Shown one piece after another: positions 1-64,000 of a stretch of 64,000 bases of DNA. The stretch comes from Deltaproteobacteria bacterium (GTDB lineage: Bacteria; Desulfobacterota; Syntrophia; Syntrophales; UBA2192). The translations under genes and the position numbers were made by a program. Numbering within the stretch: the stretch's first letter is position 1; every line of letters begins with the position of its first letter. The DNA lies in the NCBI GenBank assembly GCA_012728915.1, contig JAAYEC010000004.1, positions 1 through 64,000 on the forward strand. The letters are read 5' to 3'. Under the pieces are notes generated by a model that ran no database searches, had not been told where the DNA came from, and was given only the letters and a program-made list of their open reading frames with translations.

Positions 1-1
1 C

Positions 2-1177
2 GCCATGGCGGATGTGACCGACGTGGCGACCCTCCCCGACATCGCCCGTGTGCGCTTCCAGAGCCAGGCCGTGCGCGGGATCCTTGCCATCGGCCTCTGT
101 GCGGCGGCCGTTGCCTACCTCTCGTCGCAGGTCAAGGGCGGAGCCAAGCTCATGAACCAGATGCTGGGCGTCTCCGAGGAGTGGGGCGTCGCCATCATGT
201 TCGGCTCGACGCTCGCCTACATGCTGGTCTCCGGCATGTCGGGATCGATCCTGACGGATGCCTTCCAGGGCCTCGTCATGCTCATCGGCGTCTTCGGCGT
301 CATCATCGCCTATTTCTCCATGACGGGAGGCGATCTCTCCGTCATCATGAACTCTCCGCAATTCGGGCCCACGTTCGTGGACGGCGCCGGGGCGATGCCC
401 TTCCAGCTCGTCATTGCCTTCGCCATGATCTTCTTCATCGGTGTCATGGGTCAACCCACGATGCTCGCGAAGATGTACTCCGTCAAGAGTCACAGGGATT
501 TGAAGGTCGCCGGTATCCTCGGTGGCTGTTCCTACGGGCTCACATCGCTCGTGTGGATCCTCGTGGGCTACGGGGCCATGTGGCTGGTCGCCACGGGCGC
601 CTCGGCGCCGATCAAGGACCTGGACAAGGCGGCCTTCCTCTTCGTGAGCAAGACGGGCGGTGTCCTGCAGGCCCTCGTCATGGCGGCTCTCCTGGCGGCC
701 ATCGTCTCGACGGCGAGCTTCTTCATCTCCCTGGCATCGGGTGCCCTCACCCGCGACCTTGCAGGTGCCTTGGGCCATGAGATCCCCGTCGGCCGGCAGA
801 TCGTCATCGGCCGATACCTGCAGATCGTCGTCATGATTCTCTGCATCGGCTTCGGGTACTGGGGCGGTCGGGCCGTGGCCATTCTGGGGACACTCGGGTG
901 GGGCTTCTTCGCCTCCGTCACGATCCCCACGTTCACCATGGGGCTCCTCTGGAGGCGTTGCTCCCGCGAAGCGATCATCCTGGCACTGATCTTCGCCGTG
1001 GTCGCCAATATTGCCTGCCCGATCCTGGAGAACTTCAAGATCTGGCGGTTCCCCTTCCCCTATTACCTCTTTACCGTTGGAGGGGCCGTCATCATCGCGA
1101 CGGTGGTTTCCTTCTTCACGGACGGTGCGGCGGGGAAGAATCTGCCCAAGCAGATGGAGCCGGTCTTTAAACTCTGA
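2..1177 (+). CDS. Sodium:solute symporter family transporter, 5' end outside window
   Basis: Member of the sodium/solute symporter (SSS) family. It would couple uptake of a small organic solute, often a carboxylate, to the sodium gradient across the inner membrane. The reading frame is open to the left edge, so the Met at base 5 is probably internal and only the C-terminal 390 residues or so are present. At least nine hydrophobic segments are visible, with the typical short polar loops and a GQP motif near residue 150 (MGQPTMLAKMY). A strong hairpin terminator follows the stop, so it is the last gene of its transcript. The substrate cannot be told from this fragment; a separate downstream gene encodes a 3-hydroxyacyl-CoA dehydrogenase, which hints at an organic acid. 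Confidence 0.85.
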   Translation, partial: AMADVTDVATLPDIARVRFQSQAVRGILAIGLCAAAVAYLSSQVKGGAKLMNQMLGVSEEWGVAIMFGSTLAYMLVSGMSGSILTDAFQGLVMLIGVFGVIIAYFSMTGGDLSVIMNSPQFGPTFVDGAGAMPFQLVIAFAMIFFIGVMGQPTMLAKMYSVKSHRDLKVAGILGGCSYGLTSLVWILVGYGAMWLVATGASAPIKDLDKAAFLFVSKTGGVLQALVMAALLAAIVSTASFFISLASGALTRDLAGALGHEIPVGRQIVIGRYLQIVVMILCIGFGYWGGRAVAILGTLGWGFFASVTIPTFTMGLLWRRCSREAIILALIFAVVANIACPILENFKIWRFPFPYYLFTVGGAVIIATVVSFFTDGAAGKNLPKQMEPVFKL

Positions 1178-1186
1178 CCCCGTTTC

Positions 1187-1226
1187 GGCGGGACCGGGGG
1201 GCTGGCGCCCCCGGGTCCCGCCTTTT
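1187..1226 (+). terminator. Intrinsic terminator after the symporter gene
   Basis: A very GC-rich inverted repeat (left arm 1187-1202, right arm 1207-1222, one mismatch or bulge) is followed by TTTT. It lies 10 bases after the symporter stop. Confidence 0.75.
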
Positions 1227-1317
1227 CAGGGCGGCGGAAATACGCCGAGGGGCCGCTCTCCCCGGCGTGGAGGATGAGTCGTTTACATCGGTGAATCAAC
1301 GGTAAGGAGGAATTCCC

Positions 1318-2229
1318 ATGGCAGCAAGACCACTGGATAGAGTTGCCGTCATCGGAGCCGGTGTCCTGGGCGCGCAGATCGCCATGCTGGCCGCCAATGC
1401 CGGCTACACCACGAAGATCTACGACCCCGTGGCGGGGGCCTTCGAGAACACCTACACCAAGATCTGGAACGACCTGAAGGCCAAGGGCGTCACGCCGCTG
1501 ATCGCCTGGGAGAAGTGGGAAGCGGCCAAGAAGGGCGTGCAGCAGGTCGGCTCCATCGACGAGGCCGTCAGGGACGCGCAGCTCATCATTGAGGCCGTCT
1601 TCGAGAACATCGAACTGAAGAACAAGATTTTCAAGGAACTGGGCGAGAAGTCCCCCAAGGACTGCATCATCGCCACCAACAGCTCCTCCATCCCCGTCTC
1701 CAAGATGGAGGCATCCAGCGGCCGTCCGGAGCGCTGCCTGAACATCCACTTCTACTTCCCCCTGCAGGGCGTCAACATGGTGGACATCATGGGCGGCTCG
1801 AAGACCCTTCCCGAAGTCTTCAAGACGGGCGTGCAGTGGATCATCTCGGTAAACTGCATCCCGCTGAAGGTCAAGAAGGAGATCCTCGGCTTCTGTTTCA
1901 ACCGCGTCTGGCGAGCCATTAAACGCGAGACGCTCTACATGTGGGGTAACGGATTTGTCGACTTCCGCGACAGCGACAGGGCCTGGCGGGTCTTCACGGG
2001 CATGAAGGAAGGCCCCTTCGCGCTCATGGACAAGGTTGGCCTCGACACGATCTACGACATCGAGATGGTGTACTACAACGAGTCGAAGCTGCCGCATGAC
2101 AAGCCGCCCGACGCGCTCCTGCAGATGGTGAAGCGTGGCGAACTGGGCGTCAAGAGCGGAAAGGGCTTCTACACCTACCCCGACCCCGAGTTCCTTCGCC
2201 CCGACTTCATGACGCCGAAGGAAGACTGA
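1318..2229 (+). CDS. 3-hydroxyacyl-CoA dehydrogenase, NAD-dependent
   Basis: Predicted to oxidise L-3-hydroxyacyl-CoA to 3-ketoacyl-CoA with NAD+, in beta-oxidation or butyrate-type metabolism in the cytoplasm. The N-terminus has a Rossmann dinucleotide-binding motif (VAVIGAGVLGAQIA, residues 9-22) and an acidic residue after the second strand (IYDP). The catalytic region is the family-typical Asn-Ser-Ser-Ser stretch followed by HFYFP, where the His lies in the usual 3HCDH position. The C-terminal 3HCDH domain ends with a KSGKGFYTYP motif, as in the family. At 303 residues it is a stand-alone single-domain enzyme rather than a FadB-type fusion. The start is supported by an AAGGAGG box 8 bases upstream. 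Substrate chain length is not evident. Confidence 0.88.
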   Translation: MAARPLDRVAVIGAGVLGAQIAMLAANAGYTTKIYDPVAGAFENTYTKIWNDLKAKGVTPLIAWEKWEAAKKGVQQVGSIDEAVRDAQLIIEAVFENIELKNKIFKELGEKSPKDCIIATNSSSIPVSKMEASSGRPERCLNIHFYFPLQGVNMVDIMGGSKTLPEVFKTGVQWIISVNCIPLKVKKEILGFCFNRVWRAIKRETLYMWGNGFVDFRDSDRAWRVFTGMKEGPFALMDKVGLDTIYDIEMVYYNESKLPHDKPPDALLQMVKRGELGVKSGKGFYTYPDPEFLRPDFMTPKED

Positions 2230-2251
2230 TTGTTGCGCTCAAACCCGGCCA

Positions 2252-2296
2252 GGGGTCCGCTCCGCCAGCACGGGGGGCGGGCCCCTTTATGTTTTC
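2252..2296 (+). terminator. Terminator between convergent genes
   Basis: GGGGTCCGC (2252-2260) pairs with GCGGGCCCC (2277-2285), with one mismatch, followed by TTTATGTTTT. It ends the 3-hydroxyacyl-CoA dehydrogenase transcript and overlaps the last codons of the convergent receptor gene. Confidence 0.55.
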
Positions 2297-4629
2297 CCCG
2301 ACAGCGCCGGGGGAAGGATGAACCTCTCCTTGCGGCCGTCGACGCGCAGCGGGACCTCCCTGCCCAGGGAGGCTCCCTTCAGGAAGTTGATTTTCCTGCG
2401 CTCGGAGAAATCCAGCGGCAGGTAGGCCGAGGCGGGGGGTGTTTCGGGGAGCAGGCCCATTCTCGAGTATGTTTCAGCGATCAGCTCGGTGCAGAAGATG
2501 CTCCGGTAGACAGGTTTGCGGGGCCACCAGCGCAGGAAGAACCGGGTCTGGATCACGCGCCGGATCACCTCGATCTGCGCGGGGAAGGGGAGGCGGTGGA
2601 CCTTGTAGATGTATTCGAACATCAGACGGATCATTTCGGGGCTTCGCGCCACTCTCAGGGGCCGCCAGGCGTAGACGTCGGTCTCGTAGGTCACAAGCCG
2701 CTCCCGCAGGGAGACGAGCTGGGGGCCCCCTTTCCGGAAGCCCAGGATTCGATCGGTGATCGATTCGAGCGGCGTCGATTCCCACAGGAGCGGTTCCTCA
2801 CTTCCGGGGATTTTGACGATCATGCCGGCGTGGGTCCAGTTCTCGGAGGGATGGGGCCGCTGGTCGCGGTCCAGGTAGAGCCCCTTGAAGAGCACAATGT
2901 CGCCCGTCTGGAACCGGTACGAAACGTCGCCATAGTTGATGGCGTCCTCCTCGGTCACCGGCAGCTCCACAGTGAACGTTGACCCGCTGCCCTCCTCCGA
3001 TTCGACCCGGATCGCCCCGCCGTGCAGTTCGAGAAGCCTCCTGACGACGGAGAGCCCGATCCCGAGGGACGGCTCGCCCAGCGTGCCTTCCCGGGCCGAG
3101 AGGCTTGCCCGTTCGAAGATGTGGGGCAAGAGAGCCCCCGGAATCCCGATGCCGTGGTCGCGGAATTCGACGAGTGCCCTCCTACCTTCGTCGAGCTCTT
3201 CCAGCGTCAGGCTCAGGGACACGTCGGTTCCCGGCTGCGAAAACTTGACCGCGTTCAGGAGGATCTGGCGGCAGATCTCCGCGAAGTGCACGGGATGCAG
3301 CAGGACCGGGACGTGCCGTTTCGGCAGGGTCATGTCGAAGGCGATGCCCTTCATGGCAGCCAGCTCGCGGAACTCCTCTCTCCTGCGGTCGAGGTAGTCG
3401 GCGAGATCCGCCTTCTCCATGTCCTGGCGATAGGTTTCCGCTTCCAGCCGCGAGGCCTCCAGGAGCCTGTCGATGAGGCACAGCAGACGTGACGTCTTTT
3501 CCCGGATCTCGGGGGATCGCGCGCCGCGGTCCTCCTGGGCCAGCTCGTGAATTCCCTGGATCGGCCCCCTGAGATCCTGGGTCACGATGCGCAGCAGATC
3601 GTCCTTGTCGCGGGCCAGTTTCTCCAGGGTCTCCATCTGGCTCTGGGCCGTCTGGGTGGCCTCGAGGATGTCCCGGTTGATGAGGTTGAGAATCCGGTTT
3701 TTGTCGTTCAGCTCACGTGTCTGCCGCCTGACCTCCCGCCGCAGCAGGTACCAGTTGGTGACCAGAACGAGGAAGAGAACTGCCCCTCCCCCACCGACGA
3801 GCGCCTTGAGCAGCCAGGACGGGAGCCGCTTCTTCTCGCGAAGTCCCCATTTGTCCGCGAGCTTGGCGATATCGTCCTTTCCGATTTTCGCCAGCCCCGC
3901 GTCGACGGCGTTCAGGGCGTCCGCGTTTCCCTTCCGGAACGCCGCCCGCAGCGGGTGAGTGGCAAGATCGGTCACGACGCGGAACCGGCCCCGGGCATCG
4001 TGCTTGGAGAGGAAGTAGAAGGCGATCGGGTAGTCGACGGCAAAGGCGACGATTTCGCTCTGCAGGGCGCTCGTGACCACGTCTTCGCTATTGGGGTAGA
4101 GCTTCAGGCGCAGGAGGGGATGATTGTCCTGCATGTACTCTGCAGCGAAGTGGTCCCGGCTCACACCGACGACGAGGCCCGTGGCCGCCAGGTCGTGGAC
4201 GGAATGGATGTCCAGCCGGTCGAGGACGAAGAGCGACAGGGTGTCGTCAAGAAACCCCGTCGAGAAGTCGAGATAGGCGCTGCGGGGATCGGAATGGAAC
4301 AGGCCGGAGTGAAAGTCCGCACGTCCTTTTCGGACGGCGGTGATCGTCTCGTCGAGATCGCCGAGCCGGAAGGTGATCCCATAGCCGTTCCGTTCCGCCC
4401 AGAGCTTCCAGAACTCGACAAGGATCCCCTGCGGCTCGCCGTTCCTGTCCGCGAAAGAGAAGGGCGGGGCGTTTCGCTGGGAGGCCACGACAAAGGTCTT
4501 CCGTCCCCGCTCCTCGAAGGCCCGGGCATCTCCGTCTGCGGCAGCCGGGAACGGCAGGACCAGCGCGGCCACCGCGAGGATGGCCGCCAGGAGCCTGCCG
4601 GATCTTGCGGTTGCATGCATGTTCGTCAT
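2287..4629 (-). CDS. Periplasmic-binding / kinase-like (no H-box His) / permuted papain-fold fusion receptor
   Basis: A 780-residue one-protein receptor. Residues 12-31 form a signal peptide; 40-263 are a periplasmic solute-binding domain of the family 3 (amino-acid-binding) type; 272-295 are one membrane segment. Then follow a coiled-coil linker (300-345), a dimerisation-like region (345-400) and an ATP-binding HATPase domain (440-557) with N459 in the N box, D491-x-G-x-G, and GIGL at 523-526. The H box reads VTQDLRGPI with Gln351 where the phospho-accepting His belongs, so normal autophosphorylation should be impossible. Residues 568-765 resemble the permuted NlpC/P60 (YiiX-like, papain-fold) family, with His600 in a WTHAGMI motif and Cys713 in SIFCTELI. 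It is monocistronic, with no adjacent response regulator. The reading as ligand-gated control of a cysteine hydrolase is inference. Confidence 0.8.
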   Translation of the reverse strand: MTNMHATARSGRLLAAILAVAALVLPFPAAADGDARAFEERGRKTFVVASQRNAPPFSFADRNGEPQGILVEFWKLWAERNGYGITFRLGDLDETITAVRKGRADFHSGLFHSDPRSAYLDFSTGFLDDTLSLFVLDRLDIHSVHDLAATGLVVGVSRDHFAAEYMQDNHPLLRLKLYPNSEDVVTSALQSEIVAFAVDYPIAFYFLSKHDARGRFRVVTDLATHPLRAAFRKGNADALNAVDAGLAKIGKDDIAKLADKWGLREKKRLPSWLLKALVGGGGAVLFLVLVTNWYLLRREVRRQTRELNDKNRILNLINRDILEATQTAQSQMETLEKLARDKDDLLRIVTQDLRGPIQGIHELAQEDRGARSPEIREKTSRLLCLIDRLLEASRLEAETYRQDMEKADLADYLDRRREEFRELAAMKGIAFDMTLPKRHVPVLLHPVHFAEICRQILLNAVKFSQPGTDVSLSLTLEELDEGRRALVEFRDHGIGIPGALLPHIFERASLSAREGTLGEPSLGIGLSVVRRLLELHGGAIRVESEEGSGSTFTVELPVTEEDAINYGDVSYRFQTGDIVLFKGLYLDRDQRPHPSENWTHAGMIVKIPGSEEPLLWESTPLESITDRILGFRKGGPQLVSLRERLVTYETDVYAWRPLRVARSPEMIRLMFEYIYKVHRLPFPAQIEVIRRVIQTRFFLRWWPRKPVYRSIFCTELIAETYSRMGLLPETPPASAYLPLDFSERRKINFLKGASLGREVPLRVDGRKERFILPPALSGKT

Positions 4630-4975
4630 CGGGCCCGGTCCTGATCGTGCGCCACGATTTTATCAGCCCTGCCGGTCGGTGGCTATAGAAAATCTCCCCG
4701 GGCGGCACGTTTTCGTGCCTGCTGCGCCGGCGGCAGGGCAGACGCGCGGCCGCGGCAGGACGGGACGGTCCGTTCATCCAATGATTGAGGGATTCTGGCC
4801 CTGCCGGAAACGCGGCACCCTGCGGCCTTGACCGCCGGGCGGGGAGGGGCAGTCCACAGAGGCGGCAGCCCGCAGGAGGGAAGCAGGGGAGGGGAACTCT
4901 CCGCCATCCCCTCTTCCCCGGGGAGGGTTCAACAGGGGTTCGGTTTTCCGAAGGCCGGATCCGGCACGAGGCGCC
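4630..4975. other. Intergenic region, no gene recognised
   Basis: About 346 bases between two minus-strand genes. I see no convincing coding frame. GC-rich self-complementary sequence near 4885-4925 (GGGGAGGGGA against TCCCCTCTTCCCC) could act as a weak terminator for the PHA-synthase-like gene ending at 4976. Confidence 0.4.
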
Positions 4976-6757
4976 TCAGCTCGACTTGAAGAAGTCGTTG
5001 ACGAGCGCGAGGTATTCCGCCAGCAGGGCCCTGCTCACCACGAAGATGTGCCCCACGTTCTTCTCGATGAGGCGGTTCAGGCCGCCGCGGGACACGCCGA
5101 TGTTCTTCCCGATCTCGCCCCACAGCTCGCAGGCCACGCAGGAGCCCGTCGGCGCGATGGGGTCGCGGGTGCCGCGGTAGCAGAAGACGAGGACGCCCGC
5201 CTCGTCCAGGGCGCCCATCCGCACGGGCTTGCCGTCGAGGGCCGGGACGGAGGAGGGAAGCGTGTAGGTCCCCTCGATGAGGGCGTTGCCGAGGAAGAAC
5301 TGGCTGATCCACTCCCGGTGCGCCCGGGCGGGGAACTTGGTCCCGTGCGTGAGCCAGTAGAGGAACGGGGCCGCTTCCTCGATGGCGCCGGGCCAGTAGG
5401 CGCGTCCGTAGAAGCCCATCGACACGGTGTACTGGACGCCGGGCTGGATCCCGTTCATGCCGGCCTCGATGACAAAGGCGGGGACGTTGACCTCCCCGTA
5501 GAGCTCCTTCATGAGCAGGGGGTCGTACTCCTCGCGGATGATCTTGCGCATCGGGCCGTGCCCGCTCTCCCCGTCGTCGAATTTCACGGGCGTGGCCATG
5601 ACGGCGATCTTCCAGACGTCCATCGGCTCGCCGCGCGCCATGCACTCCTCGGCCCGGCGGGCCAGGTAGGGCAGCATGAGCGTGCCCGCCATGCAGTAGG
5701 CCATGATGTAGACCGCGGCCCCCGGGTGGCGCTTCTGGATGATGTCGATGTAGGCGTCGGGCACGGTCTTTCCGTAGAAATCGAGACCCAGCTCCGTTTC
5801 TCCCGGGCCGGGGTCGCCGTGGTCCACGAGGTATACGTGGTATCCTTCCTTCAGGATTCCCTCGACAACGGATTTCCCCCGGGCCAGGTCGAAGATCTCG
5901 GGCTTGTTGATCATCGGGGTGGCCATGTAGACCACCTTGCCGTTCGGTTCCGTTCCCTTCGGCAGGGGGTAGTGGCGAAGGGTGACCGAGTGAAGACGCG
6001 AGCCCTTGATGACCTCGTAGGGCAGGTAGCCGATTTTTCCCCCCATGTAGCGGTTGGCGAAATCGCGGATATCGAAGGCGTTGTGCTTCCACAGGGCCTC
6101 GATGCGCGCGCGGCCCTCCTCCAGCCAGGTCCCGAAAGACATGCCGTCGGTGCCGTCGGGGTTCTTCTTCATGAAGGGCATGTCGTCGATGGGCTGCTCC
6201 GTGATGAGCACCACAATCGATTTCAGGAGATCCTTCATGGCCTTGAGGCGGGTGAGCCCCCGCGAGTTGTAGGAGAGCTCGAGCCAGCGAAACTCCTTCA
6301 TGCAGTTCCGAAGGAGCTGCTTGCCTTCCTCGGAGGTGGAGACCGCCAGCGCGACGCGGGGATCGAATTTGCCGTTGCGCATGAAACGGCCGCAGAGGTT
6401 GTAGAGAAGCCTCGCGTAGGTCTGATAGATCCAGCTGTTCATCTCGGCGAAGACGTCGGGGTTGCGGCCGGCCCTCGTGGCGATGCGGGCCTGGGTCTTG
6501 ATGGGTCCCGTCGCGACGGCTTCGAGGACGTCAGCCTGCCATCCCGCGAGCGCGGCGAAGGGCCCGAAGAGGAAGGGCTGGGCGGCCGTGGTCTTCAATA
6601 GCTCCCGGTACAGGAAAAGGGACCGGACCAGTCCCCCCGCCAGCTTGCTCTTCCAGGGCATGGCCGATCTGTATCCTTCCACGTTGTCCGCCGGCGTCGT
6701 GCCGACCAGGGAAAGAAGTTCCCCGGGGGAAATCCGCTCCTGCCTAGCTTTCTTCAT
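4976..6757 (-). CDS. PHA-synthase-like alpha/beta hydrolase with variant nucleophile elbow
   Basis: A 593-residue protein of the PHA synthase (PhaC) superfamily. The N-terminal 240 residues are a helical extension and 245-590 are the alpha/beta-hydrolase core. A Cys/Asp/His triad is readable: Cys355 in AYCMAG, Asp532 in GTRDPIAP, His570 in NVGHIF. The usual elbow of PHA synthases is G-x-C-x-G-G, so here the first Gly is Ala and the residue after the variable position is Ala-Gly rather than Gly-Gly. The start at 6757 has GGAGAGG 6 bases upstream; an open frame continues upstream but has no better start. It lies at the edge of the PHA locus. It could be a polymerase with altered substrate, a depolymerase or an acyl-transferring esterase; sequence alone does not decide. 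Confidence 0.72.
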   Translation of the reverse strand: MKKARQERISPGELLSLVGTTPADNVEGYRSAMPWKSKLAGGLVRSLFLYRELLKTTAAQPFLFGPFAALAGWQADVLEAVATGPIKTQARIATRAGRNPDVFAEMNSWIYQTYARLLYNLCGRFMRNGKFDPRVALAVSTSEEGKQLLRNCMKEFRWLELSYNSRGLTRLKAMKDLLKSIVVLITEQPIDDMPFMKKNPDGTDGMSFGTWLEEGRARIEALWKHNAFDIRDFANRYMGGKIGYLPYEVIKGSRLHSVTLRHYPLPKGTEPNGKVVYMATPMINKPEIFDLARGKSVVEGILKEGYHVYLVDHGDPGPGETELGLDFYGKTVPDAYIDIIQKRHPGAAVYIMAYCMAGTLMLPYLARRAEECMARGEPMDVWKIAVMATPVKFDDGESGHGPMRKIIREEYDPLLMKELYGEVNVPAFVIEAGMNGIQPGVQYTVSMGFYGRAYWPGAIEEAAPFLYWLTHGTKFPARAHREWISQFFLGNALIEGTYTLPSSVPALDGKPVRMGALDEAGVLVFCYRGTRDPIAPTGSCVACELWGEIGKNIGVSRGGLNRLIEKNVGHIFVVSRALLAEYLALVNDFFKSS

Positions 6758-6914
6758 AGGGCCTCTCCTTGCCGGTCCGCGGATTACGCGATCCAGGACC
6801 GTTTCCTCGCCGCGGCCGTCCGATCCCCCGACATGCAAAAGCACGACCACCCCGGCCTGATGGCAGCGTCTCCGGGACCGGGCGGCCGCGGTCGGGCGAT
6901 GCGCATTCCACGAT

Positions 6915-7754
6915 TCACTGCCGGGCAATGTTCAGGTGGACGATCCGGTTGCCGAGCACGGCCATCGCCTGGGCGGGGAAGAAATTCAGCCATCCCCAGC
7001 GCTCGCGGTGGTGCTCCAGGACGTTGCTCTCGCGCAGCACCTTCAGGCCGCAGCCCCAGGACTCCAGGGCCCGGCAGTCGCTCAGGGCCCATCGGAACTC
7101 GAGACGGCCTCCGGCGATCCGCGAGAGGCAGGGGTCATATTTTCCCAGTCCCAGGGCGCAGGGTGCCAGCATCTCCAGAAGCATCTCCGCCCCCGGGAAA
7201 CGTTTGCAGAGGCGCTCGAATATGGCACGGACCTCCTCCTCGGCAAAATACATGAAGAGTCCCTCGGCGATGATCAGGACCGGCAGGCGTCCCGCCTCCA
7301 GGGCATCGAGCGTGCCGGGCTCCGTCACCGAACCGGCGACGCAGCGATATCGCCTGGTCTCCCGGAAAAAAAGTCTCCGCAGGGCGATGACGTCCGGCAG
7401 GTCGACTTCGACCCAGTGGATGCTCCCGTTGTCGAGACGTGAGAACCGGGTGCTCAGACCGGCGCCCAGGTTGATCACGACGGCGCGGGGATGTCTGCGG
7501 ATGAAGATTTCCGTCCCCGCATCGAGAATCTTCGTGCGGACGGCGATTCCCGTCTGCGTCATCCACGCCCCGTCGAACCTGGAGAAGTCGTAGTCGAGGT
7601 TCTCGAAGATCTCCAGGGCGATCGGGTCGCGGATGATCGCGTCGGTGCGGCGGGTCTCGACGGCGCGGGCCCAGAGCGGGATCAGCAGGGTTTCGGAAAC
7701 CCCGGAGAGCCGGACGGGTTCTTTCCACAGCCGGTGAAGAATTGCCGCATTCAT
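6915..7754 (-). CDS. Class I SAM-dependent methyltransferase, leucine carboxyl methyltransferase (LCM/PPM) family
   Basis: A 279-residue putative methyltransferase of the family related to leucine carboxyl methyltransferases (COG3315 type). Visible features are the N-terminal RDPIALEIFENL segment, the SAM-binding VINLGAGLSTRFSR (about residues 92-105), an acidic residue ending the next strand (HWVEVDLPDV), and the IIAEGLFMYF motif characteristic of this family. The substrate is unknown; bacterial members act on varied carboxylates or polyketide-like acids. It sits between the PHA-synthase-like gene and phaJ on the same strand, but the spacing on both sides is long, so co-transcription is uncertain. 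Confidence 0.78.
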   Translation of the reverse strand: MNAAILHRLWKEPVRLSGVSETLLIPLWARAVETRRTDAIIRDPIALEIFENLDYDFSRFDGAWMTQTGIAVRTKILDAGTEIFIRRHPRAVVINLGAGLSTRFSRLDNGSIHWVEVDLPDVIALRRLFFRETRRYRCVAGSVTEPGTLDALEAGRLPVLIIAEGLFMYFAEEEVRAIFERLCKRFPGAEMLLEMLAPCALGLGKYDPCLSRIAGGRLEFRWALSDCRALESWGCGLKVLRESNVLEHHRERWGWLNFFPAQAMAVLGNRIVHLNIARQ

Positions 7755-7970
7755 GGCGTTCCGTGCCGGTAGTCCGAAACGGGGTTGGGTCCGGGGTTGA
7801 CCGCTGAACGGGTCCGACGGGTCGGACCGGCCTCCGCCGCTGCCGGGCCTGTGGCCCTGTCGCGTTGCGTTCTTCCGCAGCTCGAGGGTCAGGCAGAGAA
7901 CTGCCCGAGGGAGATGTCAGGGATATGCTTTTTATGTAACACGCTCCGCCCGTTCTGGCAAGGTGTCGCC

Positions 7971-8007
7971 GCAAAGGCAAAAGACCCCCCGGAGGGTTTC
8001 CGGGGGG
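7971..8007 (-). terminator. Intrinsic terminator after phaJ
   Basis: A perfect 9-bp stem (CCCCCCGGA 7985-7993 with TCCGGGGGG 7999-8007) and a 5-base loop. On the minus strand it is followed by TCTTTTGCCTTTG. It lies 36 bases past the phaJ stop. The remaining bases between 7755 and 7970 show no gene. Confidence 0.8.
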
Positions 8008-8042
8008 CCGGGAGAGAGGCGCGGGGATGGGTGCGGCGTCCG

Positions 8043-8471
8043 CTATTTCTTCGCCGCCTTGGGGGGCATGATCACGGCTTCCCCGTCCACGAGGAGGCTG
8101 CCGTCCTGGTTCACGCAGGTCGTCCGGAGCTTCACGCGGTTTTTCTCGGCCAGTTTCTCCCTGACCTCCACGCGGGCCGTCACCGTGTCGCCGATCCGCA
8201 CGGGGGCCTTGAACTCCAGGACCTGGCTCAGGTAGATGGTCCCCGGGCCCGGCAGCCTCATCGCGAGGACCGCCGAGATGAATCCCGCCGACAGCATCCC
8301 GTGGGCGATCCGGCCCTTGAAGAAGGTGTTCTTTGCGTAGGCCTCGTTGACGTGGGCCGGGTTGAAGTCCCCCGTGACCCCGGCAAAGAGGTAGACGTCC
8401 GTTTCGGTGACGGTCTTGGCCATCTCCGCCGCATCGCCGACGTTCATCTCGTCAATCGTTTTCCCGATCAT
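8043..8471 (-). CDS. phaJ: (R)-specific enoyl-CoA hydratase (MaoC family, PhaJ-like)
   Basis: A 142-residue MaoC-like hotdog-fold hydratase. PhaJ converts trans-2-enoyl-CoA from beta-oxidation to (R)-3-hydroxyacyl-CoA, the monomer used by PHA synthase. The hydratase-2 motif is present near residues 27-43 (AGVTGDFNPAHVNEAYA), giving the catalytic Asp and His in the usual positions, followed by AHGMLSAGFIS. The length matches single-domain PhaJ. The start has AGGAGGAAC directly upstream. Its position beside phaC, phaE and phasins supports monomer supply for storage polymer. A generic MaoC dehydratase cannot be excluded by sequence alone. Confidence 0.85.
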   Translation of the reverse strand: MIGKTIDEMNVGDAAEMAKTVTETDVYLFAGVTGDFNPAHVNEAYAKNTFFKGRIAHGMLSAGFISAVLAMRLPGPGTIYLSQVLEFKAPVRIGDTVTARVEVREKLAEKNRVKLRTTCVNQDGSLLVDGEAVIMPPKAAKK

Positions 8472-8538
8472 GTTCCTCCTCCTTGTTCAGGCCTGAAGCC
8501 CTTGGCCTTTAGCCCTGAGCACGCAGCGAAACTGCGTT

Positions 8539-9576
8539 CTAAAACCAGCTCTTGAAAATCCAGACGTTCTCGCGCAGATCCTTCACGTCGTCCTTCAGCA
8601 TCGACAGGAGGCTCATGTTCTGGATGGCCACGCCGCCCATGTAGGCGATCGCGGTGACGAACCGGATTTCATCCTCGGTGAACTCCCGGGGAGCGGCGCT
8701 GTAGAGACGAAGCACGCCGATCACCTCGTCGCGGGACTTGATGGGCACGCTCAGGATCGTGACGATGCCCTCCTCCTTCTTCTCGTTGCGGTACTGGACT
8801 CCGGCGTCGGTGGCGGCGTCCTTGACCACCACGGGCTTGCCCTGGAGGGCCTGGGCGATGCTCTTCTCCGCCGAAATGGGACCCTTCTGGAGGTATTTCT
8901 CCGAGAGGCCGTAGCTCGCCGCCAGGCGCAGCGTAACGCGGTTCTCGTCGAGCAGGCGGATCGTGGCCGCCTTGACGTAGAGGGCCCGGGCCACGTCCTC
9001 CGTGAGGGTCTGGAGGATCGCCTTGATGTCCGTGCTTGCCGCGATGCTGGAGGCCATGCCCAGAAAGATGCGCGTGGCGTTCCGCAGTTTTTCGATGAGG
9101 CAGGCCTTCTGGATCGCCATGCCGCCCTGCTCGGCGAGCACCGTCAGGAACGTGATCTCCTGCTCCGAGAAATCCCGGATGTCCGCCGTGTAGAGCGCCA
9201 GGCACCCGATCACGTCATCCTCCGACTGAACGGGGACGACGAGGATGGAGCCGATGCCCTCTTTGATCTTGGACTCCCTGTTCTGGACACGCTCGTCCTT
9301 CTGCGCGTCCCGGTAGTGGAGGAACCCTTCCTTCTTGAGCAGTTTCATCGTCGGCGCCATGCCGCTCGGCACGGCGTGGATGTAGCTCCTGGAGAGGCCC
9401 GTCTGCGCCGCGGCGATGTACTGGCCGTCCGCCTCGTCGTTTTCCAGAAACAGGCAGGCCGCCTTGGCCTTCATCGTGTCGACGGCCGACTTCACGATCA
9501 TCTCGAGGAGCCTGTCCCGCTCGATCGTCGTCCCCAGGGCCCGGCTGACTTTACTGATTGCCTTGATGTAGTCCAT
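8539..9576 (-). CDS. Tandem GAF-domain protein
   Basis: A 345-residue cytoplasmic protein made of two GAF domains (about residues 18-160 and 185-325), each with the family pattern of a helix, an IGSILVVPVQ or IVTILSVPIK strand, and a closing FTEDEIRFVTAIA helix. There is no kinase, cyclase, receiver or DNA-binding domain, so any output must come through a partner. It lies between phaJ and phaC on the same strand (21 bases downstream of phaC), so it is probably co-transcribed with the PHA genes. GAF domains bind small ligands or metal cofactors; the ligand here is unknown. The start is backed by GAAAGGAAG upstream. Confidence 0.8.
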   Translation of the reverse strand: MDYIKAISKVSRALGTTIERDRLLEMIVKSAVDTMKAKAACLFLENDEADGQYIAAAQTGLSRSYIHAVPSGMAPTMKLLKKEGFLHYRDAQKDERVQNRESKIKEGIGSILVVPVQSEDDVIGCLALYTADIRDFSEQEITFLTVLAEQGGMAIQKACLIEKLRNATRIFLGMASSIAASTDIKAILQTLTEDVARALYVKAATIRLLDENRVTLRLAASYGLSEKYLQKGPISAEKSIAQALQGKPVVVKDAATDAGVQYRNEKKEEGIVTILSVPIKSRDEVIGVLRLYSAAPREFTEDEIRFVTAIAYMGGVAIQNMSLLSMLKDDVKDLRENVWIFKSWF

Positions 9577-9597
9577 GGTGTTTCTTCCTTTCGGGCG

Positions 9598-10788
9598 TTA
9601 ATCCTCTTCGGCCGTTGCCCCGGCCTTTTTCTTTTTCGAGACCTTTTTCGGTTCGGTGTTGACCGCCTCCGGAGAGTCGTCGCGCTCCGTGAGCCAGCGG
9701 ATGATCTTCGGCCCGAACTCCCGCTGCGTCTTGGAGCTCACGTAGATGCCGATGTGGCCCGTGTCGAGGCAGAGATCCTCCTTGTCCGTGCTGCCGATCT
9801 TGCTCGTGAGCTGGTCGCAGGCGGCAGGCGGGACGAGGTGGTCGTACTTTCCGTAGATGTTGAGCACGGGCATGGTGATGTTCTTCAGGTCCACCTTCTT
9901 TCCCCCGAGAACCAGCTCGTTCTTGATCAGGCGGTTCTCCCGGAACATCCACTGGATGAAGTCCCGGAAGGCCTCGCCGGGCAGGTCCGGGCTGTCGAAG
10001 ATCCACCGCTCCATCCGTACGAAGTTTTCCACGAAGTCGCGGTTGTGGATATTTTCCAGAAACCCCACGTACTTGTCGATCATGAGACGCGCCGGGTTGA
10101 GCAGCAGAAACCCCAGGTTCATGATGTCGCCGGGGATGTTTCCGTAGGAGGCCACCAGCTTGTCGGGGTCGAGCGAGCGCGCCCAGACGTTGAGCAGCCC
10201 CGCGTCGTGGTCGAAGTTCGTGGGCGTCACCGTGAGGACCAGGTTCTTCACCTTTTCCGGGTGCAGCGCAGCGTACATGACGCTCATCGTGCCGCCCTGG
10301 CAGATGGCCATGATGTTGAGCTGGTCCAGGCCGTGCCGCTCCAGGATGAAATCCACGGCGTCGGCGATGTAGCCGTTGACGTGGTCGTCGAGGTTGAGGT
10401 ACCGATCCTTGCGGGTCGGGTAGCCCCAGTCGAGCATGTAGATGTCGAGGCCCGCGTTGAGGAAGGTCTCCACGACGCTGCGGCCCGGCTGCAGGTCGAG
10501 CATCGTCTCCCGGTTGACCTGGGCGTAGACGATGAAGACCGGCGTCTTGAGCAGGGGCGCCGTCCTGGCGTGGTAGTGCTTGAGCTTGACGCGGTCGTCC
10601 TGCCAGACGACGTCATAGGGAGTGACGGCGATCTCCGTCTCCAGCGGCCCCAGCAGTACCTCCCTGGCCTTGCGGAGCTGGTCGTGGAACTTGGCCGTGT
10701 CGCCGGCCACCCGGGCCATGATCAGATCGGCCGCCATGGCATAGGGCGCCATCATTTCGGAGAGACGGGTTTTCTTCTCACTTTCCAT
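9598..10788 (-). CDS. phaC: Class III poly(R)-hydroxyalkanoate synthase, PhaC subunit
   Basis: Catalytic subunit that polymerises (R)-3-hydroxyacyl-CoA into PHA granules. At 396 residues it has the short class III length (class I enzymes are near 560-600). The triad is readable: Cys163 in AICQGG, Asp316 in YGKYDHLVP, His345 in DTGHIG. The elbow starts with Ala rather than Gly, whereas many class III enzymes have Gly there. A Lys-rich tail (371-396) follows the hydrolase core. The gene overlaps the end of phaE by 11 bases, implying translational coupling and supporting a PhaC-PhaE complex. Confidence 0.92.
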   Translation of the reverse strand: MESEKKTRLSEMMAPYAMAADLIMARVAGDTAKFHDQLRKAREVLLGPLETEIAVTPYDVVWQDDRVKLKHYHARTAPLLKTPVFIVYAQVNRETMLDLQPGRSVVETFLNAGLDIYMLDWGYPTRKDRYLNLDDHVNGYIADAVDFILERHGLDQLNIMAICQGGTMSVMYAALHPEKVKNLVLTVTPTNFDHDAGLLNVWARSLDPDKLVASYGNIPGDIMNLGFLLLNPARLMIDKYVGFLENIHNRDFVENFVRMERWIFDSPDLPGEAFRDFIQWMFRENRLIKNELVLGGKKVDLKNITMPVLNIYGKYDHLVPPAACDQLTSKIGSTDKEDLCLDTGHIGIYVSSKTQREFGPKIIRWLTERDDSPEAVNTEPKKVSKKKKAGATAEED

Positions 10789-11686
10789 TTTGCCTCGCCT
10801 TTCTCTCGAGTTCCTTGACCCTCTTTTTCAGAAGGTGAAGATCCCGGTACAGTTCGTCCATGTCCCGGTTGGTGGGGATGGGCAGGTTCTGGAGGAGATC
10901 CATGAAGTACTCCGCCCGGGCCGCCCGATAGTCGTGCAGCCTGTTGAGCGTCTCCGTCAGGGTGTTCATGTAGTCGTCCGAGCGCAGCAGCTGCATGTAG
11001 TGGTCTTCGAGCTTCTGGATCCAGAGCTGGTAGAGGGCCTTGGAGTCCTTGACGGCCGCCTTGCCCTCCTTTTCCATTTTCGCGATTTCCTCCTGGACAC
11101 CGTAGTAGGCCTTCTCCAGGGGGATCATGAGCAGCTGGAAAAACTCGGTAAGGGCCGACTGGTAGTCCGAGGCCTTTTCGATGGCCCTGTTGTACCGCTC
11201 CTGGTAGTAGCGGTTGAGTCCCAGCTGGGGGATGTTGAGGATTTTCCGGAAATCCTCCGCCTGGGACTCGTAGAAGGTCTTCGTCATCTGCTTCAGGATC
11301 TCGGCCATGTTCTCGGGCTGGCCGGTGGCGGTGGCGCCCGTCATTTCCGCCCACTGCCTTTCGAGCTTGATCATGTATCCCCAGAAGGGCTGGAGGATCT
11401 TCAGCATCATGTCCGGGACCGATTTCGCGCTCTGGATGTCCCCGGGTTTCGGCGCCCCGGCAATCGAGGAGAGGGCCTGGAAGAATTCGAAGAGCCCCTT
11501 GCCGATCTCCTCGGGGTTCGGCTGCTTCCCGGGCTCCCCGCCACTCCCGGGTCCTGCGCCGAGAGGGGCCTGCCACACCTGGGCGGTCCGCTTCACAGCC
11601 TCTTGCCAGGCGAGGGTCTGGTTCTGGACCCAGTCTGCAAACATGACGCTCCGTGCGTTCTCCGTTGGCTTTTCCTTTTCACTCAT
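10778..11686 (-). CDS. phaE: Class III PHA synthase, PhaE subunit
   Basis: A 302-residue non-catalytic partner of class III PhaC, needed for synthase activity and granule localisation. The sequence is largely helical. It contains the aromatic-rich central region typical of PhaE (GLNRYYQERYNRAIEKASDY near 175-195) and a C-terminal coiled coil with the characteristic tail HLLKKRVKELERK. It sits immediately before phaC and overlaps it, and overlaps the upstream PhaE-like gene by 4 bases, so the three form one translation-coupled unit. Confidence 0.88.
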   Translation of the reverse strand: MSEKEKPTENARSVMFADWVQNQTLAWQEAVKRTAQVWQAPLGAGPGSGGEPGKQPNPEEIGKGLFEFFQALSSIAGAPKPGDIQSAKSVPDMMLKILQPFWGYMIKLERQWAEMTGATATGQPENMAEILKQMTKTFYESQAEDFRKILNIPQLGLNRYYQERYNRAIEKASDYQSALTEFFQLLMIPLEKAYYGVQEEIAKMEKEGKAAVKDSKALYQLWIQKLEDHYMQLLRSDDYMNTLTETLNRLHDYRAARAEYFMDLLQNLPIPTNRDMDELYRDLHLLKKRVKELERKARQNGK

Positions 11687-12222
11687 GGTTTCCCCTCTCT
11701 TTTCTTCGACGTCTCAGGCGCGTGGCGTTCCGCCGGTCTCTTTCCCGGCTTTCCCGTTTCGTAGAGCTTGCCGTAGGCGGACATGAGCGCCCGAAACTGT
11801 TCGGCCTGCTTCTTCATGAGCCCCTCGAAACCCCTGACGACCTCCGCGGGATCCATGTCCTTGCCGCCGGGCCTTTTTCCCCCTCGCCGCAGGGACTCCT
11901 CGAGATCTTCGACCGTCTTTTTCAGGGCTTCGTTCTCCCGGGCCAGGGCCTCGTAGTCCTCGCGAGGGACCATGCCCATGAGGCCGATGAATTCCTGGTA
12001 GGATTTCATGAAGTCCGCGGCGGCCTTCGTCCACATCTCGGCATACGGGGAGGAAGGGTCCGGCTTCTTGTCGAGCCCGTAGAATTTCTGAAAAAGGGCG
12101 AGTTGCCGCTCGAAGGTCCTGGTGCCTTCGCTCGCGAGTCGGCCCAGGGTTTCGACCTGTTCCTGCCCTTTCGCCGCGCTGAGCAGAAAGTTGCCCCAGA
12201 ACTCGAGGAATTTCCTGTCCAT
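11683..12222 (-). CDS. PhaE-like helical PHA-associated protein
   Basis: A 179-residue helical protein. The region WTKAAADFMKSYQEFIGLMGMVPREDYEALARENEALKKTVEDLEESL (in two parts, about 65-112) looks like the C-terminal coiled coil of PhaE. The middle of the protein (FERQLALFQKFYGL) looks like a phasin or granule-binding helix. The tail is very basic. It precedes phaE with a 4-base overlap. I infer a second PhaE-type subunit or a granule-surface protein; no catalytic motif is present. The start is placed at 12222 because GAGGGGG lies 10 bases upstream; an in-frame extension to 12396 overlaps the preceding gene and looks non-coding. Confidence 0.62.
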   Translation of the reverse strand: MDRKFLEFWGNFLLSAAKGQEQVETLGRLASEGTRTFERQLALFQKFYGLDKKPDPSSPYAEMWTKAAADFMKSYQEFIGLMGMVPREDYEALARENEALKKTVEDLEESLRRGGKRPGGKDMDPAEVVRGFEGLMKKQAEQFRALMSAYGKLYETGKPGKRPAERHAPETSKKREGKP

Positions 12223-12305
12223 GGAAGACGTTCCCCCTCTTCGGTGGTGTGGAGTCGGGAAAAGGGTGCCTGTCCGGGTCACGCCCGGGGCCTGTCCTTT
12301 CCGTC

Positions 12306-13889
12306 TCAGGTAAAGCCTTCCGGAAGGCCGTCCAGGTCGAGCTGGAAGCGGACCGGCCCCCGGTAGCCTTCCCGGAAGCTCCGGTGAAGGGCGCACTCGG
12401 AGGTCGGCAGGGACCAGGACGTGGCGATGGCCCCGTGCCCCTTGGGAAAAACGGTGACTTCCACGTCGATGAAGTCCGCCGGCGCGAGGGCCGCTTCCTT
12501 GTCGACCAGGTCGTCCTCCGCGGCATAGCAGAGAAGCCAGGGAATGCCTTTTTCCCGGAGCCGCTTGAAGTTCAGGGGCCTGCCGAAGAGCTTGACCGGC
12601 AGCGTCCCGTCGCCGGCCACGGGTTTCGTGAAGGAGTCGAAGCTCAGTTGGGTGATGCCGATAGGCAGGTCGTTGCGCTCGTAGATGAGCCAGTAGTTGA
12701 GGGCCGCGGCCGTCGGGGTGATCCGGATGTGATGGAGATCGTCGCGGTTGAACATGGCGAGGTCGCGGTAGTAGGTGAAGATGGGGGCCTCGCGCTCCAT
12801 GCTCTTGAGCTTGTAGACCCAGCTCATGACCTTGCCGTCCACGATGCGGTTGCCGTTGGGCAGCGTCTTGCCCGCGTAGCCGAGATCGCGAAACCGGGGC
12901 GGGATGTGCTCGAGGTATTCCACGAGGGCCTTGCTTCGCGTGCCGTCCATCGGGGCCACACAGGTGGCGAAGGCGTCCACGAGCCCGTCGAGTTCGCCGG
13001 ACATCAGGTTGAGGGCCGCGACGAACCCGCCCTGGCAGAACCCGTTGAGGGTCACTGGTTTGCCGTGACGCTCGCGGATGACCTCGCAGAAACGCTTCAT
13101 GTCGCGGCAGTCGTCCTCCCCGGTCATGGTCTGGACGGCCGGCGTGGCGTTGATGTCCTTCATGATGCGGATGTACGTCGGGATGCCCTGGTTGGCGAAG
13201 CAGTGCGTGTAACTCTTGTTCTCGCCCGGCAGGAAGGCGAGGATCGAGGCCCCCAGGACGTAGGGCGGGATGATGAGCACGGGCTTTCCGCCCGGCCGCA
13301 CCTCCGTGCAGCCCTTCCAGGGCAACACCTGGTACAGGATGAAGCGGTCCGTCTCGGCCGCCTTGATGTAGCCGCCGTCGTCGAAGTGGAACCCGAAATG
13401 GGGTTCGATGTCGCGGATGGCCTTCGGGTATTCGCTGGTGAGAAGCCTGACCAGGTGGGAGAGGCGCTCCGCGTGCTCGGCAATGTCCTCTCCCTCGCGG
13501 TCAAACAGCGTGTTGAGCCAGGCCGAGTGCCGCCTCTGCATCTCGCGGGCGTGGAACTGGTTCATCGACCGCATCGTGCTGAGAAGGCCCTTCCTGGCAA
13601 TCTCCATGTTGAAGTGAAGCAGTTCGAGATAATCCCGGGCCGTCTCCTGGGGCCGGTGCTCCACGATCTTCCTCTTCTCGGTCCGCTGGAAGGAGTTGAG
13701 GGCCACCCAGTACGGGGCCATGAAGTCGAAGTAGTAACTCGTGACCCCGTTGGCGTAGGTCTGGGATGCCTTGAGGAGCTCCACCGAGGACAGGGCCATC
13801 TTCAGACCGACCTCGGCGGGCCTCAGCGGCATGTTGAACAGGGTCCCCATGAGGTCCCTCGACGGCACGCGCGCAAATGGATACATCAT
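12306..13889 (-). CDS. PHA-synthase-family alpha/beta hydrolase with canonical GFCQGG elbow
   Basis: A 527-residue PHA synthase superfamily protein, longer than the class III PhaC nearby. It has a 180-residue helical N-terminal domain and an alpha/beta-hydrolase core. The triad is readable: Cys285 in NGFCQGGF, Asp459 or Asp460 in AAEDDLVD, His485 in FPKGHGAI. The elbow matches the G-x-C-x-G-G consensus better than either of the other two synthase-like proteins in this locus. Large insertions between 320 and 420 set it apart from class I enzymes. It could be a second polymerase or a hydrolase acting on granules. It lies between the phasins and the PhaE-like gene on the same strand. Confidence 0.75.
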   Translation of the reverse strand: MMYPFARVPSRDLMGTLFNMPLRPAEVGLKMALSSVELLKASQTYANGVTSYYFDFMAPYWVALNSFQRTEKRKIVEHRPQETARDYLELLHFNMEIARKGLLSTMRSMNQFHAREMQRRHSAWLNTLFDREGEDIAEHAERLSHLVRLLTSEYPKAIRDIEPHFGFHFDDGGYIKAAETDRFILYQVLPWKGCTEVRPGGKPVLIIPPYVLGASILAFLPGENKSYTHCFANQGIPTYIRIMKDINATPAVQTMTGEDDCRDMKRFCEVIRERHGKPVTLNGFCQGGFVAALNLMSGELDGLVDAFATCVAPMDGTRSKALVEYLEHIPPRFRDLGYAGKTLPNGNRIVDGKVMSWVYKLKSMEREAPIFTYYRDLAMFNRDDLHHIRITPTAAALNYWLIYERNDLPIGITQLSFDSFTKPVAGDGTLPVKLFGRPLNFKRLREKGIPWLLCYAAEDDLVDKEAALAPADFIDVEVTVFPKGHGAIATSWSLPTSECALHRSFREGYRGPVRFQLDLDGLPEGFT

Positions 13890-13937
13890 CGGGCTTCCTT
13901 TTCGGCAGATCGTTCGAAACTCGCGGACCGCTCGCCG

Positions 13938-14198
13938 TTACTTCTCCTGGAAGAAGGCTTCCAGCTTCTTGAAATTCTCGTCCACGAGCTTCCTGTAGTC
14001 CTCGAAGCCTTTCCGGTACATCGAGGCCCACTCCTTGGCGGCCTTCTTGCCTTCCTCGGACATTCCGGAGGCCTGATCAATGTAAAGGTTGATGACCTTT
14101 TCCATCTGCTCCTGGAGCATGTTCATGTTCTTGAATGCGTTCTCGTAAGCCGACTTGTTGAAGTCGATCATCTGCTTGAGCATATCTTTCGGCTGCAT
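13938..14198 (-). CDS. Phasin-like granule protein
   Basis: An 86-residue amphipathic helical protein, paralogous to the phasin immediately upstream: both share the order KQ(M/T)(I/F)DF-K-(A/T)-(Y/F)EN, then MLQEQ, then EEGKKA and a final (V/D)E(N/S)FKK(L/V)E segment. Phasins coat PHA granules and control their size and number. The start at 14198 is preceded by AGGAGG at 9 bases; an in-frame extension upstream runs through the neighbouring gene and is not used. It is 32 bases from its paralogue and surely in the same operon. Confidence 0.8.
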   Translation of the reverse strand: MQPKDMLKQMIDFNKSAYENAFKNMNMLQEQMEKVINLYIDQASGMSEEGKKAAKEWASMYRKGFEDYRKLVDENFKKLEAFFQEK

Positions 14199-14230
14199 CT
14201 TGACATTCCTCCTTTGCGAGACGGGTGGTT

Positions 14231-14506
14231 TTACTGCGCGGACTTCGCCGCCTCGGCGAAGAAGTCCTCGACTTTCTTGAAGCTCTCGTCGACGGCGGCC
14301 TTGAAATCCTCTCCGCCCTTCTTGTAGGCCTTGATCCACTCCTGAACGGCCTTCTTGCCTTCCTCGGGGAATCCCTGCGTCTGGTCCAGGTACATCTCGA
14401 CCATCTTCTGGCTCTGCTCCTGGAGCATCGTCATCGCGTTGTAGGTGTTCTCGAAGGTCGACTTGTAGAAATCGAAGGTCTGCTTGACTACTTTTTTCGG
14501 GTCCAT
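14231..14506 (-). CDS. Phasin-like granule protein, first gene of phasin operon
   Basis: A 91-residue amphipathic helical protein (about one coiled-coil pair), tandem paralogue of the next phasin. AAGGAGG lies 8 bases before the ATG, a very strong site fitting an abundant structural protein. Upstream on the minus strand are a textbook sigma-70 promoter (14545-14573) and a perfect TTGC-type palindrome (14581-14595) proposed as the PhaR site. The first gene of the transcript therefore encodes the granule coat, as in other phasin operons. Confidence 0.82.
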   Translation of the reverse strand: MDPKKVVKQTFDFYKSTFENTYNAMTMLQEQSQKMVEMYLDQTQGFPEEGKKAVQEWIKAYKKGGEDFKAAVDESFKKVEDFFAEAAKSAQ

Positions 14507-14544
14507 GGAAACATCCTCCTTGGGTGGTTTGTGTTTGTGAGGGG

Positions 14545-14573
14545 AATATAACCCACCCGCGGCGGCTTGTCAA
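14545..14573 (-). promoter_or_regulatory. Sigma-70 promoter of the phasin operon
   Basis: On the minus strand, TTGACA (14568-14573), a 17-base spacer, then TATATT (14545-14550). This is close to consensus and 38 bases before the phasin start codon. Confidence 0.8.
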
Positions 14574-14580
14574 GAGAAAA

Positions 14581-14595
14581 TGTTGCATCGCAACA
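14581..14595. promoter_or_regulatory. Candidate PhaR operator at the phasin promoter
   Basis: TGTTGCATCGCAACA, a perfect 6-3-6 palindrome, 7 bases upstream of the -35 box. PhaR family repressors are known to bind TTGC/GCAA-containing palindromes. Two related TTGCA palindromes occur near the third phasin and phaR. The rest of 14600-14907 is AT-rich in part (14620-14690) and shows no gene. Confidence 0.55.
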
Positions 14596-14907
14596 AAAAG
14601 ATTTGCCGGCCCCCGAATTAACATTAAGTATAATCATTTCATGCAATTACTATAATATATCCTCCCGGATGCATCATTTATCATCTATTTTATGACGCAT
14701 TGTGTCATCCCGTTCTGCCCGCCGGCGCGTTCGCGGGGCGTGGAGTCCGGTTGTCTGCGCTGCAGGGGTTCCGGGGGAGAGGAGGGGATCATCGGTGCGC
14801 GGATCGAGAAAGCCCGGACAACGTTGCAGCGAAATGCCGTGCGTTCCCGCAGCGTGGCACGATTCTACAGGAAACCGCGGCATCCTGGCAACGATAAAAA
14901 AACGTCG

Positions 14908-16296
14908 TCAGCGGTCGCTGCGCTCCAGCAGGAAACGGATGATCCGGCTGTAGTACCGGTCCAGCACCGTGCGGGACCGGAACAGCCCCATGTGGCCCGC
15001 GTCACAGCAGAGGACGAGTCTGTCTTCCAGGGCGACGCCCTCGATGAGACCCACGTGTCCGATGGCCTGCCCGCAGGGGGCGATGTTGTCCTGCGTGCCT
15101 CCCAGCGCCCAGACGGGAACCGACGCGGGGTAATCCTTCACGCTGACCCGCCGTTGCCCGATCTCCAGGGTGCCCCGGATCAGCGCATTGCGGACGAAGA
15201 CCTTCTTGTAGGTGTCCCGGAGGAAGCTTGCCGGGAAATCGTGGCTGTAGTTGTACCACTGGTAGAAGGCCATCTGCCGGCCCGCCGCTTCCTCGTTGCC
15301 GTCGCGAAGGTCGGCGAGGAGTTTTTTCAGGTTTTCGAAGTGCTGGGGCATGCCCAGGATGTAGAACCCGAGGACCTGCAGCCGGCCGTCGTAGATGTCC
15401 CGGCCTTCGCCGGGGAGTCCCTGCGGGACCCGTGCCCCGAGGGCGGAGGTCAGCAGGTCGATGTAGGACTCGCCCATGGTCCGCGCGAAGTCGGAGAGGA
15501 AGCCCCGCTCGGCATCGGTGTTCATCGGGGCGCCCGCCGATCCGAAGGTCTTGCCGAGATGGGGGTTGAGAATGAGGGTTGCCATCAGGAGCGGACCCGG
15601 CTGGCAGACGGCAACGAGATGCGCGGGGTGTCCCGTCTTCTCTTTGAGGGTCTCGAGGATGGTCCGGTACTGCGTCACCTGGCCTTCGAAATCCTCGTGA
15701 TGCCTCCGTCCCTCCACGTAGAGGGGGATCTCCTGGGCGCATTTCTGCTCCACGATCGCCATGCGCGTCAGCCCGCTGTCTCTCATGAAGAGGGCGACGC
15801 GCTCCGCGATGTTGGAGTGGTGCCCCGCCCGGGGGGCGAAGACGACCGTGTAATTGCCGATCCCGTGTGTCTCTTCTTTCGAGATGTCGATGAGCCTCAT
15901 GCCCGGCAGGTCGAGCAGTACCTTGCCCGTTTCATCGAAGCACTGGCAGGGTGGCGCCTCGCAGAAGAGCTTCAGGAATTCGGCCTCGCCGTGCCGTTTG
16001 CGCTCGTAGCGCCGGGCGGGCAGGGAGAGCACATCCGCCATGGCCCGGGCCATCTCCCTCTCCATCCCGTCGAGGCTGTCCGCCAGCAGGCTGACGGGAC
16101 GCTCCACGGGTGTGCCGGTGATCAGAAAGCGCCACATCTCGAGGCCTATGCCGCTCGCCGCGGTGAGCGAGTCGAGCCAGAGGAGGGACCAGCGGTTGCC
16201 GAGGCTGACTATCTCGGCGGACAGGTCGAGCGACGATCGGACGGATTTCAAGGACGTGGCCAGGGTCGGGGCAAGGGTGTGGATCGTATTGGGCAT
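14908..16296 (-). CDS. phaZ: Intracellular PHA depolymerase-like protein (PhaZ type)
   Basis: A 462-residue protein resembling intracellular PHB depolymerases. The nucleophile region is VAVCQPGP with Cys231; a VCQP elbow with Cys as nucleophile is known from the Ralstonia PhaZ family. Asp403 in GTQDNIAP and His435 in DAGHMGLF complete a triad. The C-terminal half carries the family's DFPASF segment (354-359) before a conserved helix. It would mobilise granule polymer to 3-hydroxyacids or, with CoA, to 3-hydroxyacyl-CoA. The start at 16296 has AAGGAAGG upstream. It is 111 bases after a phasin gene, probably the same transcript. A PHA-synthase-like role is the main alternative. Confidence 0.72.
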   Translation of the reverse strand: MPNTIHTLAPTLATSLKSVRSSLDLSAEIVSLGNRWSLLWLDSLTAASGIGLEMWRFLITGTPVERPVSLLADSLDGMEREMARAMADVLSLPARRYERKRHGEAEFLKLFCEAPPCQCFDETGKVLLDLPGMRLIDISKEETHGIGNYTVVFAPRAGHHSNIAERVALFMRDSGLTRMAIVEQKCAQEIPLYVEGRRHHEDFEGQVTQYRTILETLKEKTGHPAHLVAVCQPGPLLMATLILNPHLGKTFGSAGAPMNTDAERGFLSDFARTMGESYIDLLTSALGARVPQGLPGEGRDIYDGRLQVLGFYILGMPQHFENLKKLLADLRDGNEEAAGRQMAFYQWYNYSHDFPASFLRDTYKKVFVRNALIRGTLEIGQRRVSVKDYPASVPVWALGGTQDNIAPCGQAIGHVGLIEGVALEDRLVLCCDAGHMGLFRSRTVLDRYYSRIIRFLLERSDR

Positions 16297-16407
16297 GTTC
16301 CTTCCTTGGTGTTCGGATGGATCGGCCGGGCAAGCGGAAGCGACCCTGCCGCCGCTTCTCGGCGCCCCCATCGTTGCGATTTCTTCCCGCGCAAAGCGCG
16401 CAGGCAC

Positions 16408-16665
16408 CTATTCCTCGTAGTAGAGATGGAAGGGCCTGAACCCTTCGTCGATGACGCTTTTCATGGCGACGGTGTGCTGGCTGCAGGCATCGAACCAGTC
16501 GCTGATCGCCCGCTTTCCCTCGTGGGGAATGACGGGAGACTGCTCGATCAGGATCTCGACGGTTCTTCGTGATTGGGACTGGACGGCAAGAGCCGCGTCG
16601 AGGGCCCCGCTGAGGGCGGTGTGGCAGAACTGAAGGGCGTGCTTCGCTACGGGGTTGTTTTCCAT
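16408..16665 (-). CDS. Third phasin-like protein
   Basis: An 85-residue helical protein of phasin type: a hydrophobic/amphipathic helix with a VQSQSRRTVEILIEQSP stretch and the same HEGKRAISDW pattern as EEGKKAVQEW in the tandem phasins. It begins at 16665, with GGAGG 8 bases upstream; longer in-frame starts run into promoter sequence. It has its own promoter (16711-16739) with an adjacent TTGCA palindrome, and precedes phaZ. Its divergence from the other two phasins suggests a separate role, possibly depolymerase recruitment (inference). Confidence 0.7.
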   Translation of the reverse strand: MENNPVAKHALQFCHTALSGALDAALAVQSQSRRTVEILIEQSPVIPHEGKRAISDWFDACSQHTVAMKSVIDEGFRPFHLYYEE

Positions 16666-16710
16666 GTTGATGACCTCCACGTCCATGAGTTTCACCGTTT
16701 TCTGGCGCTT

Positions 16711-16739
16711 TATGTATGACACTGCAAAGGGTTTGTCAA
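16711..16739 (-). promoter_or_regulatory. Sigma-70 promoter of the third phasin / phaZ
   Basis: On the minus strand TTGACA (16734-16739), a 17-base spacer and TACATA (16711-16716). The -35 box is perfect and the -10 is fair. Confidence 0.6.
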
Positions 16740-16747
16740 GGGTCATG

Positions 16748-16758
16748 TTGCAATGCAA
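16748..16758. promoter_or_regulatory. Candidate PhaR operator at the third phasin promoter
   Basis: TTGCAATGCAA, a perfect 5-1-5 palindrome, 8 bases upstream of the -35 box. The spacing from the -35 box is almost the same as at the tandem-phasin promoter. Confidence 0.55.
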
Positions 16759-16803
16759 TATCCCCGCGGCATCTCTTGTTGTCCGTTTGTATATTTTAAG
16801 CCC

Positions 16804-16832
16804 TTGATATTCATTATGTTCTGTGGTACAAA
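16804..16832 (+). promoter_or_regulatory. Probable sigma-70 promoter of phaR
   Basis: TTGATA (16804-16809), a 17-base spacer and TACAAA (16827-16832) on the plus strand, about 95 bases before phaR. Confidence 0.45.
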
Positions 16833-16863
16833 AATACGTGGATACTGGAATTGAGGTTTATTT

Positions 16864-16889
16864 GTTGCAACGTTCCATTTCGTGGAACG
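16864..16889. promoter_or_regulatory. Candidate PhaR autoregulatory site and hairpin in phaR leader
   Basis: GTTGCAAC (16864-16871, perfect palindrome) is directly followed by a second inverted repeat CGTTCCA (16871-16877) / TGGAACG (16883-16889). Both lie between the putative phaR promoter and the start codon, so bound protein would block transcription. Confidence 0.45.
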
Positions 16890-16926
16890 GCATGCACGGT
16901 GAAGTCCGGACGGGAGGGCAGGGAAG

Positions 16927-17406
16927 ATGGCAGACCGAGTGGTGATCAAGAAGTACAACAACCGGCGCCTCTACGATACTGAAAAGAACGCCTACGTGAC
17001 CCTTGCGGCGCTTGCGGAGACGATCAAGAAAGGCCGGCAGATCGAGGTGATCGACGCCCAGACGAAGGAGGACGTGACCGCTTTCACCCTCACGCAGATC
17101 GTCCTGGAGGAGGCCAAGAGCAAGCAGTTCCTCCTTCCTGTCCCGCTTCTGCATCTCATGATCCGGTTCGGTGAGACCGTTCTTTCCGAGTTCTTCGAGA
17201 AGTACCTCCAGCAGGTCGTCCGGAACTACCTGGCCTACAAGACCTCCGTCGATGCCCAGTTCGCCAAGTGGCTGGACCTCGGGGCGCAACTCTCCCAGCA
17301 GGCCCCGCAGATCGCCCCGCCCCTCAATCCCTTTCTGGGCGTCTTGGACATGTTTCCCAAGGCCCCGATGGAGAGGCCCCGGGCGGAGAAGAAGAAGGAG
17401 GAATGA
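16927..17406 (+). CDS. phaR: PHA accumulation regulator PhaR
   Basis: A 159-residue regulator. The first 60 residues are the PHB/PHA accumulation regulator DNA-binding domain with its signature KKYNNRRLYDTEKNAYVTL and IEVIDAQTKEDVT, followed by the PHB-binding PHB_acc-type helical region with TLTQIVLEEA and the FGETVLSEFFEKYL helix. PhaR represses phasin genes and itself, and leaves DNA when it binds nascent PHA. It is divergent from the phasin/phaZ side. Three TTGCA-type palindromes in the window match this model. The tail is acidic/basic and low-complexity. Confidence 0.93.
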   Translation: MADRVVIKKYNNRRLYDTEKNAYVTLAALAETIKKGRQIEVIDAQTKEDVTAFTLTQIVLEEAKSKQFLLPVPLLHLMIRFGETVLSEFFEKYLQQVVRNYLAYKTSVDAQFAKWLDLGAQLSQQAPQIAPPLNPFLGVLDMFPKAPMERPRAEKKKEE

Positions 17407-17514
17407 GGGCAGGCCGCTGTACCGGTCCGCGGCGGCCGACGCCGCAGGAACATTTTTTGCTTTCCTATCATGGGGAGGCGCCCGTTCACGATGTCCGAGA
17501 GGAGACCGAACCCG

Positions 17515-17580
17515 ATGATACGCAACACGCTGCTCTGGATCATGATGCTTGCCGTCTGTCTTGCCCTGGCGGGCTGCTGA
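17515..17580 (+). CDS. Possible mini-lipoprotein or frameshifted lipoprotein remnant
   Basis: A 21-codon frame with a basic N-terminus, a hydrophobic core and a perfect lipobox (LALAGC), ending at a stop directly after the Cys. GAGAGGAG lies 10 bases upstream. A longer in-frame Met is at 17491. In another frame an open stretch continues to a TGA (17670-17672) that overlaps the next gene's ATG, so a one-base shift near 17577 would give a lipoprotein of about 50 residues translationally coupled to the transglycosylase. Whether this is a genuine tiny lipoprotein, a sequencing error or a broken gene is undecided. Confidence 0.35.
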   Translation: MIRNTLLWIMMLAVCLALAGC

Positions 17581-17671
17581 CCGCTGCGCTGAAACGGGGC
17601 GGGTACCGTCCCGAGGCCTTTGCGGGTCCCCCTTCCGCGGCCAGCGCGATCCAGGGGACCGTGAGAAACTG

Positions 17672-18649
17672 ATGTTTCACAGGAAAACGAAAACCCGGCT
17701 TTCCCGCCGCCTCTGGAGAATCCTCCTGTCGGCAGGCCTCCTTCTTGTCGGCCTGGGCCTGCCCGCCCACTCCGCCCGGGCGACGATGCCTGTCCCCGTC
17801 CACGAGTTCCCCTCCGCCCTGCTGCTCTGCGGGGAGAAGGTCCCCCTCGAGAGACAGGATGTCTGGGAGATGATGGACCAGGCCTTCGTCCTTTCCGTGT
17901 ACAACCAGGAACAGGTCATCCTCTGGATCAAGCGTGCCAACCGCTATTTTCCCCACATCGAGAGACGGCTCCGTGAGCGAAAGATGCCCGATGACCTCAA
18001 GTACGTGGCCGTCGTGGAGAGCTCGCTGAGAACCTACGCCGTCTCCTCGGCCAAGGCCACGGGGCCCTGGCAGTTCATGGAGAAGACCGCGAAGCGCTAC
18101 GGACTGCGCGTGGACGGCGCGATCGACGAGAGGCTCAATTTCGAGAAGGCCACCGAATCGGCGCTCAACTACCTGGAGGACCTGTACAGGCAATTCGGCA
18201 ACTGGGGTCTTGCCATGGCGGCCTACAACTGCGGCGAGGACCGGGTCGCGAAGAGTCTCGAGATGCAGCAGGCGTCCGGTTATTACGATCTGGACCTCCC
18301 GCAGGAGACGGAGCGATACATCTTCCGCGTGCTCTCGGCCAAGGTGATCCTCGCGAACCCCGAGCGTTACGGATACCGCACCTCCGCTATCCGGGTGTAC
18401 CCCGTCGTCGAGACGGACCGCATCGAGCTGCACTGCCCGCGCGAGGTTCACGTCAACACGATCGCCCGAGCCTGCGGAACAACCTATAAGACCATCCGCG
18501 AACTCAACCCCGAGATCCGCAACTCGTCTCTTCCGCCGGGTCGGTACAGCCTGAAGGTTCCCAGGGGAACGGCCGGGGACTTCCGCGGCAACTTCGAGAA
18601 GGCCCTTTCGCAGGAGACCCCGCACAACGGACCGCGGGAGAAGATGTAG
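17672..18649 (+). CDS. Lytic murein transglycosylase, MltD-like
   Basis: A 325-residue exported enzyme that would cleave the glycosidic bond of peptidoglycan, forming 1,6-anhydro-muropeptides. It has a signal peptide (about residues 8-35). The SLT domain carries the ES motif with the catalytic Glu in VAVVESSLRTYAVS, followed by ATGPWQFM, and later AMAAYNCGEDRV. The C-terminal 60 residues look like a degenerate LysM-type cell-wall-binding module (VHVNTIARACGTTYKTIRELN). The start at 17672 overlaps an upstream stop by one base; no strong ribosome site is seen, consistent with coupling. Confidence 0.83.
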   Translation: MFHRKTKTRLSRRLWRILLSAGLLLVGLGLPAHSARATMPVPVHEFPSALLLCGEKVPLERQDVWEMMDQAFVLSVYNQEQVILWIKRANRYFPHIERRLRERKMPDDLKYVAVVESSLRTYAVSSAKATGPWQFMEKTAKRYGLRVDGAIDERLNFEKATESALNYLEDLYRQFGNWGLAMAAYNCGEDRVAKSLEMQQASGYYDLDLPQETERYIFRVLSAKVILANPERYGYRTSAIRVYPVVETDRIELHCPREVHVNTIARACGTTYKTIRELNPEIRNSSLPPGRYSLKVPRGTAGDFRGNFEKALSQETPHNGPREKM

Positions 18650-18737
18650 CCGCCGCACGCGGCCTTTCCCGTTCATCTGCGCAGTTGCAAATCTTTCCAA
18701 TCCGTCGTAACCATGGGTGCCGAGCCATTGTGCGCCC

Positions 18738-19400
18738 ATGGATTTCGAGATCATCCGATCAGGAAGAAAAACGATCGCCGTCGAGGTCACGACGGAAGGG
18801 GAGGTCCTCGTCCGGGTGCCCCTGCGGCTCGCGCGCCGGGAGGTGGCGGCTTTCGTGGATCGGCACCGCGGCTGGATCGCCCGGAAGCTCGCTCAGGCGG
18901 AGGCGCAGAGGGAACGGCAATCGCCGCGGCAATTCGTGCAAGGCGAGTCCTTCCCGTTTCTTGGCGAGATGATCCGCCTGCGGTTGGTCGAAGGCGCGGA
19001 GTATCTGCGGAGGGACAATGGGGAGTTCCTGCTCGGCGCCGACCTGGTTCCCCGGGCGCCGGCGCTGTTCCGTACTTGGTACCGGGCTAGGGCGCGGGAG
19101 ATCCTGGAGGAGCGGGTGGAGCGCTTCGCCCGGCGGATGGGGGTCGTGGTGCGTGGCGTGCGCATCACCGACGCGAAGCAGCGGTGGGGTTCCTGCAGCC
19201 CCGCCGGGACGCTGAATTTCGCCTGGCGTCTCGTCATGGCGCCCGAGGGAATCATTGAGTACGTCATCGTCCACGAACTGGCCCACCTCATCGAGATGAA
19301 CCACTCCCGGCGCTTCTGGGAGACGGTCGGACGCGTCCTGCCCGATTACGCTGTGCGGCGGGCCTGGCTGAGGAAGAACGAAGATCGGCTGACGCTGTGA
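18738..19400 (+). CDS. YgjP-like (DUF45) zinc metallopeptidase
   Basis: A 220-residue protein of the YgjP/SprT-like metallopeptidase family (DUF45). The zinc site is VHELAHLIEMNHSRRFW (residues 183-199): HExxH with the third His in the NH-S-x-x-F-W motif. Before it comes the conserved QRWGSC segment. The biological substrate of this family is poorly known; it is often found near restriction or DNA-repair genes, which is not the case here. The start is uncertain: a GTG at 18717 is in frame, and neither has a clear ribosome site. Confidence 0.83.
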   Translation: MDFEIIRSGRKTIAVEVTTEGEVLVRVPLRLARREVAAFVDRHRGWIARKLAQAEAQRERQSPRQFVQGESFPFLGEMIRLRLVEGAEYLRRDNGEFLLGADLVPRAPALFRTWYRARAREILEERVERFARRMGVVVRGVRITDAKQRWGSCSPAGTLNFAWRLVMAPEGIIEYVIVHELAHLIEMNHSRRFWETVGRVLPDYAVRRAWLRKNEDRLTL

Positions 19401-19454
19401 ACGGAGCGGCTTCCCTCCCGTCGAGCGGGCGTGCGCGGCTCCTGCCCGATGCCG

Positions 19455-20195
19455 TCAGGATCCGCCGGCCCGCTTCGCCGCGGGGCCGGGGGCGCCGCCC
19501 CGGGCCGTGCCGCTTCTGCGCGGCCCCGCGCGCCGTTCCCGCTTCAGGTCCCGTAGAAGTTGCTGGCGGGAGCGGTGGAAATGCCGCCGTGCCACCTTTT
19601 CCGCCTGTTCCGGCCTGCCCGACGCGATGGCCTCGATAAGGGCCTCGTGCTCGGGCAGCGTCTCGCGCGGGTGCCTGACGAGGCCTTCCATGTCGTCGGC
19701 GCAGCCGCTCACGGTGATGATGTTGTAATTTTCGAGGATGTCGCGGAGAAGGCCGAACCCCCCCAGCTCGATGAGGTACCGGTGAAAGCGGCGGTCTTCG
19801 TCGGCATAGCGCCGGATGCCCTCTGCGCCGTCCGAGAAGTCGGCGTCGCGGAAGAACCCGCGGAGCGTTTCCGCCTCGGCCGGGCTGATGGACTCGGCCG
19901 CGCGCCGGGCCGCGAGTCCCTCCAGGACTTCCCGCAGCTCGAAGGCCTCGAGGACCTCTTCCCTCGTGAAGAGGCGGACGTAGAAACCCCTTCGGGGGAC
20001 GGCCCGGACGAGCTTTTCCTGCTCGAGCTTCTTGAGGGCGCACATCAGCGGCGTGCGGCTCACGCCGAGCTCGCGGGCGAGCTTTTCCTGGAGGATCTTG
20101 TCGCCCGGCTCGAGCCTGCGGTCGACGATCATAGACTTGAGTTTCCCGTATACCTTGAAGTCGAGGTTCTCGTGCCGCGCGCCGAGTTTTTTCAT
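19455..20195 (-). CDS. GntR-family transcriptional regulator (FCD subfamily)
   Basis: A 246-residue regulator with an N-terminal winged helix (residues 12-75: LARELGVSRTPLMCALKKLE and RRGFYVR) and a C-terminal FCD ligand domain. Metal- or acid-binding residues are placed as usual (DEDRRFHRYL, then HEALIEAI and RRHFHRS). The last 30 residues are basic and low-complexity. It is the probable regulator of the adjacent glycerate kinase/symporter cluster. FCD regulators respond to small organic acids such as glycolate, lactate or sugar acids. GGGGAGAGG precedes the start. Confidence 0.88.
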   Translation of the reverse strand: MKKLGARHENLDFKVYGKLKSMIVDRRLEPGDKILQEKLARELGVSRTPLMCALKKLEQEKLVRAVPRRGFYVRLFTREEVLEAFELREVLEGLAARRAAESISPAEAETLRGFFRDADFSDGAEGIRRYADEDRRFHRYLIELGGFGLLRDILENYNIITVSGCADDMEGLVRHPRETLPEHEALIEAIASGRPEQAEKVARRHFHRSRQQLLRDLKRERRAGPRRSGTARGGAPGPAAKRAGGS

Positions 20196-20235
20196 GTCCT
20201 CTCCCCCCGGAAACAGGCGGGCCGTAAAGTGAATA

Positions 20236-20245
20236 ATGTATGCAA
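20236..20245. promoter_or_regulatory. Possible GntR operator
   Basis: ATGTATGCAA, a near-palindrome of the type bound by FCD-GntR proteins, lies 40 bases before the GntR start codon. An isolated TTGACA (minus strand, 20274-20279) lies farther upstream without a good -10. The rest of 20246-20400 has no gene. Confidence 0.3.
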
Positions 20246-20403
20246 AATTCGCTTACCCGCTTCCGCCGCGCCTTGTCAAGGAAAAACCGGTCCGCCTGCC
20301 GCGGGAGGCGACGGAAAGCAGGAAGAGCGGAAGAGCAGAAAATCGGAACTTCATACACGGTCTTTCTGCTGCAAGGGAGAGGGAATGGGGTGGTCTGAAA
20401 AGG

Positions 20404-21702
20404 TCATTCTATCAGAATGATTTGAAGGTCCATCACGTTCGTGCCCGTGGGACCCGTCTTGAGAAGACCGCCCGCCTGCTCGAAGAAACGGTAGGAGTCG
20501 TTGTCGTCGAGGTAGGCCCGGGGATCGAGGCCGAGGGCGCGCGCGTCCGGGACTGTCCGACCGTCGACGATTGCGCCCGCCGCGTCCGTGGGCCCGTCTG
20601 TCCCGTCCGTCCCGGCCGAAAGAAACGTGATGCCCCTTGTCCCCGCGATGGCCAGGGCGAAGGCCAGGGCCATCTCCGTGTTTCGGCCGCCGAGGCCCTT
20701 GCCCCGGACGGTGACGGTCGTCTCCCCCCCGGCGATGAGGCAGAAGCGCCTCCTGTCCGATGCCAGGCGGGACTGCGACTCCAGGGCCCGCCGGCAGAGA
20801 CGCCCGGCGGCCTCGCGCGCCTCCCCCTGCAGCTCCGTCGTAAGCAGGACGGGCTCGTAACCCATCGCGAGGGCTTTGGCCCTCGCCGCTTCTGCGGCGA
20901 TGCGGTTGCTGCCGATGAGGATGTTCTCCACGCGGTCAAACAGGGGGTCGTCCTGTTTCGGGGTGTCGGGGATCCTCCCTCCTGCGCCGCTCCGGAGGAT
21001 CTGCATGACACGCCGGGGCATCTCGCCGGCCCCGTCGTACCGGGTCACGATGTCCAGGGCCTCGGCCCAGGTCGTCGTGTCGGGTGCCGTGGGGCCGGAG
21101 GCGATGAAGCCGACGGGGTCCCCGATCACGTCGGAGAGGATGAGCGAGACCACCCGCGCCGGCCTGGCCGCCTCGGCGAGCCGCCCGGCCTTGACGCGGG
21201 AGAGATGCTTGCGCACCGTGTTGAGTTCCATGATGTCCGCCCCGCCGCGCAGGAGGATGCGGGTCGTCTGCTGCTTGTCGGCCAGCGAGAGGCCCTCCAT
21301 CGGGGAGACGAACAGGGCCGAGCCCCCTCCCGAGATCAGGCAGACGACGAGGGTCTCGCGCCCCGCCTTGCGGAGCAGGTCGAGGGCCTTACCGGCGGCG
21401 GCAACCCCGTTCTCGTCGGGTACGGGATGTCCCGCCTCGACGAGATCCACTCCCGCGAGGGGCTCTCCCCCGCAGTGGCCGTACTTGGTCACGATGACGC
21501 CCCCCCGGACGATTCCCCCCATCTCGTCGAGGATGGCGCGGGCCATGGGGCAGGCGGCCTTGCCGAGGCCGACCAGGAGGATTTCGCTCAGCCCCTCGCC
21601 GCGGCAGATTGCCCGAATCCTCTCCGCGTGCCGGGCGACGGCGGCGTAAGGGTCTACGGCGCGGAGCGCCCCGGTGAAGATTTCGACGGCATCGCGGTTC
21701 AT
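20404..21702 (-). CDS. Glycerate 2-kinase (GckA/MOFRL family)
   Basis: A 432-residue kinase expected to phosphorylate D-glycerate to 2-phosphoglycerate with ATP. The N-terminal DUF4147 domain shows LLVGLGKAA, TKYGHC, AGHPVPDENG and SGGGSALF. The C-terminal MOFRL domain shows GGETTVTVRGKGLGGRN and AGTDGTDGPTDAAGA. The start at 21702 overlaps the stop of the upstream hydrolase gene (ATGA). It is the last gene of a minus-strand operon with the MetX-like, PIG-L and symporter genes. An in-frame upstream extension of several hundred codons is a shadow of the neighbouring gene. Confidence 0.88.
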   Translation of the reverse strand: MNRDAVEIFTGALRAVDPYAAVARHAERIRAICRGEGLSEILLVGLGKAACPMARAILDEMGGIVRGGVIVTKYGHCGGEPLAGVDLVEAGHPVPDENGVAAAGKALDLLRKAGRETLVVCLISGGGSALFVSPMEGLSLADKQQTTRILLRGGADIMELNTVRKHLSRVKAGRLAEAARPARVVSLILSDVIGDPVGFIASGPTAPDTTTWAEALDIVTRYDGAGEMPRRVMQILRSGAGGRIPDTPKQDDPLFDRVENILIGSNRIAAEAARAKALAMGYEPVLLTTELQGEAREAAGRLCRRALESQSRLASDRRRFCLIAGGETTVTVRGKGLGGRNTEMALAFALAIAGTRGITFLSAGTDGTDGPTDAAGAIVDGRTVPDARALGLDPRAYLDDNDSYRFFEQAGGLLKTGPTGTNVMDLQIILIE

Positions 21703-22898
21703 TTCCGTACTCCCGGCGAGGTCGCCGGATCGTCTTCCAGCAACGTCCGGATCCTGTCGCGGAACACGTTCGGTGCCCGGAACAGGGCGTAGTGCCCCAG
21801 CGGGTGTTCGAAGGAGCAGAGCGCCGAGCCGGCGATCCGCTCGTGGGCCTTGCGGGCCATGCGTAAACGGACCCAGTTGTCGTTGGCCACGTGCAGGATG
21901 AGGGTCTTCGCCCGGATACGGTCGAGCCGTTCCGTCACGTCGAGGGACTCCCCCGCCCGGTTCCGGTAGAGCAGGTCGACGGCGTCGTAGTTCCGCCCGT
22001 AGGGGACAAGGAGAGCCCCTTCCTTCCCGTGCATCTCCCAGGCGAAGGCCTCTTTCTGCGCCTCCTCCCAGCCCGCCTCGATCCGGTGGTCGAAGCTCAT
22101 GGCCGAGTGAAACAGGATGGACCAGCCGAACATGACTCCCCGGCGCGGGTGCTGCTCCTTGGGCAGGTGATAGTAATCGCCCGCCGTCGCGCGCCAGGCG
22201 GGGTCGCTCTCGATGGCCGCAGACATGAGCCGGAAGAGCCACCGGAGGCTGGCGTCCGTCTCCGTCACGCCGCCCATGGGCAGGATCGCCTCGACGAAGC
22301 CCGGGTGCATCAGCGCCCAGAGGTAGCTCTGGATGGCGCCCATGGAGACTCCCGCGGCGAGGAGCACCCGGCTCACCCCCAGGTGGTCCCGCAGCAGGCG
22401 GTAGTTGGCCTGGACGCAGTCGAGGAGGCTGTACTGCGGAAAACGCAGACCCGGGCCGTCGCTCGGCTTGCTCGCGCCCCAGAGGCCGAGGGCGTCGGCG
22501 AACACGACGTAGTACCGGTTCGTGTCGATCAGCTCGCCCGGTCCCACAACCGGTCCGCCGCAGAAGTCGTTTCCGCCCTGGCCGCGGTGCCAGTAGAAGT
22601 ACATGAGGCCTGCGTCGCCCGAGTAGAAGGGGCTGAAGAGGACGGCGTTGTCGATGTTCCCGTCGGCGTCGAGATGAGGCGTGCCGACGGCGATGCAGGC
22701 CGTGCGCAGGGGTCCCGCGCCGAGGGACTCCAGGGTCACGCCGCCGCGGCCGCCCGATTCCCACGATGCCGGGTCGTCGAGATCGTAGGCGCCGCCAATC
22801 CGGAAGCCCGGGACGTCGTAAAAGCTCTTGAGGTGCGCCAGGCCCTCCACCCCGCAGAGGGCGGTGACGGGCTGGCGGGTCGCGTCTGCCTGGCTCAT
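21699..22898 (-). CDS. MetX-like alpha/beta hydrolase (homoserine O-acetyltransferase family)
   Basis: A 399-residue alpha/beta-hydrolase of the homoserine acetyltransferase type. The nucleophile elbow is AGVSMGAIQSYLWA, with Ser in GxSxG. Asp is in HVANDNW and His in PLGHYAL. The N-terminal part has the family's VLFSPFYSGD and DTNRYYVVFAD strands. It is not placed with methionine genes; as part of a catabolic cluster it more likely acts on an acyl ester or amide than on homoserine (inference). GGGAGAAA lies just upstream of the start, and the stop overlaps gckA. Confidence 0.72.
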   Translation of the reverse strand: MSQADATRQPVTALCGVEGLAHLKSFYDVPGFRIGGAYDLDDPASWESGGRGGVTLESLGAGPLRTACIAVGTPHLDADGNIDNAVLFSPFYSGDAGLMYFYWHRGQGGNDFCGGPVVGPGELIDTNRYYVVFADALGLWGASKPSDGPGLRFPQYSLLDCVQANYRLLRDHLGVSRVLLAAGVSMGAIQSYLWALMHPGFVEAILPMGGVTETDASLRWLFRLMSAAIESDPAWRATAGDYYHLPKEQHPRRGVMFGWSILFHSAMSFDHRIEAGWEEAQKEAFAWEMHGKEGALLVPYGRNYDAVDLLYRNRAGESLDVTERLDRIRAKTLILHVANDNWVRLRMARKAHERIAGSALCSFEHPLGHYALFRAPNVFRDRIRTLLEDDPATSPGVRK

Positions 22899-22945
22899 GG
22901 TTTCCGTTTCTCCCAAGCGCTTGGGCGGAATTCCGAACGGCGAAG

Positions 22946-23098
22946 TCAGGCGCGTTTTGGTTGACCGCTCTTGGCGAAGCAAAGCGGCCGCAGCGCAAAC
23001 TGTCTGAGCCCGAAGGGCGAGTTTTTGCGTCTGCAGCGGAGCAAGCCTTAGAGCGGTCCAAAACCGCCTGTTCGCAGGAGGAATCCCGGTCAGGCGCG
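22946..23098. repeat. Palindromic intergenic element flanked by 9-bp direct repeats
   Basis: About 150 bases between two operon genes. Outer arms TTTTGGTTGACCGCTCT (22955-22971) and AGAGCGGTCCAAAA (23050-23063) are inverted, and inner segments (GCGCAAACT / AGTTTTTGCG) also pair around GCCCGAAGGGC, so the DNA or RNA folds into one long hairpin. The 9-mer TCAGGCGCG occurs on both sides (22946-22954 and 23090-23098), which resembles a target-site duplication. Confidence 0.55.
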
Positions 23099-23103
23099 AA
23101 AGA

Positions 23104-23808
23104 CTATTCCTGCTGTGCAAAACAGCGGAAGGAATGCTGCGATGCCTTGATCACCTCGAAGACCTCCGCGTCCCCGCCCGAGAGGCTCATCACGCCCCGC
23201 CAGCGGGCAAGTCCCCGCAGGGCCTCGTCGTAGCGGACGGCGGCCGTCTGCGAGCGGTGGCAGGCAAGGGCCCGAAGCTTGGTCTCCAGGGTTGCCGAGA
23301 TGTCGACGGCCAGTTCGTAGCGGCCAAGCGGGTGCCAGACCTCGTACCCGAGGATCACCTCCGGCGACCAGGGCCTGCCGCCTGCCTCCTGGAACCAGGG
23401 GCCGGCGCCCGCCTGGACGGACTCGAGCACAAGCTGGCTCGTGACCCGGTGCCCCAGGGAGCTCTCGTTGCGCTCGTGGACGAAGAGGATATGCGGCCTG
23501 AGCCTCCGCATGATGCGGATGATGTCGATCTTCATCTCGCGCGTGAAGCCCGTGAGCCCGTCAGGGTAGCGCAGGAACTCCACGCCGGCTGCGCCGAGGA
23601 CCTTCGCGGCCTCGCGGGCCTCCCGCTCCCGAAGGGGGCCCGTCTCCCCCGGGGGAATCCTGTCGCTGCCCGCCTCGCCGGAGGTGAGGATCACGTGGGT
23701 GATATCGAACCCTCTCTGCGCGAGGAGCGCCACCGTGCCCCCGCAGCCGATCTCGATGTCGTCGGGATGAGTCCCGAAGGCAAGCGCCCTTTTCGCTTCT
23801 CTATCCAT
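23104..23808 (-). CDS. PIG-L family deacetylase
   Basis: A 234-residue zinc-dependent N-deacetylase of the PIG-L/LmbE family. The metal-binding AFGTHPDDIEIGCGGT motif is at residues 9-24, followed by a Rossmann-like fold with LTSGEAGSDR, and a HRVTSQLV segment carrying the third ligand. These enzymes remove acetyl groups from N-acetylglucosamine-type or similar amides. The start overlaps the preceding symporter gene by 8 bases, so the two are coupled. Together with the symporter it suggests import and deacylation of an N-acyl compound. Confidence 0.85.
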   Translation of the reverse strand: MDREAKRALAFGTHPDDIEIGCGGTVALLAQRGFDITHVILTSGEAGSDRIPPGETGPLREREAREAAKVLGAAGVEFLRYPDGLTGFTREMKIDIIRIMRRLRPHILFVHERNESSLGHRVTSQLVLESVQAGAGPWFQEAGGRPWSPEVILGYEVWHPLGRYELAVDISATLETKLRALACHRSQTAAVRYDEALRGLARWRGVMSLSGGDAEVFEVIKASQHSFRCFAQQE

Positions 23809-25585
23809 CGCAGTCTTCTCCCCTATCCCTTGCCGGGGGGCCCTCGTCCGGTTTTCCCCTGTCTTGCCGGATGGCCCACGCCGCCGCCGCGGCGACGGCA
23901 AAAAACATCGTCCCCTCGACCGGCTGCAGCAGGAGGACCTTTCCGAGGCCGAAGAGCACGGAGTAGACGAGAATCACCCCGCAGAGCCAGTTGCGCAGGA
24001 GGATCCCATAGCCGCTGTCCCCCTTCACGTCTGGCATGGATGCCGCCACGGCCGACCAGCCGGGGCCACCGGGGTGCACACGCCGGTAAAACCGGCCGAG
24101 CGTTTCCCGGTCGGCGGGTTTTGTCAGAAGCGTCACGGCGAGCCAGGCGGTGGTTGTGACGGCCACGATGGCGTAGAGGGTCTCGGGAAAGCGGATCTCC
24201 GTGGCAAAGCGCAGCCATCCGTAAACGGCCAGGGGCGTCGCCATGGCCGCGATCTCGCTCCAGGCGTTGATCCTCCACCAGTACCACCGCAGGATCAGCA
24301 CGAGCCCCAGCCCGGCGCCGGCCTCGATGATGAAGGCCCAGGCCCCGGAGATCGTGTCCATGACGGACGTGACGCACAGCGAGAGGGCCATCATCGCCAG
24401 CGTGGCGCCTCGCGAGACGGCGACGAGATGCTTCTCCTGCGCGCCGGGGCGGATGAATCGCCGGTAGAAGTCGTTGACGATGTAGGAGACGCCCCAGTTG
24501 AGCTGTGTGGCGATCGTGGACATGTAGGCGGCGAAGAAGGCTGCCACGAGCATTCCCTTGACGCCCGCGGGTAGATAGTCCCGCATCGCGTAGACGTAGC
24601 CCAGCCTCTTGTCCGCGGGCCCCAGGTCGGGGTAGAGCACGAGGGTCGCAAGCCCCACGAGGATCCAGGGCCAGGGGCGGACGCAGTAGTGGGCGATTGT
24701 GAACCACAGGGTTGCGGCCTGGGCGTGATGCTCGTCCTTTGCCGACATCATGCGCTGGGCCACGTAGCCGCCCCCGCCCGGTTCCGACCCGGGGTACCAG
24801 CAGGCCCACCACTGAATTCCGACAAAGGCGAAAAAGGCAGCGGCGCTCAGGGTGAGGGGCCCCGTCTGCCCGACCGCGGCGCCGCCGGTGATGGCGGGCA
24901 CCCATTCGAGCGACCAGGACGGCGTCTTCTCCAGCAGCCCCGCAAGCCCCCCGATCTGGGGAAGATCGAGGACCACCGCCGCCAGGACGATCGTCCCCGC
25001 CATGGCCAGCGCGAACTGGAAGGCATCGGTTACGGCAACGCCCCAGAGGCCCGACAGGGCCGAGTAGAGGGCCGTCAGCCCCAGGGCCAGGGCCACGTAG
25101 ACCATGACCTCGTTCCGGGGGATGCCGAACATCCCCTCCAGGACGGAAGCGATGGCCAGGTTGACCCAGCCGATGATGACGGTGTTGATGAAGAGCCCCA
25201 GGTAGAGGGCGCGAAAACCCCGCAGGAAGGCGGCAGGCCGTCCCGAGTAGCGGAGCTCCACGAACTCCACGTCGGTGAGAATGCCTGCGCGGCGCCACAG
25301 GCGGGAAAAGAAAAACACGGTGAGCACGCCGCCGAAGACGAAGTTCCACCAGAGCCAGTTGCCCGCGATGCCGTTTTTCGCGACCAGCTCCGTCACCGCC
25401 AGCGGCGTGTCGGCCGCGAAGGTGGTGGCGACCATGGAGGTGCCGGCGAGCCACCAGGGAAGGTTCCGCCCGGAGAGAAAGAACTCCTGCACGCTCGAGC
25501 CGGCCCGGCGGGCGTAACGGAAGCCGATGGCGGCGCTCAGCAGGAAGTACAGCGCGATGATGACCCAGTCTGTTGCACCCAGCAT
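23801..25585 (-). CDS. Sodium:solute symporter (SSS family)
   Basis: A 594-residue membrane transporter with about 13 hydrophobic segments, starting MLGATDWVIIALYFLLSAAIG. It has the SSS signature around GRNLPWWLAGTSMVATTFAADTPLAVTELV. It is first in an operon with PIG-L deacetylase, MetX-like hydrolase and glycerate kinase, so it probably imports the compound they degrade. The paralogue at the window start belongs to a different SSS branch. The ATG at 25585 is chosen because the first membrane helix follows at once; no strong ribosome site is seen, and an in-frame extension to 25687 looks non-coding. Confidence 0.85.
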   Translation of the reverse strand: MLGATDWVIIALYFLLSAAIGFRYARRAGSSVQEFFLSGRNLPWWLAGTSMVATTFAADTPLAVTELVAKNGIAGNWLWWNFVFGGVLTVFFFSRLWRRAGILTDVEFVELRYSGRPAAFLRGFRALYLGLFINTVIIGWVNLAIASVLEGMFGIPRNEVMVYVALALGLTALYSALSGLWGVAVTDAFQFALAMAGTIVLAAVVLDLPQIGGLAGLLEKTPSWSLEWVPAITGGAAVGQTGPLTLSAAAFFAFVGIQWWACWYPGSEPGGGGYVAQRMMSAKDEHHAQAATLWFTIAHYCVRPWPWILVGLATLVLYPDLGPADKRLGYVYAMRDYLPAGVKGMLVAAFFAAYMSTIATQLNWGVSYIVNDFYRRFIRPGAQEKHLVAVSRGATLAMMALSLCVTSVMDTISGAWAFIIEAGAGLGLVLILRWYWWRINAWSEIAAMATPLAVYGWLRFATEIRFPETLYAIVAVTTTAWLAVTLLTKPADRETLGRFYRRVHPGGPGWSAVAASMPDVKGDSGYGILLRNWLCGVILVYSVLFGLGKVLLLQPVEGTMFFAVAAAAAWAIRQDRGKPDEGPPARDRGEDCDG

Positions 25586-25756
25586 GGTGATACGATTCCG
25601 GGGCCGTCTTTGGATGACGCGGATGCAATCCGCCTTGCGGTGGTGAAGAGCGGGAGTCAGGAAGAGAGGAAGATCGGCAAGAGACAATCAATGATCAACG
25701 CCCTGGTTTCCTTGTCTGCTCTTCTGCACTTCTTCACTTCCGAGCTTCCAGATTTT

Positions 25757-26113
25757 TCATCGTCCCCTGCCGGAGGTCTCGATCCTTTTCAGCCTGTCGT
25801 TCGCAAAGGTCAGGACGTAGACGTAATCTCCGTAGCCCCGGTCGTAGGTCCACTTCTGGAGCTTTTCCGGCGGGGAGCTCGATGCGGTGCCCTTAGGCTT
25901 CTTCGGCTTCCTGTCCCGGCCGCTTTTCGAGACGGGCTCGCTCCTCGTGGGCTTTCCGCAGATCTTCTGTACCGTGTACCGGGAATCTCCGATGGAGACC
26001 GTCTCGCCCCCGCAGCGAAAGACCGTGTCTTCCGCCAGGGCCGCTCCGGGGCTTGCGGCGAAGCCGAGAGCGGAAACGGTCAGCACGACGGCGGCAAAAA
26101 CGAGACGAAGCAT
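25757..26113 (-). CDS. Secreted DUF2845-type protein
   Basis: A 118-residue small exported protein. It has a signal peptide (residues 1-27, ending ALAE) and a core reading TVFRCGGETVSIGDSRYTVQKICGKPT, with two cysteines that may form a disulfide, then YDRGYGDYVYVLTFANDRLKRIE. This matches the DUF2845 pattern (secreted, beta-rich, unknown function). AAAGGAGG precedes the start. It stands alone between the symporter and a divergent dehydrogenase gene. Confidence 0.72.
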   Translation of the reverse strand: MLRLVFAAVVLTVSALGFAASPGAALAEDTVFRCGGETVSIGDSRYTVQKICGKPTRSEPVSKSGRDRKPKKPKGTASSSPPEKLQKWTYDRGYGDYVYVLTFANDRLKRIETSGRGR

Positions 26114-26313
26114 GGCCCCCTCCTTTGGCGTACCCGGCCGGCACGGCGTCATCGGCCCCATCCTTACTATAAAACACAGGGCATGGGAAGGACGAACTTG
26201 ACAGGCGCCCTCCGCTTTCCTTAAAGTGAAACGGCAAATCTTCCGAGATGTTGGGAAGAGGCAATCGCGAGGCCCGCACCGGGCAGGCGATCCCGTTTCT
26301 GGAGGGAAGGCGT

Positions 26314-27213
26314 ATGAAGATCGGATGGATCGGCACAGGGATCATGGGGGCCTCGATGGCGGGCCATCTCCAGTTCGCAGGCCATGAGCTCTTCCTCTAC
26401 AACCGGACCTTGGACAAGGCGAAACCGCTGATCGACCGGGGGGGGCGATGGTGCGACTCCCCGGCCGCCGTCGCGTCCGCATCCGAGATCGTTTTCACCA
26501 TGGTGGGACTGCCTGCCGATGTGGAAGAGACCTGCCTCGGCCCGCAGGGGATCCTCGCGGCGGATCCTCCGTGCCGGATCCTCGTGGACATGACGACGAG
26601 CGAGCCGGCCCTGGCCCGGCGGATCTGCAAGTCGGCCGCTAAGAAGGGGGTCTTCAGCCTCGACGCCCCCGTGTCCGGGGGGGACGTGGGGGCCCGGAAC
26701 GCCACGCTTGCCATCATGGTCGGGGGGGAGCGGATGATCTTCGAGGAGGTCCTTCCGCTGCTGCGGCACATGGGGAAGAACATCGCCTGGATGGGCGGGC
26801 CGGGGGCCGGCCAGCACACGAAGATGTGCAACCAGGTCCTGATCGCGGGAACGATCATCGGGGTCTGCGAATCCCTTCTCTACGCCGAGCGGGCCGGTCT
26901 CGACGGGCAGGCCGTCATCGACATCATCGGCAAGGGAGCCGCCGGCTCCTGGAGCATCAACACGCTGGGACCGCGCATCGTCCAGGGCGACTTCCGGCCG
27001 GGGTTCTACGTCGAGCATTTCATCAAGGACATGGGAATCGCCCTTCGGGAAGCCGAGGCGATGGGCCTGGCCCTCCCGGGGCTTGCCCTGGTGCACCAGC
27101 TCTACGTGGCCGTGAAGGCGCACGGCCACGGCAAGTCGGGAACACAGGCCCTGATGCTGGCGCTCCGGCAGCTGAACCGACCGGGGCAGAAAGGGGACGG
27201 GCCGCATGGATGA
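26314..27213 (+). CDS. 3-hydroxyisobutyrate dehydrogenase family NAD(P)-dependent oxidoreductase
   Basis: A 299-residue beta-hydroxyacid dehydrogenase. The N-terminal Rossmann motif is KIGWIGTGIMGASMAGHL. The substrate motif is DAPVSGGDVGARNATLAIMVGG, and the catalytic Lys is in GAGQHTKMCNQV. The family oxidises 3-hydroxyisobutyrate, tartronate semialdehyde (reverse), phosphonates or succinic semialdehyde. With a glycerate kinase nearby, tartronate semialdehyde reductase is a possible role, but the genes are on opposite strands. GGAGGGAAGG precedes the start. It overlaps the nitroreductase gene by 8 bases. Confidence 0.85.
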   Translation: MKIGWIGTGIMGASMAGHLQFAGHELFLYNRTLDKAKPLIDRGGRWCDSPAAVASASEIVFTMVGLPADVEETCLGPQGILAADPPCRILVDMTTSEPALARRICKSAAKKGVFSLDAPVSGGDVGARNATLAIMVGGERMIFEEVLPLLRHMGKNIAWMGGPGAGQHTKMCNQVLIAGTIIGVCESLLYAERAGLDGQAVIDIIGKGAAGSWSINTLGPRIVQGDFRPGFYVEHFIKDMGIALREAEAMGLALPGLALVHQLYVAVKAHGHGKSGTQALMLALRQLNRPGQKGDGPHG

Positions 27214-27775
27214 CGTGCTGAACCTGTTCCGCAAGCGGCGCTCGATCCGCAGATACCTCGACAGGGACGTGCCCGCCGGGGTGGTCCGGGAGATTCTCCG
27301 CGAGAGCTGTCTGGCGCCCAGCGCCATGAACCGGCAGCCCTGGCGGTTCTCCGTCGTGGCCAACCGGCCGGCGATCCGGCGCCTCTCCGACGAGAGCAAG
27401 AAGAACCTCCTGGCCGAACTCGAGGCCAACCCGGCGTCTCCGCTCGACCGGTACGGGGACCTCCTCCGCAACCCCGCGTTCAACGTGTTCTACGACGCCC
27501 CCTGCGTGGTCTACGTCTGCGGTCCCCGCGAAATGAAGAGCGTGCAGGCGGACTGCGCGCTGGCCGTGTCCTATTTCATGCTCGCGGCGGCGGCGAGGGG
27601 ACTCGGTACCTGCTGGGTCGCCCTGGGTGCCGACGTGCGCGATCCCGCCCTGCTGGCGCAACTGGGGATCACCCCGGAGCTCCGGATCGTGGCGCCCGTG
27701 ACCCTCGGGTACCCCGAGTCGGTTCCCGAGCCTCCCGCGCGCAGCGAACCGGTCATCCTGGGATTCCTGCGGTAG
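27206..27775 (+). CDS. Nitroreductase family protein
   Basis: A 189-residue flavoenzyme. The FMN-binding start is FRKRRSIRRYLDRDVP and APSAMNRQPWRF, and the C-terminal GTCWVALGA and VTLGYPES segments match the family. Members reduce nitro, enone or other activated groups with NAD(P)H and FMN; the specific substrate is unknown. It overlaps the upstream dehydrogenase gene, so the two are translationally coupled. Confidence 0.85.
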   Translation: MDDVLNLFRKRRSIRRYLDRDVPAGVVREILRESCLAPSAMNRQPWRFSVVANRPAIRRLSDESKKNLLAELEANPASPLDRYGDLLRNPAFNVFYDAPCVVYVCGPREMKSVQADCALAVSYFMLAAAARGLGTCWVALGADVRDPALLAQLGITPELRIVAPVTLGYPESVPEPPARSEPVILGFLR

Positions 27776-27918
27776 CCGCGCCAGCCCGTCTGCAAGACGA
27801 TAAAGTGCTTGACGGGACGTCTCCTTTTCCATTATCGTTCCCGTGAACTTGGCGTCCGGCTTCGGTCCCGGGGCATCCAAGGCCAGCCGAAAACGATCGG
27901 AGGGAAACGCTCGAACGA

Positions 27919-28827
27919 ATGGCGCACCTCAAGCGAAGCCTTCTGCTGCTGGCGGCCCTGCTGGCGGTCCATCTTCTCCTGCCCGTTGACCTGTCCGCCG
28001 CTCCCCGGAAGACGAAACCGAAACCGAAGGCCAGGGCATCCGTCACCGCAACGTCGGCCATGGTCATGAACATGACTACGGGCGAGATCCTCTATGCGAA
28101 AAACCCCGATGCGCCGATCGCGCCGGCTTCCTTGACGAAGATCCTGACGCTCTACCTCATTTACGAGGCTCTCGGGGATGGCACGATCCGGACCACCGAC
28201 ATGGTTCACGCCGGCCCGAGCGTCGCCCGGGTGAACGGATCGCGCATGCGGATTCGGCCCGGGTCGCAGATCGCGCTGGGCGAGCTGATGAAGGGGATGG
28301 CCGTCCTGTCGGCCAACGACGCCTCGGTGGCGGCCGCCGAGTATGTCGCGGGGGATGTGGACGAGTTCGTCCGGCGGATGAACGTGAAGGCGATGGAGTT
28401 GGGGATGGCCTCGAGCCATTTCGAGAACCCCAGCGGACTGCGCGAAGAGGGCCAGGTGACGACGGCCCGGGACATCATGAGGCTCTCCTGCGCTTACATC
28501 AACCGGTTTCCCCAGTCGCTGCGGATCCACTCCATGCCCGTGTTCGAGTACGGCAGGAAGACGCGCAGCAACACGAACCACCTGCTCGAGGCGATTCGGT
28601 CCGTGGACGGCCTGAAAACGGGGCATGTCGCTGGAGCGGGCTATCACCTCGTCCTGACGGCAAGACGGGACGGCACGCGGATCGTGGTGATCGTGCTGGG
28701 TTCGCGCAGCTCGGGCGCCCGGTTCCGTGAGGCCCGGACGCTGCTCGACCAGGCTTTCCGGGCCGTGCAGGCTCCCGCTCCGGCCGGGCGCATGGCCGCG
28801 GCACCGGGGGAGGGGCCGGGTCTCTAG
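27919..28827 (+). CDS. D-alanyl-D-alanine carboxypeptidase (S11 family)
   Basis: A 302-residue penicillin-binding protein of the DacA type that trims the terminal D-Ala from peptidoglycan stem peptides. A signal peptide covers residues 1-33. The three active-site motifs are present: S-x-x-K as PASLTKI, S-x-N as LSANDA, and K-T-G as GLKTGHV. It lacks a long C-terminal anchor domain. A weak sigma-70-like TTGACG/TATCGT pair lies upstream near 27810-27840. GGAGGG is 13 bases before the start. Confidence 0.88.
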   Translation: MAHLKRSLLLLAALLAVHLLLPVDLSAAPRKTKPKPKARASVTATSAMVMNMTTGEILYAKNPDAPIAPASLTKILTLYLIYEALGDGTIRTTDMVHAGPSVARVNGSRMRIRPGSQIALGELMKGMAVLSANDASVAAAEYVAGDVDEFVRRMNVKAMELGMASSHFENPSGLREEGQVTTARDIMRLSCAYINRFPQSLRIHSMPVFEYGRKTRSNTNHLLEAIRSVDGLKTGHVAGAGYHLVLTARRDGTRIVVIVLGSRSSGARFREARTLLDQAFRAVQAPAPAGRMAAAPGEGPGL

Positions 28828-28865
28828 GAGTCGAAACGGGGAAAGCCGTTCGAACCGGTAGGATC

Positions 28866-29546
28866 ATGAAGAAGAGGGCAACGAAAATCCTATTGATCGG
28901 CCTGGCGCTTTCCCTGGCACTGGTGCCCGCCGCGGCCGATGCGCAGGTGGGGGGCGCCCGGGACCGCTCGGCGGCAAAACCCATAGGACCCCAGGGGTAC
29001 TCGAAGGGCAGGCCGGAGCCGCAGCAGCAGCCGGACGCCGCGGCGGCGCAGCGCAACGCGTGGCTCCAGGGCGATGAGAGGCAGCAGGACCAGCTGACCG
29101 GCTGTTATCAGCTCTCGGAGACGCTCGCCCGGCACTCGAGGGATATCCGGAAGATGGTCGTCGGCGAAGGGACGAAATGGAAGGACGTCTCCGCCCAGCT
29201 CGAGGACTTGGGGCGGGGTGTCGAGCTGCTCACGGAAAGGCATGAGCATTTCGTCAATGGCCTCAACAACGGGCAGCGGTCCTGGTGGGAAAAGCCGCTT
29301 CAGGAAATCATGTCGATCCAGCTGCTGCTGTCGGAACGCATGACGGCAATCAACCGGGACATTCGGGGGGGGAAGACGGAAACCGTCCCGATGATGAAGG
29401 CCTTCACCGACCTGGAGGGGCAATTCCGGAAGTGGAACGAGACCTATGGCCGAATCGCGACCGACATGGGCCTGGAGGTTGAACAGTCGCGGTCGGCCTC
29501 GGGCGTGATCAGGGGGCTGCCGGGTGCTCACGGTCCTGGACGATGA
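28866..29546 (+). CDS. Exported helical protein of unknown function
   Basis: A 226-residue protein, not recognised. Residues 1-26 are a clear signal peptide ending ADAQ. Residues 27-60 are a Gln/Pro/Ala-rich linker. The rest is helical, with one Cys, several Trp and a repeated pattern of long amphipathic helices (LSETLARHSRDIRKMV, IQLLLSERMTAINRDI). It lies 38 bases after the carboxypeptidase gene and overlaps the next gene by 23 bases, so it is part of the same plus-strand run. Confidence 0.55.
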   Translation: MKKRATKILLIGLALSLALVPAAADAQVGGARDRSAAKPIGPQGYSKGRPEPQQQPDAAAAQRNAWLQGDERQQDQLTGCYQLSETLARHSRDIRKMVVGEGTKWKDVSAQLEDLGRGVELLTERHEHFVNGLNNGQRSWWEKPLQEIMSIQLLLSERMTAINRDIRGGKTETVPMMKAFTDLEGQFRKWNETYGRIATDMGLEVEQSRSASGVIRGLPGAHGPGR

Positions 29547-30528
29547 ATCGACGATCCGGCGGTGCCAGCGTCAATTCATGCGGGCGCTGCGGCCCCATGT
29601 GACCGATCGGATCGCGGTCCGGATCGGCCACCCGGGGGAGAGTTTCCGCGCCCGGGTCTTCCGGGCCGGGGGACTCGACCTGTGGTATCACACCGGCGTT
29701 ATTGGCGGCGAGCGCTACCTGAACGCCTTCGGCACCGGCATGCCTTCGGCCGGAGACGCCGTTTCCAGCACCATCGAGATCAACATCCCCATGAGCGGTC
29801 TGGACCGGAAAATCGGAGGGGCCTTCGCCCGTGACGAACAGGGGCGGGTGTTTCTCGTTCACCGAGGCAGGATCGGGGGCAGGCGGGGTGTGGGGAAGTA
29901 CCTGTTCGAGACCCGCTACCGGGGGGTCTGGAGCGAGGCCCGGGACGGCGAGGCGCGGAGCGCCGTCGTGGTGATCGGCGGCCTGCAGTCCCCGCTGTTC
30001 GCCCGGCAGCTCGCGTTGTTCGTCCGCAAGGTGCAGGCCATCAAGGCGCGCGAGGCCGAGGATGATCGGCAGGGGAGGATCTCCTTCGAGGAGGACGGTT
30101 TCCGGGAAGAGTGCGTCGGGAGCCGCGCCGTCCCGGAAAAACGCGATCATGCCGCGGAATGCGATCGCGATCTCTGCGTGTCGGATCTGGCAGGCCGCTT
30201 GCGGGAGATGGGTGCCCGGGTCGGAAGCGACCCCGAGGGAGAGCTTTTCGTCCGCGACCGGTCGGGCCGCGTTGCCGCCGTGATCGAGGTGGCCTCGGGC
30301 GCGGGCCCGCAGCCGGTGGAGCGGGCCGTGGGAAGGCTCATGCTGAGGGGCTGGAACCTGCCGAGGGAGCCCCGGCGGCTGCTCGTCGCGTCCGGGGACC
30401 CCTTCGGGAAAGCGGTTGCGGGGCCTGGCGTCCGGCTCGTCCCCTTCAGGTGGGACGGGGGGAGGGCCGTGTTCGCGGGCCTGGCGGAGGCTCTGGCCGG
30501 GATGGACGATGCCGGCAACCCGGAATGA
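29524..30528 (+). CDS. Uncharacterised two-part protein, possibly degenerate nuclease-like
   Basis: A 334-residue protein with a GTG start overlapping the previous gene (an ATG at 29578 is the alternative). Residues 25-150 are a beta-rich region with RYLNAFG, STIEINIP and FLVHRGRIGGRRGVGK; I recall similar N-terminal modules in McrA-type restriction proteins, but cannot verify this. Residues 218-328 resemble a PD-(D/E)xK-type fold: strand, RDRSGRVAAVIEVAS (Glu255), a helix with AVGRLMLRG, then RRLLVASGD and GVRLVPF. The catalytic Lys expected two residues after Glu255 is absent. Function is not assigned. Confidence 0.5.
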   Translation: MLTVLDDESTIRRCQRQFMRALRPHVTDRIAVRIGHPGESFRARVFRAGGLDLWYHTGVIGGERYLNAFGTGMPSAGDAVSSTIEINIPMSGLDRKIGGAFARDEQGRVFLVHRGRIGGRRGVGKYLFETRYRGVWSEARDGEARSAVVVIGGLQSPLFARQLALFVRKVQAIKAREAEDDRQGRISFEEDGFREECVGSRAVPEKRDHAAECDRDLCVSDLAGRLREMGARVGSDPEGELFVRDRSGRVAAVIEVASGAGPQPVERAVGRLMLRGWNLPREPRRLLVASGDPFGKAVAGPGVRLVPFRWDGGRAVFAGLAEALAGMDDAGNPE

Positions 30529-30551
30529 GTACGGATGAGGAGGGCGATGCA

Positions 30552-31370
30552 ATGGACTGGGGAATGAAAAATCGGATGGCACAACTGTTCCGGAACGGGC
30601 GGTGCCTGTTTCTTCCGATCGACCACGGCTATTTTCAGGGGCCCACGTCGTGCCTGGAGAGGCCGGGCGAAACCATCGCGCCGCTCCTTCCGTGGTGCGA
30701 GGCGCTTTTCGTCACGCGGGGCGTCTTGAGGCACTGCGTCGATCCCGAGGGCAGCAAACCCGTCATCCTCCGGGTGTCGGGCGGCACGAGCGTCATCGGG
30801 AAGGACCTGGCCAACGAGGGGCTCACCACGTCCATCGAGGAGATCCTGAGGCTCAACGCGACCGCCGTCGGGGTGTCGATCTTCGTGGGGAGCGACTACG
30901 AGAAGGAATCCCTGATGAACCTGGCCGACCTCGTCAATGACTGCGAGGATTTCGGAATCCCCGTCATGGCCGTCACGGCCGTCGGCAAGGAGCTGGAGCA
31001 GCGCGAGGCCCGGTATCTGGCGCTGAGCACCCGCATTGCCGCCGAACTGGGGGCCCGCGTCGTCAAGACCTACTGGTGCAGGAATTTCGACAAGGTGACG
31101 GAATGCTGTCCCGTGCCCGTCGTGATGGCCGGGGGACCGAAGTGCGACACGGAGATGGAGGTGATGGCCTTCGTGCACGACGGGATGAAGAGGGGGGCCG
31201 TCGGCGTCAACCTGGGCCGCAACATCTGGCAGTGTCCCCACCCCGTTCCCATGATCCGGGCCCTTGCAGCGATCATCCACGAAAAGGCATCGGTCAAGCA
31301 GGCCCACGATCTCTTCCAGGCGGCGAAGGCGGACGCGGCGAAAGGCCGGAAGAGAAGGGCCGGGGGATAG
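30552..31370 (+). CDS. LsrF/DeoC-like class I aldolase family protein
   Basis: A 272-residue TIM-barrel enzyme of the LsrF/archaeal-type fructose-bisphosphate aldolase family. Motifs are FLPIDHGYFQGP at the N-terminus, a Schiff-base Lys candidate in ARVVKTYW, then VMAGGPK and VGVNLGRNIWQ at the phosphate site. Members cleave or condense phosphorylated ketones, including AI-2-phosphate in the lsr pathway. No other lsr genes are seen, so an aldolase or thiolase step on another sugar phosphate is as likely. GAGGAGGG precedes the start. A zinc alcohol dehydrogenase follows. Confidence 0.78.
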   Translation: MDWGMKNRMAQLFRNGRCLFLPIDHGYFQGPTSCLERPGETIAPLLPWCEALFVTRGVLRHCVDPEGSKPVILRVSGGTSVIGKDLANEGLTTSIEEILRLNATAVGVSIFVGSDYEKESLMNLADLVNDCEDFGIPVMAVTAVGKELEQREARYLALSTRIAAELGARVVKTYWCRNFDKVTECCPVPVVMAGGPKCDTEMEVMAFVHDGMKRGAVGVNLGRNIWQCPHPVPMIRALAAIIHEKASVKQAHDLFQAAKADAAKGRKRRAGG

Positions 31371-31500
31371 TGTCTGCAGCTCAAGGGCATGGAACCCGGA
31401 GGGACGAGAGAAGGAGGAAACGGAGTTCATCCCCCTTCCCGATACCCGAGTCCCTCGAGGAAAAGCAGGATGGAGAAGGGAACACAGGGCCCTCCCGACG

Positions 31501-32535
31501 ATGAAGGTAGCCGTCTACTACAGCAATCGCGACGTTCGGATCGAGGACCGGCCCGTGCCGAAGATCGGCCCCGGGGAGCTGCTCGTCCGGGTGATCGCCA
31601 GCGGCATCTGCGGCAGCGACGTCATGGAGTGGTACAGGATCAGGAAGGCGCCTGTTGTCCTGGGCCACGAGATCGCCGGGGTGATCGTCGAAGCGGGCGA
31701 GGGAGTGCGGCGGTACAAGGCCGGTGACCGTGTCTTCGTATCCCACCATATCCCCTGCAACACCTGTCATTACTGTCTCCGGGGAAGCCACACGGCTTGC
31801 GAGACGCTCCACACGACCAACTACGACCCCGGCGGGTTCAGCGAATACCTCCGGGTGCCGCGCCTCAACGTGGATCGGGGCGTTTTCGTCCTGCCCGGCG
31901 GCGTCTCCTTCGATCAGGGGGTGTTCATCGAGCCGCTGGCCTGTGTCATTCGGGGCCAGAGGCTTGCCGGCTTGCTGCCCGGCCACAGCGTGCTCATTCT
32001 CGGCAGCGGCCTCTCCGGGCTGCTGCACCTCATGCTGGCCAGGGCGCTGGGTGCAGGCCGGATTGTCACGACCGACGTCAGCAGGCACCGACTGAAAGCC
32101 GCCGTCGAGCTTGGCGCCGATGCGGCCCTCGCCGCCGCGGAGGACGTCCCGTCGCGGCTCAGGGCGATCAACGGCAGGCCCGCCGACCTGGTCATCGTGT
32201 GCACGGGAGCCATCTCCGCCTACCGGCAGGCGCTCAACTGTGTGGAGCGCGGCGGAACGATCCTCTGTTTTGCGCCGACCGACCCCGGGATCGACCTTCC
32301 CGTCCCGGTGAACGATTTCTGGCGCAACGAGATCCGCATTCTCCCTTCCTACGGCAATGCCCCGCCGGACGCCGCTGTGGCGATCGAGATGATCCGCTCG
32401 GGCCGTGTTCCCGTCGAGCGGATGATCACTCACCGCCTGGGCCTCGAGGAGGCGGCTCTCGGCTTTCGGCTCGTCGCCGAAGCCGGGGAGGCCCTCAAGG
32501 TCATCCTGTATCCCCACCCGGCGGAATGCCGATAG
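31501..32535 (+). CDS. Zinc-dependent alcohol/polyol dehydrogenase (MDR family)
   Basis: A 344-residue medium-chain dehydrogenase. The catalytic zinc site is GICGSDVMEW and GHEIAGVIVEAGEGV. The structural zinc loop has three or more Cys in IPCNTCHYCLRGSHTAC. The NAD-binding motif LGSGLSGLLHLML is followed by an acidic strand end (TTDVSR). It is 131 bases after the LsrF-like gene and may act on the same substrate, for example a polyol or hydroxyketone. No strong ribosome site is seen before the ATG. Confidence 0.88.
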   Translation: MKVAVYYSNRDVRIEDRPVPKIGPGELLVRVIASGICGSDVMEWYRIRKAPVVLGHEIAGVIVEAGEGVRRYKAGDRVFVSHHIPCNTCHYCLRGSHTACETLHTTNYDPGGFSEYLRVPRLNVDRGVFVLPGGVSFDQGVFIEPLACVIRGQRLAGLLPGHSVLILGSGLSGLLHLMLARALGAGRIVTTDVSRHRLKAAVELGADAALAAAEDVPSRLRAINGRPADLVIVCTGAISAYRQALNCVERGGTILCFAPTDPGIDLPVPVNDFWRNEIRILPSYGNAPPDAAVAIEMIRSGRVPVERMITHRLGLEEAALGFRLVAEAGEALKVILYPHPAECR

Positions 32536-32547
32536 GGTTCGCGCCCC

Positions 32548-33522
32548 ATGCCCAAGGAAGTCACCCACTGGCTCATTGCCGAGGCTGTGTCGAGAAGCCT
32601 CCGGGGAACCTTTCTCGAGGAGCCCCTGGGCCGCAACCAGAACCTTCTGCACATCGGCGCCGTCGTTCACGACGCCCCCTATTACTATCTCAAGGCAGAC
32701 CGCGGGGCGCGTTTCGGGGATCTGCCCCGCAGGCTCCACGGCACCGTCGACGATGCCTATGAACTGATCGGCGCCCTTCTCCGCTCCACCCGGGAGAGGC
32801 CCCCGGAGGAGCAGAATCCGCTGCTGGCCGTTCTCGTCGGTCTCGTGACCCACCTGTTCGCCGATGCGCTCCTGCACCCCATGATCTTCTACCTCACGGG
32901 CCCCTACGATCATCCGTCCTTCCGGACCCGAACCGTCGCCCGGCAGGACCACCGCCGGCTCGAGGCGCTCATCGATATCCGGCTGGCCGGCGGCTATGCG
33001 CAGGTGAGGAAGCATTCGCTTGCATCCCGCCTGGATGCGGCAGAGTTTCCGCTCGACGAACTCTTCAGAGTTGCCGGATCGGCGTGGCTCGGGCCGGAAA
33101 GGGCGGCCGGTTTCGCCGCGGGGATGGTGTCGGCCTTCCGCCTCTTTGCCTTCATGCAGGGGCTTTACCGCAATCCGGTCCTCGGCCGCCTTGCCTTCCG
33201 ACTTTTTCCCGTCGTCCCGTCGTTTCTGAGGGAGATTCTTGCCCTCGTGTATTCTCCCCAGTTGACGCGCTACGAGGGGCGGATTGCAGGGGATATCGTC
33301 TACCGGCACCCCTGCTCGGGCAGAGAGGAGACGCACAGGCTTGACGATCTCGTCCACCGGGCCGCGGAAGAGAGCCTTGCGTTCTGCCGCGGGCTGGAAC
33401 CCCTGCTCGACCCGGCGGAAAAGCGACCGGCGCGGCTCGTCCTGCCGGCGGTCGATCCCGGCCTGGGGTTCGATCGGGATCACCCGCCGTGCCACCATGC
33501 AGAACGGCGGTTCTTCGCATGA
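32548..33522 (+). CDS. Zinc-dependent phospholipase C-like protein
   Basis: A 324-residue protein with the pattern of the zinc-dependent phospholipase C family (PF00882): KEVTHWLIAEAV at the N-terminus, HIGAVVHDAPYYYL, LVGLVTHLFADALLHPM, and a later ARQDHRRLEALID. These give the several His and Asp needed for a multi-zinc centre. It has no signal peptide, so it would be cytoplasmic, unlike secreted phospholipases. Family members of this bacterial type are poorly characterised. It starts 12 bases after the dehydrogenase gene. Confidence 0.72.
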   Translation: MPKEVTHWLIAEAVSRSLRGTFLEEPLGRNQNLLHIGAVVHDAPYYYLKADRGARFGDLPRRLHGTVDDAYELIGALLRSTRERPPEEQNPLLAVLVGLVTHLFADALLHPMIFYLTGPYDHPSFRTRTVARQDHRRLEALIDIRLAGGYAQVRKHSLASRLDAAEFPLDELFRVAGSAWLGPERAAGFAAGMVSAFRLFAFMQGLYRNPVLGRLAFRLFPVVPSFLREILALVYSPQLTRYEGRIAGDIVYRHPCSGREETHRLDDLVHRAAEESLAFCRGLEPLLDPAEKRPARLVLPAVDPGLGFDRDHPPCHHAERRFFA

Positions 33523-33559
33523 CTCGCCCCGGGGTTTTCATTTGCAAAAGAGGGTCTGC

Positions 33560-34789
33560 ATGATTATCCTGTACGTGCTGTGCCCGGCGGGAGACGGTTC
33601 GCCGCGCGCAGACATTCCCGTAACGCTGCGAAATCCGATGACCCTGTTTCTGCTGAAGTTTCTCCTGGTATACGGGCTGATGCACGGCTACGTCTTCCTG
33701 AAGGCGCGGGCCGCCTTTTCCCTAGGGCCCGGCACAGGCGTACCCGTCGCGTTCGCCCTGCTCGTCATGGCTCTGTCCCCTCTTGCCGCCGGACTCCTGG
33801 CAAGGCAGGGGGCGGAGGAGGCCGCGCGGCTCGCCACCTGGGGCGGTTATGTCTGGATGGCGCTCGTGTTTCTGCTCGTCGTGATGCTGCTTGCGGTCGA
33901 TCTGTACCGGGGCATCGTCATCCTGGCGGGGGCGGCCGCCCGCGCGGACCTCTCCGCTTTCACCCCGGGGGTGAAGGCCGCCTTCCTCGTGCCGCTGGTC
34001 CTCTCGACGGCGGCGACGGCCTGGGGCTTTCACGAGGCCTTGGACATCCGGACGGAACGGGTCGTGATCGAGACGGACCGTCTGCCGGATCACGTGGAAA
34101 GCGTTCGGATCTGTCAGCTCTCCGACGTGCATCTCGGCCCCATCGTCCGCGAGGAGAGGCTCGCGCGCATGCTCGATGCGGTGAAGAGGGAAAACCCCGA
34201 CCTGCTCGTCTCCACGGGCGACCTGGTGGACGGCAGGCTGTCCCGAATGCCGGGGCTCGTCGGGCAGTTCCGGGAAATCCGGCCGGCCCTGGGCATGTTT
34301 GCCGTCACGGGGAATCATGAGTTCTACGCGGGGCTCGACGACGCCCTGGCCTTCATGAAAGAGGCCGGGTTCGACGTGCTGAGAGGGGAGGCGCGCGATG
34401 TGGGGGGGCTCCTCACCGTCGCCGGGGTGGACGACCCGGCGGGACGCGGCTTCGACTTGCGAGGCCGAAGCGACGGGGAGCGCGAGCTGCTGGCGGATCT
34501 GCCGCGGGACCGCTTCGTCCTTTTTCTGAAGCACCGGCCCGTCGTCGAGGAGGAGTCCCTCGGCCTCTTCGACCTGCAGCTCTCCGGCCACACGCACCGG
34601 GGGCAGATCTTCCCCTTCAACTATGTCGTCGACCTGTATTTTTCCATCCGGAGCGGGCTCCACGATCTCGGCCATTCCCACATCTACGTCAGCCGCGGCT
34701 CGGGCACCTGGGGTCCCCCCATCCGGTTCCTTGCGCCGCCGGAAGTGACGGTGATCGAGATTGTCAAACGAAAACGGGATCAGCGCTGA
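33560..34789 (+). CDS. Membrane-anchored metallophosphoesterase (YkuE-like)
   Basis: A 409-residue calcineurin-like phosphoesterase. Four hydrophobic segments occupy about residues 27-175. The dinuclear metal motifs follow: LSDVHLGP, STGDLVDG, TGNHEFY and SGHTHRGQIFP. Related YkuE-type proteins hydrolyse phosphodiesters or pyrophosphates of lipids such as UDP-diacylglucosamine; this one's substrate is unknown. The start at 33560 has AGAGGG 6 bases upstream. An internal Met at 33638, just before the first membrane helix, is the alternative. Confidence 0.82.
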   Translation: MIILYVLCPAGDGSPRADIPVTLRNPMTLFLLKFLLVYGLMHGYVFLKARAAFSLGPGTGVPVAFALLVMALSPLAAGLLARQGAEEAARLATWGGYVWMALVFLLVVMLLAVDLYRGIVILAGAAARADLSAFTPGVKAAFLVPLVLSTAATAWGFHEALDIRTERVVIETDRLPDHVESVRICQLSDVHLGPIVREERLARMLDAVKRENPDLLVSTGDLVDGRLSRMPGLVGQFREIRPALGMFAVTGNHEFYAGLDDALAFMKEAGFDVLRGEARDVGGLLTVAGVDDPAGRGFDLRGRSDGERELLADLPRDRFVLFLKHRPVVEEESLGLFDLQLSGHTHRGQIFPFNYVVDLYFSIRSGLHDLGHSHIYVSRGSGTWGPPIRFLAPPEVTVIEIVKRKRDQR

Positions 34790-34805
34790 CAGAGGTCACG
34801 GCATC

Positions 34806-36332
34806 ATGTTCAGTCCATCGGACATCGAATTCATCCGCTCCAGGGGTACGACGGAAGAGAGCGTGGCGCGGCAGATCGACCGGTTCCTGCAGGGCGCGGC
34901 GCACGTGACCCTCGACCGGCCGGCCACGGTCGGTGACGGGATCGTCCGGCTCGCCGGGGACGAGAAGGCTCGCCTGGCAGCCCTTCTCGACGGGGCGGCG
35001 GAGGCCGGTCGCTGTCTGGCGTTCGTTCCCGCCTCGGGCGCCGCCTCGCGCATGTTCAGGGACTGGCATGCCGCCTTCCACCGAGGCGGGTTCGCGAGCC
35101 GGCAGGAATCCGACGCCTTCGCGAAGAACCTGCCGCGCCATGCCTTTTACGGGGACCTGTGCGAGGCCCTGTCGAAAGCCGGCCGCGGCGTGGCGCAAAC
35201 CGGGACCGCGGGCGGGGAGCGCGAGGTTCTCGACTTCATCCTGAACGAGAGAGGGCTCAACTACGCATGCAAACCCAAGGCGCTGCTGAAATTCCACCGG
35301 TACGGCGATGCCGCCCGGACGGCCCTGGAGGAGCACCTCGTGGAGGCGGCCCTGTACGTCAGGGACGGCAGCGGGCTGTGCCGCGTGCACTTCACCGTTT
35401 CCGGGGAGCATCGGCTGCCGGTGAGCGAGCTCCTGCAACGTGTGGTTCCCCGGTATGAAAAGGAACTCGGCGTGCGCTTCGAGATCGGGCTGTCGGTCCA
35501 GAGCGAGGCGACGGACACGATTGCCGTCGATCTCGACAACCGGCCGTTCCGGGCGCGTGACGGGAAACTGCTTTTCCGGCCCGGGGGGCACGGCGCGCTG
35601 CTGTACAACCTCAACGAGATCCGGGGCGACATCGTGTTCGTCAAGAATATCGACAACATCGTGCCGGACCGCCTCAAGGGCGCAACGGTTCTCTACAAGA
35701 AGGTCCTCGGAGGATACCTGGTTGACCTGCAGCAGGAGCTCTTCAGCCGTCTCCGGGTGCTGTCGGACCCCTCGGCCGGCGGGGATGCGGTGACAGAGGC
35801 CGCCCGTTTTGCGGCGGAGCGCTTGGCGGTCGCCCTGCCGTCGGGCTTCGAGGGCCGGTCCATCGACGAGCGCAGGAGGATCCTGATCGACGCACTGGAC
35901 AGGCCCGTTCGCGTCTGCGGGATGGTGAAGAACGAGGGGGAACCGGGCGGAGGGCCTTTCTGGGTGAGGGGCAGGGACGGCGGGTGCTCTCTGCAGATCG
36001 TGGAGGAAGCCCAAGTGGACCGGGAGAAGGAGGGGCAGGGGCTCCTGTGGGCCTCGTCGACCCACTTCAACCCCGTCGATCTCGCATGCGGGGTGCGCGA
36101 TTTCCGGGGCCGTCCGTACGATCTCGAGAGGTTCGTCGCCGCCGATCAGGTCTTCATCTCGACCAAGTCGCACGAGGGGAAGGACATCAAGGCCCTCGAA
36201 CTGCCCGGCCTCTGGAACGGATCGATGGCCTTGTGGCACACGGTGTTTGTCGAGGTGCCCGTCGAGACCTTCAACCCCGTGAAGACCGTCGAAGACCTGC
36301 TGCGCCCCGCGCACCTGCCTGAACACGGCTAA
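34806..36332 (+). CDS. DUF4301 family protein, nucleotidyltransferase-like N-terminus
   Basis: A 508-residue protein matching the DUF4301 family in length and motifs. Residues 75-84 (PASGAASRMF) and 156-168 (KPKALLKFHRYGD) resemble the nucleotide-binding Gly-rich loop and the sugar-1-phosphate-binding Lys of nucleotidyltransferases; that relation is inference. Later conserved parts are PGGHGALLYNLN, FVKNIDNIVPD and FWVRGRDGGCSLQIVEE. No reaction is known to me for the family. AGAGG lies 10 bases before the start; an in-frame upstream Met at 34761 overlaps the phosphoesterase gene. Confidence 0.72.
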   Translation: MFSPSDIEFIRSRGTTEESVARQIDRFLQGAAHVTLDRPATVGDGIVRLAGDEKARLAALLDGAAEAGRCLAFVPASGAASRMFRDWHAAFHRGGFASRQESDAFAKNLPRHAFYGDLCEALSKAGRGVAQTGTAGGEREVLDFILNERGLNYACKPKALLKFHRYGDAARTALEEHLVEAALYVRDGSGLCRVHFTVSGEHRLPVSELLQRVVPRYEKELGVRFEIGLSVQSEATDTIAVDLDNRPFRARDGKLLFRPGGHGALLYNLNEIRGDIVFVKNIDNIVPDRLKGATVLYKKVLGGYLVDLQQELFSRLRVLSDPSAGGDAVTEAARFAAERLAVALPSGFEGRSIDERRRILIDALDRPVRVCGMVKNEGEPGGGPFWVRGRDGGCSLQIVEEAQVDREKEGQGLLWASSTHFNPVDLACGVRDFRGRPYDLERFVAADQVFISTKSHEGKDIKALELPGLWNGSMALWHTVFVEVPVETFNPVKTVEDLLRPAHLPEHG

Positions 36333-36412
36333 GGGAAAACGGCGAAAAACGGCAACGGCGAGGCGTTCGATTCCCTGCCCTCGGGCTTAAGCCGTTCGCC
36401 TTGTGCCCGCCT

Positions 36413-37414
36413 TCAGATCATCTTGCCCTGTAACTGCCCCCTGTCCGCCGGGCAGACCCGGAGAAACGTGGTCGCCCTGCCGCGCCGGCACTTCACGGTC
36501 ACCTCGCCCGCGCCTTTCGGAGCGTCTCCGTAGGCCGCGCAGATGGCGGCGGCCGAACGGCAGATCTCATCCGGCCCGCCGCCGGGAAGCATGCAGAGCG
36601 GCCCCGGGAAATCCCTCATCTGGAATACGGCGTCCTGCTCCTCGATGAGGGACTCGAGGGACTGGTTGTCCTGCCTGTTTCTGCCGACGATGACCTTGTG
36701 CCTCTCGCCGATCCGGATGTGGCGCCCCGACCTCAAAAGTTCCAGATCGCGGGTGGTGAAATCGGGGTGGCGGGCGAAGAGGTCCCTGAGGCGCCTCGAG
36801 AACATGGGATCCGTCAGGAGGCACCCCCCGGCGGGGTTCGAGTACTCGGTGATGCCGTAGCGCCCCGCGAGCTCCATCTGCCGCTTTCGGCCGCGGCCCG
36901 AGATGTCCAGGAGCCGCTCCCGGTCAACCTTCCCCTCCCGTTCCGGCTGTGTCTCGGGAAGCAGGCGCGCGGAGAGGGGACGAAGGACCCGGTCCGCGTA
37001 GCCCGAGTTCTTCGCCACGACGTGAAGCATCTGCCGGCTCTGCGACATGGGCCGCTGGCCCAGGACCTCGCCGGTAAAGACGAAATCGTATCCCATCTCC
37101 TCCATTTTCTTCCCGGCGATCCGGAGCATGAGGGTGTGGCAGTCGATACAGGGGTTCATGTTTTTGCCGTACCCGTAGCGCGGGGCCCTGACCACGGCGA
37201 GGTGCTCGGTGGTGATGTCGAGGACCAGGAGGGGCAGGCCGATCATCCCGGCGGCCGCGTGCGCCTTCCCGGCGTCGAAAAACGGGGTCCGGAAGGTCAG
37301 TCCCGTCACGTCGATCCCCTGTTCCTCGATCAGCTTGACCGAGACGATGCTGTCGAGCCCCCCCGAAAAAAGGGAGATGGCCCTCACCGGTGTTGTCGTA
37401 GCCGCTTCAGACAA
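36413..37414 (-). CDS. PP-loop ATPase, tRNA-thiolation-like, with NFACT-R-like C-terminal domain
   Basis: A protein of about 333 residues. A PP-loop (LFSGGLDS near residues 15-22) marks an ATP pyrophosphatase as in ThiI and MnmA. A CxxC pair (NPCIDCHTLM) and a further Cys (GGCLLTD) are placed like sulfur-transfer cysteines. The C-terminal 110 residues resemble the NFACT-R (DUF814) RNA-binding domain: KVIVGRNRQDNQSLESLI, then FPGPLCMLPGG. It probably adenylates and thiolates a tRNA uridine (inference). The start is uncertain: an open frame extends to an ATG at 37573, but that part is Pro/Arg-rich and looks non-coding; TTG at 37414 with AAAGGG upstream is preferred. Confidence 0.72.
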   Translation of the reverse strand: MSEAATTTPVRAISLFSGGLDSIVSVKLIEEQGIDVTGLTFRTPFFDAGKAHAAAGMIGLPLLVLDITTEHLAVVRAPRYGYGKNMNPCIDCHTLMLRIAGKKMEEMGYDFVFTGEVLGQRPMSQSRQMLHVVAKNSGYADRVLRPLSARLLPETQPEREGKVDRERLLDISGRGRKRQMELAGRYGITEYSNPAGGCLLTDPMFSRRLRDLFARHPDFTTRDLELLRSGRHIRIGERHKVIVGRNRQDNQSLESLIEEQDAVFQMRDFPGPLCMLPGGGPDEICRSAAAICAAYGDAPKGAGEVTVKCRRGRATTFLRVCPADRGQLQGKMI

Positions 37415-37688
37415 GGCAATCGACCCTTTCGTGTGCGGTGTGCCTCTCCGCCTTCGCCGGATGATCCGCGGGAGATTGTCGCCCTCATACGCGATCCTGC
37501 CGGCCGGGCCGCGGTTTCCCGGCAGCGTGAACGGGGCGGGGTCGGCGGGAGGATGGATCCCGCCGGGACGCATCGGGCGGCGCTCGGCCGCAACGGCCCC
37601 GGGTGCATGGCGCGGGACCTCCGGCGGCGACGGCGCAGGGCGGTATCTTACCCGCCGCCCAGGGGAATGTCAAACGCAGGAGCGCCCC

Positions 37689-37724
37689 AAGAAAAGAGCC
37701 GTGGCTCTTTCGGGCCACGGCTCT
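37689..37724 (-). terminator. Intrinsic terminator after the acyl-CoA dehydrogenase gene
   Basis: An 11-bp perfect stem (AGAGCCGTGGC 37695-37705 with GCCACGGCTCT 37714-37724), followed on the minus strand by TTTCTT. It lies 24 bases after the stop. Confidence 0.85.
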
Positions 37725-37747
37725 GCGGGGTTCGGAAACCTTGAGGA

Positions 37748-38938
37748 TTACATACCGCTCTTGAAGTTGTCCCTCATGAGCTCGCGGGCGATGATCATGC
37801 GGCGGATTTCGGAGGTGCCGGCGCCGATCTCCCACAGCTTCTGATCCAGGAAGTGACGGGTCACGCCGTACTCGGTGCAGTAGCCGTAGCCGCCGTGGAT
37901 CTGGATCGCATCGAGACCGATCTTCGTGCCCACTTCGCCGCAGTACAGCAGGGAGGCCGCGGCCATGCGGTCGAGGTCCGTGCCCTTGCCGCCCGCCTTG
38001 TTGGGCAGCGAATCGCAGTAGGCGGCCGCGCTGTAGGCCATCCAGCGGGATGCCTTGTAGCCGCAGTACATGTTCGCCAGCTTCTCCTGGATCGTCTGGA
38101 AGGAGGCGATGGGCTTGCCGAACTGGACGCGCTCCTGGGCGTATTTCAGGGAGAGCTCGAGGCAGCTCCTCATGGACCCGAGGGTGCAGCCCGACAGGGT
38201 GATGCGCTCGGTGCAGAGGCCGGAGGTCAGAACGGCCACGCCCTTGTTCAGTCCGCCGATGAGGTACTCTTCCGGAAGCTCCATGTCCTCGAAGGTGACC
38301 AGGCCCGTGGGGGAGGTCCTCATGCCCCACTTCTTGATCTTCTCGACGGACCAGCCCTTCTGCTGCTTGGGGAAGCATATGAAGGTGGAGATGCCGTGGG
38401 GGCCCTTGTCGGGGTCGGTCTTCGCGTAGAACACCATGAAGTCGGCCACCGGTCCGTTGGTGATGAAGATCTTGCTGCCGTTGATGACCCACTTGTCGCC
38501 CTTCTTGATGGCGCGGGTCTTCATGCTCATGGCGTCGGAGCCGGCGTTGGGCTCGGTGATGCCGAGGCAGCCGATGTACTCGCCCGTGCAGGACTTGGGC
38601 AGGATGTCCATCTTCTGCTTCTCCGTCGCGTTGCGGCGGAAGTTGTCGAAGCACAGCGTCTGGCTGGCGCCGACGGTCATCGAGAGGGCGTTGCTGACGC
38701 GGGCGATCGTCTCGTAGGCCAGCAGGGTTTCCACGTAGCCCATGGCCGACCCGCCGTACTTCTCCTCGAACACGATGCCGTTGATGCCGAGCTTGCCGGT
38801 CTCGACGAAGAGACCCTCGGGCATCACATCCGCCTCGTACGCGTGCTCCATCTGGGGCTCGAGCCAGGCGACAGCCCACTTGTACACGCTGTCCTCGAGC
38901 ATCTTTTGTTCTTCGGTGAAATTGAAATTCAACGCCAT
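37748..38938 (-). CDS. Acyl-CoA dehydrogenase, isovaleryl-type active site
   Basis: A 396-residue FAD-dependent dehydrogenase that introduces the 2,3-double bond in acyl-CoA, passing electrons to ETF. Family motifs are GCLGITEPNAGSD, KWVINGSKIFITNG and QIHGGYGYCTEYGVTRHFLD. The C-terminal loop is EIGAGTSEIRRM, where the SCAD/MCAD catalytic Glu position is Ala; instead a Glu is present at about residue 244 in LCTERITLSG, the position used by isovaleryl-CoA dehydrogenase. So a branched-chain or short-chain acyl-CoA is likely. ATG at 38938 has GGGAGG upstream. It is monocistronic, with a strong promoter (39141-39169) and terminator. Confidence 0.88.
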   Translation of the reverse strand: MALNFNFTEEQKMLEDSVYKWAVAWLEPQMEHAYEADVMPEGLFVETGKLGINGIVFEEKYGGSAMGYVETLLAYETIARVSNALSMTVGASQTLCFDNFRRNATEKQKMDILPKSCTGEYIGCLGITEPNAGSDAMSMKTRAIKKGDKWVINGSKIFITNGPVADFMVFYAKTDPDKGPHGISTFICFPKQQKGWSVEKIKKWGMRTSPTGLVTFEDMELPEEYLIGGLNKGVAVLTSGLCTERITLSGCTLGSMRSCLELSLKYAQERVQFGKPIASFQTIQEKLANMYCGYKASRWMAYSAAAYCDSLPNKAGGKGTDLDRMAAASLLYCGEVGTKIGLDAIQIHGGYGYCTEYGVTRHFLDQKLWEIGAGTSEIRRMIIARELMRDNFKSGM

Positions 38939-39140
38939 AACCAACTACCTCCCTTTCTTAAAATTTGGCCCCAAAACGCGAATTACGGATGTCTCCTGTG
39001 CCGGCGCATGGCATGAGCCGCATGATGTAAATCGCCCTGGGTGATCCTCTCTCTGTCGTCTCAGGCGTGGCGAAAGAACGGTGGGGCGGGGACTGCAAAC
39101 GCCCTGCAACCGGCATTTGTGCATCCCTTAAAACGCGAGA

Positions 39141-39169
39141 CATATACCGAATTGAAGACGTTCTGTCAA
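39141..39169 (-). promoter_or_regulatory. Strong sigma-70 promoter of the acyl-CoA dehydrogenase gene
   Basis: On the minus strand TTGACA (39164-39169), a 17-base spacer and TATATG (39141-39146). It gives a leader of about 195 bases before the start codon. Confidence 0.75.
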
Positions 39170-39307
39170 GGTTAAAAACGCCTATGGGCAGGGAAAAAGC
39201 GGCTTGCACGCGGCGGACGCCGCCGTCCCGGACGAAAGGCCCGTCGGGCCGCAGGCAAACGGGGGTGAGGCCGGCCCCGGCCCGGTCATCACCGGGGAGC
39301 CCAGGAT

Positions 39308-39407
39308 GTGCGAATGCAGAACGTTGAGTTCAAATATCGCACACAAGCCAAACGCTTTGCCACGGCGCTTCGTCAGAAATTGAACGTTTATTGTGCGATA
39401 ATGGCAC
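39308..39407. promoter_or_regulatory. Cluster of three 15-bp palindromic activator sites upstream of RNA A
   Basis: GTGCGAATGCAGAAC (39308-39322), GTTCAAATATCGCAC (39328-39342, reverse orientation) and GTGCGATAATGGCAC (39393-39407). All fit GTGC-N7-G[CA]AC. The first two start 20 bases apart, two helical turns. They lie about 135-235 bases upstream of the sigma-54 promoter, as expected for enhancer sites. The same motif recurs upstream of RNA B and of the sigma-54 activator gene. Confidence 0.65.
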
Positions 39408-39542
39408 GATTCGGCACCCGCCGTCCCGTTGTGATGTCCGGTGAGGACCGCTCCGGGGGGACCGCTCCCATTTCAATAGCTTGTATTTATTGCCGGATTT
39501 GAGGTCTGGCCTTCCGTTCTTTTCCGTCGAGCCCGCCTGCCG

Positions 39543-39558
39543 TGGCATTGTTATTGCT
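39543..39558 (+). promoter_or_regulatory. Sigma-54 promoter of RNA A
   Basis: TGGCATTGTTATTGCT, with GG and GC 10 bases apart, one mismatch (T for C) from the TGGCAC-N5-TTGC consensus. It differs at a single position from the promoter at 50428-50443. Confidence 0.75.
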
Positions 39559-39568
39559 AATTATACGG

Positions 39569-39890
39569 GCACGGCGCTTGAGGAAATGCCCAAGACCCTG
39601 ACAGACCCCCAAATTTCCTAGCGCTTGCTTTGAAAGAGGACATCCGGTGGATGGTTTTGGTCCCTCCTTTCCATCCACCGATGCCCTTTCAAAAACCCCC
39701 TCTGCCGAAGCAATCCCTGGATGAAAACATGCGGCGCTGCCTGTCCGGCTTGGCGGTCCCCGTGCTCGTGCCGGTCGTACTTTCTTCAGCTGGGCGGTCG
39801 AACCGCGCAATCCCCCGCCGGCCCATGCAGGCCCTCTGATCCGCTTCCCTGGGAAATGAAAAAGCCGGCCCCGCAAGGAGCCGGCTTTTT
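39569..39890 (+). ncRNA. Putative sigma-54-dependent regulatory RNA A
   Basis: Predicted to start about 12 bases past the promoter GC and end at the terminator at 39859-39890, roughly 320 nucleotides. A 5' stem is closed by GCGC/AGGAAAT (39574-39587) with ATTTCCT/GCGC (39613-39624). A long hairpin (39629-39693) has inner stem CGGTGGATGG / CCATCCACCG and the loop TTTTGGTCCCTCCTTT. The hairpin is homologous to that in RNA B with a compensated base pair. The reading frame through it is not conserved between the copies, because the loops differ by two bases. It lies between the divergent acyl-CoA dehydrogenase gene and convergent atoE. Confidence 0.6.
39859..39890. terminator. Bidirectional terminator between RNA A and atoE
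   Basis: AAAAAGCCGGC (39859-39869) pairs with GCCGGCTTTTT (39880-39890), 10-base loop. T tracts on both strands let it end RNA A and atoE. Confidence 0.85.
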
Positions 39891-39919
39891 GCCTGTTTAC
39901 GCGCGGAGCGCGGGAGCGC

Positions 39920-41275
39920 TTACATGATTCTCATGCCCATGAGCAGGGCGATGGCCGACAGGATCGCGCCGCTCCACAGCAGGGTCATCGTGGTGTAGCC
40001 CATGACGGCCCTGGCCGACAGCCCGGCGAGGCCCAGAAGCGGGAGGGCCCAGAAGGGCTGGATCATGTTCGTCCACTGATCGCCCCAGGCCACCATCATG
40101 GCCGACCTCGTCATGTCGATGCCCATGGTATTGGCCGCCTCGATCGTGATGGGGCCCTGCACGAGCCACTGGCCGCCTCCGGAGGGGACGAACATGTTGA
40201 TGATGCCCGCCGCCCAGAACTGGAGCATGTAGAACGTCACCGGCGTCGAGATGGCCACGAACCAGGTGGCGATGACCTTCCCGAGTCCCGTGCCGATCAT
40301 GATCCCCTGGATGCCCCCGTAGAGCGGGAACTGCAGGGCGATGCCGCCCGCCCCCTTGATGGCGGTGTTGACGGCCTTGATGTAGTTCACGGGCTTGCCG
40401 TGGAACAGCACGCCGAGGATGAAGAACAGGAAGATGACGATGTTGAGGTTGAGGTCCAGGCCCTTCTTGATGAAGTGGTTGACCAGGTAGGCGACCCCCA
40501 TGAGCCCGAAGACGATGTTGATCGCGTAGCTGTGGTCGATCCGCTCAGCCAGGGTGGGCTCGGCCGGCCTTTCCACGAAGACGGTTTCGTCGGCGATCTC
40601 CTTGAGTTTGTCCCCGCTGATCTCCTGCACCTCCTCCTCCTTGGGGTGGATCAGGGCGTACAACACGGGGAGGGTGAAGATGATCAGCAGCGCCGCGATC
40701 ACGTTGTAGGATGCGAAGATGGTGTCGGCCACGGGAACCGGCGCCCCGGTGACCTTCTCGATGAAGTTCTGCGCGTGCTTCGAGGTGGCGATGACCAGGG
40801 GGATCGACCCGGAGAGCCCCTGGTGCCAGACGACGAACCCGCTGTAGCCCGCCGCGATGAGGTAGGGGTAGTCCACCTTTTTCGTGCGCTTGGCGATCTC
40901 GAGGGCCAGGAGACCCCCGACGATGAGGCCGAAGCCCCAGCTGAGCCAGGAGGCCACGGCCGCCACGAAGGAGACGATCATCCCGGCCTTGATGGGCGTG
41001 TCGCCCCGGCCGGCGATCCAGACCAGCACCCTCTTGACCGCGGGCGAGAGGGCCAGGCAGTGCCCCGTCACGAGGACCAGGATCATCTGCATGGCGAAGG
41101 CCACGATCCCGTAGATGCCGTTTCCCCAGGCCACGATCATCTTCATGATGTCCGTCGGCGTGAAGATAAGGGCCAGGACCGCCGAGAGGAACGTCAGCAG
41201 GATGGCGAAAAGATAGGCGTCGGGAAGGTAGTGCCGCATGAAATAGGTGAACATCGATGCAAGCCGTCTGAGCAT
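39920..41275 (-). CDS. atoE: Short-chain fatty acid transporter, AtoE family
   Basis: A 451-residue inner-membrane protein with about 11 hydrophobic segments, matching the AtoE short-chain fatty acid transporter family. Typical parts are FMRHYLPDAYLFAILLTF at the N-terminus, SWGFGLIVGGLLA, HQGLSGSIPL, and the conserved FVPSGGGQWLVQGP loop near the C-terminus. It would move butyrate or acetoacetate-type acids. The strong GAAAGGAGG ribosome site (plus-strand 41283-41291) is an exact complement of the conserved loop of RNAs A and B. The next gene to the left is the isovaleryl-type acyl-CoA dehydrogenase. Confidence 0.92.
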   Translation of the reverse strand: MLRRLASMFTYFMRHYLPDAYLFAILLTFLSAVLALIFTPTDIMKMIVAWGNGIYGIVAFAMQMILVLVTGHCLALSPAVKRVLVWIAGRGDTPIKAGMIVSFVAAVASWLSWGFGLIVGGLLALEIAKRTKKVDYPYLIAAGYSGFVVWHQGLSGSIPLVIATSKHAQNFIEKVTGAPVPVADTIFASYNVIAALLIIFTLPVLYALIHPKEEEVQEISGDKLKEIADETVFVERPAEPTLAERIDHSYAINIVFGLMGVAYLVNHFIKKGLDLNLNIVIFLFFILGVLFHGKPVNYIKAVNTAIKGAGGIALQFPLYGGIQGIMIGTGLGKVIATWFVAISTPVTFYMLQFWAAGIINMFVPSGGGQWLVQGPITIEAANTMGIDMTRSAMMVAWGDQWTNMIQPFWALPLLGLAGLSARAVMGYTTMTLLWSGAILSAIALLMGMRIM

Positions 41276-41576
41276 GATAAAACCTCCTTTCGGAATGCCT
41301 CTGCTGCCCCGCCGTGCGGCCGCAGCCGGGCGGGGCCATGGAAAACCGGTGTATGAAAGATGGACGATAATGGGATCTATGCATCAGGAGGCGCTGCCGG
41401 CCAGGGTGCAAGTCCCTCCGTTTACAGACTGGGCAGGTGCGGCAGAACGGCCGGCGCGGCCGGGCGGGTGAACACGCCGTTCCGCGTCGACACACAGGCC
41501 TATATCCAATTTAATTGTTTTTTTCCAGCGTTTTTTTACGGGGCCGGGGCTTCGCGGGGAGGGGATTCGCGTCGGG
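41276..41576. other. Intergenic region upstream of atoE
   Basis: About 300 bases containing the atoE ribosome site and T-rich stretches (41511-41537). No coding frame, clear promoter or riboswitch fold was recognised. Confidence 0.4.
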
Positions 41577-42380
41577 TTAAACCCGGTATCGAAGTTCGTT
41601 CCGCACGGGGGTTCCCTGGGCCGAGACCGTCACGATTTCGCCCACCGCTTCCAGGTCGGCCATCCGGCGGACGGAGCCCTGGAGATGGATGGCCCTGCCA
41701 TCGAAGAACACCTTCAGGGTCGGGATCCGGATCCGGGGGTTGGTTGCGATGTGGGCCTTGATCCGGGCCGCGAGCATCCTGCCCCGCAGCTCCTCCCACG
41801 CCCCGAGGGTGAGCGCCCCCGCCTTTTCCTGAAGGGACCGGCACAGGACGTCCGTGATCTCCTCGAAGGTCTGCACCGCCGTGTTGAAGACCATGTCGTA
41901 GGCAGCCACGTCGTACCAGTCGCGGTGGAAGTTGGCCCGGATGAAGGCTGCCCGGTCGTTGTCCATTTTTTCGATGAGCCGGGCCGCCGTCTTTCGGTCC
42001 ACCCCGTCCTTGCGCATCACCCGGTCGACCCGCTGGTCGATGGGCGCCGTGAGGCGCACCCGGAGCACGTGGGGCATTCCCTCGAGGAGGAAATTGGCGC
42101 CCCGGCCCACGAGGACGACGCGGTCGTCCATGGCGCGTTCGTCGATGTAGGAGTCCACGAGGGCCATGAGACCCCGATATTCCCAGTCGAAGCGGTCCCA
42201 CAGGGTCGGCCGGCCCTCGTCGATCTCGTTGAGCAGCGCGATCCAGCGCTCCCCCTGCGCCCGCAGATCGGCGAGGATCCGGTCCTTCCCCACGTAGTCG
42301 TATCGCATCCGCTGCGCCACGGCGGTGCCGATCTCCTGTCCGCCGCTCCGGTATTCCCTGGATATGGTGAGGATGGCCAT
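41577..42380 (-). CDS. Cytidylate-kinase-like protein with C-terminal BON-like domain
   Basis: A 267-residue protein. Residues 1-190 match the cytidylate kinase-like family: MAILTISREYRSGGQEIGTAVAQRMRYDYVGKD in two parts, where the SREYGSGG-type loop replaces a classic P-loop, VVLVGRGANFLL, and RVMRKDGVDRKTAARLIEKMDNDRAAF. Residues 200-255 look like a BON fold (IKAHIATNPRIRIPTLKV, IHLQGSVRR, EIVTVSAQG), normally a phospholipid- or ligand-binding module. The pairing suggests a regulated or membrane-associated nucleotide/small-molecule kinase; the true substrate is unknown. Confidence 0.75.
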   Translation of the reverse strand: MAILTISREYRSGGQEIGTAVAQRMRYDYVGKDRILADLRAQGERWIALLNEIDEGRPTLWDRFDWEYRGLMALVDSYIDERAMDDRVVLVGRGANFLLEGMPHVLRVRLTAPIDQRVDRVMRKDGVDRKTAARLIEKMDNDRAAFIRANFHRDWYDVAAYDMVFNTAVQTFEEITDVLCRSLQEKAGALTLGAWEELRGRMLAARIKAHIATNPRIRIPTLKVFFDGRAIHLQGSVRRMADLEAVGEIVTVSAQGTPVRNELRYRV

Positions 42381-42448
42381 GGCGTCGTGTTCCTATGGCG
42401 GGTTTCCCGCGGCCGGATGAAAGAGCCCCGCCGCGGCGCCGGGAGGGG

Positions 42449-43150
42449 TCACTTCCTGGACGAGACCTTGTGGCGGACCCAGAGCTTGCCGACGGCGATG
42501 ACACCGACGGCGAAGAGGGCCTCCATCGTGTACTGGAACCACGGCGGGGATGCGAAGTGCGCCACGACGACGGGGTCCGTGACGATCATCTCGGCCCCGA
42601 CCTTGCCGAGGACCGCAGCCCCAATATAGATGATGATCGGGTACTTGTCCATCAGGATGGACAGCAGGCTGCTGGTGAAAACGACGAAGGGGATGCTCAG
42701 GCCGAGGCCGAAGATGAGGAGAAAGAGGTTTCCCTTCGACGCGCCGGCCACGGCCAGCACATTGTCGACGGACATGGTGATGTCGGCGACGACGATGACC
42801 CAGAGGGCCTGCCAGATCGAGTGGGCCTCGCGGTGAACCTCCTCCCCCGGGGTCCCTTCGACGAAAAGCTTCACGGCGATCCAGAGGATAAAGAGACCCC
42901 CGACGAATTTCACGTAGGGCGTCTGCAGGAGCTGGGCCGCGAAAAAGGTCAGGACGACCCTCAGCAGCACGGCCGCACCGGAGCCGAGCAGGATCCCCTT
43001 CTGCCGCTGCCTGCGCGGCAGCGAGCGGACCGCCATGGCGATCACGACGGCATTGTCTCCGGCAAGGATGAGGTCGATGAGGATGATGCTCAGGAGTGAG
43101 GCGAAGAATTCCCAGCTGAAGCTGATATGTCCCAACAGATCCGGACTCAC
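42449..43150 (-). CDS. TerC/YjbE-family integral membrane protein
   Basis: A 233-residue membrane protein with seven or so hydrophobic segments, family TerC (YjbE type). The two conserved acidic motifs are present: IDLILAGDNAVVIAMAVRSLP and VADITMSVDNVLAVAGASKGN. Members export manganese or are linked to tellurite resistance and metal loading of secreted proteins. The start is proposed as GTG at 43150, with AGGAG 14 bases upstream; a longer frame to 43480 runs through low-quality sequence and the divergent promoter. Confidence 0.82.
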   Translation of the reverse strand: MSPDLLGHISFSWEFFASLLSIILIDLILAGDNAVVIAMAVRSLPRRQRQKGILLGSGAAVLLRVVLTFFAAQLLQTPYVKFVGGLFILWIAVKLFVEGTPGEEVHREAHSIWQALWVIVVADITMSVDNVLAVAGASKGNLFLLIFGLGLSIPFVVFTSSLLSILMDKYPIIIYIGAAVLGKVGAEMIVTDPVVVAHFASPPWFQYTMEALFAVGVIAVGKLWVRHKVSSRK

Positions 43151-43350
43151 GGCGGGGGATGGTCTCCTGTCTCGTGCAATGCCTCCGGGGCGCGTCCCGG
43201 GGACCTTTGCTAAGTGGCGAAACTCGCACAACCCCCCCCCGTTTGTCAATGAAATTATCCTTCGGCCGGATGCGCCGGATCGGTCTCCGGCGGCCGTTGC
43301 GCCCGGTCCGGAGGCGCTCGTCGAGGGCCCCGCGGGGCCCAGATTCGCGC

Positions 43351-43378
43351 TTGCAAGATGGGGGGTTGCTGTTATAAT
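43351..43378 (+). promoter_or_regulatory. Sigma-70 promoter of the 43.4-45.7 kb operon
   Basis: TTGCAA (43351-43356), a 16-base spacer and a perfect TATAAT (43373-43378). About 60 bases before the small coiled-coil gene. Confidence 0.65.
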
Positions 43379-43439
43379 ACACAATCTTCGCGCCCGGGCA
43401 TTACCGCACGAAGGGGCGTGGAAACAGCGGAGAGGGGCC

Positions 43440-43649
43440 ATGTCCAGAGACGCCGAGTTTCTGAAGGAATTGCAGCGCAAGTTCGAACAGAAGCTCCGGG
43501 AGCACGAGATCGACGTCGTCGAGCACTGGAAGGAGCGCCTGGACCGGATCTACGCCATGAGGCCCGAGGGGATTGCCTCCCTGCAGCTCGAGATCCGGAA
43601 GCTCTCCGAGACCATGGCGAACCGGGTCAAAACGCTGAAAAAGGGATGA
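43440..43649 (+). CDS. Small coiled-coil protein of unknown function
   Basis: A 69-residue charged, helical protein (FLKELQRKFEQKLREHEI, then WKERLDRI and LQLEIRKLSETMANRVKTLKK). No homologue is recognised. GGAGAGGGG lies just before the ATG, and the HD-domain gene starts 1 base after its stop, so it is clearly translated in an operon and may be a partner of that enzyme. Confidence 0.7.
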   Translation: MSRDAEFLKELQRKFEQKLREHEIDVVEHWKERLDRIYAMRPEGIASLQLEIRKLSETMANRVKTLKKG

Positions 43650-43650
43650 A

Positions 43651-44226
43651 ATGAAGGAGATCGCGAATTTTCTCTTCGAAGTGGGCATGCTGAACAAGAC
43701 CCCGCGCACGGGGTTTCAATTTCTCGGCTCCGGCAAGGAGTCGGTCGCGGAGCACATCCTGAGGACCCTCTTCATCGGATACTCGCTCTGCAAGCTCGAT
43801 CCGTCCGTCGACGAATTGAAAGTGCTCCGGATGTGCCTCGTCCACGATCTGCCCGAGGCGCGCACGGGCGACATGAACTACATGTACAAGAAGTACGTCA
43901 CCGTCGACGAGGAGAAAGCCGTTCGGGAGCTTACGGAAAACCTGCCCTTCGGGGACGAGATCAAGTCCGTCCTTGCGGAGTTCAACGGGAAGAAGACGAG
44001 GGAGTCCCTGCTGGCTCACGACGCGGACCAGCTCGGACTTATCCTTCTGCTCAAGGAATACGGGGACCTCGGCAACAAGTACAGCCGGGAGTGGCTCGAC
44101 TACGCCGTCCGCCGGCTCTGCACCGACGAGGGCAGGAAGCTCGCCGACACCATTCTCCGGACGGACTGGACGCAATGGTGGTTCCGGGACAAGAGCGACT
44201 GGTGGGTCAACGGCAACCGGAAATAG
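43651..44226 (+). CDS. HD-domain phosphohydrolase (YfbR-like)
   Basis: A 191-residue protein of the HD superfamily, similar to 5'-deoxynucleotidases (YfbR, COG1896). The metal-binding residues are His35 in SVAEHILR, His65-Asp66 in CLVHDLPEA, and Asp126 in AHDADQLGL. Such enzymes dephosphorylate deoxynucleoside monophosphates with divalent metal. The gene is in an operon with a small coiled-coil protein, a TPR lipoprotein and a GerMN-domain protein. Confidence 0.83.
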   Translation: MKEIANFLFEVGMLNKTPRTGFQFLGSGKESVAEHILRTLFIGYSLCKLDPSVDELKVLRMCLVHDLPEARTGDMNYMYKKYVTVDEEKAVRELTENLPFGDEIKSVLAEFNGKKTRESLLAHDADQLGLILLLKEYGDLGNKYSREWLDYAVRRLCTDEGRKLADTILRTDWTQWWFRDKSDWWVNGNRK

Positions 44227-44242
44227 GACAGGGGGACAGGCA

Positions 44243-45004
44243 ATGAAGTGGACCCGTTCGTGGATCGCGGGATTGGCGGCGCTCGTCGTTGTGCTGTCGG
44301 GCTGCGTCTCCGACGCGGAACTCAAGGAGAAGGCGAAGGGGCACATCCGCATCGGGGAGGCCAATATCCAGGCCGGCCAATACCCGCAGGCCCTAAAGGC
44401 GCTCCAGGAAGCTGAAAAACTAACCCCCGATGATCCCAAGGTGCACTACGATCTCGGGCTTGCTTACGATAGAATGGAGTTTATCGATGAAGCCGTCAAG
44501 GAATTCCAGAAGGCCATCGCGCTCAAACCCGATTATTCCGAGGCGCTGAATTATCTCGGGACGATCTATCTTGAGAAGCAGGGAAAATACGAAGAGGCTA
44601 TCGTGTTGTTTAAACGGGCCCTGGCCAACCCCCTGTACGAAACGCCCGCGCTGCCCCTCTACAACATGGGGCGGGCCTGCGTGGCCAAAGGCGACCTGAA
44701 GGGGGCCTATGCCAGCTTCAGCGAGGCGATCCGAAAGGAGCCGAGGACCCACCTCATGCCCGTTCTGGAGCTGAACCTCGGGGTCATCGACTACCGCCAG
44801 GGGATTTACCTGGAAGCCGAGAGACACCTTCAGAAATCCGTGGAGCGGGCCCCCAATCTTGCCGAGGCGCATTACTGGCTCGGCATGACGCAGATGCAGC
44901 TCCGCAAGCGCAAGGAGGCTGCCGAGTCGTTCAGGAAAGTCATCCAGCTCGCGCCCGATTCGGAGTGGGCGGCCAAATCTAGGGAGAATCTGAGCCGGCT
45001 GTAA
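44243..45004 (+). CDS. TPR-repeat lipoprotein
   Basis: A 253-residue lipoprotein. A signal peptide with lipobox VLSGC ends at about residue 21. At least six tetratricopeptide repeats follow (for example AGQYPQALKALQEAEKLTPD and MEFIDEAVKEFQKAIALKPD). The layout is like PilW/PilF, the pilotin of type IV pilus secretins, but no pilus genes are nearby, so it may serve another outer-membrane complex. GGGGGACAGG precedes the ATG. Confidence 0.83.
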   Translation: MKWTRSWIAGLAALVVVLSGCVSDAELKEKAKGHIRIGEANIQAGQYPQALKALQEAEKLTPDDPKVHYDLGLAYDRMEFIDEAVKEFQKAIALKPDYSEALNYLGTIYLEKQGKYEEAIVLFKRALANPLYETPALPLYNMGRACVAKGDLKGAYASFSEAIRKEPRTHLMPVLELNLGVIDYRQGIYLEAERHLQKSVERAPNLAEAHYWLGMTQMQLRKRKEAAESFRKVIQLAPDSEWAAKSRENLSRL

Positions 45005-45038
45005 TCCGTTACGGCCGGGCCGGCGGAATCGAGTGACC

Positions 45039-45656
45039 ATGGCAAGCAAGCGACAGAGACGCACCGAAGAATTCAAGACGCGGAAGAAGAAAAAGACCTT
45101 CAGGCTGTTCTTCGTTCTTGCCGCCGTGCTCATCGGCGGCGGGTTCCTGGCCTTTCTCATCTGGGCCCTCTCGGACACCCTCTTTCCGCCCGATGCCCAG
45201 GAGGCCGCAGCCAGGCGTGAGAGGAAGGAGGTGACGCTCTTCTTCTCCGATGCCAACGAGCGGTTCCTCGTCCCGGAAAAGCGCCTGGTCCCGAAGGGGA
45301 AGACAGACCTCGCGCAGGCCGAGGAGATCGTGCGGGCCCTCGTCGAGGGGCCGAAGCTGGGGAGCGTCCGGACCCTCCCCGCGGGGACCAGGCTTCTGGG
45401 GATTCGAATCGCCGACGGGACAGCCGTCCTGAACTTCGACAATCCTTTCATCGAGCAGCACCCGGGCGGCACCGCGAGCGAGGCCGCCACGGTCTACTCT
45501 CTGGCCAACTCCCTTGCCGGGAACCTGCCGGAGGTCAAGCGGATCCGCATCCAGGTCGGCGGCAAGGACGTCACGACGATCAAGGGACACATCGATCTGC
45601 GGGAGCCCATCGCCCCGGACAGGGAAATCGCGAAGCAGGCACAGGCCGGGGGGTAG
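45039..45656 (+). CDS. GerMN-domain membrane protein
   Basis: A 205-residue protein. A very basic N-terminus (residues 1-22) is followed by one membrane anchor (24-47) and an external GerMN domain (68-185) with [46 protein letters not shown] and [21 protein letters not shown], the usual conserved blocks. GerMN domains occur in spore germination lipoproteins and in many non-sporing bacteria, probably binding peptidoglycan or metal. It is the last gene before fusA. An in-frame GTG at 45033 is also possible. Confidence 0.78.
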
Positions 45657-45727
45657 GCGGCCCGCCGGCGCTCCCGGCAGGGACTTGCGGGAAAGGACTG
45701 CCTGCGCCCGCAGGCGACGCGGTAGCC

Positions 45728-47758
45728 ATGGCAAGAGTGAAGCTGTCGAGAATCCGGAACATCGGGGTCGTCGCCCACATCGACGCGGGGAAGACGACGG
45801 TCACGGAGCGGATTCTCTACTACACGGGCAAGTCCTACAAGATGGGCGAGGTCCACGACGGCGAGGCCGTCATGGACTGGATGCCCCAGGAGCAGGAGCG
45901 GGGGATCACCATCTCTTCCGCCGTGACCACCTGCGACTGGCGCAACCACGAGATCCATATCATCGACACCCCGGGGCACGTGGACTTCACGATCGAGGTC
46001 GAGCGCAGCCTCCGGGTTCTCGACGGCGCCGTCGTGGTCTTCTCCGCCGTGGAGGGCGTGGAGCCGCAGTCTGAGACCGTCTGGCACCAGGCCGACAAGT
46101 ACGGCGTCCCCAAGATTGCCTTCATCAACAAGATGGACCGGGTCGGCGCGGACTTCTCCAACGCCGTGCAGATGATGCGGGAGCGCTTCGCATCCGTGCC
46201 ATTGCCCGTCCAGGCCCCCCTCGGAGAATCCGATCATTTCCGGGGGATCGTCGACCTGGTCCGCATGCGGCTCGTCACGTGGCGGGAGAACACCCTGGGG
46301 GCGGCCCTCGACGTCTCCGAGATCCCGGAGGACATTCGCGCGGAGGCCGAGGCCCGCCGCGAGCGCCTGCTGGAAACGGTCGCCGAGGCCGATGACGGGA
46401 TTGCCGAGAAGTATCTGGCCGAGGAGCCCGTCACGGAGGCCGAGCTGATCCGGGCGATCCGAAAAGCCACCGTCTCCCTCAAAATCGTGCCCGTCCTGTG
46501 CGGGGCGGCGCTTCGCAACAAGGGGGTCCAGCTCATCCTGGATGCCGTCGTCGATTACCTGCCGTCGCCGGAAGACATCCCGCCCGTCAGGGGCGTGAAC
46601 CCCGTCACGAAGGCCCAGGAGGAGCGCCCAGCGAGCGACCGCGCGCCTTTCACGGCGCTTGCCTTCAAGGTTGCCATGATGGAGGGCCGGAAGATCACCT
46701 ACGTGCGCATCTACTCGGGGCTGCTGAAGGCGGGCGACGAGGTCTTCAACGCGACGAAGGGCCGCAGGGAGAAGGTGGCCCGCCTGCTCAAGATGCACGC
46801 CAACAAGCGAGAACGCATGGACGCGGCCGGGGCGGGCGACATCATCGCCGTGGCGGGCCTCAAGGAGGCCCAGACCGGCGACACCCTCTGCAGCGAGTCG
46901 AAGCCCCTGATCCTCGAGTCCATCGAGTTCTACAACCCCGTGATCAGCCAGGCCATCGAGGCCAAGACTCCCGCCGACCAGGAAAAGCTCCCCGACGTGC
47001 TCGCGAAGATCAGCGAGGAGGACCCCACGCTGAAGGTCAAGTACGACGAGGAGACGGCGCAGACGGTCATCTCGGGGATGGGCGAGCTCCACCTCGAGGT
47101 CGTCGTCGACCGGCTCCAGCGGGAATACAACATCCACGTCAACACGGGAAAGCCGAGGGTGGTCTACCGCGAGACCATCCAGAAGGCCGTGGAGGCCGAG
47201 GGCCGCTTCGAGCGGGAACTGGGTGAAAAGAGGCATTTCGGGCACGTCAGGCTCGCCCTCGAACCGCTGGCGAGGGGCGCCGGGGTCGAGATCCGCAACG
47301 AACTGGCTCCCGAGACCGTCCCTGCGGAATTTCACCCCGTCATCGAGGAATCCATCGGAGAGGCCGTGCTGAGCGGCGTCGTGGCGGGATACCCCGTGCT
47401 CGATATCCGGGTCCGGATCACGGGCGGCTCCGTCAAGGAGGGGGAGTCCTCCGCGATCGGCTACAGGATCGCCACGCAGGCCGCCTTCCGGGAAGGCTGT
47501 TCCAAGGCCGACCCCGTTCTCCTGGAGCCGATCATGAGGGTCGACGTCCTGACGCCGAAGGACTTCATGGGCGAGGTCATCGGGGACCTCAATGCACGCA
47601 GGGGCGAGGTCGAATCCGTCAACCCCAAGGGCCCCGTGACGGAGATACGCGCCGATGTCCCCCTCCGGGCGCTCTTCGGGTATTCGACGGATCTCCGGTC
47701 GGCGACCCAGGGCAGGGCGGTGTTCAGCATGCAGTTCCTCCGCTACGACAAGGCATAA
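45728..47758 (+). CDS. fusA: Elongation factor G
   Basis: A 676-residue translational GTPase. G motifs are AHIDAGKTT, the switch II region DTPGHVDF, and NKMD; later domains show [21 protein letters not shown] and the domain IV block [14 protein letters not shown]. It is slightly shorter than typical EF-G (about 690-700) and lies outside any str operon (no rpsL, rpsG or tuf), so it may be the second EF-G (EF-G2 type) of the genome; the complete genome would tell. It is followed by a terminator. Confidence 0.92.
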
Positions 47759-47760
47759 GC

Positions 47761-47793
47761 AGGGTCCAGGGGACAGGGTTCAGGGTCCAGGGA
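47761..47793 (+). repeat. GTCCAGGG-type intergenic repeat, left copy
   Basis: AGGGTCCAGGGGACAGGG, then TTCAGGGTCCAGGG. An inverted, slightly rearranged copy (TGTCCCCTGGACC then TTGAACCCTGGACCCTGG) lies at 48057-48089, just before the sigma-54 activator gene. Confidence 0.6.
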
Positions 47794-47811
47794 AGAAGAA
47801 ACAGCATCAGC

Positions 47812-47845
47812 AAAGCCCCGGCCGTTACGGCACTGGGGCTTTTTT
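47812..47845 (+). terminator. Intrinsic terminator after fusA
   Basis: AAAGCCCC and GGGGCTTT enclose a small inner hairpin (GCCGTTACGGC), followed by TTTTT. Confidence 0.85.
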
Positions 47846-47920
47846 GTCCGGTACCCGCACGCTCACGACGCTCTTTCTCTGTGTATTCCCGCACCCTGTC
47901 CCTCCGAACCCGCTTTTTAT

Positions 47921-47935
47921 GTGCAAATTCCGCAC
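47921..47935. promoter_or_regulatory. Palindromic activator site upstream of the sigma-54 activator gene
   Basis: GTGCAAATTCCGCAC, a GTGC-N7-GCAC palindrome of the same family as the sites at the two RNA promoters. It ends 8 bases before the -35 box of the activator gene's promoter, which suggests autoregulation. Confidence 0.6.
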
Positions 47936-47943
47936 GGAATCAG

Positions 47944-47972
47944 TTGAAAAAGGTACGTCACCCTGCTATAGA
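47944..47972 (+). promoter_or_regulatory. Sigma-70 promoter of the sigma-54 activator gene
   Basis: TTGAAA (47944-47949), a 17-base spacer and TATAGA (47967-47972). Confidence 0.65.
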
Positions 47973-48056
47973 CAGGATGGCGTGCGCATCTTGACGGGTC
48001 TGAACAGTCAAGAGCCGTCGAAATGCTTGAGGGGAACTTTTCGCCGTATCCCGCCT

Positions 48057-48089
48057 GTCCCCTGGACCTTGAACCCTGGACCCTGGAAA
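48057..48089 (-). repeat. GTCCAGGG-type intergenic repeat, right inverted copy
   Basis: Inverse of the repeat at 47761-47793, within the leader of the activator gene. The two copies could pair across about 260 bases. Confidence 0.55.
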
Positions 48090-48099
48090 GAGTGCAACC

Positions 48100-50253
48100 A
48101 TGTCGCGGATCATAGAGCAGGGCGAAACGATCCCAACACCCGTCAGGACATCCTCCGCGTTCAGCACCGACAAGGACAAGCTGATCAAGGGGATTCACCG
48201 GATCAGCGCCTTCCTGACGGCTCCCTCCAGCGTGGAGGACATCCTGGGGAAAATCCTCGACGAGGTCGTCGACTCCATGGGGTTCGACCGGGGGATCATC
48301 CTGCTGCTCGACGAAAGGCGGGAGAACCTCTGCACGCGGGTCGTGAAAAATTACAGCGAGGAGGAAGCCCGGCGGGCCTTCTCGGTGCACTTGAGCCTGA
48401 AGAAACACGACAGTTTCGAGACCCGCGTCGCGAAAACGGGGCACTACATCGCTCTGGAGGACTCCGAGACGGATCCCCGCACGACGGAAACGGACCGCAA
48501 GATTTCCGCTTTCTACAAGCGCGGCTCCACGTTCTACGCGCCCCTGAAGATCGAGGACGACGTCATCGGGATCATCGCGGTCTGGACGAAGGAGAAGTCC
48601 CGCTTTTCCTCAGACGAGATTGACATCCTCCTCACCTTTGCCAACCAGGTGAGCATCGTCATCCACATCACCCGTCTCTTCGAGATCAACCGGGAGAAGA
48701 TCGATCAGCTTCTCAGTCTCCAGGAGGCCGTTTCGGGCCTGAACTCCACCTACTCGATCGAGCGCATCCACGAGATCCTGATCCGCAGCGCCCTGAGAAT
48801 AGGCAAGGCCGAGAAGGCCCTGATCTACTTCCTCGATATCGAGAAGAACCGCGTCTTCATCAACGACGGGGAGCGCGGGTTCATCGACGACGGGAACGAA
48901 TACGGGGACCGGATCGGCAAGACCATCATCCGCAAGGCTCTCGACGGCGATGCCATTACCGTCCGGCAGCGGGAGGACGGGGAAGGGGACGACACCGTGC
49001 CGCTCTACGACGGCTACCCCAGCGAGGTGGCGATCCCTCTCAAGGTGAAAGACCGCTTCAAGGGGGTGCTTCTGCTGGGGAAGAAGGCGGGTGCGTACTC
49101 CCGGGATCAGATCAATGTCCTGGACATCCTCGTCAACAACGCCGCCACGTCCTACGACAGCGCCATCATGCACTCCATGCTGTCCATCGAGGCCAAGTCG
49201 CTCAAGACGGAAGTGGAGAAGCTCAAGGAACGCGAGGACTTCCTCCTGGGCTTCCACAACATCCTCGGCAAGTCGAAGAAGATGGTCGGCATCTTCCACG
49301 TGATCGAGGAGGTGGCCAAGCACGACACCAACATCCTGATCCAAGGGGAGAGCGGCACGGGGAAGGAACTCGTCTCGCGCGCCATACACCGGCAGAGCCA
49401 GCGGCACGAGAAGCGGTTCGTCGACGTCAATTGCGCGGCCATCCCGGGGACACTCCTGGAAAGCGAGCTGTTCGGCTACGAGGCGGGCGCCTTCACCGAC
49501 GCGAGGAAACGCAAGATCGGTCTGCTGGAATACGCCAGCGGGGGCACGCTGTTTCTCGACGAGATCGGCGACATGAGCCTGCCGCTGCAGGCAAAGTTCC
49601 TGCGGATGCTCGAAGACGGCCACATCCGCCGCCTCGGCGGCAACGAGTCCATCCCCGTCGACGTGCGGTTCATTTTCGCCACGAACCGGGACCTGTCGAG
49701 GATGGTCTCGGAAGGATCCTTCCGGGAGGATCTCTACTACCGCATCAGTGTCGTGCCGATCATTCTGCCGCCGCTGCGCGAGCGGGGCGACGACCTCCTG
49801 CTGCTGGCCCGCAACTATGTGGACGAGTTCAATCGGAAGTTCAACAAGAAGGTCAAGGGGTTCACGAAGGAGGCGGAGGAGATCCTGCGCCGTTACTCCT
49901 GGCCCGGAAATGTCCGCGAACTCAAGAACATCATCGAGCGGGTCATGATCCTTCGCGACGTGGGCCGGTTCATCACGCCGGAGAACATCCCCGCCGAGAT
50001 CAAGGCGTCGGCGGCGCAGGAGCCCGTCGTTCAGGTCGACGAGCTGCTCCCGCTCACCTCGGAGACGGACCGGATTGACTACAGGCTGGCCGTTGAAAAG
50101 CTCACGGGAAAGATCAAGGAGCGCATCCTCACGCGGGCCCTGAAACTGAGCGGGGGAAACAGGACAAAGGCGGCACGGCTGCTGAACATTTCCCGATACG
50201 CGCTCATCCGGGAACTCAAGAAGGTGGGAAAGAGTGCCGAATCGGGCACTTAG
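48100..50253 (+). CDS. Sigma-54-dependent activator, GAF-GAF-AAA-Fis
   Basis: A 717-residue enhancer-binding protein. GAF domains are at about 45-190 and 215-360. The AAA+ domain (395-630) has Walker A GESGTGKE (416-423), Walker B GTLFLDEIGD and the sigma-54-contacting loop at 463-468, which reads GAFTDA rather than the canonical GAFTGA. The Fis-type helix-turn-helix is at 686-708 (NRTKAARLLNISRYALIREL). There is no receiver domain, so it senses ligands or redox through GAF, like FhlA or NifA types. A palindrome upstream of its promoter and sites next to two sigma-54 RNA promoters suggest what it controls. Its start lacks a strong ribosome site. Confidence 0.9.
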   Translation: MSRIIEQGETIPTPVRTSSAFSTDKDKLIKGIHRISAFLTAPSSVEDILGKILDEVVDSMGFDRGIILLLDERRENLCTRVVKNYSEEEARRAFSVHLSLKKHDSFETRVAKTGHYIALEDSETDPRTTETDRKISAFYKRGSTFYAPLKIEDDVIGIIAVWTKEKSRFSSDEIDILLTFANQVSIVIHITRLFEINREKIDQLLSLQEAVSGLNSTYSIERIHEILIRSALRIGKAEKALIYFLDIEKNRVFINDGERGFIDDGNEYGDRIGKTIIRKALDGDAITVRQREDGEGDDTVPLYDGYPSEVAIPLKVKDRFKGVLLLGKKAGAYSRDQINVLDILVNNAATSYDSAIMHSMLSIEAKSLKTEVEKLKEREDFLLGFHNILGKSKKMVGIFHVIEEVAKHDTNILIQGESGTGKELVSRAIHRQSQRHEKRFVDVNCAAIPGTLLESELFGYEAGAFTDARKRKIGLLEYASGGTLFLDEIGDMSLPLQAKFLRMLEDGHIRRLGGNESIPVDVRFIFATNRDLSRMVSEGSFREDLYYRISVVPIILPPLRERGDDLLLLARNYVDEFNRKFNKKVKGFTKEAEEILRRYSWPGNVRELKNIIERVMILRDVGRFITPENIPAEIKASAAQEPVVQVDELLPLTSETDRIDYRLAVEKLTGKIKERILTRALKLSGGNRTKAARLLNISRYALIRELKKVGKSAESGT

Positions 50254-50362
50254 GCAAACCGTGCAGGAATTGAACAATGTGTGCGAATGTAGAACATTCC
50301 GGGAAACCGCGAAAACCGGGACTTGCTGCGCTGCCGCCCTCCTTGCTGTGCTGATTTCGCAC
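50234..50362. promoter_or_regulatory. Cluster of palindromic activator sites upstream of RNA B
   Basis: GTGCCGAATCGGGCAC (50234-50249, N8 spacer, overlapping the end of the activator gene), GTGCAGGAATTGAAC (50261-50275), GTGCGAATGTAGAAC (50281-50295) and GTGCTGATTTCGCAC (50348-50362). The second and third start 20 bases apart, just like the first pair upstream of RNA A. GTGCGAATGTAGAAC differs at one base from the first RNA A site. Confidence 0.65.
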
Positions 50363-50427
50363 GGCACAGGGGTCCTCGATGGCCTCCCCTTCTTTATAAT
50401 ATGCCGTAATCATTGATATATTTGTTT

Positions 50428-50443
50428 TGGCACTGTTATTGCT
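50428..50443 (+). promoter_or_regulatory. Sigma-54 promoter of RNA B
   Basis: TGGCACTGTTATTGCT, a perfect match to TGGCAC-N5-TTGC[AT]. It lies 175 bases after the stop of the sigma-54 activator gene. Confidence 0.85.
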
Positions 50444-50453
50444 CAGTTACCAG

Positions 50454-50718
50454 TGCGAGACCTTCGGATGACTGACCTTTAACATAAAGAGAGATAAGGA
50501 ATTTATCGAATAGGAAAGGTAGATCCTCTCTGAAGGTCTCACAAAACAGACACCCCTCAATAATGATCGTGCTTTAGGTTTGCGAATCGGCGGATGGTTT
50601 TTGGTTCCCTCCTTTCCATCCGCCGACCCCCTGACAGAAAAGGGAGGGGGTTGGGGAACAGCCTCTCTTTTACCATAGAATTGGTGGATGAGCCGTCCGT
50701 CATCCACCAATTTTTTTT
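50454..50718 (+). ncRNA. Putative sigma-54-dependent regulatory RNA B
   Basis: About 265 nucleotides from the predicted start to a strong terminator. The 5' domain is closed by GAGACCTTC (50457-50465) with GAAGGTCTC (50532-50540) and contains small AGGA-loop hairpins such as GATAA-GGAAT-TTATC. The second hairpin (50588-50625) has stem CGGCGGATGG / CCATCCGCCG and loop TTTTTGGTTCCCTCCTTT, homologous to RNA A. Stem position 4 is C-G here and T-A in RNA A, a compensatory change. No conserved open frame spans it. The loop would pair with Shine-Dalgarno sequences. Confidence 0.65.
50679..50718 (+). terminator. Terminator of RNA B
   Basis: A 13-bp perfect stem (AATTGGTGGATGA 50679-50691 with TCATCCACCAATT 50700-50712), followed by a run of eight T. 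Confidence 0.92.
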
Positions 50719-50910
50719 GTTCAACGTCCGGCGCTGACAATCGGCTTTGCAGAGAACCATCCGAGATGGGATTCCGCGGCGGGGCCTCTGGAATCTTTCT
50801 TCCCATCTTAGAAGCTGTCAGCGAAGAATCAAAGAAAGGTCCATGGCCTGCCGGCCGGTCAGAAGGACCAGATGCAAGGCGCCGTCTCAGGCAGAGGGGA
50901 AGAAGGTTTG

Positions 50911-50995
50911 ACGGTGAGAAGGTTGGGGAAGCAGGGGGCATGATGCTTGCCACCGACTCATCCAACGTTCTTACCCTCTCGCCTTCTTACATTCT
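50911..50995 (+). repeat. Dispersed intergenic repeat, copy 1
   Basis: A degenerate unit with a GAGAAGG arm, a GGGGGCAT core and CATCCAACGTTCTTACC followed by a C/T-rich arm that pairs with the GAGAAGG arm. Related copies are at 52018-52100 and, inverted, at 60385-60478. Confidence 0.55.
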
Positions 50996-51028
50996 CTGGC
51001 CGGGGGGATGCACCCCCGTCGCCAGCCT

Positions 51029-51916
51029 TCACAGCCGTCCTTCCGCCCTCAGCCTGTCCAACGACGCCTTGACCTGCGGCATCGCCTCCAGGGCCGCTTT
51101 TTCGCCTTCGAGGACCGCCTCGTGGCGCTTGGTGAAGTCCAGCGGCCCGATGTGGCTTACCTCGGGACGAATCACGATATCGGCCCGGCCGAGCTGGTTC
51201 TGGGCGATCCTGGAGTACATGATGACGACGGACTGCATGATGGTCTCCAGGAGCGTCTTCGGGGGAGGGCTCTCGACGCCCATCGAGATGTCGACGGCAA
51301 TGACGAGGTCGGCGCCCTTTTTTCTCGCATAATCGACGGGCACGGGACTCACAATGCCCCCGTCCACGTAGATCCGGGAGCCGATCCGGACGGGCTGGAA
51401 GATCCCGGGAACGGAGCAACTTGCCCTGACGGCCGTTCCCGTGTTACCCGAGGCAAACACGATTTCCTCGCCCGTCTGGATGTCCGTCGCCACGGCGTAG
51501 AACGGTGTCCGGAGCTTTTCGATGGGCGTGTCCTTCAGCATGCGGTTGACGAAGGCCTCGAGCTTCTCGCCCTTGATGAACCCGTTGTCCGGCACGGTCA
51601 GATCGACGATGTCCCCCTTCTCGACGGGAAAGGAGAGGCTCTGGAGCTGGAAGGCGTTGAACCCGTAGGCGTACAGGCTGCCGACCAGGCTGCCGGCGCT
51701 GGTGCCGACAATCATGTGGATCGGCACCCGGTTGCTCTCCAGGATCTTGAGTACGCCAATGTGCGCGAACCCCCGCGATGCGCCTGCGCCGAGGACGATG
51801 GCGACCCGGGCCGGCGGCTTGTCGGTCCGGGTCGGCGGGGGCGCCTGCTTCCAAAGGCAGCCCGCCGTCGAGGCCAGCAGGACGGCGGTGAAAACGATGC
51901 GCAGGATTCGGCTCAT
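51029..51916 (-). CDS. Patatin-like phospholipase lipoprotein
   Basis: A 295-residue patatin-family (NTE-like) esterase. The signal peptide ends in lipobox STAGC, so it is membrane-anchored by lipid. The oxyanion loop is GAGASRGFAHIG, the nucleophile Ser is in VGTSAGSLVG, and the catalytic Asp is in YVDGGIVSPVPV. It would hydrolyse phospholipid or lysophospholipid acyl esters. The start is the second of two adjacent Met codons (51916), 4 bases after AGGAG; an ATG at 51928 is in frame. Confidence 0.85.
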   Translation of the reverse strand: MSRILRIVFTAVLLASTAGCLWKQAPPPTRTDKPPARVAIVLGAGASRGFAHIGVLKILESNRVPIHMIVGTSAGSLVGSLYAYGFNAFQLQSLSFPVEKGDIVDLTVPDNGFIKGEKLEAFVNRMLKDTPIEKLRTPFYAVATDIQTGEEIVFASGNTGTAVRASCSVPGIFQPVRIGSRIYVDGGIVSPVPVDYARKKGADLVIAVDISMGVESPPPKTLLETIMQSVVIMYSRIAQNQLGRADIVIRPEVSHIGPLDFTKRHEAVLEGEKAALEAMPQVKASLDRLRAEGRL

Positions 51917-52017
51917 CATGCTCCTCATTCACAAACGGCAAGTGCCTCTTCAGGCCAGTAACCGGCGGCACGCAGGAAGGCAGCCGGTAAAGGACAGGGG
52001 GTTAGAGGGTCCGAAGG

Positions 52018-52100
52018 TGTGACGGTTCGAGAAGCGGGGAGCATGAAATTGTCCGCTGACGGATCCAACGTTCTTGCCTTCTCACCCTCTCACCTTCCTG
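52018..52100 (+). repeat. Dispersed intergenic repeat, copy 2
   Basis: Related to 50911-50995: GACGG, CGAGAAG, GGGGAGCATGAAA, then GATCCAACGTTCTTGCC and TTCTCACC. Confidence 0.55.
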
Positions 52101-52173
52101 CCTTCGGATGCCCCCCGTCAACACCCGTTTAGGGGCGCCTCAAGCATCTTCGGAATCAAGGCAGCCGCTGCAC

Positions 52174-52209
52174 AAAAAACCGGGCATTCCAGTCGAATGC
52201 CCGGTTTTT
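52174..52209. terminator. Bidirectional terminator
   Basis: A 14-bp perfect stem (AAAAACCGGGCATT / AATGCCCGGTTTTT) with a 7-base loop. On the minus strand it ends the small lipoprotein gene. Confidence 0.9.
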
Positions 52210-52235
52210 CTGACAGCCTGATTTACTCGGTGTAA

Positions 52236-52451
52236 CTACTTCTTGGCCGGTGCTGCCGGGGCCGGAGCCGGAGCCGCGGGTGCCGGGGCCGGAGCTGCTG
52301 CCTTTTCGGGAGCCTTCTCGGGTGCCGGAGCGGGTGCCGGAGCGGGTGCCGGAGCGGGCGCGGGCTTCTTCTCCTCTTGCTTAGCGCAGCCTACAAACGA
52401 GAAAGAAACGGCGAGCAAAAGGGCGAGGACCAGTGCGAATGCCTTCTTCAT
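52236..52451 (-). CDS. Small Ala/Pro-rich lipoprotein
   Basis: A 71-residue lipoprotein: a signal peptide with lipobox SFVGC (Cys near residue 22), a charged KQEEKK stretch, then an almost pure Ala-Pro repeat with two EKAPEKA insertions and a Lys tail. It would be a lipid-anchored flexible rod, like periplasmic spacer lipoproteins; function unknown. AGGAGGTG lies 9 bases before the ATG at 52451. It has its own terminator. Confidence 0.75.
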   Translation of the reverse strand: MKKAFALVLALLLAVSFSFVGCAKQEEKKPAPAPAPAPAPAPAPEKAPEKAAAPAPAPAAPAPAPAAPAKK

Positions 52452-52569
52452 CAGTTGTTTCACCTCCTTTTGACTTTTTACCCTTGCGGGCAGTTGTTCT
52501 CAAGGGTCGGTTTATACTTGATCGGGGTGGGCTTGTCAACAGAAATTATTGACGATTAAGTGCGGGAAA

Positions 52570-53664
52570 TCACACGCTGAACCGGAAATAGGCAATGTCC
52601 CCGTCCATCATTGCGTAATCCTTTCCCTGGAAATGCAAGAGCCCCTTTTCCCTGGCCGCCGCAACGGTCCCGGCCTCGAGGAAATCGTCATAGTGCAGGA
52701 TCTCGGCGCGGATGAAGCCCTTCTCCATGTCCGTGTGAATCCTGCCCGCCGCCTGCGGCGCCCTCGTTCCCCTGCGTATGGTCCAGGCCCGCAGCTCGGG
52801 GCCCACGGTGGTGTAGAACGTGATGAGATCAAGCAGGGCGTAGCCTTCGCGGATGATCTGCTGGAGGCCCGATTCCTTCAGGCCGAGGTCCTCCAGGAAG
52901 TCCTGCCGCTCCTCCGGGTCGAGCTTGGCGATCTCCATCTCGAGATCGCCGCAGATGACCGCCACGCGCGAGCCGTCCTTCGCTGCCGTCTCGCGGACCT
53001 TCGCAATGTACGCGCCGTCCTCCTTGAGGACCTTCTCGCTCACGTTGGCGACGTAGAGCACCTTCTTGGAGGTCAGCAGGTGCGCCTCCGCCAGGATCTC
53101 CTGTTCGTCTTCCTGCACGTCGAGGTTCCGCGCGGGAATGCCCCGCTTGAGGGCGTCCTCGTAGCGGCGGTAGACCTCCAGGGCCTTGCGGGCCGCCTTG
53201 TCGCCTGCCCTGGCAACCTTGTCCGTCCTGGCGATCCTCCTGGCCAGAGTGTCCAGGTCGGCCAGGATCAGCTCCATGTTGACGATCTCGATGTCGCGGA
53301 CCGGGTCGACGGGGCCGTAGATGTGGGCAATGTCCGGGTTGTCGAAGCAGCGCACGATGTGGACGATGGCGTCCACCTGGCGGATGTGCCCGAGGAACTG
53401 ATTGCCGAGTCCCTCCCCCTTGCTGGCCCCCCTCACGAGTCCCGCGATGTCGATGAACTCGATCGTCGTAGGGGTCACCTTCGGGGGCTTGACGACGGAG
53501 GCGATCCGCTCGAGCCGCTCGTCGGGGACGCGGACGATTCCCGCGTTGGGATCGATCGTGCAGAACGGGTAGTTGGCCACCTCGGCCCCGGCGCAGGTCA
53601 GCGCGTTGAAGAGGGTCGATTTTCCGACGTTGGGGAGGCCGATGATGCCGCAGTTGAAGCCCAT
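52570..53664 (-). CDS. ychF: Ribosome-associated ATPase/GTPase YchF
   Basis: A 364-residue Obg-related P-loop ATPase, the normal length for the YchF/OLA1 family. It has GLPNVGKS at residues 8-15, the G2/G3 region DIAGLVRGASKGEGLGNQFL, the NVSE motif replacing NKxD (which favours ATP), a coiled-coil insertion, and the C-terminal TGS domain. The start at 53664 gives MGFNCGIIGLPNVGKS; in-frame codons upstream are non-coding. Ubiquitous, thought to act in ribosome or stress functions. Confidence 0.95.
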   Translation of the reverse strand: MGFNCGIIGLPNVGKSTLFNALTCAGAEVANYPFCTIDPNAGIVRVPDERLERIASVVKPPKVTPTTIEFIDIAGLVRGASKGEGLGNQFLGHIRQVDAIVHIVRCFDNPDIAHIYGPVDPVRDIEIVNMELILADLDTLARRIARTDKVARAGDKAARKALEVYRRYEDALKRGIPARNLDVQEDEQEILAEAHLLTSKKVLYVANVSEKVLKEDGAYIAKVRETAAKDGSRVAVICGDLEMEIAKLDPEERQDFLEDLGLKESGLQQIIREGYALLDLITFYTTVGPELRAWTIRRGTRAPQAAGRIHTDMEKGFIRAEILHYDDFLEAGTVAAAREKGLLHFQGKDYAMMDGDIAYFRFSV

Positions 53665-53773
53665 GCAAGACGCCCTGAAGGGTTGCTGTGATCGCCGTTG
53701 CCGGACGGCCGGGGCACCCTGAACGTATTGAGTTTGCCCCGGAGTGTCAAGGGAATTGTTCCCGGCGAACGAC

Positions 53774-53803
53774 GAAAAAGGGGCCGGCATTTCTGCCGGC
53801 CCC
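53774..53803 (-). terminator. Intrinsic terminator after hppA
   Basis: A perfect 10-bp stem GGGGCCGGCA / TGCCGGCCCC with a 4-base loop, followed on the minus strand by TTTTTC. Confidence 0.85.
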
Positions 53804-53823
53804 CGGTCAGGCGAATCGTTCCC

Positions 53824-56235
53824 TTACTTTTCCAGGGGGATTCTCATGGAGTAGAAGGACCTGTAGACGAAGAACACCGCAATGGCCAGGAACACGAGCC
53901 CGATCGTGATGGCCGTGCCCCTCATGTCCGGGGCGATGGCGATTTCCATCGCCAGGATGCCGAACAGGGTGGTGAACTTGATGATCGGGTTCAGGGCCAC
54001 CGAGGAGGTGTCCTTGAAGGGGTCGCCGACGGTGTCGCCGATGACGGCAGCCGCGTGCAGGGGCGTCCCCTTTTCCTTGAGGTCGACTTCGATGACCTTC
54101 TTCGCGTTGTCCCAGCAGCCGCCCGCGTTGGCCATGAAGAGTGCCTGGTAGAGACCGAAGACGGCGATGGAGATCAGGTAGCTGATGAAGAAAGAGGTCG
54201 ACTCGGGCCCCTTCACGGGGGCGGACAGGAACGCGAAGGCCAGGGCGAAGAAGAAGATGGCGATGAAGATGTTGAACATGCCCTTCTGGGCGTACACCGT
54301 GCAGATCTTCACGACCTCCTTCGAGTTCTCCGTCGAGGCCGAGAGGCTCGCCGCGTCGTCGAGCTTGATGTGCTCCTTGATGTACTGGACGGCCCGGTAG
54401 GCTCCGGTCACCACGGCCTGCGTGGAGGCTCCCGTAAACCAGTAGATGACGGCGCCGCCGCAGAGCAGGCCCAGCAGGGTCCAGGGGTTGAGCAGGTTGA
54501 GAATCTGTTCGGGCTGAATCCCCAGCGCCTTCCGGAGAAGCAGGATCAGGGAGAAGATCATCGTGGTGGCGCCGACGACAGCCGTGCCGATGAGCACGGG
54601 CTTGGCGGTTGCCTTGAAGGTGTTGCCGCAGCTGTCGTTCTCCTCCAGGTAGTGCTTGGCCACGTCCATGCGGGGCTTGAAGCCGTAGTCCTTCTCGATT
54701 TCCTTCTCCACGTTGGGGATAGCTTCGATCAGGGAGAGCTCGTAGATCGACTGCGCGTTGTCCGTCACGGGGCCATAGCTGTCGACGGCGATGGTCACGG
54801 GCCCCATGCCGAGCATGCCGAAGGCCACCAGGCCGAAGGCGAAGACGGCCGTGTATTCCATGAAGGCCGACAGCCCGAGGGTGCTGGTGTAGTAGGCGAT
54901 GAACATGAGCGCGAAGATCGAAATGCCGATCCAGAAGGCGGCGAAGTTGCCCGCCACGAACCCGGAGAGGATGTTCAGCGAGGGGCCGCCTTCGCGGGAC
55001 GCCGTGACGACCTCGGCCACGTGCCGGGAGTTGGAGCTCGTGAAGACCTTGACCAGTTCGGGGATCAGGGCCGCCGACAGGGTGCCGCAGCTGATGATCA
55101 CGGAGAGCTTCCACCACAGCTCATTGGGGTAGTGTCCCAGCTGCCACTTGCTGATGATGAAGGTGACGATGATGGAGATAACCGAGGTGATCCAGACAAG
55201 CGATGTCAGGGCCGCCTCGAAGTTGACCTTTTCCTTGCCGCCCCAGAGGGAGTCGGTGAGCATCTTGTTGATGAAGTATGAGCCGATGGAGGTGACGATC
55301 ATGAGGATGCGCATGATGAAGATCCACACGAGCAGCTCCGCCTGGTACTGGGGCAGGCAGGCCAGCACGATGAAGCTGATGAGCGCGACACCCGTCACGC
55401 CGTAGGTCTCGAAGCCGTCCGCCGTGGGGCCCACGCTGTCGCCCGCGTTGTCGCCGGTGCAGTCGGCGATGACGCCGGGGTTGCGGGGATCGTCTTCCTT
55501 GATGGTGAAGACGATCTTCATGAGGTCCGAGCCGATGTCGGCGATCTTCGTGAAGATGCCGCCGCAGATACGCAGGGCCGAGGCGCCCAGCGACTCGCCG
55601 ATGGCAAAGCCGATGAAGGCCGCGCCCGCCACTTCGCGGGGCATGAAGACCAGGATGATGAGCATCATGATGAGCTCGACGCAGACCAGCAGAACGCCGA
55701 TGCTCATGCCGGCGGTCAGCGGAATGTCGAGCAGCTTCATGGGCTTGCCCTCGAGGGAGGCAAAGGCCATGCGCGCGTTGGCCAGCGTGTTCATGCGGAT
55801 GCCGAACCAGGCCACGCCGTAGGATCCGAGAATGCCGACGACGGTCCAGGCCAGGATCAGTAGGACGTCGTTCATCCCCATATGCTGCAGGAAGCCGAAG
55901 TAGTAGAAGATACAGGCACCGATGAAGACGAACAGGATGAACAGGAACTTGCCCTGCTGGATGAGGTAGGTGCGGCAAGTTTCAAAAATGACCTGCGCAA
56001 CGTCCAGCATGGACTTGTGGGCCGGAAGCCCCTTGACCTTGGCGTACATGAAGTAGCCGTACGCCATCCCCAGGAAGCAGATCACGAAACCGACCATGAG
56101 CAGGTTGTTCTGGGCGGCCGTAAGCGGGGGAATGACCAGATCTGCCTCGCTTGCGAACACGGGCGCCGCAAGGAGCAGAACGATGAGCGCCAGAAATACA
56201 GCGCTGAAGACACGTTTGACTCTCTCGCTAATCAT
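53824..56235 (-). CDS. hppA: Membrane-bound ion-translocating pyrophosphatase
   Basis: An 803-residue inner-membrane protein with some 16 hydrophobic segments that couples pyrophosphate hydrolysis to H+ or Na+ pumping. Motifs: DIGSDLMKIVFTIKEDDPRNPG and DCTGDNAGDSVGPTADGFETYG, and near the C-terminus GDTVGDPFKD. The K+-specificity position reads GNTFKA, with Lys where K+-dependent enzymes have Ala, so it is probably K+-independent. The N-terminus has a signal-like helix. It is well suited to an energy-limited anaerobe that saves pyrophosphate energy. GGAGATGGAGAG precedes the ATG. Confidence 0.92.
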   Translation of the reverse strand: MISERVKRVFSAVFLALIVLLLAAPVFASEADLVIPPLTAAQNNLLMVGFVICFLGMAYGYFMYAKVKGLPAHKSMLDVAQVIFETCRTYLIQQGKFLFILFVFIGACIFYYFGFLQHMGMNDVLLILAWTVVGILGSYGVAWFGIRMNTLANARMAFASLEGKPMKLLDIPLTAGMSIGVLLVCVELIMMLIILVFMPREVAGAAFIGFAIGESLGASALRICGGIFTKIADIGSDLMKIVFTIKEDDPRNPGVIADCTGDNAGDSVGPTADGFETYGVTGVALISFIVLACLPQYQAELLVWIFIMRILMIVTSIGSYFINKMLTDSLWGGKEKVNFEAALTSLVWITSVISIIVTFIISKWQLGHYPNELWWKLSVIISCGTLSAALIPELVKVFTSSNSRHVAEVVTASREGGPSLNILSGFVAGNFAAFWIGISIFALMFIAYYTSTLGLSAFMEYTAVFAFGLVAFGMLGMGPVTIAVDSYGPVTDNAQSIYELSLIEAIPNVEKEIEKDYGFKPRMDVAKHYLEENDSCGNTFKATAKPVLIGTAVVGATTMIFSLILLLRKALGIQPEQILNLLNPWTLLGLLCGGAVIYWFTGASTQAVVTGAYRAVQYIKEHIKLDDAASLSASTENSKEVVKICTVYAQKGMFNIFIAIFFFALAFAFLSAPVKGPESTSFFISYLISIAVFGLYQALFMANAGGCWDNAKKVIEVDLKEKGTPLHAAAVIGDTVGDPFKDTSSVALNPIIKFTTLFGILAMEIAIAPDMRGTAITIGLVFLAIAVFFVYRSFYSMRIPLEK

Positions 56236-56249
56236 CTCTCCATCTCCTC

Positions 56250-56262
56250 CCAATTAAATTGG
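56250..56262. promoter_or_regulatory. Palindrome in the hppA leader
   Basis: CCAATTAAATTGG, a perfect 6-1-6 palindrome 15 bases before the hppA start codon; possibly an operator, no known match. Confidence 0.3.
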
Positions 56263-56303
56263 TTTAAAAAGAACCGGAATGAACCAACCATTAAAGCCGC
56301 CGT

Positions 56304-56332
56304 GACATAGCAAATATTGGCTCTTTTGTCAA
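56304..56332 (-). promoter_or_regulatory. Sigma-70 promoter of hppA
   Basis: On the minus strand TTGACA (56327-56332), a 17-base spacer and TATGTC (56304-56309). Confidence 0.55.
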
Positions 56333-56433
56333 AGACTTTATTGCCCGGGACGTCCGTCCGGGGAATGCGGGGGGCTGGGGGGCCGGCCAAGCGGGAAGGA
56401 AGTCGAACACGGAGGGCGGAATCTGAAATTTTA

Positions 56434-57039
56434 TCATGATTCCGCTGGGATATCTTCATCCGGTGCGGGTTTTCGCCCTCGGGCGTTAAAGCGGTTCATG
56501 GCCGATGGGGCGCCTGCATCGAGGATCTCCCGCACGGCCTCGCAGGCATTCCGGACGACCTCCGCGAGGGCCTCCAGGTCCGCCTTCGGGAAGCTCTGCA
56601 GGACGTAGCGCTCCGTGTCGTCCTTGAAAGGGGGTTTGCCGATGCCGAGCCTCACGCGGGTGAAGGCCCCGCCGCCGAGGTGATCCATGGCCGAGCGGAC
56701 GCCCTTGTGGCCACCGTCGCCCCCGCCGACCTTGATGCGCACGGTCCCGAAGGGCAGGTCGAGGTCGTCGTGCACCACGATCAGTTCCTCGGGGGGGACC
56801 TGGTAGAAATCGGCCACCTGCCGCAGCGACCGGCCGCTGAGGTTCATGAAGGTCTGGGGCTTGACGAGGAGGACGCGGTGCCCGCCGAGCCGGCCGTCGC
56901 CGATCAGGGCCTCGAATTTCTTCTTCAGGCTGGTGATTTCCGCGTCGTCCGCCAGCGCGTCCAGCACGAGAAACCCCATGTTGTGGCGCGTCATGCGGTA
57001 CTGGTCTCCGGGGTTTCCCAGCCCGGCGATGATTTTCAT
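56434..57039 (-). CDS. pth: Peptidyl-tRNA hydrolase
   Basis: A 201-residue enzyme that releases peptides from peptidyl-tRNA. Conserved parts: GLGNPGDQYRMTRHNMGFLVLDAL with the catalytic His in RHNMG, PQTFMNLSG, and HDDLDLPFG, GGGDGGHKGVRS. Gene order rplY-pth next to prs and ispE is the common bacterial arrangement. Confidence 0.95.
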   Translation of the reverse strand: MKIIAGLGNPGDQYRMTRHNMGFLVLDALADDAEITSLKKKFEALIGDGRLGGHRVLLVKPQTFMNLSGRSLRQVADFYQVPPEELIVVHDDLDLPFGTVRIKVGGGDGGHKGVRSAMDHLGGGAFTRVRLGIGKPPFKDDTERYVLQSFPKADLEALAEVVRNACEAVREILDAGAPSAMNRFNARGRKPAPDEDIPAES

Positions 57040-57135
57040 AATCTCTCCGCGATGGCCGGGGCTGACGGCTTATGGCCGGGAAGGCGTGCATTCAGCCCCA
57101 TGCCTTAAGCCCGAACCCCCGCGCCTGCAAGTATG

Positions 57136-57168
57136 AAAAACCCCGCTTCGCGGCTCGAAACGGGGTTT
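57136..57168 (-). terminator. Terminator between rplY and pth
   Basis: AAACCCCG (57138-57145) pairs with CGGGGTTT (57161-57168); T run on the minus strand. Next to it is the palindrome TTTGTCGACAAA (57166-57177). Confidence 0.7.
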
Positions 57169-57197
57169 GTCGACAAACAACGGGAAAGGGAAGGGGA

Positions 57198-57860
57198 TTA
57201 CGCCTCTTCCTTCGCGCCCTTCTTGCCGACCAGCTCGGGTTCCTTGGCCGCTTCCCCGGCTCCCTCGGCGGGCGCCGACTCCTCGGTCACGGTCCCGCGC
57301 TTGGCGGCCACGGTGACGATACTGGCGTTGCCGGCATCGAGGATCTCGATCCCCTCGGCCAGCTTGAGATCGCTCACGCGGAGGGTGCCGCCGATCATCA
57401 ACTCCGTCACGTCCACGTCCACGTAGCGCGGCATCAGGCCGGGCATGCAGGAGAGCCTGACGTCCCGCTTGAACTGGTTGAGCTCGCCGCCCTTGTCGAC
57501 GCCGATGGAGGAGCCCACGATGTGGATCGGCACGTTCCGTGTGAGCTTGCGGTCCATCCGGATCTCATAGAAATCGGCGTGGACGATCTTCTTCGTGACC
57601 GTGTTGGTTTGGAGCTCCTTGATGACGGAGACCCTTTCGGACTTCTTCCCGCCCTCGTCGATGACGAGCTTGACGAAGCCCGCCTCTCCCTTGTCAGCCC
57701 GGATGATCTGGATCAGCTCCGCCGCATTTACCGTCAACATGGTGGACTCGGCCCCTGATCCGTATAGGACGGCAGGAACGAGCCCCTCGGCCCGCAGTCG
57801 CCTGGCAGGCCCCTTACCCGATTCCGTGCGAATAGTCGCCTTCAACTCCGATGCTTCCAT
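57198..57860 (-). CDS. rplY: 50S ribosomal protein L25/Ctc
   Basis: A 220-residue, long-form L25 (Ctc/TL5 type) that binds 5S rRNA. The N-terminal L25 domain (ELKATIRTESGKGPARRLRAEGLVPAVLYG in two parts) is followed by the C-terminal beta domain with VPIHIVGSSIGVDKGG and an acidic/Ala tail. The start at 57860 has GGAGG upstream. Confidence 0.95.
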   Translation of the reverse strand: MEASELKATIRTESGKGPARRLRAEGLVPAVLYGSGAESTMLTVNAAELIQIIRADKGEAGFVKLVIDEGGKKSERVSVIKELQTNTVTKKIVHADFYEIRMDRKLTRNVPIHIVGSSIGVDKGGELNQFKRDVRLSCMPGLMPRYVDVDVTELMIGGTLRVSDLKLAEGIEILDAGNASIVTVAAKRGTVTEESAPAEGAGEAAKEPELVGKKGAKEEA

Positions 57861-57951
57861 GAAAACCTCCAACAAGAATATGACTAAAGGCCAAGGGCTT
57901 TTCCGTTCCTGCGACCCCTTTTGCTCTTTGCCCCTGGCCTTGAGCCGGTCT

Positions 57952-58896
57952 TTAGATGAACAGCGAACTCACCGAGTCGTTGTAGTAGATGCGCCGGACC
58001 GCCTCGCTGAGAAGGCCCGCCACGGGGAGCACGGTGATCCGTTTCCTGCACTGACGGGCCCGTTCGTGCAGGGGGATCGTGTCCGTCACGATGACCTCTT
58101 TGAGATTGGACTCGTCGATGCGGTCGATGGCCGGCCCCGAGAGGACGGCGTGGGTGCAGCAGGCCGCCACGTCCACGGCCCCCGCCGCCTCCAGGGCGGC
58201 CGCGGCCTGCACCATGGTGCCGGCCGTGTCGATCATGTCGTCGAGGATGACGACGCGCTTGCCCTCCACGTTGCCGATGATATTCATCACCTGGGACTCG
58301 TTGGGTCCCTCGCGCCGCTTGTCGATGATGGCCAGCGCCGAGTTGAGCCTCCGGGCGAATGCGCGGGCCCGCTCGGCGCCCCCCGTGTCCGGGGAGACGA
58401 TGACCAGGTTTTCCGCGAAGTTCTTGAGGAGGTATTTGAGCAGGATCGGCGTGGCGAACAGGTTGTCCACGGGGATGTTGAAGAACCCCTGGATCTGGCC
58501 GGCGTGGAGGTCCATGGACATCACCCGGTTGGCCCCGGCCGCCGTGATGAGGTCGGCCACAAGCTTGGCCGAGATGGGGGCCCGGGGGGCGACCTTGCGG
58601 TCCTGGCGGGCGTATCCGTAGTAGGGGATCACGGCGGTGACGCGGTCGGCCGAGGCGCGCTTCATGGCGTCGATGAGAATCAGCAGCTCCATGATGTGGT
58701 CGTTCACCGGCGGGCACGAGGACTGGATGATGAAGACATCCATCCCGCGCACGTTCTCGTTGATCTCCACCCGCGTCTCGCCGTCGCTGAAGGTGGCCAC
58801 GTTCGCCTTGCCCAGCGCGATGCCGAGCTTGGCGCAGATGTCCTGTGCGAGCTTCTTGTTCGCGTTGCCGGAAAAGATCCTCATTCTTTCGAGCAT
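57952..58896 (-). CDS. prs: Ribose-phosphate pyrophosphokinase
   Basis: A 314-residue PRPP synthase, normal length. Motifs: [16 protein letters not shown], the ATP-binding [10 protein letters not shown], the [11 protein letters not shown] metal site and the PRPP loop [14 protein letters not shown]. Start ATG at 58896; a second Met is 4 codons later. It is preceded by tRNA-Gln on the same strand. Confidence 0.96.
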
Positions 58897-58936
58897 GTCC
58901 GTTACCTGTGGCTGGAGCCCGCCGTTGGTTGTAAAT

Positions 58937-59011
58937 TGGCTGGGGCGGAAGGATTCGAACCTCCGAATGCGGGAGCCAAAGTCCCGTGGCTTACCGCTTG
59001 CCGACGCCCCA
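58937..59011 (-). tRNA. tRNA-Gln (anticodon TTG)
   Basis: On the minus strand a full cloverleaf: acceptor TGGGGCG / CGCCCCA, D arm, anticodon loop ACTTTGG with anticodon TTG, T loop GGTTCGAATCC, and an encoded GCCA end (58937-58940). It sits between ispE and prs, the usual place for a tRNA-Gln in many bacteria. Confidence 0.95.
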
Positions 59012-59064
59012 TCCTCGACCGGATGCCCCGCCGGCGCGGCGAAAGGCATGGAGGGGTCGCGAAA

Positions 59065-59901
59065 TCAGATTGTGTGGGCCCGGAAGACGGCGTACGGGTA
59101 CGATGCCCTCAGCGCGTGTTCCGCCCGGACCGCGTCGGGTTCGGTTTCAAAGAGTCCGAAGACCGTGGGTCCGCTCCCCGACATGAGCGACCCGAGGGCG
59201 CCCTGTCTCCGGAGGAATCCCTTGAGCTCGTCGAGCCGGGGATGGCGCGCAACCGTCACCGCTTCCAGGTCGTTGGACAGGGCCGCGGCGAGTTCACGTA
59301 CCCCGGAAAAGACGGGAATACTATACTTTATGGCTGTTTTTGTCAACGGCAAATTCAGGTTCTCGTAGACCCATTTCGTGGGCACCTCGAACCCCGGGTT
59401 CACGAGGACGAGCCACATCGTGGGGAGGGGGGCGGCCGGCTGCAGGACCTCGCCGATCCCGAACGCCCAGGCCGGGCTGCCGTGAATGAAAAAAGGGACA
59501 TCGGCGCCGATTCGGGCGCCGATCCGCATGAGTCGGTCCCGGTCGAACCCGAACCGGCACATCTCGTTGAGGACCACGAGGGTCGTGGCGGCATTGGAGC
59601 TTCCGCCACCGAGGCCCGCCGCCGTGGGGATGCGCTTGCGCAGGGAGATCTCGGCGCCGCCCGTGAAGCCGGCTTCGTCGAACAGGGCCCGGGCCGCCCG
59701 GACGACGAGGTTTCCCTCTCCCGTGGGGAGCTCCGACCCCGGGCAGGCAAGCGAAAGGCCGTCCTCCCGGAGGGCGAACTCCATGTCGTCGGCGAGGCTC
59801 ACCGTCTGCATCAGGGATGCGATATCGTGGTAGCCGTCGTCCCTGCGCCGGAGCACCTTGAGGATCAGGTTGACCTTGGCCGGGGACCGGGCGGCGATCA
59901 A
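59065..59901 (-). CDS. ispE: 4-diphosphocytidyl-2-C-methyl-D-erythritol kinase
   Basis: A 278-residue GHMP kinase of the non-mevalonate isoprenoid pathway that phosphorylates CDP-ME. Conserved blocks: SPAKVNLILKVL, KRIPTAAGLGGGSSNAATTL (the GHMP ATP loop), and SLMSGSGPTVFGLF. It overlaps the DUF1844 gene by 4 bases. Confidence 0.95.
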   Translation of the reverse strand: MIAARSPAKVNLILKVLRRRDDGYHDIASLMQTVSLADDMEFALREDGLSLACPGSELPTGEGNLVVRAARALFDEAGFTGGAEISLRKRIPTAAGLGGGSSNAATTLVVLNEMCRFGFDRDRLMRIGARIGADVPFFIHGSPAWAFGIGEVLQPAAPLPTMWLVLVNPGFEVPTKWVYENLNLPLTKTAIKYSIPVFSGVRELAAALSNDLEAVTVARHPRLDELKGFLRRQGALGSLMSGSGPTVFGLFETEPDAVRAEHALRASYPYAVFRAHTI

Positions 59902-60332
59902 GTGCCCTTCTCCCGGACGTAGCGCATCCTCAATTCGTAGAGGAGCGATTCCAGGAGCCGCTCCTCCTCGTCGCTGAGATTGCCCCGCGTCTTGTCCTTC
60001 AGGATCCCGAGGATGTCGATCGTCTGCTTGGCCGCCTCGAGGTTGCGCTCGGCCCTCTTCGTGGCGGGATCGGGAAAGTCGCCGAAGTGATACATGGCTG
60101 ACGTGCCGAGCGAGAAGACGAAGGTCGAAAAATTGAGATCGGGGAAAGGGGTCTCGTCCTGCGCCTGCGCGGCGGGCTTCTCCTGCCGCCGTTCCGCCTC
60201 CTTCGCTTCGGCCTTCGGCTGCCCGGCCCCGGCGGCCTCCTCCGTCTGCGCATCCGGCCGGACCTGGCCCGCGTCATCGAAGCGGCGGCGGTCCTTGATC
60301 ACGAACCCTTTCTCCTGCTTCTCGTCGTCCAT
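59898..60332 (-). CDS. DUF1844 family protein
   Basis: A 144-residue soluble protein. The first 60 residues are charged and low-complexity. The rest has the DUF1844 signature FSTFVFSLGTSAMYHFGDFPDP, then a helical tail with AKQTIDILGILKDKTRGNLSDEEERLLE. Function unknown; often near isoprenoid genes in deltaproteobacteria. GGGAGGG precedes the ATG, and its stop overlaps the ispE start. Confidence 0.83.
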   Translation of the reverse strand: MDDEKQEKGFVIKDRRRFDDAGQVRPDAQTEEAAGAGQPKAEAKEAERRQEKPAAQAQDETPFPDLNFSTFVFSLGTSAMYHFGDFPDPATKRAERNLEAAKQTIDILGILKDKTRGNLSDEEERLLESLLYELRMRYVREKGT

Positions 60333-60384
60333 GGTTCCCTCCCTCTTGAGGCCGTTGACCGGGGCACATGCCGTACTGAAAAGA

Positions 60385-60478
60385 AGGCAGGAAGGCAAGT
60401 ACGTTGGATGAGCCCCTGGCCGATGCCCGCTCACCAATTCTGCAGCCTTCTCGCCTTCCACCCCTCTTCCCTTCTCAC
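60385..60478 (-). repeat. Dispersed intergenic repeat, copy 3 (inverted)
   Basis: On the minus strand it reads GAGAAGG, GAGCGGGCATC, then GGCTCATCCAACGTACTTGCC, like the copies at 50911 and 52018. Confidence 0.5.
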
Positions 60479-60516
60479 GTGTAGGAACCGCAGACGGGTG
60501 TAATGTTCCCGTCTGC

Positions 60517-61365
60517 CTACATCCGCGGCTGCATGCTGCGCAGCCGAGCGATCCGCTCCTCGATGGGCGGGTGCGTGCTGAAGAGGCTCGCGAAGGACCG
60601 TCCCGACAGGGGGCTCACCGTGAAGATGTGGGCCGTCGAGGGGTTTGCGTTCATGGGGATGGCCCGGCTTGCCGCCTGCAGCTTCTCCAGGGCGCTTGCC
60701 AGCGCCCAGGGCTTGCCGGATACTCTGGCGCCGCCGTCGTCGGCCAGGTACTCCCGCGAGCGGGAGATGGCCATCTGGATGAGCATCGCCGCGACGGGGG
60801 CGAGGATCGCCATGGCGAGCATGCCGATCATGCCGCCGCCCTCGTCGTCGTCGCCGCGGGCCCCGCCGAAGATCGCCGCCCACTGGGCCATGTTGGCGAG
60901 CATCGTGATGGCGCCGGCGATCGTGGCCGCGATCGATCCGATGAGGATGTCGCGGTTCTTGATGTGGGACAGCTCGTGGCCGATGACGCCCTCGAGCTCC
61001 TCGCGGCTCAGGATCCGCAGGATCCCCTCGGTGACGGCCACGACGGCATGCTTCTCGTTGCGTCCCGTCGCAAAGGCGTTGGGCGTGTCGCCGGGGATGA
61101 TGTAGACCCGCGGCATGGGCAGGCCCGCCTTCATGGCCAGGTCCTGCACCAGCCGGTGCAGCTCGGGCGCCTGCTGCGGCGTCACTTCCTGGGCCCGGTA
61201 CATGCGCAGGACGATCCTGTCGGAGAACCAGTAGCTGAAGAAGTTCATGCCCATGGCGAAGAGAAAGGCGATCAGCATGCCGTTCTGCCCGCCGACGTAG
61301 CCGCCGATCAGGACCAGGAGTCCCGTCAGCGCGCCGAGCAGGACAGCCGTCTTGAGAGAGTTCAT
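60517..61365 (-). CDS. htpX: HtpX-type membrane zinc protease
   Basis: A 282-residue M48 protease that degrades misfolded membrane proteins. Two N-terminal membrane helices, then [13 protein letters not shown] (HExxH), two more helices and [13 protein letters not shown] with the third zinc ligand Glu. GGAGGAATC precedes the ATG at 61365. Confidence 0.93.
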
Positions 61366-61557
61366 GGTGCCGATTCCTCCATATCGAATTTCAGATGTCG
61401 AGCGGGGAAGAACGTGAGAAGGTCGGACGGGCATCCAGCCGGCGCATGCTTCCGCTTCGCCCCCATCCTCCCCGCCGTCGTTTCTTGCTCCCTTCGTGGA
61501 ACGCCGCGGAGTATACAGCAAAGCGGGGCGTCGCACAAGGCCCCGCCCCGTCCGCCG

Positions 61558-64000
61558 TCATGTCGCCTTTTTCTCGAACAGCACCTCGCCGTCGCCCCTC
61601 ACGTCGACGATCACGTGGTCGCCCGCGACGATGGAGCCCTCGAGAATCTTCATGGCCAGGCCGTCCTGGACGATCTTCTGCAGGGCCCTCTTGAGCGGCC
61701 TGGCGCCGTAGATGGCGCTGTAGCCCGCCCGGGCGATGTGCTGTTTCGCCCTGTCCGTCAGCTCGATCGTCACCTTCCGGTCGGCCAGCATCTTCTGGAG
61801 CCGTCCGATCTGGATGTCGATGATCCGGTTGATGTCGGTGATCGTGAGCGACCGGAAGATGATGATGTCGTCGATGCGGTTCAGGAACTCCGGCCTGAAG
61901 GTCGACCGCAGCGCCTCGTTGATCCTCAGTCTGCGCTCGGTCTCGCTCATCGCGGCGTCCACGGCGAACTGGCTGCCGATGTTCGAGGTCATGATGACAA
62001 CGGTGTTCTTGAAGTCCACCGTCCGTCCGTGTCCGTCGGTGAGCCGCCCGTCGTCGAGGATCTGCAGCAGGATGTTGAAGACATCCGGGTGCGCCTTCTC
62101 GATCTCGTCGAAGAGGATCACCGCGTAGGGCCGTCGCCGCACGGACTCGGTCAGGAAGCCGCCCTCCTCGTAGCCCACGTACCCCGGGGGAGCCCCGATG
62201 AGGCGGGCCACGGAGTGCTTCTCCATGTACTCGGACATGTCGATGCGGATCATGCTCTGCTCGTCGTCGAACATGAACTCCGCCAGCGCCCGGGCCAGTT
62301 CCGTCTTGCCCACGCCCGTGGGCCCCATGAAGATGAAGGAGCCGATGGGACGGTTCGGGTCCTGCAGGCCCGAGCGGGCTCGCCGCAGGGCGTTGGAGAC
62401 GGCGTGGATGGGCTCCTCCTGCCCGATGACTCGCTGCTGCAGGCGCTCCTCCATGCGGATGAGCTTGGCCACCTCGGTCTCCATCATGCGCGAGACGGGG
62501 ATGCCCGTCCAGCTGGCCACCACGTCGGCCACGTCCTCGGCCTCGACTTCTTCCTTGAGCATCTTGTCGCCGTTCTGGATGCCGGCAAGCGACGCCTGTT
62601 CCTTCTCCAGTTCCTTGTTGAGCTCCACGAGGCGACCGTAACGGATCTCGGCGGCCTTCGCGAGATCGCCCGAACGCTGGGCGTTGAGCTCCTCGTTCTT
62701 CAGTTCTTCAACCTTCGCCTTGACGGACTGGATGCGCTTGATCACCTCGCGCTCGTTCGACCAGTGCTTCTTCTTCTCGTCGCGCTCGGCCGTGAGGGTG
62801 TCGATCTCTCCTTCGAGCTTCTTCAGGTGCTCCAGGGCCCCGGAGTCTGTCTCGTTTTTCAGCGATTGCCGCTCGATCTCGAGCTGCAGGATCCGGCGCT
62901 CCAGCGCGTCGATCTCGGCGGGCAGGCTGTCCAGCTCGATCCGCAGGCGCGAGGCTGCCTCGTCGATGAGATCGACCGCCTTGTCGGGCAGAAACCGGTC
63001 GCTGATGTAGCGGTTCGACAGGGTTGCCGCGGCCACGATAGCCGAGTCCTTGATCCGCACGCCGTGGTGCACCTCGTAGCGTTCCTTGAGCCCGCGCAGG
63101 ATGGCGATGGTGTCCTCCACCGTGGGCTCCTTGATCAGCACGGGCTGGAATCGGCGCTCCAGGGCCGGGTCCTTCTCGATGTTCTTGCGGTACTCGTTCA
63201 GGGTCGTCGCGCCGATGCAGCGCAGCTCGCCCCGGGCCAGGGCCGGCTTGAGCATGTTCGATGCGTCGATGGCGCCCTCGGCGGCCCCCGCTCCCACGAC
63301 GGTGTGGATCTCGTCGATGAAGAGGATGATCTGGCCCTCGGCGGCGGCCACCTCCTTCAGGACGGCCTTCAGGCGGTCTTCGAACTCGCCGCGGAACTTC
63401 GAGCCCGCCACGAGCGCCCCCATGTCCAGGGCGACGACGCGCTTGTCCTTGAGCGTCTCCGGCACGTCGCCGTTGACGATCCGCTGCGCGAGCCCCTCGA
63501 CGATGGCCGTCTTGCCGACACCCGGCTCGCCGATCAGGCAGGGGTTGTTCTTCGTGCGCCTCGAGAGGACCTGCATGATGCGCCGGATCTCCTCGTCGCG
63601 GCCGATGACGGGGTCGAAGGATCCCTTCTTCGCCAACTCGTTGAAATCCCTTGCATATCTTTCGAGGGCCTGGTACTTCTCCTCGGGGTTCTGGTCCGTG
63701 ACCCTCTGGCTTCCCCGGATGTCCACGAGGGCGCGGTAGATGGCATCCTTCGTCACGCCGGCTCCCCGGAGGGCCTTTCCGGCGGGGCCTTCCTTGTCTT
63801 CCGTCATCGCGATCAGGATGTGCTCGGCGCTGACGAACTCGTCCTTGAGACGCTTTGCCTCCTCGAATGAGTTCTCGAGGACCCTGTTGAGCCTCGGGGT
63901 CATGTAGGCCTGGGTGCCCGCGCCGGATACCTTCGGCAGGCCGTTCAGGGCCCTTTCGACCTCGCGCTGGACGGAACGGGTGTCGGCGCCCAGCTTCTTC
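61558..64000 (-). CDS. clpB: Chaperone ClpB, N-terminal end outside window
   Basis: A disaggregase of the Hsp100 family. The frame continues past the right window edge, so the N-terminal part is missing; about 814 residues are seen. The part seen has the end of the N domain, AAA1 with [15 protein letters not shown] and [13 protein letters not shown], the long middle coiled coil (about 380-500 of the visible part), and AAA2 with [21 protein letters not shown] and [15 protein letters not shown]. The Met at 63903 is internal. The last residues ([16 protein letters not shown]) match the short C-terminus of ClpB. Confidence 0.95.

Follow-up and report, generated by a model that had tools for sequence, protein, structure and literature searches.

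A predicted sigma-54-dependent RNA with an anti-Shine-Dalgarno-type hairpin located behind a sigma-54 activator gene in Syntrophales

The 64,000-nucleotide stretch of bacterial DNA analysed here (hereafter the window) carries a sigma-54 RNA gene directly behind the gene for a sigma-54 activator. This observation, originally made in a first-pass annotation of the DNA, is confirmed, although transcription itself has not been shown. The predicted RNA is approximately 265 nucleotides long (50454 to 50718, + strand), as judged from the position of its promoter, its terminator, a block of conservation in five species and a folding z-score of -4.69, and it is a member of an undescribed RNA family. 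Missing from the first-pass annotation were an anti-Shine-Dalgarno (aSD)-type hairpin as the functional core of the RNA, a second RNA at 39.5 kb, and a small open reading frame (ORF) in the transcripts of relatives.

The promoter, TGGCACTGTTATTGCT (50428 to 50443, + strand), agrees with the sigma-54 consensus at 11/11 scored positions and recurs throughout the order. Its earlier description as a perfect -24/-12 element is borne out, in that the consensus TTGGCACNNNNNTTGCW has one match in 64 kb (50427 to 50443, + strand; element TTGGCACTGTTATTGCT) and none in 100 dinucleotide shuffles. Among five species of the genus (loci L001 and L003 to L006), the conserved block extends from the promoter through the T-run, and both flanks collapse. 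At its start-side edge, the promoter is followed by GAGACC just past the start point, and the approximately 10 bases that separate promoter and start point vary among the five species. The terminator (50677 to 50718, + strand), previously given a 13-bp stem, is a 15-pair stem-loop (50677 to 50714) followed by T residues to 50718, and it is conserved in the genus. Because a loose terminator scan of the region shows no excess (3 found versus 4.8 expected), this assignment rests on stem length and conservation. A chance pairing of promoter and terminator was rejected on the basis of promoter uniqueness, five-species conservation and the order-wide upstream sites.

The window RNA folds with a predicted free energy of -96.3 kcal/mol (z -4.69), a value that none of 200 shuffled sequences equalled. 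No credible open frame was found inside the window transcript, and a coding region was rejected because the frames that cross the hairpin have different ends in sister species. The claim of a structured non-coding stretch thus stands for the window RNA, but it does not extend to most other families, whose transcripts carry a conserved small ORF before the hairpins. A conserved coding frame in relatives had been named as grounds for refutation; because the relatives' small ORF is absent from the window RNA, those grounds are not met here. A 5' structured domain (50457 to 50540, + strand), supported by alignment and covariation, consists of a helix P1, GAGACCTT/AAGGTCTC, enclosing ACCTTT/AAAGGT. 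This shared domain (GAGACC...ACCTTT...AAAGGT...GGTCTC) is present in the window genus and two further families, amounting to 13 of the 108 genomes of the order. The Rfam search that the first-pass annotation had proposed for the RNA region was conducted with Rfam 15 on the window at gathering cut-offs, and no covariance model matches the RNA. Searches of 12 and 7 related loci with permissive E-value limits likewise gave nothing near cut-off on the RNA strand of the element. The sole Rfam match in the window is a tRNA gene (58940 to 59011, - strand).

DNA searches of relatives recover the whole RNA within the genus and a 40-nt core in half of the order. This core is a hairpin of the form T/C-GGYGGRTGG-loop-CCAYCCRCCG-A, with an 18-nt loop ending CCCTCCTTT. 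The window representative (50587 to 50626, + strand; covariance model R1, 67.8 bits) has an 11-bp stem and the loop TTTTTGGTTCCCTCCTTT, in which resides the aSD motif CCCUCCUUU (50607 to 50615, + strand), the site of the sole exact TTCCCTCCTTT in the window. Across 41 hairpins, CCTCC and TT of the loop are nearly or fully invariant, and the 5' half of the loop varies. The motif resembles the aSD tail CACCUCCUUU known for 16S rRNA, the tail not having been read in these genomes. Covariation supports the stem, with 96.9% of cells paired and both sides changed in 47 cells, far in excess of shuffled and slid controls.

A covariance model of the hairpin finds representatives in 63 of the 108 Syntrophales genomes, which cover 36 of the order's 45 genera. 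Outside this order, only two hits were obtained among approximately 190 other genomes (from a phylum sample of 197 genomes drawn over the phylum), both near E 5e-4 and at chance level. A pattern scan of 84,980 species yielded 69 stretches. Almost all of them come from Syntrophales, Syntrophaceae or 'Deltaproteobacteria' MAGs, and the few single matches from other groups look like chance. Usually one or two copies of the hairpin occur per RNA; paired copies lie approximately 95 nt apart, and the second is often the terminator. The 3' module aligns as three hairpins, namely aSD hairpin 1, a linker helix CTGAGAGG/CCTTTCAG, and aSD hairpin 2 (terminator), and 14 of the 28 pairs show double changes. 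In the window, a linker hairpin AAAAGGGAGG/CCTCTCTTTT (50638 to 50671, + strand) occupies the position of the order-wide helix, and the terminator corresponds in the alignment to the relatives' second aSD hairpin, its stem GGTGGATGA/TCATCCACC kept and its aSD loop replaced by GCCGTCCG.

By sequence, the locus fits the definition of a sigma-54-dependent transcript as one with a -24/-12 promoter and upstream activator sites. Of 69 independent upstream regions, 60 have a sigma-54 site of 9/11 or better no farther than 500 nt from the first hairpin, versus 1.85 in shuffles; the corresponding values for at least 10/11 are 46 and 0.2. Several hairpin loci among the 69 regions scanned have no site of at least 9/11. 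A dyad search located two putative enhancers in front of the window promoter, TGTGCGAATGTAGAACA (50280 to 50296) and TGTGCTGATTTCGCACG (50347 to 50363), each matching TGTGCG-N5-CGCACA at 10/12 positions. Such dyads, at a threshold of at least 9/12, occur in 59/59 promoter-upstream regions tested, with 155 sites in total (shuffles: mean 5.95, largest 11), and are often arranged in threes, near -268, -248 and -180. Elsewhere in the genome there is no copy of an extended motif that the two window loci share at 39307 and 50280. The whole-genome count of TGTGCG-N5-CGCACA with 2 mismatches equals the control (46 versus 45), and therefore the dyad by itself is not enough to define the regulon.

The activator gene (48100 to 50253, + strand) encodes a 717-aa GAF-GAF-AAA-Fis protein with two GAF regions, an AAA+ domain, a lid and a Fis-type HTH. 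Pfam matches to Sigma54_activat (E 6.7e-70), GAF_2 and HTH_8 uphold its original identification as a GAF-AAA-Fis activator, and no named NCBIfam equivalog reaches its cut-off on the protein. Across the order, the orthologue is normally located directly upstream of the hairpin RNA on the same strand. At E<=1e-150, orthologues were detected in 55 genomes, 55/55 of which are hairpin-positive, and in none of 45 hairpin-negative genomes; eight hairpin-positive genomes lack one at this threshold, two of them with borderline hairpin scores. The proposed coupling of the RNA gene to the activator is strongly supported, as orthologous activator, dyads, promoter and structured RNA are found in combination across the order. 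That the Fis-type domain of the activator binds the dyads is an inference.

Two further dyads (47845 to 47861 and 47920 to 47936) are located upstream of the activator gene and are partly kept in the genus. Autoregulation through these sites was considered and is unsupported beyond the genus, because only 6 of 35 activator genes have upstream dyads, versus 2.9 expected and a largest shuffle of 7. An in-frame TGA in two activator orthologues proved to be the terminal stop. In genome G041, the activator (L216, G041:C1:1968500-1971800) ends near residue 521 of the query beside a transposase-like ORF and seems interrupted; the RNA locus of this genome (L219) is intact, with FFL ORF (described below) and both hairpins. 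The neighbourhood conserved across the order comprises an EF-G-like gene and the activator, with ychF, hppA and pth downstream on the opposite strand; in the window, the EF-G-like gene (45728 to 47758) lies directly upstream of the activator. Similar intergenic stretches at 50880 to 51000 and 51990 to 52100 (GAAGGT..GACGGT..GGGAGCATGA..TCCAACGTTCTT..CCTTC) flank a patatin-like gene and resemble a dispersed repeat. A small lipoprotein-like ORF (52236 to 52450, - strand) contains an extended Ala-Pro repeat and is accompanied by a terminator-like hairpin of its own.

The locus of a second predicted RNA of this type, promoter included, lies at 39543 to 39890, 10.9 kb from the window RNA, and is kept in four species of the genus. 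Its putative sigma-54 promoter, TGGCATTGTTATTGCT (39543 to 39558, + strand), matches the consensus at 10/11 positions, and the dyad search located three enhancer dyads upstream (39307 to 39323, 39327 to 39343 and 39392 to 39408). The aSD hairpin (39645 to 39680, + strand; model R1, 54.6 bits, E 5.4e-11) and the terminator (39859 to 39890, + strand) are conserved in the four species. A short frame after this hairpin (RRCLSNPAIL...) is present in 3/4 species.

In most other families, an ORF of approximately 60 to 85 codons resides between the promoter and hairpin 1. Its product carries the motif [EY]x[DEN]FF[LIV][STAP] at mid-protein and FFL[SP][DEK] near the C-terminus. This FFL ORF is most likely translated and selected as a protein, because dN/dS is 0.13 to 0.48 in 16 of the 17 pairs with a finite value; the remaining pair, a very close one, gives 1.4 on seven differences. 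An SD-like tetramer precedes only 4 of 33 FFL ORF starts, and neither Pfam nor NCBIfam contains a family for the small proteins. The window genus and loci L010 and L030 have the RNA part only, without the FFL ORF.

We propose that the locus is a module of Syntrophales in which one activator drives its own RNA. The GAF-AAA-Fis protein would sense a signal, bind TGTGCG-N5-CGCACA dyads approximately 80 to 270 bp upstream, and drive sigma-54 transcription of the approximately 265-nt RNA and of the second RNA 10.9 kb away. A rigid hairpin loop of the RNA would present CCCUCCUUU as a mimic of the 16S rRNA 3' tail. Without the help of Hfq, this loop might pair in trans with strong Shine-Dalgarno sequences (AAAGGAGGG...) on other mRNAs, whose translation would thereby be blocked. 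In most relatives, the same transcript would also encode the small FFL-motif protein, whose ORF would escape the block because its own start has no Shine-Dalgarno sequence; the window genus would have lost this ORF and kept the RNA part. Whereas the gene, promoter, enhancers, hairpins, activator coupling and protein-level ORF selection in relatives are established at the level of nucleotide and protein comparisons, transcription, activator-dyad binding, pairing, repression, targets and signal are inferred. With these reservations, trans-acting repression at Shine-Dalgarno sequences is the most likely mechanism, and one in which we place somewhat better than even confidence.

Our preference is based on a precedent, on the lack of a detected Hfq, and on suggestive matches in potential targets. 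The aSD loops of NfeR1, an alpha-r14 RNA, silence ntrB translation independently of Hfq (PMC10746234). Hfq was not found in 14 genomes of the order, including G000, in searches that detected the controls. The motif CCCUCCUUU is complementary to strong Shine-Dalgarno sequences, and across five genomes of the genus its complement AAAGGAGGGAA was counted 38 times, versus 15 for a reversed control. Approximately one match per genome is the antisense of the RNA itself, and Shine-Dalgarno sequences are enriched in genomes anyway, which weakens this evidence. Several matches lie 13 to 16 nt before the start codons of CoA-transferases in G004, G005 and G006, whose leaders carry AAAGGAGGGAAC(C); others precede a formamidase-like gene in G004 and G006 and a sodium/solute symporter in G000. 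These gene names were read by eye from the sequences, not by family search. In the window's own genome, no Shine-Dalgarno complement of at least 11 bases was seen at a CoA-transferase start. Target complementarity is therefore weak evidence and may be taken as suggestive only.

Alternatively, the CCCUCCUUU loop might mimic the 16S 3' end as a decoy that titrates a protein binding there (S1, or a maturation or hibernation factor), and would thus act on ribosome biogenesis or activity and not on single mRNAs. The extreme conservation of the loop though its 5' half varies, the common occurrence of two equal hairpin copies, and the EF-G-like neighbour upstream in a conserved gene order are compatible with this possibility. 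However, no partner has been identified, the hairpin lacks the AUCA part of the 16S Era site, and the alpha-r14 precedent works through base pairing. We consider a decoy function improbable. A role in cis is equally difficult to favour: as 3'-UTR elements, the hairpins would stabilise or terminate a sigma-54 mRNA that encodes the FFL protein, and the copy in the window would be a decayed remnant. The selected small ORF before the hairpins in many families and the use of the second hairpin as terminator agree with such a role, but promoter, dyads and hairpin are intact in the window genus, L010 and L030 without the ORF, and a plain stability stem would not need the invariant CCCUCCUU loop.

Titration of CsrA or Crc by an RNA of the RsmY/CrcZ type is disfavoured and seems very unlikely. 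Sigma-54 control beside an activator, as in CbrB/CrcZ, and a GGA in a predicted loop at 50498 would fit this function, but neither RNA has an AAYAAYAA motif, most sister species have AGA in place of the loop GGA, and the same 14 genomes gave no Hfq. Trans-acting repression remains the preferred reading, and a bolder version of it is conceivable but doubtful. In this version, a sigma-54 regulon of mRNAs without Shine-Dalgarno sequences would combine a disordered double-FFL microprotein with ribosome-tail-mimic hairpins that shut Shine-Dalgarno-dependent translation while the ORF itself escapes, with an RNA-only form in the window genus. If true, the system would be a dual-function translation switch.

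Known RNAs resemble the window RNA in individual respects. The closest layout is that of Pxr of Myxococcus (PMC5568312), where the gene for the sigma-54-dependent regulator Nla19 precedes that of a stem-loop sRNA, which apparently has a sigma-54 promoter to itself and has paralogues. However, Nla19 is a response regulator and not a GAF-AAA-Fis protein, the bacterial group is different, Pxr has three stem-loops that differ in sequence (with CCCCCCACCCC rather than CCCUCCUUU implied by the published probe), and no small ORF is described for it (PMC5568312). The window RNA does not qualify as a Pxr, given that its upstream gene is not a response regulator and there is no Rfam match; the Pxr sequence was not aligned directly. 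The closest working part is that of the alpha-r14/NfeR1/cuckoo RNAs of Alphaproteobacteria (PMC10746234), which have several hairpins with variable stems and an ultraconserved aSD motif in an unpaired loop, and include the Hfq-independent NfeR1, as proposed for the window RNA. The criterion of an aSD-type motif in the hairpin loop(s) is met, but the alpha-r14 motif is CCUCCUCCC, which is absent from the window RNA, and there is no sequence match; these RNAs also have a sigma-70 promoter and no adjacent sigma-54 activator, and are not reported to carry a small ORF (PMC10746234).

CbrB/CrcZ of Pseudomonas and LuxO/Qrr of Vibrio are similar in kind, with an enhancer-binding protein that drives one to several copies of sigma-54 sRNAs. 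The first-pass annotation judged the window RNA unlike these, and this assessment holds. CrcZ acts through CA motifs on Hfq/Crc, whereas the window RNA lacks AAYAAYAA and Hfq was not found; Qrr pairs with Hfq, and its core was not detected by Rfam. GlmY of Enterobacterales is encoded next to the two-component locus qseEGF, and QseF binds the sRNA promoter; in contrast, QseF is a member of a two-component system (PMC8745638), GlmY acts via RapZ (PMC7073468), and there are no aSD hairpins. By the features tested, the window RNA belongs to none of Pxr, alpha-r14, CrcZ and Qrr. The open-licence papers searched gave no description of a system that unites a GAF activator, dedicated enhancer arrays, aSD hairpins and an optional microprotein; the subscription literature could mention one.

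No regulatory RNA in syntrophic anaerobes turned up in the open-licence literature searched, and the present finding adds an order-wide family to these organisms. Because the activator, the DNA site and the RNA are all defined by sequence, the signal, the regulon and the mechanism are directly testable. The family would show that the anti-Shine-Dalgarno hairpin strategy has arisen a second time, independently, outside Alphaproteobacteria and in genomes without a detected Hfq.
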